Shown: positions 1-21,094 of the stretch, in pieces
Position numbering within the stretch: the stretch's first letter is position 1
Layout of the letters: every line of letters begins with the position of its first letter
IMG/VR virus record: IMGVR_UViG_3300040809_000007
Span: 1-21,094 of that record
Reading direction: 5' to 3' (one strand)
Length of the DNA stretch: 21,094 bases
Origin: a virus
Notes under the pieces: model-generated
The model's input: only the letters and a program-made list of their open reading frames with translations
Told to the model about the DNA's origin: nothing
The model's database searches: none
Program-made: the position numbers and the translations under genes

Positions 1-241
1 CTTCCTGACCGCTAGGCTCGTGCCGCATCCAGATGCGTACACCAGCCTGATCCTCTTGATTGATGTCTTCAAAGTAGAAAAAGATGCTTTGCTCTGAGAG
101 GACTTTATAAACGGCAGGCAGCAAGTCTTCGAGCTTATGGTACTTATGACCATTAGCGAAGCCGTTGACTCCTGACTTTTTAGGTGAAGTGAAACTTGCT
201 TGCGCCTTAAAAAAAGCAGACCAAAAGTGAGATTTATCCAT
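1..241 (-). CDS. erf: ERF-family single-strand annealing recombinase, N-terminal part (cut by window edge)
   Basis: The minus strand reads 80 codons from an ATG at 241-239 to the window edge without a stop. A GGGAG ribosome binding site lies 6 bases upstream. The protein begins MDKSHFWSAFFKAQASF and continues with KSGVNGFANGHKYHKLEDLL and then AVYKVLSEQ. This matches the start of the ERF/P22 Erf annealing family as I know it: a short helix with a KAQ motif, a lysine-rich linker, a Y.KLEDLL-like segment and a helix leading to a 'hereafter hydrophobic strand' region. Such proteins anneal complementary single strands during phage recombination and genome circularisation. It is transcribed away from everything else here, so it probably heads a separate leftward early unit. 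The C-terminal two thirds are missing, and a related phage annealing family remains possible. Confidence 0.68.
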   Translation of the reverse strand, partial: MDKSHFWSAFFKAQASFTSPKKSGVNGFANGHKYHKLEDLLPAVYKVLSEQSIFFYFEDINQEDQAGVRIWMRHEPSGQE

Positions 242-275
242 GAGTGACTCCCATCGCTCTGTAAGTGGAGATAGG

Positions 276-305
276 AATCTAGCACGTTGTTGGGTTATTG
301 TGCAA
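276..305 (-). promoter_or_regulatory. candidate leftward sigma70-type promoter for the ERF gene
   Basis: Read on the minus strand there is an extended -10 (TGC followed by TAGATT; plus coordinates 284-276) and a weak -35 (TTGCAC; 305-300) with an 18-base spacer. Transcription would start near 268-270, about 28 bases before the ERF start codon. The -35 is a poor match, so the call rests mainly on the extended -10 and the position. Confidence 0.35.
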
Positions 306-325
306 GCAAGTTTGAAAAAAGTTTT

Positions 326-455
326 ATAATTAGGTGTATTGGCGCACCTGAGAGCGAGGCTCGTGATGGGAGATACAAGATGCAGTAGGGAGATCTGCAT
401 TACGCCAATACATATAGTGTATTGTACAACACAATAATTAGGGTGTATATTGGCG
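326..455. repeat. imperfect direct repeat in the control region (copies 326-344 and 434-455)
   Basis: The first copy reads ATAATTAGGTGTATTGGCG (326-344). The second, 108 bases downstream, is the same word with one extra G after TTAGG and an extra TA before TTGGCG (434-455). Each copy opens one of the two candidate structured RNAs described next, and each begins with an AT-rich stretch that resembles a -10 element (TATAAT at 325-330 for the first). They could be two related promoter/start regions or protein binding sites. Confidence 0.5.
335..412 (+). ncRNA. candidate small structured RNA closed by a 10-bp stem
   Basis: Positions 335-344 (TGTATTGGCG) are the exact reverse complement of 403-412. 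The enclosed 58 bases hold two further hairpins: GAGC 352-355 with GCTC 359-362, and ATGCAG 380-385 with CTGCAT 395-400. Together they make a three-way junction of about 78 nt. A GGGAGAT word occurs twice (368-374, 388-394). There is no reading frame of note and no tRNA signature. The fold could equally sit in DNA as a cruciform or binding site, and the transcribed strand is a guess. Confidence 0.38.
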
Positions 456-712
456 ATCCGGTGTGATAAATCCTGACCGTATAACTCATGGATTATGGCC
501 TATGGGTAGCCTGAAACACCCAGATAGCGCAGTGTTCCGAGAGTGATGGGATCGCGCCCAACCAGCAGAGGAAGGGCGGCAAACCAGTTTAGCGGACACA
601 GAGGTGGCTTGACGCAGCAATCACGGATGATAAAGCGTTCTGGCAATAGATACACTGCGGATCATGCTGAAACTAGGGACTAGGTGTCCCAAACCATCTA
701 AATGACTTTTTT
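441..712 (+). ncRNA. candidate larger structured RNA or structured leader in the control region
   Basis: Several exact complementary segments nest here. GGGTGT 441-446 pairs with ACACCC 516-521 and encloses CGGT/ACCG (459-462, 476-479). CGCAGTGT 528-535 pairs with ACACTGCG 652-659, a perfect 8-bp long-range stem. That stem encloses TCCG/CGGA (536-539, 593-596), CGCCC/GGGCG (555-559, 574-578) and ACGC/GCGT (612-615, 635-638). GGGAC 676-680 pairs with GTCCC 686-690. A run of T follows at 707-712. An alternative 7-bp pairing (453-459 with 549-555) would compete with the first fold. I do not recognise a known RNA family. A replication origin is the main alternative. Confidence 0.4.
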
Positions 713-722
713 CTTCAAATAA

Positions 723-770
723 GTGTGAAAGTTGTTGACATTATGTGTGATTACTGTAGAATGATTCACA
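723..770 (+). promoter_or_regulatory. rightward early promoter with possible operator
   Basis: A consensus -35 TTGACA (735-740) and a -10 TAGAAT (757-762, five of six consensus bases) are separated by 16 bases, which predicts a start near 769 and a leader of about 38 bases before the first gene. The word GTGTGA occurs at 723-728 and 745-750, 22 bases apart. TGTGA at 746-750 is mirrored by TCACA at 766-770 across the -10. This suggests a repressor or activator site overlapping the promoter. The promoter is well supported; the operator is inferred. Confidence 0.65.
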
Positions 771-806
771 TGGAGTTGCACAACGCTGCTCGTCTAAAGG
801 AGAAAC

Positions 807-1040
807 ATGATGGCAACACTAAAGCAATTAAAAGCTGAAGCAGCAAAGCATAATGCAGAGCTAGTGATTGACAGAAAGTTTAATAGAGCTGAAGCGTGGC
901 TTTCAGAATCTGAGCAATGGGATGCCAGCGGAGCTTCTTGTATTGTAGTTGATTTTGGATGGCCTAACGCTGGAGTGATGCCAGACATCTACGATGCCTT
1001 AATTAAAGATATGCAATCAGGGAGCAAGAGAAATGTTTGA
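807..1040 (+). CDS. small protein of unknown function, first gene of the rightward operon
   Basis: This is a 77-residue protein. AAGGAG at 797-802 is 4 bases before the first ATG (807) and 7 before the second (810), so either methionine may be the true start. The N-terminal third is a lysine- and alanine-rich helix (MATLKQLKAEAAKHNAEL). The middle has aromatic residues (EAWLSESEQW), and the end holds a conserved-looking PDIYDALIKDM helix. I recall short phage proteins with a similar helix-then-strand pattern but no function for them. It follows the promoter at 735-762 by about 40 bases, so it would be among the first products made. It overlaps the next gene by 8 bases. Confidence 0.72.
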   Translation: MMATLKQLKAEAAKHNAELVIDRKFNRAEAWLSESEQWDASGASCIVVDFGWPNAGVMPDIYDALIKDMQSGSKRNV

Positions 1041-1287
1041 TGTTTATTGTCCACATTGCGGCGAACCGTATGACCAAGACGTATTCCATGAGCCAGAGGC
1101 TTTTGATGCTCCAAAAGGCAGCTACAAGGCGTCTGCTGCGCTTTTCAGAGCTAACGGCTGCGGTATGTTCCAAGCTGATCCAGCGATCTGTACACGGCCT
1201 GTAGTGGAGACTCCTGAGCGTATGGAGTTGATTAAGGCTGGCATGAAGCTAAGCGAGCATCCAGATGAGTGGCTTATGTTCCTTTAG
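1033..1287 (+). CDS. small cysteine-motif protein, possible zinc binder, unknown function
   Basis: This is an 84-residue protein starting inside the end of the previous gene, with GGGAG at 1021-1025 as ribosome binding site. The N-terminus holds a CPHC knuckle (C6, C9) and further cysteines lie at 43 and 53 (NGCG, then AIC). This could make a four-cysteine zinc site, although the spacing is not that of a classic zinc ribbon. The rest is acidic and mostly helical, ending in a tryptophan-containing tail (DEWLMFL). Phages often encode short CPxCG-type proteins of unknown role in early operons, and this fits that pattern. No enzyme motif is visible. Confidence 0.7.
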   Translation: MFDVYCPHCGEPYDQDVFHEPEAFDAPKGSYKASAALFRANGCGMFQADPAICTRPVVETPERMELIKAGMKLSEHPDEWLMFL

Positions 1288-1291
1288 TCAA

Positions 1292-1381
1292 GGACAAATC
1301 AGCCGAAAAAACCTGTGAATTTGTCCGTAGATAGCTTACGGACAGATTGACCAAAAAAAACATTAAATATGTCCGTAGGAG
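1292..1381 (+). promoter_or_regulatory. triple TGTCCGTA element with mutually exclusive hairpins over a ribosome binding site
   Basis: The only wide gap in the early operon (1288-1387) holds three complementary pairings, each a perfect 8 bp. GGACAAAT (1292-1299) pairs with ATTTGTCC (1319-1326). TGTCCGTA (1322-1329) pairs with TACGGACA (1337-1344). The same TACGGACA can instead pair with a second TGTCCGTA at 1370-1377. The pairings share bases, so they cannot all form. The last one ends at the AGGAG (1377-1381) that serves the gene starting at 1388. This looks like a translational switch or a cluster of protein binding sites. No T-run follows, so it is not a terminator. Confidence 0.55.
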
Positions 1382-1387
1382 AAATTT

Positions 1388-1600
1388 ATGCGAGATCCAG
1401 TTGATATAGATTTAAATCGCTATTTAGACGAGCAAGAGGCTGCGATAGAGGAAGAAGAGCAGGCTGAGCAAGATTTGTACCGAGACCGCTTGCAATTTGC
1501 TATGCGTATTTTGCTCGAAAAAGGCGATGCTGCTGACAAAGCAAGGCGCTTAGTGCGTTGGGTTGAAGGAGAAATTGAAGAAACTATTGAGAATCTGTGA
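1388..1600 (+). CDS. small acidic helical protein, unknown function
   Basis: This is a 70-residue protein starting with MRDPVDIDLNRYL, with AGGAG at 1377-1381 six bases upstream. A strongly acidic, glutamate-rich helix covers residues 14-32 (EQEAAIEEEEQAEQ) and is followed by an amphipathic helical region with RL..AMRILLEKG and KARRLVRWVEGE. It looks like a short all-helical, perhaps coiled-coil, protein. No family is recognised. Its ribosome binding site is inside the possible hairpin switch at 1292-1381, so its translation may be controlled. That control may extend to the overlapping genes downstream if translation is coupled. Confidence 0.7.
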   Translation: MRDPVDIDLNRYLDEQEAAIEEEEQAEQDLYRDRLQFAMRILLEKGDAADKARRLVRWVEGEIEETIENL

Positions 1601-1607
1601 GGTCATT

Positions 1608-1853
1608 ATGATGGAATTTAACTTAGATCAAACAAATGAGCTGCTAGACGCACTGATCATGGGCAGCATGGTGGCGAACTATCCTGAGTTCGTTGAATCT
1701 TACGGTCACGAAGTTGCTGACCAGAAGTTAGGACGTATGTTTAGCCGTGATTGGGATCGCCTCAAAGAAGAGGTCTGGGAGGCAACTTATCCTGCGTATC
1801 GCGCCAAGATGTATGCTCAGGCAGCACAGGAGGACGCACGATGCGGAATCTAA
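1608..1853 (+). CDS. small protein of unknown function
   Basis: This is an 81-residue protein from the ATG at 1608, with GAGG at 1599-1602 upstream; a second ATG follows at once at 1611. A longer frame from a TTG at 1563 exists, but it would overlap the previous gene and has a lysine-rich head that looks like read-in sequence, so I chose the later start. The protein is helical, with NLDQTNELLDALIMG, a central HEVADQKLGRM segment and a charged C-terminus ending in cysteine-glycine-isoleucine. No motif or family is recognised. It overlaps the next gene by 13 bases. Confidence 0.66.
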   Translation: MMEFNLDQTNELLDALIMGSMVANYPEFVESYGHEVADQKLGRMFSRDWDRLKEEVWEATYPAYRAKMYAQAAQEDARCGI

Positions 1854-2071
1854 CTAATATAGCTGCTGGACTGCTCGTTATCGTAGGACTTCTTATGGCT
1901 GGAGGCTCAGACTTTGAGGAGGCTAAGGCCGCTGAGTTCCGCTACTGCTCAGACGTTGCTTTGTGGAGAACGTACCAGATGACTGATGGCTCTAGTGATT
2001 ACGGTCATCCAGACTACAAAGGCATCTATGATGATGTCTGTAGGGAGCTTGAGCCTCATGATCAGCCTTAG
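1841..2071 (+). CDS. small membrane-anchored or exported protein, unknown function
   Basis: This is a 76-residue protein with a strong AGGAGG (1828-1833) seven bases before its ATG. Residues 1-22 read as a signal or anchor: a short positive head (MRN) and a hydrophobic stretch (AAGLLVIVGLLMAGG). They are followed by an acidic region with AEAxA-like sequence (EAKAAEF) that could be a signal peptidase site. The mature part is polar with two cysteines (YCSD, DVCRE) that could form a disulfide in the periplasm. A frame extends upstream to a TTG at 1751, but the strong ribosome site and the signal-like start argue for 1841. It is odd to find an envelope protein among early replication genes; superinfection exclusion would be one possible role, unproven. 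Confidence 0.62.
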   Translation: MRNLTNIAAGLLVIVGLLMAGGSDFEEAKAAEFRYCSDVALWRTYQMTDGSSDYGHPDYKGIYDDVCRELEPHDQP

Positions 2072-3563
2072 ACCTCATCAAACGGTAGCGATTAACGCGC
2101 TGCGAGACAGCCTCAGAGCTGGCAACAAGCGAGTAATTCTCAGTGCGCCTTGCTCTATGGGTAAGACGATTATCGCCTGTTACATAGCCATGCAGGCCGT
2201 TAAGAAGAACCCAAAGGTTAGAGTGGCGTTCTTTTGCGACAGGCTGAAGCTCTTGAGTCAGACTGAAGAAACCTTCAAAAGCCTTGGTGCAAGTTACTCA
2301 GTGCTTCAAGGCGACAGTCCTAAGTACGATCCGAATGAAAACATTCAGATCGTCAGCACAGCCACAGCCGTCAGGCGCAACCATTTCACCTATGACATAG
2401 CGATCATAGATGAGGCGCATAATATGTATAAAGGCTTGCTAGACCAAATGCGGCGCTTCAATAACCTAACTTTCATTGGCTTGACTGCTACGCCTTACAG
2501 CCGTGGTATGGCCTCTGAAGGCTTATGGCAAGACCTGATAGTCACTACCACTCCGCAGGATTTGATAGACGCTGGCTGGCTTTGTCCTACTGATTACTAT
2601 CATGGCAGGACAGTTGATGTCTCTGATCTGAAGCTAAAGAAGTCACACACAGGCGATCATGATTATGATGCTGAAGACTTAGGAAAGCGTATGCAGGAGG
2701 ACGACACGCTGGCAGGCGATATTGTGGACAATTACGTCAAGCACTCTAATGGCTTGACCAAGCGAGCCGTATGCTTTGCTCCATCTATAGCCTACAGCAA
2801 AAGTTTAGTAGAGCGATTCAATCAGACGCTAGGCCGAGAGATAGCCGTACACATTGATGGCTATGACGATCAGGCTACCAGAGAGCTGAAGTATCAAGAT
2901 TTTGAGGATGGTGTGTACAAGGTTATGATTAACAGCCGCATCTTAAACACCGGATGGGACGATTCCGGTGTGGAAATCTTGATAGACACATTCAGGACTC
3001 GCAGTTTGACCACTTGGATTCAGCGCATAGGCCGTATATGGCGCATCCATCCTGATAAGGAGCGAGCGATTGTGCTTGACCACGCAGGCAATCTCTCTCA
3101 CTTCGGCGCTTATCCTGAATCTTTTGTGCCTTCAGAGCTACATTCTAATGAGAGGAACTTCCAAGAGCGCAAGCAAACTAAGACCGAGCCTAAAGAACCT
3201 ATTCTTCACAACTGCAAGCAGTGCAGCGGTGCGTTCACAGGACTTCGTTGTAAGTGTGGATGGGAGCTACCTATAGGCATTCCAACGCTCAAAGATGACG
3301 GCACACAGCTCGTCAAGGCAGAGAACCTGTCACCTGCTGAGGCAAGGCGCAAGAATTTGACCAAGGAGCAGAAGCAGCAATGGTACTCATCTCTCCTGTA
3401 TTACGGCTACAAGCATAACTATAAGAAAGGCTGGGCTTACCATAAGTACATTGAAGCCTTCTCCTGCGCTCCTAATGGCTTGAAGCAGATAGGCAGGGAG
3501 CCAATACCAGAGGCTATGAACTGGATCAAGAGCCGTCAGATAGCATGGAGTAAGAGAGCATGA
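2058..3563 (+). CDS. SF2 DEAD/DEAH-box helicase with C-terminal zinc motif
   Basis: This is a 501-residue protein from the ATG at 2058, where similarity begins with SLRPHQ (Q motif). GGGAG lies 10 bases upstream. Visible motifs are Walker A SAPCSMGKT (residues 29-37, with Cys where many have Thr-Gly), DEAH (118-121), motif III-like LTATP (142-146) and motif VI QRIGRIWR (322-329). This is the layout of UvsW/RAD25/type III restriction-like SF2 helicases. Past the helicase core a CX2CX8CXC set (C386, C389, C398, C400) suggests a zinc knuckle, followed by a basic region rich in lysine and tyrosine. The likely role is ATP-driven DNA or branched-DNA remodelling in replication or recombination. The next gene starts within its stop codon (ATGA), which points to coupled translation with the methyltransferase. 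Confidence 0.88.
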   Translation: MISLRPHQTVAINALRDSLRAGNKRVILSAPCSMGKTIIACYIAMQAVKKNPKVRVAFFCDRLKLLSQTEETFKSLGASYSVLQGDSPKYDPNENIQIVSTATAVRRNHFTYDIAIIDEAHNMYKGLLDQMRRFNNLTFIGLTATPYSRGMASEGLWQDLIVTTTPQDLIDAGWLCPTDYYHGRTVDVSDLKLKKSHTGDHDYDAEDLGKRMQEDDTLAGDIVDNYVKHSNGLTKRAVCFAPSIAYSKSLVERFNQTLGREIAVHIDGYDDQATRELKYQDFEDGVYKVMINSRILNTGWDDSGVEILIDTFRTRSLTTWIQRIGRIWRIHPDKERAIVLDHAGNLSHFGAYPESFVPSELHSNERNFQERKQTKTEPKEPILHNCKQCSGAFTGLRCKCGWELPIGIPTLKDDGTQLVKAENLSPAEARRKNLTKEQKQQWYSSLLYYGYKHNYKKGWAYHKYIEAFSCAPNGLKQIGREPIPEAMNWIKSRQIAWSKRA

Positions 3564-4054
3564 AAAACATTTTAGATGCTTGTTGTGGAGGACGTATGAT
3601 GTGGTTTGACAAACATGATGAAAGATGCCTGTTTGCTGACCAAAGGCGTGAAACTATGGATATAGACCATCATCCATCGCAAGCAGGTCGAAGCGCAAAG
3701 GTTGTAGATCCAGACCAAATTCACGACTTCAGAAATATGCCTTACGAAGATGAATCATTTTATCATGTAGTTTTTGATCCTCCTCATGTAAGAAATATAT
3801 CTATGGCGTCCATAATAGGGTTTAGCTATGGCTCGTTAGATAAAGAGACTTGGCAGGATGATTTGCGCAAAGGTTTTGCTGAATGCTTTCGGGTCTTGAA
3901 GCCAAACGGTACTTTGATATTTAAATGGAACGAGGTAGATATTCCACTGAAAGAGGTTCTTGCTTTAACTAATGAGAAGCCGTTGTACGGTCATAAATCT
4001 GGGAAGAAGGCCAACACGCACTGGGTAGCTTTTGTGAAGGAAAGCAAAAAATGA
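3560..4054 (+). CDS. class I SAM-dependent methyltransferase, phage type
   Basis: This is a 164-residue protein. Motif I-like DACCGGRM lies at residues 6-13 and binds the methyl donor; FDPPH at 72-76 stands where amino-methyltransferases have their DPPY catalytic motif. A C-terminal part follows with FRVLKPNGTLIFKWNE and then HKSGKKANTHW. I recall this compact family from many siphophages and podophages, annotated as methyltransferase or DNA adenine methylase with no proven substrate. It is too short for its own target recognition domain. Protection of phage DNA from restriction is the natural guess, but RNA or a nucleotide could be the target. It overlaps both neighbours by 4 bases (ATGA), so it is translated with the helicase and primase-finger genes. 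Confidence 0.85.
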   Translation: MKNILDACCGGRMMWFDKHDERCLFADQRRETMDIDHHPSQAGRSAKVVDPDQIHDFRNMPYEDESFYHVVFDPPHVRNISMASIIGFSYGSLDKETWQDDLRKGFAECFRVLKPNGTLIFKWNEVDIPLKEVLALTNEKPLYGHKSGKKANTHWVAFVKESKK

Positions 4055-4506
4055 ATAATCAATGGTATCAACCAGTATTAGATAGGCTAGACAAGGTAAG
4101 ACAGCTTGGATCTCACAAGTGGACTGCCTGCTGTCCGGTGCATGATGACTCTAATCCAAGCATGAGCGTCAATTTGCATGACACGCCAGAAGGTCAAAAG
4201 CTCGGTATGTATTGTTTTGCTTGCGGCGCAAAAGGTGATAGTGTGGTAGAATCGGTAGGACTCAAAATAGGAGACCTGTTTGAGCGCAGTAAAGAATTTA
4301 CTCCAGATCGTCACTATCTACTCCAAAAGACCGTAGATGCTGACGATTTTACTATTGTGATATACGAGACGGACAAGGCCAAAGGCCGCAAGATTCGTTA
4401 CAAGGATCATAAGGAGTATGTAGCAGCAATGGCTCGTAGAGAGCTGAGAACAGCACTAGGTATTCCACAGACTATCATTGAAGTTGAGAAGGAAGAGTTC
4501 ATCTGA
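4051..4506 (+). CDS. stand-alone CHC2-type (primase) zinc-finger protein
   Basis: This is a 151-residue protein. CPVHDD at 28-33 and YCFACG at 54-59 give the zinc ligands C28, H31, C55 and C58. Proline-serine NPSMSV stands between them, and KGDSVV follows; this is the usual pattern of the zinc-binding domain of DnaG-like primases. The C-terminal half (about 75-151) is polar and charged and shows no TOPRIM motifs (no EGxxD or DxD), so the RNA-polymerising domain is absent here. The product may recognise template DNA for a separate primase, recruit the host enzyme, or act as a DNA-binding regulator. It overlaps the methyltransferase gene by 4 bases and shares one base with the next gene. Confidence 0.8.
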   Translation: MNNQWYQPVLDRLDKVRQLGSHKWTACCPVHDDSNPSMSVNLHDTPEGQKLGMYCFACGAKGDSVVESVGLKIGDLFERSKEFTPDRHYLLQKTVDADDFTIVIYETDKAKGRKIRYKDHKEYVAAMARRELRTALGIPQTIIEVEKEEFI

Positions 4507-4871
4507 TGGCTAGGCCAGAGATAGTGTTTACAGACGAAGAGATAGAAGAGATCAAAGAGCTTGCTCCGGTAATGACACAGGATCAGCTCGCTGAATATTT
4601 TTCTATTACTCCCAAGACCTTACGAGAAATCTTCAAAAGAGATGAGCGAGTTTTTACCGCTTATACCAAATCTAGATATAAGGATGGAGTGCTGGCGGCT
4701 AGGACGCTGCGTGACAAGGCTATCATTGATAAAGACTTTGCAAGCCTGAAGCTCTACCTAAGCCAGACGCTAGGATGGACTGAGAAGAGCCGGACAGAGC
4801 ATACAGGCGTGAATGGCACTCCGATCCAGATGGAAGTTGACACGCACTGGACGATAGAGGTGATGGAGTGA
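4506..4871 (+). CDS. terS: probable terminase small subunit (DNA-binding HTH protein)
   Basis: This is a 121-residue protein that begins within the previous stop codon (TGATG). It starts MARPEIVFTDEEIEEI. A helix-turn-helix is readable at about 22-45 (MTQDQLAEYFSITPKTLREI), followed by a basic helix and KLYLSQTLGWTEKSR at about 80-97. That succession (HTH, then 'a single helix, then LGW') is what I know from small terminase subunits of phages. They bind the packaging start site on the genome and present it to the large subunit. The position a few hundred bases before the large terminase supports this. A transcription regulator with the same fold is the alternative. Confidence 0.68.
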   Translation: MARPEIVFTDEEIEEIKELAPVMTQDQLAEYFSITPKTLREIFKRDERVFTAYTKSRYKDGVLAARTLRDKAIIDKDFASLKLYLSQTLGWTEKSRTEHTGVNGTPIQMEVDTHWTIEVME

Positions 4872-5053
4872 GCAAAGGATCAAGGCCAAGACCGTACAGC
4901 GTAAGCCAGAAAGTATTCCAAGCAAACTTTGAGAGGATATTCGGAAATGCCACTACAGAAAGGAAAGAGCAAAAAGACCATCTCCAAAAACATCAAGACA
5001 GAGATGGCGGCAGGCAAGCCACAGAATCAGGCAATCGCCATAGCAATGGCTAA
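4868..5053 (+). CDS. short phage protein with GTG start, overlapping the next gene in another frame
   Basis: This is a 61-residue frame starting with GTG in the stop of the previous gene (GTGA), with GAGG (4857-4860) seven bases upstream. The first 27 residues ([12 protein letters not shown], then [11 protein letters not shown]) resemble a small conserved phage protein that I recall as usually ending soon after the IF motif. The remaining 34 residues overlap the gene at 4947-5090 in another frame and look like low-information polar sequence. The product may therefore be an N-terminally conserved protein with a chance tail. No function is known. Confidence 0.6.
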
Positions 5054-5090
5054 GGCTAAGAAGAAAAAGAATACTGTGAAATACGAATAA
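4947..5090 (+). CDS. short basic conserved phage protein
   Basis: This 47-residue protein starts [20 protein letters not shown] and continues with [22 protein letters not shown] recall this lysine-rich pattern (MPLxKGxSxxTISxNIxxE, then GKPQxQAVAIAL) from many unrelated tailed phages, often close to packaging and structural genes, with no assigned function. It lies +1 relative to the preceding frame and overlaps it by 107 bases. A weak AGAGG-like site sits about 10 bases before the ATG. Its stop shares one base with the terminase start (TAATG). The charge suggests binding to nucleic acid. Confidence 0.78.
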
Positions 5091-6520
5091 TGCCCAAGAT
5101 GCAAATGCCCAAGAAGATGCTCCCTTTCTTGCAGCCAAAGCGCTACAAGATCTGCATCGGAGGTCGAGGTTCTGGTAAGAGCATGACTATGGGTGATTTG
5201 TGCCTACAAGCAGCTCAGACGCAAGGTATCAAGACTCTCTGCGCTCGTGAGTTCCAAGCCAGCATTGACGATTCTATTCATACGCTTCTGTGTGCTGAGA
5301 TAGAACGGCTAGAGCTAAAAGGCTTTGAGATACAGCGCAATGAGATTCGCTACAATGGCGAAACAGCATTTAAGTATATCGGTTTAGCTCGCTCACCAGA
5401 GAGTGTAAAGTCTTACCACAACTTCAGCCGTGTGTTTGTGGACGAAGCTCAGACAATCTCAGAGGCCAGTTTAAAGGCTCTCACACCTACGCTCAGGACA
5501 GCAGGCTCAGAGATCTGGATGGCGGCTAACCCAAGGTCAGCCGCTGATCCATTTTTCCTAAGATTCGTTAAGCCGTTTGAGAAAGAGCTGCGGCGTGATG
5601 GCGTTTATGAGGATGAGCATCACACGATTGTCTGGATGAACTACAATGACAATCCTGCGTTCCCAGAAGTCTTGGAGCAAGAGCGAGCCTATGACCAAGA
5701 GCATATGTCTCCTGCTCTGTACTCTCATATATGGGAAGGCGAGACGTATGATGAGAACGAAGACTCAATTATTCCTGTAGAATGGTTTCTGTCAGCCGTA
5801 GACGCACACATAAAGCTCGGCTGGAAGGCTGAAGGCACTGTCATTGCGTCTCACGATCCGTCGGACGAAGGCGGTGACAGCAAAGGCTTTGCGCTCAGAC
5901 ACGGCAACGTAATCTTAGATGTATGTGAAATGGTAACAGGCGATGCCAGTGAAGGCATGGATTGGGCGTTAGACAAAGCGCTGAAGGCCAATGCTGACCA
6001 CTTCTTATGGGATGCTGACGGTCTAGGCGTCTCTCTTAAGCGTCAGGTAGATCAGGCGCTTGCTGGTAAGAACGGCATTACTTACTCAATGTTCAAAGGC
6101 TCAGAGGCAGCAGAAGACCCAGAGATGCCGTACACTACTGGTGGAACTGAGCGAAACAAGAGCAACCGTGAGACCTTTAAGAACAAGCGAGCGCAGTTCT
6201 GGTGGCGGCTAAGAGATAGGTTTGAGGCCACACACAGAGCAGTGACCAAAGGTGAGTATGTAAACCCAGAGGACATGATTAGCCTATCCTCAGAGATAGC
6301 GGTACTGGATCAGCTTAGAGCTGAAGTCTGCCGCATACCACTAAAACGCAATAATGCTGGTAAGATACAGATATTGAGCAAGGCGGAGATGGCTAAGCCT
6401 CCGTACAGATTACCGAGTCCGAACATGGGTGATGCGCTGATGATGTCGCTGCATTCACCTAAAGCACTAAATAAACAGAAAGTTGTCCTCAACTTCAGTG
6501 GCTGGAAGCATCATGGATAA
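5090..6520 (+). CDS. terL: terminase large subunit (packaging ATPase and nuclease)
   Basis: This 476-residue protein is the motor that pumps DNA into the procapsid through the portal and cuts the concatemer. The ATPase part shows Walker A GGRGSGKS (24-31), Walker B VFVDEAQ (D118, E119) and a coupling motif region MAANPRS. The nuclease part shows HDPSDEGGD (D256, D259, D263), LWDADGLG (D308, D310) and a late GDALMMS (D448), the acidic residues expected to bind metal. The layout and length fit the family of P22 gp2 and related headful-type enzymes. No ribosome site is visible before the ATG, which overlaps the previous stop (TAATG), so translation is probably coupled. It overlaps the portal gene by 8 bases. 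Confidence 0.95.
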   Translation: MPKMQMPKKMLPFLQPKRYKICIGGRGSGKSMTMGDLCLQAAQTQGIKTLCAREFQASIDDSIHTLLCAEIERLELKGFEIQRNEIRYNGETAFKYIGLARSPESVKSYHNFSRVFVDEAQTISEASLKALTPTLRTAGSEIWMAANPRSAADPFFLRFVKPFEKELRRDGVYEDEHHTIVWMNYNDNPAFPEVLEQERAYDQEHMSPALYSHIWEGETYDENEDSIIPVEWFLSAVDAHIKLGWKAEGTVIASHDPSDEGGDSKGFALRHGNVILDVCEMVTGDASEGMDWALDKALKANADHFLWDADGLGVSLKRQVDQALAGKNGITYSMFKGSEAAEDPEMPYTTGGTERNKSNRETFKNKRAQFWWRLRDRFEATHRAVTKGEYVNPEDMISLSSEIAVLDQLRAEVCRIPLKRNNAGKIQILSKAEMAKPPYRLPSPNMGDALMMSLHSPKALNKQKVVLNFSGWKHHG

Positions 6521-8756
6521 AGACGATTACGAATACGAGAAAGACTCCAAGAAAGAGTATGGCGAAGAAGTCTATGACTCTAGCAAGTATGATGATCACG
6601 AATATATTTCAAACCTTCTGGCTGCGTCTCAGGAAGCAGACCAAGACCTGCGAGATAACGCTCGTGAGGCGATCTTGTTCGTTAATGCACGAACAGGGCA
6701 GTGGGAGCCTTATTGGTATAACAATGCCGCTGAAAGCAAGTCTCCTCGCTACACTTTTGACATGGTTAATCCGATCATTGATCAAGTTTGTTCGGAGATT
6801 GAGCAAGCGTCCTTTGATGTCTCGGTATCTCCTGCTGGCGGTAACAGCACAAAGGATATAGCAAACACCTACTCAGGCATTATCAGAAACATCGAGTCTA
6901 TGTCTGATGCTAGTGAGGTCTATAACCATGCAGCAAAAATGATGGTTACTTCAGGCTTTGGCGCATGGCGTGTTGTGCATAAGTATGTAAGTCAGGACAG
7001 CTTTGACCAAGATCTATTTATTGAGCCTATTGGCAACTCCATAGACCGTGTGTGGTTCGATCCAGCAGCAGAGAAGCAAGACAAGTCTGACAGCCGTTAC
7101 TGCTTTGTGCTTCACGCAATTGGCAAAGATGAGTATGAAAGGCGATGGCCTGAAGGCTCTAGTGAATCAGTTGATGAAGGCCGTGACGGAGAGGCTTACT
7201 TTGATAAGGCCGAAGTAGTCGTTATCGGTGAGTTACTGTATTGCGAAGAAGAAGAACGTGAGCTTGCTATGATGTCTAATGGGCAGGTTCATGAGGTTGA
7301 TGATGACTTTAAAAAGATAGCCGATGAGCTTGAATCCATTGGTGTGACTGAGGTTCGCAGGCGCAAGCGTGTCAAAAAGTCGGTATGTTCACGGTTATTT
7401 GACGCTAGTGATTGGCTAGAAGAGAAGAAAGAGACAGTCTTTAGCATGATTCCTGTTGTGCCTATCTACGGCAACTACAAGATCTTTGAGAACAAGACGA
7501 TCTTCTGGGGACTTGTAGAAAGGCTTATGGACTCACAGCGAGTGCTGAACTACTCAGTCAGCCGTGAGGTAGCTGAGACTAGCCTTGCGCCAAGGTCTAA
7601 GTATTGGATGACAATGAGTCAGGCTGCTGGTCATGAGGAGTCATTACAGACTCTTAACACCAATCACGATCCTGTCCAATTCTTTAACGTAGATCCAGAG
7701 TTTCCACAGGTTCCACAGCAGCAAGGCGGCGCACAGGTAAACCCAGCGTTACGCACAATGTCTGAGGCCATGAGAGGCATGATCACTTACGCCTCTGGGA
7801 TGTTCTCCAGCAACATGGGTGACAATCCACAGAACCAATCTGGCGTTGCAATCAACGCGCTTCAGAACAAAGGCGACAACTCTACAGTTAAATACTTCAA
7901 AGCCTTGGAATTTGGCATTCGCGCCACTGGACGAATTTTGGTAGCCGCTATCCCAGAGATTTACGACTCAGCTCGCACTGTAAGGCTGCTGAAGGAAGAT
8001 AACACCTATGACGTTGCTGACATCAACCAGAAGGTAATCGATCAACAGACAGGCGATGTGGTGACTGTCAATGATCTGTCAGTCGGCAACTATGACGTAC
8101 AGGTCAAGGCTGGTGCGAGCTTCAAGAACCGCCAACAGGAGACCATTGAGACAATCATTGAGATTGCTAAAGTTGATCCAAGCATCCTCCAGATTGCTGG
8201 TGATGTCTTGCTAGACAACGTAGCCACTGCCTCTGCTCAGCAGATCTCTGACCGCAAACGCGCACAGATGATAGCCGCTGGCCTGATACCTCAAGATCAG
8301 ATGACCGAAGAAGAGTTGATGGCAGCGCAGCAGCAGCAAGGTGAGCCACAGCAAGATCCAAACATGGTTCTGGCTCAGGCAGAGCAGATGAAAGCTCAGG
8401 CTGAGATGCTAAGAGCGCAGATCGAGCAAGCCAAGCTACAGAATGAGCAGATGAAGCTACAACTAGAAGCTCAGAAGCTCCAGACGCAGATGCAAGGCGA
8501 TCAGGCTGATAACCAGATTGACTTCTTCAATGCCGAGACTAAGCGCATGGAGACACAGATCAAGGCTCAGCAGGCAGGTGCTACGATTGACAAGACAAGC
8601 GCTCAGGCAGTAGGTGAGCAGCTTAACAACCAAGAGAAGATGGCTGACATCATTGACAGGCAACGTGCAGAGGCCGAGCGTATGCGAGCAGAAGCTCAAC
8701 GCCGAGCCATGAGGTATATGTCTGACTCTGAGATAGCGAGAATGCAGAATGGCTGA
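6513..8756 (+). CDS. P22-type portal protein
   Basis: This is a 747-residue protein from the ATG at 6513, with GGAAG four bases upstream; a longer frame from a TTG at 6483 is less likely. Residues about 25-60 are acidic and begin the portal core (AREAILFVNARTGQWEPYW). They are followed by segments typical of P22 gp1 relatives: TFDMVNPIIDQVCSEIEQ, SGFGAWRVV, DRVWFDPAA, and GMFSSNMGDNPQNQSGVAI. From about residue 600 the chain is glutamine-, methionine- and alanine-rich and strongly helical (about 610-740), like the barrel helices below the P22 portal ring. P22 gp1 has 725 residues. Twelve copies would form the DNA channel at one vertex and seat the terminase and later the gp4-like ring. It overlaps the downstream gene by 8 bases. 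Confidence 0.92.
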   Translation: MDKDDYEYEKDSKKEYGEEVYDSSKYDDHEYISNLLAASQEADQDLRDNAREAILFVNARTGQWEPYWYNNAAESKSPRYTFDMVNPIIDQVCSEIEQASFDVSVSPAGGNSTKDIANTYSGIIRNIESMSDASEVYNHAAKMMVTSGFGAWRVVHKYVSQDSFDQDLFIEPIGNSIDRVWFDPAAEKQDKSDSRYCFVLHAIGKDEYERRWPEGSSESVDEGRDGEAYFDKAEVVVIGELLYCEEEERELAMMSNGQVHEVDDDFKKIADELESIGVTEVRRRKRVKKSVCSRLFDASDWLEEKKETVFSMIPVVPIYGNYKIFENKTIFWGLVERLMDSQRVLNYSVSREVAETSLAPRSKYWMTMSQAAGHEESLQTLNTNHDPVQFFNVDPEFPQVPQQQGGAQVNPALRTMSEAMRGMITYASGMFSSNMGDNPQNQSGVAINALQNKGDNSTVKYFKALEFGIRATGRILVAAIPEIYDSARTVRLLKEDNTYDVADINQKVIDQQTGDVVTVNDLSVGNYDVQVKAGASFKNRQQETIETIIEIAKVDPSILQIAGDVLLDNVATASAQQISDRKRAQMIAAGLIPQDQMTEEELMAAQQQQGEPQQDPNMVLAQAEQMKAQAEMLRAQIEQAKLQNEQMKLQLEAQKLQTQMQGDQADNQIDFFNAETKRMETQIKAQQAGATIDKTSAQAVGEQLNNQEKMADIIDRQRAEAERMRAEAQRRAMRYMSDSEIARMQNG

Positions 8757-10788
8757 ACCAAGGTATAGGTACGGAGGAGACAGCGCCATAGGTGCGTTGC
8801 TCCTGCCTGAACGCCGAGAGATTCTACGAGATGAGCAAAACCAGTTCATTGGCTATGATGATCAAGGCAATGCCATTGTTCAGACAATACCTGCCGAATA
8901 TGGAGAGTCTGAGGTAGACATCTCATACAGTCCTATAGTCAGAGGCGCTAAGGCTGCTGGCTCATTCCTTAATGACATATTCTTTGGTGATGCTAACGAA
9001 CAGTCACAAGCTGCTGGTAGAGCTGTCAGTGCGATCCGTGGAGCTGTAGAAGGTCTGGGAGACTATGCCTCTGGTCAGTATGAGGCTGGTATGGCAGGCG
9101 GCACTACCTATGATCCTGCTACTAATCAGATAACTGAGTTTGATCCTACAGCAGTAATGGTTAGCGGCGCTCCTGCTGGTATTCAGGCCGCAAGGAACAC
9201 TCCTAGCAATCAAGTAATTTTTGGCACAATGGGAAGCAAAACAGCCAACTATACTCCTGATCAAAGAAGAGCAATGGATGAGCTAGAAAGGCAAGGAATG
9301 GATACTGAGAATCTATTCTTGCATGGCACATCTGATGATATAAGACAGCCAACATCTAGCAGAACAGGCTCTAGAGATTCTGGTTTTATAGGAAAAGGTT
9401 TCTACGGTGCTACACCAGAAGGATCTAGGATATCTGATTCCTATGCATATACGGCAGCTCCTAGATTTAGAAATGAAGCAGGAGACTACAGTGAGCCTAA
9501 TGTTTTTCCATATATAACAAGGCGTGGTAACTATAAGCAGTATTCTCTTGCTGATAAGCAGGCTTTATCCAAGCAAGCAAGGCAAGACGAGTTTTTTGGT
9601 CAAGACTTAGCTCAAAAAAATATAGATGAAGGATTTATAGGTGCTGAAGTAGTTGATGCAGATGGCAATATCATTGAAAGAGTCAATTATTTTCCAGATA
9701 CAGATACGCGCTCAGCTCTCAATTACGACACTACAGACCTATACTCAGGCGGCGGCAGGCAAGGCTCTGTTATTGCTGGAGGTTCGGCTTTGCGTGAGTC
9801 TTTCCGTATTGGAGATGAAGGCTTTGATCCAAGGTTCGATAACCGATCAAGAGAGCAACAGCGTATATTAGATACAGAACTGGTGTATGAAGGATCGCCT
9901 ATAGTGCGTCCAGAAGTAAGCATCTTTGACTATGAAGGAAAGCCATTCAGAATAACTATGGCAGACAGGACAAAAGCTGGATCTCGCCTTACTGGAGTAG
10001 AAGGCGTTGATTATGATTTGCCTGTAGAGCTGCAAGGAGGTCAAGACTTTATGTTTGCTAACCCAGCAGGCAGAGAAGGACAGGTCTGGGCGCAAGACAG
10101 AGGAGCGACATCAGCTTTCTTAAACTCATTTTTAGGATTAGATGGCAAACCGATAGCTGATGAAATACTCATGTTACCTTACCGAATGGCTCCGAGTGGT
10201 GGAGACTTTTCCACTATGACAGGAGAGGTAATGGTTACTCATGCTCGAAATGCTGTATCAAAGAAAGCAAAACGTAAAGCAGACAAGACTATTAAAGAAT
10301 TTTATCCAGCTTGGAAAGGAATAGATAATCCTGAAAGCATAGACCAGATCAGAGAAATGACAGGCGATTCAAGAAAGTCTTTATTACAAGTTATGGATAG
10401 AGATCTAAGAGATGAAGGTGGATTAGGCATAGGCCAAGCTAGGCTCGCTGTTACTGATCGCGCTCAATATAATGCGCCAGACTTTAATCTTCAAAATGTT
10501 GGTATTGCAAATCCATATGGGAATTCAAGGTTTGAAGTTTCTGGTCATCGCACTTATGGTCAAGGATTAGCTGGCAGACCTGAAGGCATATTGAGAGAGC
10601 AAGACATAAATGTATTTGAGTTAATGCCTGATTTAGTAAGCGCCAGAGGATTTGACAGCGTTGATTCTTTGCTGAGAGCTGATCCAGCTACGTTAGCGAA
10701 AGAGCAATATACGTTGCGCCGAGGCACGAGAGGCGGCGTAATAACTGAAGATATGCTAAGAGACATAGAGGCTCGTAGAGCGCAGTAA
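8749..10788 (+). CDS. ADP-ribosyltransferase-like multidomain protein in the virion module
   Basis: This is a 679-residue protein starting within the end of the portal gene. Residues about 1-170 are an unassigned head region with a Gly/Ala-rich helix. At about 185-330 the sequence follows the H-Y-E type ADP-ribosyltransferase pattern: LFLHGT (H192), DSGFIGKGFYGAT (Y219), then IIERVNYFPDTDTRSA (E310 as candidate catalytic glutamate). I recall this arrangement from PARP/toxin-like domains in phage and conjugative-element polyvalent proteins. Residues about 380-679 hold a second region (PFRITMADRTKAG, PVELQGGQDFMF, QVWAQDRGA) that I recall only from large phage proteins of unknown role. P22 has no gene between portal and scaffold, so this is an insertion. 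The likely role is a virion-carried effector that modifies host proteins early, by analogy with T4 Alt. The catalytic call rests on motifs only. Confidence 0.62.
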   Translation: MAEPRYRYGGDSAIGALLLPERREILRDEQNQFIGYDDQGNAIVQTIPAEYGESEVDISYSPIVRGAKAAGSFLNDIFFGDANEQSQAAGRAVSAIRGAVEGLGDYASGQYEAGMAGGTTYDPATNQITEFDPTAVMVSGAPAGIQAARNTPSNQVIFGTMGSKTANYTPDQRRAMDELERQGMDTENLFLHGTSDDIRQPTSSRTGSRDSGFIGKGFYGATPEGSRISDSYAYTAAPRFRNEAGDYSEPNVFPYITRRGNYKQYSLADKQALSKQARQDEFFGQDLAQKNIDEGFIGAEVVDADGNIIERVNYFPDTDTRSALNYDTTDLYSGGGRQGSVIAGGSALRESFRIGDEGFDPRFDNRSREQQRILDTELVYEGSPIVRPEVSIFDYEGKPFRITMADRTKAGSRLTGVEGVDYDLPVELQGGQDFMFANPAGREGQVWAQDRGATSAFLNSFLGLDGKPIADEILMLPYRMAPSGGDFSTMTGEVMVTHARNAVSKKAKRKADKTIKEFYPAWKGIDNPESIDQIREMTGDSRKSLLQVMDRDLRDEGGLGIGQARLAVTDRAQYNAPDFNLQNVGIANPYGNSRFEVSGHRTYGQGLAGRPEGILREQDINVFELMPDLVSARGFDSVDSLLRADPATLAKEQYTLRRGTRGGVITEDMLRDIEARRAQ

Positions 10789-10796
10789 CAAAAGTT

Positions 10797-10872
10797 TATG
10801 GAAGCGTAATAGTGGTTCAATTCCACAGGCGATAATCTATCGGAGCCTTGCTAGGTAGCCGCTTCCGCCATA
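10797..10872 (+). ncRNA. branched tRNA-like fold of unknown function after the ADP-ribosyltransferase-like gene
   Basis: GGAAGCG (10800-10806) is the exact complement of CGCTTCC (10860-10866), which is followed by GCCA as in a tRNA 3' end. An outer pairing TATGG/CCATA (10797-10801, 10868-10872) is an alternative. Inside, GTGG-TTCAATT-CCAC (10812-10826) looks just like a T-arm with its TTCAATT loop, but it sits where the D-arm should be. AGGC-GATA pairs with TATC and GCCT (10827-10848, with a 3-base bulge). No anticodon arm with a 7-base loop can be drawn, so this is not a standard tRNA. It could be a processing or termination element, or a tRNA mimic. Confidence 0.4.
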
Positions 10873-10886
10873 TTTTAAGAAAAGTA

Positions 10887-10913
10887 TTGCTTTTAATCAA
10901 ATTGTGGTATATT
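10887..10913 (+). promoter_or_regulatory. extended -10 promoter for scaffold and coat genes
   Basis: A -10 element TATATT (10908-10913) is preceded by TGG, the extended -10 form, and a -35-like TTGCTT (10887-10892) lies 15 bases upstream of it. The predicted start is near 10920, just before the tandem repeats and about 70 bases before the scaffold gene. It would give the two head genes, which are needed in large amounts, their own transcript. The spacer is short, but the extended -10 compensates. Confidence 0.5.
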
Positions 10914-10923
10914 GCAAGCCAGT

Positions 10924-10975
10924 GAACGTCACACTTTCTTGACGGCATGGAACGTCACCATTTATTTGACGGCAT
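10924..10975 (+). repeat. two tandem hairpin-forming repeats in the scaffold leader
   Basis: GAACGTCAC...TTGACGGCAT occurs twice in a row (10924-10948 and 10950-10975; 25 and 26 bases). The outer parts are identical and the middle differs. Within each copy CGTCA pairs with TGACG (10927-10931 with 10940-10944; 10953-10957 with 10967-10971), giving two similar hairpins with 8- and 9-base loops. The loops vary while the stems are kept, as expected for a protein-binding or RNA-structure element. They lie between the promoter and the scaffold start. They may be an RNA operator for feedback control or a binding site for a transcription factor. Confidence 0.6.
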
Positions 10976-10990
10976 TACAGTAGGTATAAG

Positions 10991-11800
10991 ATGCAACCAG
11001 ACGATATGGTCGATGAGACTCAAGATGTTGAGTTTGAAGACATAGAGGATGTAGATCAGGAAACTGATTCCGATTCATCAGCGGATACTGACGAAGGTCA
11101 GGAGAAATCTACTAGACCTGTTTTTAACGAAGAACAGCAGAAGGCTTTTGACAAGGCTATGGCTGAGAAGACTTGGAAGGCGCGAGAAGCAGAGCGTCAG
11201 GCCGAGGACTATCGCAAGCGCCTAGAAGAGCTAGAGGCTAAGATTCCTAAAGAACAGCCGCCTGAAGTGCCGAAAGTGCCTGACTTCTATAGTCTCTCAG
11301 ATAGAGAGATACAGGAGCAGCTCCGACAGCGTGATGAGGCGATTGCCAAGCGAGCAGCGTTTGATGCTAGGCAGCAGGCTATGCAAAGCCAGCAGCTTGA
11401 GTTACAGCGTCAACAGCAAGCGGAAGCAATTAAGCAGCAAAATGAGAAGATCGCAGCATACGCAGAGCGTTCAAAAAAGCTAGGCGTTAAGAGTGAAGAC
11501 CTGCAAAGCGCAGCGAACAAGATAGGCCAGTTTGGTATTGATCCAATGCTGTCCAGCCATCTGATTGATTTAGAAGATGGAAGTCTTGGCACGTTGTACT
11601 TAGGGAACAATCTCTTAGAGCTAGATAGGTTGGCAAATATGTCTCCTAATCAAGCGTTGTTGTATTTAGATCAGACCATTATGCCAAAGGCTAGAAAACT
11701 TAAACCTAATGTAAATGCCGCTCCTGATCCATTAGATACGCCAAGAGGCGCTGGGGTAAGTCCCAAGTCTGGTGGCCCTAAAGGAGCAACTTTCGAATGA
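10991..11800 (+). CDS. scaffolding protein (P22 gp8 position)
   Basis: This is a 269-residue protein placed directly before the coat gene, where P22 has scaffold gp8 (303 residues). The first 45 residues are very acidic (MQPDDMVDETQDVEFEDIED). The middle (about 50-165) is a charged, glutamine-rich helical and coiled-coil region (KAREAERQAEDYRKRLEELE, then QSQQLELQRQQQAEAIKQQ). The end is proline- and lysine-containing (MPKARKLKPN to PKGATFE), which could be the basic coat-binding tail. Scaffolds are recognised by such composition and place more than by sequence. It would guide coat assembly and then leave the procapsid. Only a weak TAGGT ribosome site precedes the ATG, so control by the leader hairpins is plausible. 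Confidence 0.82.
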   Translation: MQPDDMVDETQDVEFEDIEDVDQETDSDSSADTDEGQEKSTRPVFNEEQQKAFDKAMAEKTWKAREAERQAEDYRKRLEELEAKIPKEQPPEVPKVPDFYSLSDREIQEQLRQRDEAIAKRAAFDARQQAMQSQQLELQRQQQAEAIKQQNEKIAAYAERSKKLGVKSEDLQSAANKIGQFGIDPMLSSHLIDLEDGSLGTLYLGNNLLELDRLANMSPNQALLYLDQTIMPKARKLKPNVNAAPDPLDTPRGAGVSPKSGGPKGATFE

Positions 11801-11816
11801 ATGAGGTGATCCGATC

Positions 11817-13079
11817 ATGGCTAACAATCTTAATAGCAACGTCACACGGAAAGTCGCTCGTGTCTTCTTAGACGCTTTTGAGGCTTCTCGTGTAGTAACA
11901 AAAACTGTCAACACTCAACTGTTGTCAGGCAAGTTCAATCCTTCTAGCGGTTCAAATGTAGACTTCAAGCGTCCGCATGACTACAACACAATCCGCACTT
12001 CTGGCGGTGATATCAGCGCTTCTACTAAGTCAGACATCATTGCTGGTAAAGCAACTGGTACGGTTCAAAACTACTTCACAGCCGCTACAGAATGGGGCAA
12101 CGTGGAAGAGGCTCTTGAGCTAGACCAACTCGATCAAATCCTTGAGCCTATGGCTCGTCGCATCGTAACTGACCTTGAGCTTGATCTTGGCGCATTTATG
12201 CGTAAGAACGCAGCTCTGAACTATGGTGATCGTGGTACAGCGGTTGACGCATGGTCAGACGTTGCAGGCGCTGGCGCAATGATGGACTCTGTTGGCGTTC
12301 CAATGTCAGACGAAAAGTATTACCTGATGAACCCATTCACTACCACTGCACTGTCATCAGCGCAGAACGGTCTGAATGCGGCTGACGGCCTTGTCCGTAC
12401 AGCTTGGGAGAAAGCACAGATCAGCCAGAACTTTGGTGGCATGATGGCGCTGACTTCTAACGCTCTAAGCAGCTACACATCAGGCAGCACTACTGATCGT
12501 GCAGGCGCGCTAAATGGCGCACCAGATGCAACTTACGTCACAGCAAAAGATACTATGCAGCAGACTCTGGTTCTTGATGGTCTGGGTACTGGCACTATCA
12601 AAGCTGGTGATCAAGTTCAAATTGCAGGCGTTAATCGTTTGAATGTTGCTACTCGCCAGCTCATGCTTGACGAGACAGGCGCAGCAGTCCCTTGGACAGG
12701 TACTGTACTCGAAGATGTGACTATTGCTGGCAACGCTGCGACTATCACTGTCTCAGGTGCAGCTATCTACGAAGCTAATGGTCAGTACAACAATGTTGAT
12801 GCAGCTCCTGCTGACGGCGCAGTTGTAACTATCCTCGGCGCAGCATCTACTGTTTACCAGCCTAACCTGTTCTTCACTAAGCAGGCATTTGGTCTTGGTA
12901 CTGTTAAGCTACCTAAGCTGTACTCTACAGACACAATTGCAACTACCAGCGATGGTATGAGCATCCGTGTGTCTAAGTACGCAGACGGTGACGCCAACAC
13001 GCAGAAGATTCGTTTTGACCTTCTGCCTGCCTATGCTTGCTTCAATCCGTTGTTTGCAGGCCAAGGCTTCGGCAAGTAA
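11817..13079 (+). CDS. major capsid (coat) protein, P22 gp5 type
   Basis: This is a 420-residue protein with a good ribosome site GAGGTGAT (11803-11810) six bases before its ATG; P22 gp5 has 430. The start MANNLNSNVTRKVARVFLDA with LLSGKF, then TGTVQNYFTAATEW and EALELDQLDQILEPMARRI, matches the P22 coat family (HK97 fold) as I know it. A central region (about 230-335) is Thr-, Gly- and Val-rich and beta-like (GTGTIKAGDQVQIAGV, TVLEDVTIAGNAATITVSGA), probably the inserted I-domain of this family. The end FFTKQAFGLGTVKLPKL and LLPAYACFNPLFAGQGFG is again typical of the family. It builds the icosahedral shell with the scaffold. The gene ends just before a strong terminator. Confidence 0.92.
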   Translation: MANNLNSNVTRKVARVFLDAFEASRVVTKTVNTQLLSGKFNPSSGSNVDFKRPHDYNTIRTSGGDISASTKSDIIAGKATGTVQNYFTAATEWGNVEEALELDQLDQILEPMARRIVTDLELDLGAFMRKNAALNYGDRGTAVDAWSDVAGAGAMMDSVGVPMSDEKYYLMNPFTTTALSSAQNGLNAADGLVRTAWEKAQISQNFGGMMALTSNALSSYTSGSTTDRAGALNGAPDATYVTAKDTMQQTLVLDGLGTGTIKAGDQVQIAGVNRLNVATRQLMLDETGAAVPWTGTVLEDVTIAGNAATITVSGAAIYEANGQYNNVDAAPADGAVVTILGAASTVYQPNLFFTKQAFGLGTVKLPKLYSTDTIATTSDGMSIRVSKYADGDANTQKIRFDLLPAYACFNPLFAGQGFGK

Positions 13080-13092
13080 CCTTGTAGAGATT

Positions 13093-13118
13093 CTGGGAGC
13101 TTCGGCTCCCAGCTTTTT
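13093..13118 (+). terminator. intrinsic terminator after the coat gene
   Basis: CTGGGAGC (13093-13100), a TTCG tetraloop (13101-13104) and GCTCCCAG (13105-13112) form a perfect 8-bp stem, followed by C and TTTTT (13114-13118). This is a textbook Rho-independent terminator. The next start codon is at 13121, two bases after the T-run, so the terminator occupies the whole leader of the following operon. Read-through must supply the tail genes unless a second promoter lies inside the coat gene. Confidence 0.9.
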
Positions 13119-13120
13119 AT

Positions 13121-13393
13121 ATGGCTACTCCAAGCAAGGGCAAAGCGAAAGTAAAGATCACTTCCACTGGCAAGAAGGTCTCCTATGGGCAGGCTGGAAA
13201 GGCCAGTGACGGTGGTTCTCGTGTACGAGCAGGCACTAAAAAAGGCGATGCTTATTGCGCAAGGTCTTTAGGTATTAAAAAGCAGTTATCTAAAAGACAA
13301 CAAAATGATCCAAACACGCCTAATAACTTGAGCCGTAAGCGCTGGAAGTGTAAAGGCGCAAAGTCTATGAAGAGCGGTGCTACTTATGAGTGA
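13121..13393 (+). CDS. small basic phage protein, unknown function
   Basis: This is a 90-residue, lysine-rich protein. It starts MATPSKGKAKVKITSTGKKV and then SYGQAGKASDGGSRVRAGT, KKGDAYCARSLGIKK and NNLSRKRWKCKGAKS. I recall this set (SYGQAGKA.DGG, KGD.YCARS, PNTPNNLSRKKWKC) from small hypothetical proteins of many tailed phages near head genes. The two cysteines C46 and C77 (AYCAR, KWKCKG) may bind metal. No function is known; binding to DNA or capsid would fit the charge. It has no visible ribosome site: the nearest GGGAG lies within the terminator stem. It overlaps the next gene by 8 bases. Confidence 0.75.
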   Translation: MATPSKGKAKVKITSTGKKVSYGQAGKASDGGSRVRAGTKKGDAYCARSLGIKKQLSKRQQNDPNTPNNLSRKRWKCKGAKSMKSGATYE

Positions 13394-13556
13394 CGGTCTA
13401 TACGCTAACATCCACAAAAAACGCAAACGCATCAAGGCTCAGAAGGCCGCTGGCAGAACACCAGAACGTATGCGCAAAATAGGATCTAAAGGCGCGCCAA
13501 CAGCACAAGCCTTTAGGAATTCTGCTAAAACTGCTAAAGGAGCTACATACGAATAA
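13386..13556 (+). CDS. short basic phage protein, unknown function
   Basis: This is a 56-residue protein starting MSDGLYANIHKKRKRIKAQK and ending with GAPTAQAFRNSAKTAKGATYE. The head 'DGLYANIHxKRKRI' and the KGAPTAxAF tail are familiar to me from short hypothetical proteins encoded next to head genes in many phages. It is strongly basic and probably binds nucleic acid or the capsid lining; this is inference. Its ATG lies within the end of the previous gene (8-base overlap), and its stop shares one base with the next start (TAATG). Both small proteins of this pair end in GATYE, as the scaffold ends in GATFE. Confidence 0.75.
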   Translation: MSDGLYANIHKKRKRIKAQKAAGRTPERMRKIGSKGAPTAQAFRNSAKTAKGATYE

Positions 13557-14038
13557 TGGCTACTGTCGCTCAAGTTGCAAAGTCCTCACTACAGAGGATA
13601 TTGGTACAAGCTAGTGAGGCTCCGCTAGAGCCTGACGAGTACCAAGATTTTATATTTTCTATGAATAATTACATGGCTGAGCTAGATGCCCAAGGCATTC
13701 AGCTTGGTTATACAGTTGTGTCTGATCTTGGTGATACTGTTACTATCCCAACAGGCGCACTGCGCGGACTTATCGCTAACATGGCGATTGAAGTCGCACC
13801 AGATTACAACGGAGTTGTCTCAGCAGGCTTAGCAAAAGCAGCTCGTGATGGTTTCAACACAATGCGTATGCTTGGTCAAAGCATGGGCAAATCTAAGTAT
13901 CCTTGTACGCTTCCTATAGGTTCTGGTAACGAAGATAACGACTTTGGATTGAATGGTCATTTCTATCCAGACCAAGAGGCATCAATACTTGCAGAAACCA
14001 CTGGCGCTATAGCCTTGGAGGTAAATACCAATGGTTAA
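13556..14038 (+). CDS. P22 gp4-like tail accessory factor (portal-to-tail adaptor)
   Basis: This is a 160-residue protein; P22 gp4 has 166. It has the helical start VAQVAKSSLQRILV, the EYQDFIFSMNNYMAEL helix, a GYTVVSDLGDTVTIP strand region, the IANMAIEVAPDYNG helix and the family's late motif YPCTLPIGSGNEDND (from Y115), which parallels YPSRMPTGSGN of P22 gp4, then HFYPDQE. gp4 forms a 12-membered ring beneath the portal and begins closure of the DNA-filled head. Position after the coat gene and before the gp10-like gene agrees with P22 order. An AAGGAG site lies too far (about 15 bases) from the ATG, so coupling to the previous gene is likely. Confidence 0.86.
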   Translation: MATVAQVAKSSLQRILVQASEAPLEPDEYQDFIFSMNNYMAELDAQGIQLGYTVVSDLGDTVTIPTGALRGLIANMAIEVAPDYNGVVSAGLAKAARDGFNTMRMLGQSMGKSKYPCTLPIGSGNEDNDFGLNGHFYPDQEASILAETTGAIALEVNTNG

Positions 14039-14873
14039 AAGAGCGGATGGACGCAAGAAGTCGGACTTTGTAGCACAGGATACAGTGCTTGCAAATTCCT
14101 TCATGGACTACTTTGTTAATAACACTAACTATCGAATCGCCTACTCTAATTTTGTAGCTGGCCTTGGCGTAACTGGCTCTATAGTTACCACTGGATCTGG
14201 CGTTGCTACTCCTGTTTTAGAGATTGACGGCACAGTTAATAAGATCCGCAATTTAGAAAACGGATCTGGAGTCATAACGTCTGTTAGCGCAACTAATGGT
14301 GTAGAGATTAAGCACAACTTCACAGCAGACAACACTGGATCGCCAGTGCTGCTCAACACCACAGCGGATTCTCCAACTATTGCAAGCATCTCGGCTGGAG
14401 ACGGAATCAGCGTCACGGCTGTAAGCAACTCTATTGAAATCGCTTCGATAGCTGATCAAATCTTTGCACAAACTACAATGCACGAAAACTCGACAGCTAC
14501 TACCATCGCTGTAGTGGACACTGCTGTAAAAGTGGCTGGAACATTTGTAGCTGGAGATGTTTCAAGTTTTACTGCTGATAACACTGGCAAGCTAACATAC
14601 ACAGGAGGCACTACTTCAACTGTTCAGCTTGTTGCCTCGGTAAGTTTAGATGTTGTAGGGACGAATCAAGAGCTTACTGTCTACTTTGCGAAAAACGGCA
14701 CTGTTTTGCCAAACGCTAAAATATCCAGAGTGGTTACGTCTGGAAGCATAGGAAACGTAGGTCTGTTTTTTAATGTATCTATGACGGCTCAAGATTATGT
14801 AGAAATATATGTTTCTAATGGCACTAGCACTAATAACATAACTGTAACGGACTGTGTGTTCGGAGTATCTTAA
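14031..14873 (+). CDS. probable fibre or virion-surface protein with C-terminal beta-sandwich
   Basis: This is a 280-residue protein with GGAGG (14017-14021) nine bases before its ATG and an 8-base overlap with the gp4-like gene. A charged head (MVKRADGRKKSDFVAQD) is followed by a helix (FMDYFVNN) and then a Thr-, Ser-, Gly-, Val-rich region with repeated short strand patterns (GSGVITSV, GDGISVTAVSNSIEIAS) like a fibre shaft. The last 130 residues alternate hydrophobic strands (TAVKVAGTFVAGDV, VQLVASVSLDVVG, QELTVYFAKNGTVLP, DYVEIYVSNGT) in a way that suggests a jelly-roll or C1q/TNF-like head domain. It is placed between gp4 and gp10 homologues, where P22 has nothing. It may be a receptor-binding fibre or head decoration. 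Function is inferred from composition. Confidence 0.6.
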   Translation: MVKRADGRKKSDFVAQDTVLANSFMDYFVNNTNYRIAYSNFVAGLGVTGSIVTTGSGVATPVLEIDGTVNKIRNLENGSGVITSVSATNGVEIKHNFTADNTGSPVLLNTTADSPTIASISAGDGISVTAVSNSIEIASIADQIFAQTTMHENSTATTIAVVDTAVKVAGTFVAGDVSSFTADNTGKLTYTGGTTSTVQLVASVSLDVVGTNQELTVYFAKNGTVLPNAKISRVVTSGSIGNVGLFFNVSMTAQDYVEIYVSNGTSTNNITVTDCVFGVS

Positions 14874-16295
14874 ATGCCGAAGATAGTGCTTCCTATAGCA
14901 AATGGATTTTATGAAAGCGATAGTTTGCCTATCTCTGCTCAAGAATGTGTAAATTTCTATCCGAATATTGCTCAAGCTCCTGCGTTGAATCAGGAGACGC
15001 TATACGGTACGGCTGGACTAGAAGAAGTAGCAAACGCCAACAGCCTTACTGGTAACAGAGGCGCACACGAGATGAATGGTGTGCCTTACTTCGTTATTGC
15101 AGACAGACTGTACAGCATGGCTGCTGACTTCACGCTGACCTTCATTGGTGAGATAGCTGGCGATACCAGAGTGTCAATGGCTGATAACGGCACACAACTT
15201 CTTATCTTAGTTCCTGATGGAAACGGATACATATACAACCACGTTACTGACACATTCGCGCAAATCACAGATACAGACTTTACTGCAAACGGAAATCCTC
15301 AATTGGTTGTTTATATTGACGGATATTTCTGTCTTACAACTGATAGTAAGAAGTTTATTGTTAGCGCGTTAAATGACGGACTTAGCTATAACGCCTTGGA
15401 TTTTGGTACTGCTGAGTCTGATCCTGATGAGATTGTTGCTCCTATTGTTTTTAAGAACCAGTTGTTTATAGGAGGTTCGCAGACGATAGAAGCATTTCAA
15501 AACATTGGCGGCGCTGACTTTCCTTTTCAAAGAACTGGCTTGTTTTTATCTAAAGGTATTGCTAGTCCGTTTAGTATTCAGTCCTTGCAGGGTACGTTTG
15601 TATTTATTGGATTTGGTCAGAACGAATCTCCAGCAATCTGGGCTTTTGAAGGCAATGATGCAGTTAAGATATCTACAACTGCAATAGACAAAGAGCTAAG
15701 CAATCTTACGCAAGACCAAGTGACCTCTATTTACTCATGGGGATATGCTGAGAAAGGCGCTTACTTTGTTGGGTTTGCACTGCCTAGCAGAACATTAGTT
15801 TACGATATCATTACAAAGCGCTGGCATGAAAGGAAGTCTGTCATTGAAGGTGATCTTGGAGGCTACCGTGTTACTGCTTTGGTAAGAGCCTATAACAAGA
15901 TATGGGCAGGCGATTTAGTAGACGGCAGGATAGGAAACTTAGATCCTGATTTTTACACAGAGTACGGCACAGAGATTAGGCGCTCTATAGTGACTCAGCC
16001 TTTCCAGAACAACATGGAATCGTTTGTAGTTCCTGAGATAGAACTTACTGTTGAAAGCGGTGTTGGTAATGCCGCTGCTCCTGATCCTCAAATTGGCATG
16101 GCTCGTAGTCGGAACGCTAAGACTTGGAGTGACACTCGCTTCCGTAGCATTGGCAAGGTTGGTGAGTATAACCATAGACCTATTTGGCGCAGAAATGGCA
16201 GAGCAGCCAGATTTGAATTATTCAGGTTTACAATGAGCGATCCTGTAAAGCCTGTGATTATACAAATGACTGCTGACATAGAAGGTGTTCAGTGA
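14874..16295 (+). CDS. P22 gp10-like packaged DNA stabilisation (tail hub) protein
   Basis: This is a 473-residue protein; P22 gp10 has 472. The start MPKIVLPIANGFYESDS with CVNFYPN, the RVSMADNGTQLL segment (about 99-110), the stretch VYIDGYFCLTTDSKKFIVS, the SKGIASPFS segment, RTLVYD followed by a tryptophan (306-311), and the end GRAARFELFRFTMSDPV all recall the gp10 family. The family forms a hexameric ring below gp4 and holds the DNA in the filled head. The gene starts right after the stop of the fibre-like gene with no space. Strand-like repeats through the whole length agree with the beta-propeller-like fold of the tail hub family. Confidence 0.84.
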   Translation: MPKIVLPIANGFYESDSLPISAQECVNFYPNIAQAPALNQETLYGTAGLEEVANANSLTGNRGAHEMNGVPYFVIADRLYSMAADFTLTFIGEIAGDTRVSMADNGTQLLILVPDGNGYIYNHVTDTFAQITDTDFTANGNPQLVVYIDGYFCLTTDSKKFIVSALNDGLSYNALDFGTAESDPDEIVAPIVFKNQLFIGGSQTIEAFQNIGGADFPFQRTGLFLSKGIASPFSIQSLQGTFVFIGFGQNESPAIWAFEGNDAVKISTTAIDKELSNLTQDQVTSIYSWGYAEKGAYFVGFALPSRTLVYDIITKRWHERKSVIEGDLGGYRVTALVRAYNKIWAGDLVDGRIGNLDPDFYTEYGTEIRRSIVTQPFQNNMESFVVPEIELTVESGVGNAAAPDPQIGMARSRNAKTWSDTRFRSIGKVGEYNHRPIWRRNGRAARFELFRFTMSDPVKPVIIQMTADIEGVQ

Positions 16296-16543
16296 GCTAT
16301 AAATTAAATGTTGCGCAACCGATAATAGAACCTAATGGAACTATGAGTCAGGCGTTTAGACAGTTTACGCAAGAGGCTACCTTAAGCATTCCGATAGTTG
16401 GAGTCGGAAGTCCTGAAGGTGTTATAGAGGCTGTACAGTATAGTCTTTACTTAGACAGCGCAGGCTCTGCTGGAGCTATACAATACAGGAAAATGCTTCC
16501 TAGTATTGGTGGCGACAGAAAACAAGGCTGGATTCTTGTTTGA
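16292..16543 (+). CDS. small tail-associated protein, unknown function
   Basis: This is an 83-residue protein starting with GTG inside the stop of the previous gene (GTGA). It contains QPIIEPNGTMSQAFRQFTQ, then GVGSPEGVIEAVQYSLYLDS and, near the end, IQYRKML with a final GWILV. The pattern 'GSPEGVV.A..GSLY.d..g....Y.K......GW' is one I know from short C-terminal segments of phage fibres and from small separate tail proteins. In P22 the next gene here is the needle gp26, but this protein shows no trimeric coiled coil and is far too short. It may be a small structural tip protein. Confidence 0.66.
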   Translation: MSYKLNVAQPIIEPNGTMSQAFRQFTQEATLSIPIVGVGSPEGVIEAVQYSLYLDSAGSAGAIQYRKMLPSIGGDRKQGWILV

Positions 16544-17004
16544 TTACCAGAACAGTAGACGCTGAGTTTATAAGATCATTCGTTACCGGATCTGATGTGT
16601 TTGATGAGATTAGCGAGGATGACTTCTCACGAGATGAGTGGTATCCAGATATGCACTCAGGCTGGTTTCTTCATACGGAAGATAGTGAGGTTTGTGGACT
16701 CTGGATGGCTGAGATGCGCAACGGCATCACCATAGAAATTCATCCAATGATCTTAAAAGAGTTCAGAGGAAAGAAAGCGTACAAAGGCGCTAAAGAATTT
16801 TTTACTTGGATAACAAAGAACACCAAGTATGAAAAGGTAAACGCAGAGATCGCCACTTGCTTTCCTAATGCCAAGATGTTTGCGGTACAATGCGGCATGA
16901 AGCTAGAAGGCACAATCAGGCGGTCTTTTAAAAAGAACGGCGAGATACATGACCAATGGTTACTAGGCATCACTAGAGAAGAACTAGAGGCGAGATATGA
17001 GTAA
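16540..17004 (+). CDS. GNAT-like acetyltransferase, P22 gp14-like position
   Basis: This is a 154-residue protein that starts with TTG inside the previous stop (TTGA); the next in-frame ATG is at residue 38 and would remove the first strand, so TTG is preferred. Strand-like segments SGWFLHTED, VCGLWMAEM and TIEIHPMI are followed by LKEFRGKKAYKGAKEF (72-87), resembling the R/Q-x-x-G-x-A acetyl-CoA loop. CGMKLEGTIRRSF and HDQWLLGI end it as in GNAT enzymes (GF..EG..r). P22 gene 14 lies at the same place, before the ejection genes, and to my memory belongs to a GNAT-like phage family (DUF2824). The substrate is unknown; a virion or host protein is possible. Confidence 0.72.
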   Translation: MITRTVDAEFIRSFVTGSDVFDEISEDDFSRDEWYPDMHSGWFLHTEDSEVCGLWMAEMRNGITIEIHPMILKEFRGKKAYKGAKEFFTWITKNTKYEKVNAEIATCFPNAKMFAVQCGMKLEGTIRRSFKKNGEIHDQWLLGITREELEARYE

Positions 17005-17575
17005 GTTAGTCAAAACACTATTCGGCGGCGAGTCTGATGAAGGCATTGAACGCCAAGAGAAAAGTAATCAACTTTTACGAGACTTCCTTGCTCGTCAAGA
17101 GTCTATGGCTAGAGCTGATATCCGAAAAGCTATGCCAAGCCAATATGGTGCTTTTACAGCAGGTCAGCAAGCTGGCTTAGATGTTTACGGTCAATCCATG
17201 CCTCAACAAGCTAATGCCTTTGTTGGCGGCAACGTGGCAGCTCAAGGAACATTGTTATCTGGGATGCCTATGTATGAGCAGGCAATAAGAGGCAGTGATG
17301 TTAATTACGCAGCTTTGCAACCATATCAAGGCAGTTACGATATGGCCTTTACTCAGCAGCAGTTACCTGATGCGGTAGCTAATCCTGCGTATTTAGCTGA
17401 AGCAACGACAATAGATCCAGTAATGCAGCACTTAACTCCAGAGTACCGTAACCAACAGGCACAAATGATGCAAATGGGTAATGGAACTACAATGAATCCA
17501 ACGGCTAACTCATTGGCTGGCATGGGTATGGACGAAGCTGTTTTAGCTGAATTGCAAGCAATGGGGCGATTATAA
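16997..17575 (+). CDS. probable ejection protein, P22 gp7 position
   Basis: This is a 192-residue protein overlapping the acetyltransferase-like gene by 8 bases and sharing one base with the next start. It is rich in Gln, Met, Ala and Gly (MPSQYGAFTAGQQAGLDVYG, then QQQLPDAVANPAYL, NQQAQMMQMGNG), with a charged helical start (IERQEKSNQLLRDFLARQES). P22 gp7 (229 residues) is an ejection protein with similar place and composition, but I see no sequence motif linking them. It would enter the cell with the DNA and help form a conduit. The call is from gene order. Confidence 0.6.
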   Translation: MSKLVKTLFGGESDEGIERQEKSNQLLRDFLARQESMARADIRKAMPSQYGAFTAGQQAGLDVYGQSMPQQANAFVGGNVAAQGTLLSGMPMYEQAIRGSDVNYAALQPYQGSYDMAFTQQQLPDAVANPAYLAEATTIDPVMQHLTPEYRNQQAQMMQMGNGTTMNPTANSLAGMGMDEAVLAELQAMGRL

Positions 17576-19857
17576 TGGCTAGACAAGATAGAGAAGAAGA
17601 TTACACAGAAGGTCTTGGCGGCATAAGTATACCTAGCGCTGAAGAAATAGTCGTTCAGTTTGTTCAAGCTAATCCAAATGCTGATCACAACCAAATAGCG
17701 ACATTGATCCAACAAACTGGTGCTGACCTTAACTCAGTTGCTGATACTTTAGGCGTGCCAAGGAATGTCGCTAACGAAGCTTTTAACGCAGCAATTAGCC
17801 AACAGACTCCTGTTCAGACAGCGGCTAATGAGGCTCAGGCTCAGGTTGTTCAGGCGGCTCAGCAAGCCGTTGTTGAAGAACTATCAGGTTTAGACAAGGT
17901 AGCTGATTTTATCGCTTCAGGAAAAGCAAAAACCGATCAAGAAATTTACCGTGAAATGGTAAAAAATGATGTTCCACTGGAGGAAATAGCAGCTCGCATC
18001 AATTATCCAATAGATGAAGCTACTGTTCGATTTACTCGCGCTCAAGAACTGGCTCAGATCGAAGACATTGTTGCTGGCGGCTTAGAGCAAGCAAAAAAAG
18101 ATTTTCCTAACGGAATTCCAGATAATCTTATTAAACGCTACGCCATAGAGACTAATCAATCTCCTGCCCAGATAGCGACAAACATGGATAACTTTGGCAT
18201 TTCCGTAGATGACTACGCAAGAGCCACTGGCAGGCCGTTGGCAGAAGTACAGGCGATGTACAACTCCGGTAAAGGCATTACCGAAGTAGTAGGAGACACA
18301 GGAAACATAGTTGCAGGAAACGAAGTGGCTGGTGGAACTGGAGCAGGAGTTAGCTCTGGAACAAACTCTGTGGCTTCATCAACGGCTGTAGGAGGACGCG
18401 CAGGAGCAGGCGGTCAAACTGGCTTAGCTGGATCGGAAAGAGCGTTGGCAGGCGGTGTTACGGCTGCTGCACAAGCTATTGAGTCAGGAGCAGGACAAGC
18501 TAGAGCAGATCTTCTTGGCGGCACTCAGATTGCTCGTCAGGACTTAACTCAAGGCGCTCAAGAAGCTGGCGGTTTAATTCAGTCAGGCACTGGATTGGGA
18601 CTAGAGGCTCTTGGCACAGGTCTTGGTGCTGCAAGGCGCGATATTTTGGGAGGCGCACAAGCTGGACTTGGCGCGTTGTACCAAGGTCTTGGCGGTGCTA
18701 GGACTGATCTTCAGGCCGCTCAACAAGCAGCTAATCAACAATACGGAGCAGGTCTTGGAGACATCACGGCGGCTCGTGATCTCGCGTCTCAGCAAGTTGG
18801 TCAAGCCTTTGGTCAAGCTGGTCAGATGTTTGATCCGTATCGTCAGGCAGGCACTGCGGCGCTACAACAGCAAGCCGCATTGTCAGGCGCGTTAGGCCAA
18901 GAGGCATTTAATGAAGCTTTCCAAAACAGTCCGCAACAACAGTTTTTGCGCGAGCAAGGTGAAAGAGCGGCTTTACGCACAGCGGCAGCTAGAGGCGGTT
19001 TAAGTGGCGGCAACGTCATGAAAGAACTTTCAAGGTTCAACACTGGCCTAGCTTCTCAAGACTTACAGAACCAAATAGCTAATCTTCAGCAACTAGGATC
19101 GCAAGGTCTTGGCGCTAGTGGTAGTGCTGCTCAGTTTGCCGCTCAAGGCGGCGCTGCTCAGGCAGACTTACAGACTCAGGCTGCTCAGCAACTAGCTGCA
19201 CTGCGTGGTCAAATAGGACAGTCTCAGTTAGGTACAGGCCAACAGCTTGCAGGACTAGGCACACTGGCAGGACAGCAAGGACTTAGTACATTAACAGGTG
19301 CAGGCCAGCAGCTAGGAAATCTTGGCGTTACTGGCGGCACTTTGGGAATGCAGGCTCTCACAGGTGCAGGTTCTCAGTTGGCTGACATAGCCAGTGGCAG
19401 AGCTTTAGCGCAGTCTCAGTTAGCTTCTCAAGCAGGCCGTGGCCTTGGTGATATAAGCATGACCGGAGGAATGACTGTTGCTGATTACCTCTATGGAACT
19501 GGCGGCGCACTGTCTCAAAACAGAATGCAAGCAGGCCGTGATATTGCCAACAACATAACCAACCAGATAAATGCTTTGGCTCAGTACCAAGGTGACCAAG
19601 GTGTTGGTATGGCTGATCTGATCGGTCAGCAAGCAAATATACTAGCTGGCATCCAAGGCGGCGCAGGTTCTGGAATGTCTAACATGATTGGCGGCACTGC
19701 TGGTCAGCTTGCCGGAGTAGCTACAGGAACTGGTACTGCTTACAATCCAACTGGAGTTGGAGGCACAAGTCAAGTTTCTGGAATATTGAATAGAGCGGCT
19801 GGAGATGAAGGTAACTTGGCTGGCTCTGCTCTGGGTAATATTCCTATTCTTACTTGA
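17575..19857 (+). CDS. large Ala/Gly/Gln-rich ejection protein, P22 gp20 position
   Basis: This is a 760-residue protein. Residues about 20-225 hold several helical units of similar pattern (HNQIATLIQQTGADLNSVA; LEEIAARINYPIDEATV; SPAQIATNMDNFGISVDDYA; RPLAEVQAMY), like repeated short three-helix or HTH-like modules. About 230-410 is low-complexity Gly/Ala with 'GLGxARxDLxxG' repeats. Around 419-510 is a conserved phage motif: FDPYRQAGTAALQQQAAL, NSPQQQFLREQGERAAL, and GGLSGGNVMKELSRF, which I know from DNA transfer/ejection proteins in many phages. The rest is Gln/Leu/Gly repeats. P22 gp20 has 471 residues, so this one is longer. It is likely released into the host envelope with the DNA. The stop is followed by 21 bases and a new ribosome site. 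Confidence 0.72.
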   Translation: MARQDREEDYTEGLGGISIPSAEEIVVQFVQANPNADHNQIATLIQQTGADLNSVADTLGVPRNVANEAFNAAISQQTPVQTAANEAQAQVVQAAQQAVVEELSGLDKVADFIASGKAKTDQEIYREMVKNDVPLEEIAARINYPIDEATVRFTRAQELAQIEDIVAGGLEQAKKDFPNGIPDNLIKRYAIETNQSPAQIATNMDNFGISVDDYARATGRPLAEVQAMYNSGKGITEVVGDTGNIVAGNEVAGGTGAGVSSGTNSVASSTAVGGRAGAGGQTGLAGSERALAGGVTAAAQAIESGAGQARADLLGGTQIARQDLTQGAQEAGGLIQSGTGLGLEALGTGLGAARRDILGGAQAGLGALYQGLGGARTDLQAAQQAANQQYGAGLGDITAARDLASQQVGQAFGQAGQMFDPYRQAGTAALQQQAALSGALGQEAFNEAFQNSPQQQFLREQGERAALRTAAARGGLSGGNVMKELSRFNTGLASQDLQNQIANLQQLGSQGLGASGSAAQFAAQGGAAQADLQTQAAQQLAALRGQIGQSQLGTGQQLAGLGTLAGQQGLSTLTGAGQQLGNLGVTGGTLGMQALTGAGSQLADIASGRALAQSQLASQAGRGLGDISMTGGMTVADYLYGTGGALSQNRMQAGRDIANNITNQINALAQYQGDQGVGMADLIGQQANILAGIQGGAGSGMSNMIGGTAGQLAGVATGTGTAYNPTGVGGTSQVSGILNRAAGDEGNLAGSALGNIPILT

Positions 19858-19878
19858 TAATAATTTATAGGTACAAAA

Positions 19879-21094
19879 ATGGCTGAAATGACTGAAAAAG
19901 AAAGGCTTGATGAAGAAAGATTTCAAGCAATGATGGCTGGTCTTCCTGAAAGAAACCAACAGCCGACTATGCGACAGCCTTCAATAAGTTCTGGAATGAA
20001 TCAGGCTTTTAATGTTCCGACTCCAAAACGAACAATTAAAGATAGATTGCAGGACTATGGCGCTGCTGTTTCTTCTGACATGACAGGAAAACAAGTAGTC
20101 TCTCCATATCAGCGTAGGCAGCAACAACTTCTTCAAGGCACTATTCAGGACGCGCAAAATATCCAGCAGTCAATTCAAAATGAAGATTTTCCAAAGGCAA
20201 TAGATGTTCTTGTTGATCGCATGAATGTTCTTGAGAAGCTAGGAGAAGATACCTCAGACACAAAGATGCTTAGAGATGCTCTTATAAGCGGCAGGCCAGA
20301 TATAGTTATGGGAGAGATCAACACTTTCCTAAGTTCTTTACCTAAGCAAGCAATTGATCCGAAGATGATTACAAGTCAAGGTCAAATGGTTACTCAAAGT
20401 CTTGGAGGAACTCCAACAGCTCAGACTGTTTCTGGATTTATTCCTGAAGAGCCTGACAAGCCAGCAACTCTTAGAGCGCTGGAAGAAAGAGCTAGACTAG
20501 CTGGTATTCCAGAAGGAACCGAGCAATACAGAAGATTTATGGAGTTTGGCGGCGGCAGCTATCAAGAAACAGCTAAACTCGGAGTCAAGTATAGGAATGG
20601 AACTATAATAAACTATCCAGCTTTCGGCGATCCGATTGTATATGAAAACGGTGTTAAGATTACAGATCCAACAGAAATAGAACGCGCTATAAAAGCAGGA
20701 ATTGACTCTGGAATTTTAGAAGCTGGAGGAATAGCGGGCGCTCAAGCGTTAGCTAAAGGACAGGAAGAGCGATCTCAGGATGTCATAAATAGAGGTAGAG
20801 AAGCAGCAGAAAGCACAGCATTGCTCAGAAGGTCTATCTCTTTGTTAGACAGCATCGCAACAGGAGGTTTAGCTGCAGCTAAATTAGCTGCAACAGATTT
20901 TCTCGGTGTTACAGGCGCTGATGAAGGGGAGCTTTCTGCTAATTTGGGTAGAGCGGTGTTATCACAGCTTAGAGAAACTTTTGGTGCTGCATTTACCGAA
21001 AGAGAAGGCGCTAGATTAGATAGGCTATCTGCTAGGTTTGGCAGAAGCACGGCATCAAATAAAAGAATACTTGAACAGGCTTTGATGATAGCTG
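19879..21094 (+). CDS. probable ejection protein, P22 gp16 position (cut by window edge)
   Basis: 405 codons are readable from the ATG at 19879, and the frame is open at the right edge. An AGGT ribosome site lies just upstream. The N-terminal part is polar, Gln- and Pro-rich (ERLDEERFQAMMAG, MRQPSISSGMNQAF). The middle is charged and helical. Near the end of the visible part stands a motif I recall from phage internal/DNA-injection proteins: a helix LDSIATGGLAAAKLAATDF, then VLSQLRETFGAAFTEREGAR and LDRLSARFGRS. P22 gp16 (609 residues) is the ejection protein needed for DNA entry and lies at this place. The remainder of the gene is not visible, so domain content at the C-terminus cannot be judged. 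Confidence 0.7.
   Translation, partial: MAEMTEKERLDEERFQAMMAGLPERNQQPTMRQPSISSGMNQAFNVPTPKRTIKDRLQDYGAAVSSDMTGKQVVSPYQRRQQQLLQGTIQDAQNIQQSIQNEDFPKAIDVLVDRMNVLEKLGEDTSDTKMLRDALISGRPDIVMGEINTFLSSLPKQAIDPKMITSQGQMVTQSLGGTPTAQTVSGFIPEEPDKPATLRALEERARLAGIPEGTEQYRRFMEFGGGSYQETAKLGVKYRNGTIINYPAFGDPIVYENGVKITDPTEIERAIKAGIDSGILEAGGIAGAQALAKGQEERSQDVINRGREAAESTALLRRSISLLDSIATGGLAAAKLAATDFLGVTGADEGELSANLGRAVLSQLRETFGAAFTEREGARLDRLSARFGRSTASNKRILEQALMIA

Follow-up and report, generated by a model that had tools for sequence, protein, structure and literature searches.

Does the short gap behind an 84-amino-acid early gene of this phage hold an RNA switch, or a site in DNA? The window, an IMG/VR virus record of 21,094 bases, carries this gene at 1033–1287 (+ strand; the ORF was found in 26 relatives, and its product has no PHROG or Pfam match) and a second ORF, for a 70-amino-acid product (MRDPVDID...), at 1388–1600 (+). 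A sequence-only reading of the leader between them had described three perfect 8-bp pairings that compete for the same bases within 1292–1377, taking this to be the layout of a translational switch and naming a cluster of DNA operators as the alternative. All three pairings exist: GGACAAAT/ATTTGTCC (1292–1299/1319–1326), TGTCCGTA/TACGGACA (1322–1329/1337–1344), and TACGGACA/TGTCCGTA (1337–1344/1370–1377). Three 8-bp pairings within 97 nt arose in 0 of 20,000 dinucleotide shuffles of 1288–1384 (at least two arose in 6), and the sole places in the 21 kb with three pairings are the 97-nt stretches starting at 1281–1292. The three copies of a single word that had been counted are actually two of TGTCCGTA and one of TACGGACA; a further TGTCCGTA lies at 12392.

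The pairings are not independent, and amount to one event, because the leader is a tandem duplication of an inverted repeat. Two direct copies of 39 nt, 74% identical and spaced at 48 nt, each contain a 35-nt inverted repeat (hereafter, dyad), at 1292–1326 and 1340–1374. Dyad 1, GGACAAATCAGCCGAAAAAACCTGTGAATTTGTCC, has arms at 1292–1299/1319–1326 and a central A6 on the + strand, and dyad 2 is GGACAGATTGACCAAAAAAAACATTAAATATGTCC; their profile scores of 34 bits (E 1.7e-8) and 23.6 bits, respectively, come from a model to which both window sites belong. Two adjacent palindromes of necessity allow inner and outer alternative pairing. Thus, the middle hairpin AATTTGTCCGTA-GATAGCT-TACGGACAGATT (1318–1348, +), which competes with both unit hairpins and is lengthened by the GTA/TAC ends of the 13-bp inter-dyad spacer GTAGATAGCTTAC (1327–1339), follows automatically from the tandem arrangement. 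The competing hairpins are best explained as a geometric by-product of two neighboring palindromes, and tandem palindromic DNA sites can thus mimic the layout of an alternative-fold riboregulator.

The surroundings in the window are plain. By consensus matching, on which all promoter and terminator calls here are based, the only sigma-70-like promoter in 600–2200 is TTGACA-16-TAGAAT at 735–762 (+), about 530 bp upstream of the dyads; there is none at 1280–1390, beside them, which counts against a DNA site. No intrinsic terminator (GC stem plus T run) was found in 600–2200, and this identity for the window element was set aside. A blastn search of the leader against cultured phages gave chance matches only.

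Several dozen related records were collected using the 70-amino-acid protein, the 84-amino-acid protein, the helicase, and DNA patterns as queries; all genomes compared are metagenomic fragments. In every near relative bearing the element at this locus, the 84-amino-acid gene precedes it, and the slot that follows occurs in five states. Two copies and then the 70-amino-acid gene are found in the window, L160, and L170. Five records (L166, L167, L174, L175, and L178) have two copies ending in TGTCCTGACGGAG and then a different 107-amino-acid gene (MSFSY...), which is unrelated to the 70-amino-acid gene and occupies its slot in most relatives, and three more (L176, L177, and L179) have a single copy with the same ribosome-binding module and the same 107-amino-acid gene. 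Seven (L157–L159 and L161–L164) have two copies, the second with T8 replacing A8, followed by a new promoter, and a further seven (L165, L168, L169, L171–L173, and L180) have no element after the 84-amino-acid gene. The 33.4-kb L190 record, also a near relative, has no dyad. The single-unit relatives therefore lack a competing fold, and in L166, L174, and L175, the third arm TGTCCTGACGGAG cuts the third pairing to a 5-bp core and leaves the Shine-Dalgarno (SD) sequence outside. Mutually exclusive folds are thus not conserved even among close relatives, and the translational switch, as a conserved mechanism, is left without support by the single-unit types, the altered third arm, and the unrelated downstream gene in most relatives.

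The slot is a junction of exchanged cassettes, and near relatives can lose the element along with a cassette, which also counts against a DNA site. In L157, the dyad pair (2283–2314) scores as a strong intrinsic terminator with a 14-bp stem, and a TTGACT-16-TATGAT promoter lies downstream, 60 bp from the dyads; the flipped tract of copy 2 (T8 instead of A8) is equivalent as DNA, though not as an RNA loop. In one near-clade record (G002, locus L206), the sole copy, CTACGGACAAAAC-N17-GTTTTGTCCGTAG, is at another place, beside late-type genes.

Alignment of 25 sites gave the consensus SGACAAWTY-N6-TTTTTT-N5-GATTTGTCS, with a half-site SGACAAWTY at each end and a six-pair A/T tract that occupies positions 16–21 of nearly all sites and can be on either strand. 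Allowing at most one mismatch in the 16 arm positions, 26 distinct sites in near and distant relatives have a total length of 35, and no other length from 25 to 45 has more than one; 1.29 Mb of DNA from unrelated viruses yielded no site at 35 bp. Matches to the arm pattern in unrelated genomes and viruses show neither a length peak at 35 nor a central tract, and a host REP-like element was rejected on the same observation. Five 35-bp matches in L495–L530 were discarded because they appear to sit in conserved coding sequence (their context is near-identical across the five records), and an isolated match in L503, probably due to chance, was omitted from the logo. Cultured relatives recognized by their helicase (Vibrio phage 1.115.A and Pseudoalteromonas phage HS5) have no dyad. 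The arm words, the length, and the central tract are conserved across sites, and perfect complementarity, neighboring genes, and tract orientation vary.

The window and L170 share 89 of 90 leader bases, as against 20 of 27 fourfold-degenerate sites in the gene before the leader; identity in the following gene is 69–93% in sliding windows. With L166, unit 1 is identical at 41 of 42 bases versus 19 of 33 fourfold sites, and unit 1 varies only in the loop segment CCTGTG. The arm and tract sequence would then be either under selection or spread by recombination; because both flanks have diverged, selection seems the simpler reading. Between the arms, column 7/29 is unpaired (T-T) in 11 of the 25 sites and column 1/35 covaries (G-C in 14, C-G in 9, broken in 2); at 8/28, both sides are changed in the L206 site. 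In paired cells and in covariation score, the sites surpass every one of 500 shuffles, a result that dyad-symmetric DNA sites and kinship could cause too. Base pairing would also explain the changes at 1/35 and 8/28, which must be counted against a DNA site.

A broader arm pattern run over viral contigs gave mostly chance matches, but one match, L357, lies in a distant relative; 80 loci were then fetched through relatives of the L357 helicase, and some bear the same dyad. Sites occur in L465, L482, and L489 and, as two copies, in L466, L473, L476, L478, and L504; L475 and L477 hold further copies, and in L459 and L463, the equivalent location carries weaker forms. They lie in the intergenic region to the right of a recombination operon, whose genes, named by eye, appear to encode Erf and a YqaJ-like exonuclease, and upstream of a conserved promoter, TTGACC-17-TAGACT. 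The one or two copies directly precede the −35 box of this promoter, which is divergent and leftward, and a leftward terminator follows them in the examples scanned or read. Being between the leftward promoter and the leftward terminator, the sites would not be carried on the operon mRNA. The operon also encodes a 67-amino-acid Cro-like XRE protein. Neither this protein nor the 84-amino-acid one was retained as a candidate dyad binder: the former was not found in near-clade records, nor the latter in the distant clade.

A conserved dyad of fixed geometry thus recurs at regulatory positions, as an operator would. Its recurrence at exactly 35 bases with a six-T/A tract in intergenic gaps makes a regulatory-protein site likelier than an RNA switch, and DNA is likewise favored by arms, spacing, and tract being kept while the tract lies on either strand and the flanking genes differ. 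Proximity to a promoter differs between records: the sites adjoin the leftward promoter in distant relatives, are 60 bp away in L157, and have none beside them in the window. From position and geometry, we infer an operator role, in which some regulator would bind the dyad and control transcription. Our preferred reading is that the element is an operator-like recognition site for a putative DNA-binding protein, apparently specific to the phage family of the window (probably an uncultured, marine, siphovirus-like one), with the RNA folds as a by-product; we give this reading as a whole a probability of about 0.52, and weigh a DNA recognition site over an RNA element at about 2.5 to 1. The operator alternative in the sequence-only reading thus fits better than its switch, except that the TGTCCGTA word by itself would not make up the operator, which would instead be the whole 35-bp dyad, including the central T6. 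That reading had also proposed that words kept in relatives without their complementarity would argue for operators, and this is mostly what is seen: distant arm words and the 35-bp length persist, whereas inner pairs break.

A transcribed hairpin in the early mRNA, acting as a translational switch or as a processing or stability stem-loop between cistrons, perhaps with a protein bound at the A6 loop, is the strongest competitor, though an unlikely one. The + strand leader RNA has a predicted minimum free energy of −25.2 kcal/mol versus −11.9 for shuffles (z −4.8; −2.3 for the − strand), and z is about −4 to −6 for the leaders of several relatives. A6 is on the transcribed strand in all near-clade units and at the L206 late-region site, except in L157 copy 2; the covariation at 1/35 agrees with pairing, and intercistronic stem-loops, GCGCCTC-TTCG-GAGGCGC, hold similar places before ribosome-binding sites in relatives. 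Against an RNA element are the single-unit relatives without an alternative fold, the absence of the 8-bp SD-proximal pairing from L166, L174, and L175, the inner pairs broken in 11 of 25 sites, a loop sequence that is not kept across clades, and the distant sites, which appear to lie outside the leftward mRNA. Rfam covariance models gave no match up to E 5 in 1200–1500 and none at the gathering score in the whole window.

Translational leader switches, such as operator RNAs of the T4 or ribosomal-protein type, place alternative folds near the SD sequence; in contrast, those of the window are not conserved, and its SD sequence is covered only partly. The SD sequence of the 1388 gene, AGGAG at 1377–1381 (+), had been described as buried by the last fold. 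The 8-bp arm itself takes only A1377, whereas the minimum free energy fold, in which the outer extension of dyad 2 (TTACGGACA/TGTCCGTAG) reaches the SD sequence, lengthens the third stem by two pairs and takes G1378 and G1379 too. Computed unpaired probabilities for A-G-G-A-G are 0.24, 0.30, 0.17, 0.54, and 0.91, because of which the SD sequence is predicted to be half covered rather than buried. The corresponding values are 0.03/0.03/0.03/0.95/0.96 in L170 and about 0.5–0.6 in L166, where the SD sequence is outside the unit stem; no SD-sequestering fold is conserved across the three. Loop-tail pseudoknots (loop CC with SD GG) were dismissed, being merely 2–3 bp in some variants as judged by eye, and so was an RNase III site, since the long fold of L166 types is missing from single-unit types.

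Two readings of the element as DNA compete with a recognition site for a regulator. As a cassette-junction linker, the repeated palindrome would mark a recombination hot spot that aids the exchange of early cassettes, a role suggested for the promoter-stem-loop (PeSL) elements of T4-like phages; one or two copies do occur in the same gene context, the slot after the 84-amino-acid gene holds different genes in relatives, some with their own promoters, and the L157 pair, an intrinsic terminator followed by a promoter, has the composite layout named in the title of a PeSL paper cited in PMC4503421. This is nonetheless improbable: the window element has no promoter or terminator, the distant sites are in a fixed regulatory region rather than a shuffled junction, and homologous recombination does not need a fixed 35-bp geometry. 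Slightly less probable again is a replication-initiator site, with the dyads part of a phage origin and the A/T tract a bend or melting point. An origin would fit with tandem A/T-tract dyads located close to recombination and helicase genes, in a divergent intergenic region; however, there are only one or two copies, their genome positions are not the same in the near clade, in L206, and in the distant clade, some near relatives (the L190 record, for example) have none, and no initiator was found.

If the dyad is a recognition site for a regulator, a putative protein in the distant clade would bind one or two dyads by the divergent promoter driving the Erf/exonuclease operon, and in the clade of the window, the dyad pair would have come to lie between early genes. 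The bound protein would act there on passing transcription or on the promoters of neighboring cassettes, and if translation of the 1388 gene were affected at all, that would be a secondary, lineage-specific effect. A more detailed version can be offered only tentatively, and is as a whole rather doubtful: a family-specific regulator would recognize a bipartite dyad, with half-sites almost three helical turns apart and an obligatory A/T tract, and the site would be mobile, shifting from one setting to another (a divergent promoter, gaps between early cistrons, or a late gap), its flipped copy becoming a terminator in one lineage. The RNA-switch story, unsupported by relatives, gives way to a specific, testable motif, which offers an entry point to the control of early genes in a phage family seen so far in metagenomes alone.

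Several described phage elements resemble the dyad in part. Extended start-associated sequences (ESAS) of cluster K mycobacteriophages are inverted repeats just upstream of the ribosome-binding sites of a subset of genes, which the authors preferred to regard as DNA-binding sites, mRNA hairpins having gained little support; they have 17-bp arms, a variable 4–13 bp spacer, and many copies associated with a 13-bp GGGATAGGAGCCC repeat (PMC3203893). The inverted repeats near a ribosome-binding site and the preference for DNA binding over an mRNA hairpin are shared, whereas the window arms are 8–9 bp, the span is a constant 35 bp, there is a central A/T tract, and copies number one or two; neither 17-bp arms nor GGGATAGGAGCCC at the start codon occur in the window, whose ribosome-binding sequence is GTAGGAGAAATTTATG. 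Stoperators of cluster A mycobacteriophages are repressor sites found in intergenic gaps, at a distance from promoters, where they act on transcription running through them (PMC9283540), and so provide a model for an operator inside an operon; they are short, asymmetric, and spread in numerous copies, unlike the dyad, which is symmetric, spans 35 bp, and occurs once or twice. PeSL combine a stem-loop and an early promoter at shuffled cassette junctions of T4-like phages (Arbiol 2010 and Comeau 2014, via PMC4503421). The L157 type, with its stem-loop and promoter at a cassette junction, looks alike, but the phage family is different, the window copy has no promoter (none at 1280–1390) or terminator, and in distant relatives the copies are tied to a divergent promoter in a fixed position. 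As the window lacks the defining sequence features of ESAS, stoperators, and PeSL, the dyad is filed as a new motif.

Some further features were observed nearby. In distant relatives, a conserved leftward RNA of about 126–141 nt, bounded by a TATACT −10 box and a strong terminator, adjoins the dyads (all − strand: L465 1287–1426, L466 2795–2935, L473 3393–3520, L476 4048–4173, L482 3119–3244, L484 3996–4128, and L504 1786–1911). It matches no Rfam family at cutoff. Its GAUGUUAUUCUCCUUUAG stretch can base-pair with the phage's own Erf mRNA in the SD/start region (duplex of about −22 to −40 kcal/mol), and the RNA may be an antisense regulator acting on the recombination operon. At 2–241 (−), the window carries the first part of a gene for an Erf-like single-strand annealing protein, whose Pfam ERF match (E 2.5e-4) does not reach the curated cutoff; the divergent region between this gene and the early promoter has repeated TGTATTGGCG and CGCCAATACA words at 338–455, possibly another operator set of the clade. 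A stem-loop, ATGGAG...CTC, is found 5′ in the transcript after early promoters (window 735–830, L157 2397–2460, and L166 about 1680–1720), and its arms vary between cassettes in a compensatory manner. The stem-loop GCGCCTC-TTCG-GAGGCGC, followed by ATAACTCTTGACGGAGA..ATG, joins cassettes in near relatives (1960–2003 in each of L168, L174, and L176, L191 2685–2728, L161 2682, and others); in L174, its loop is flipped to CGAA.
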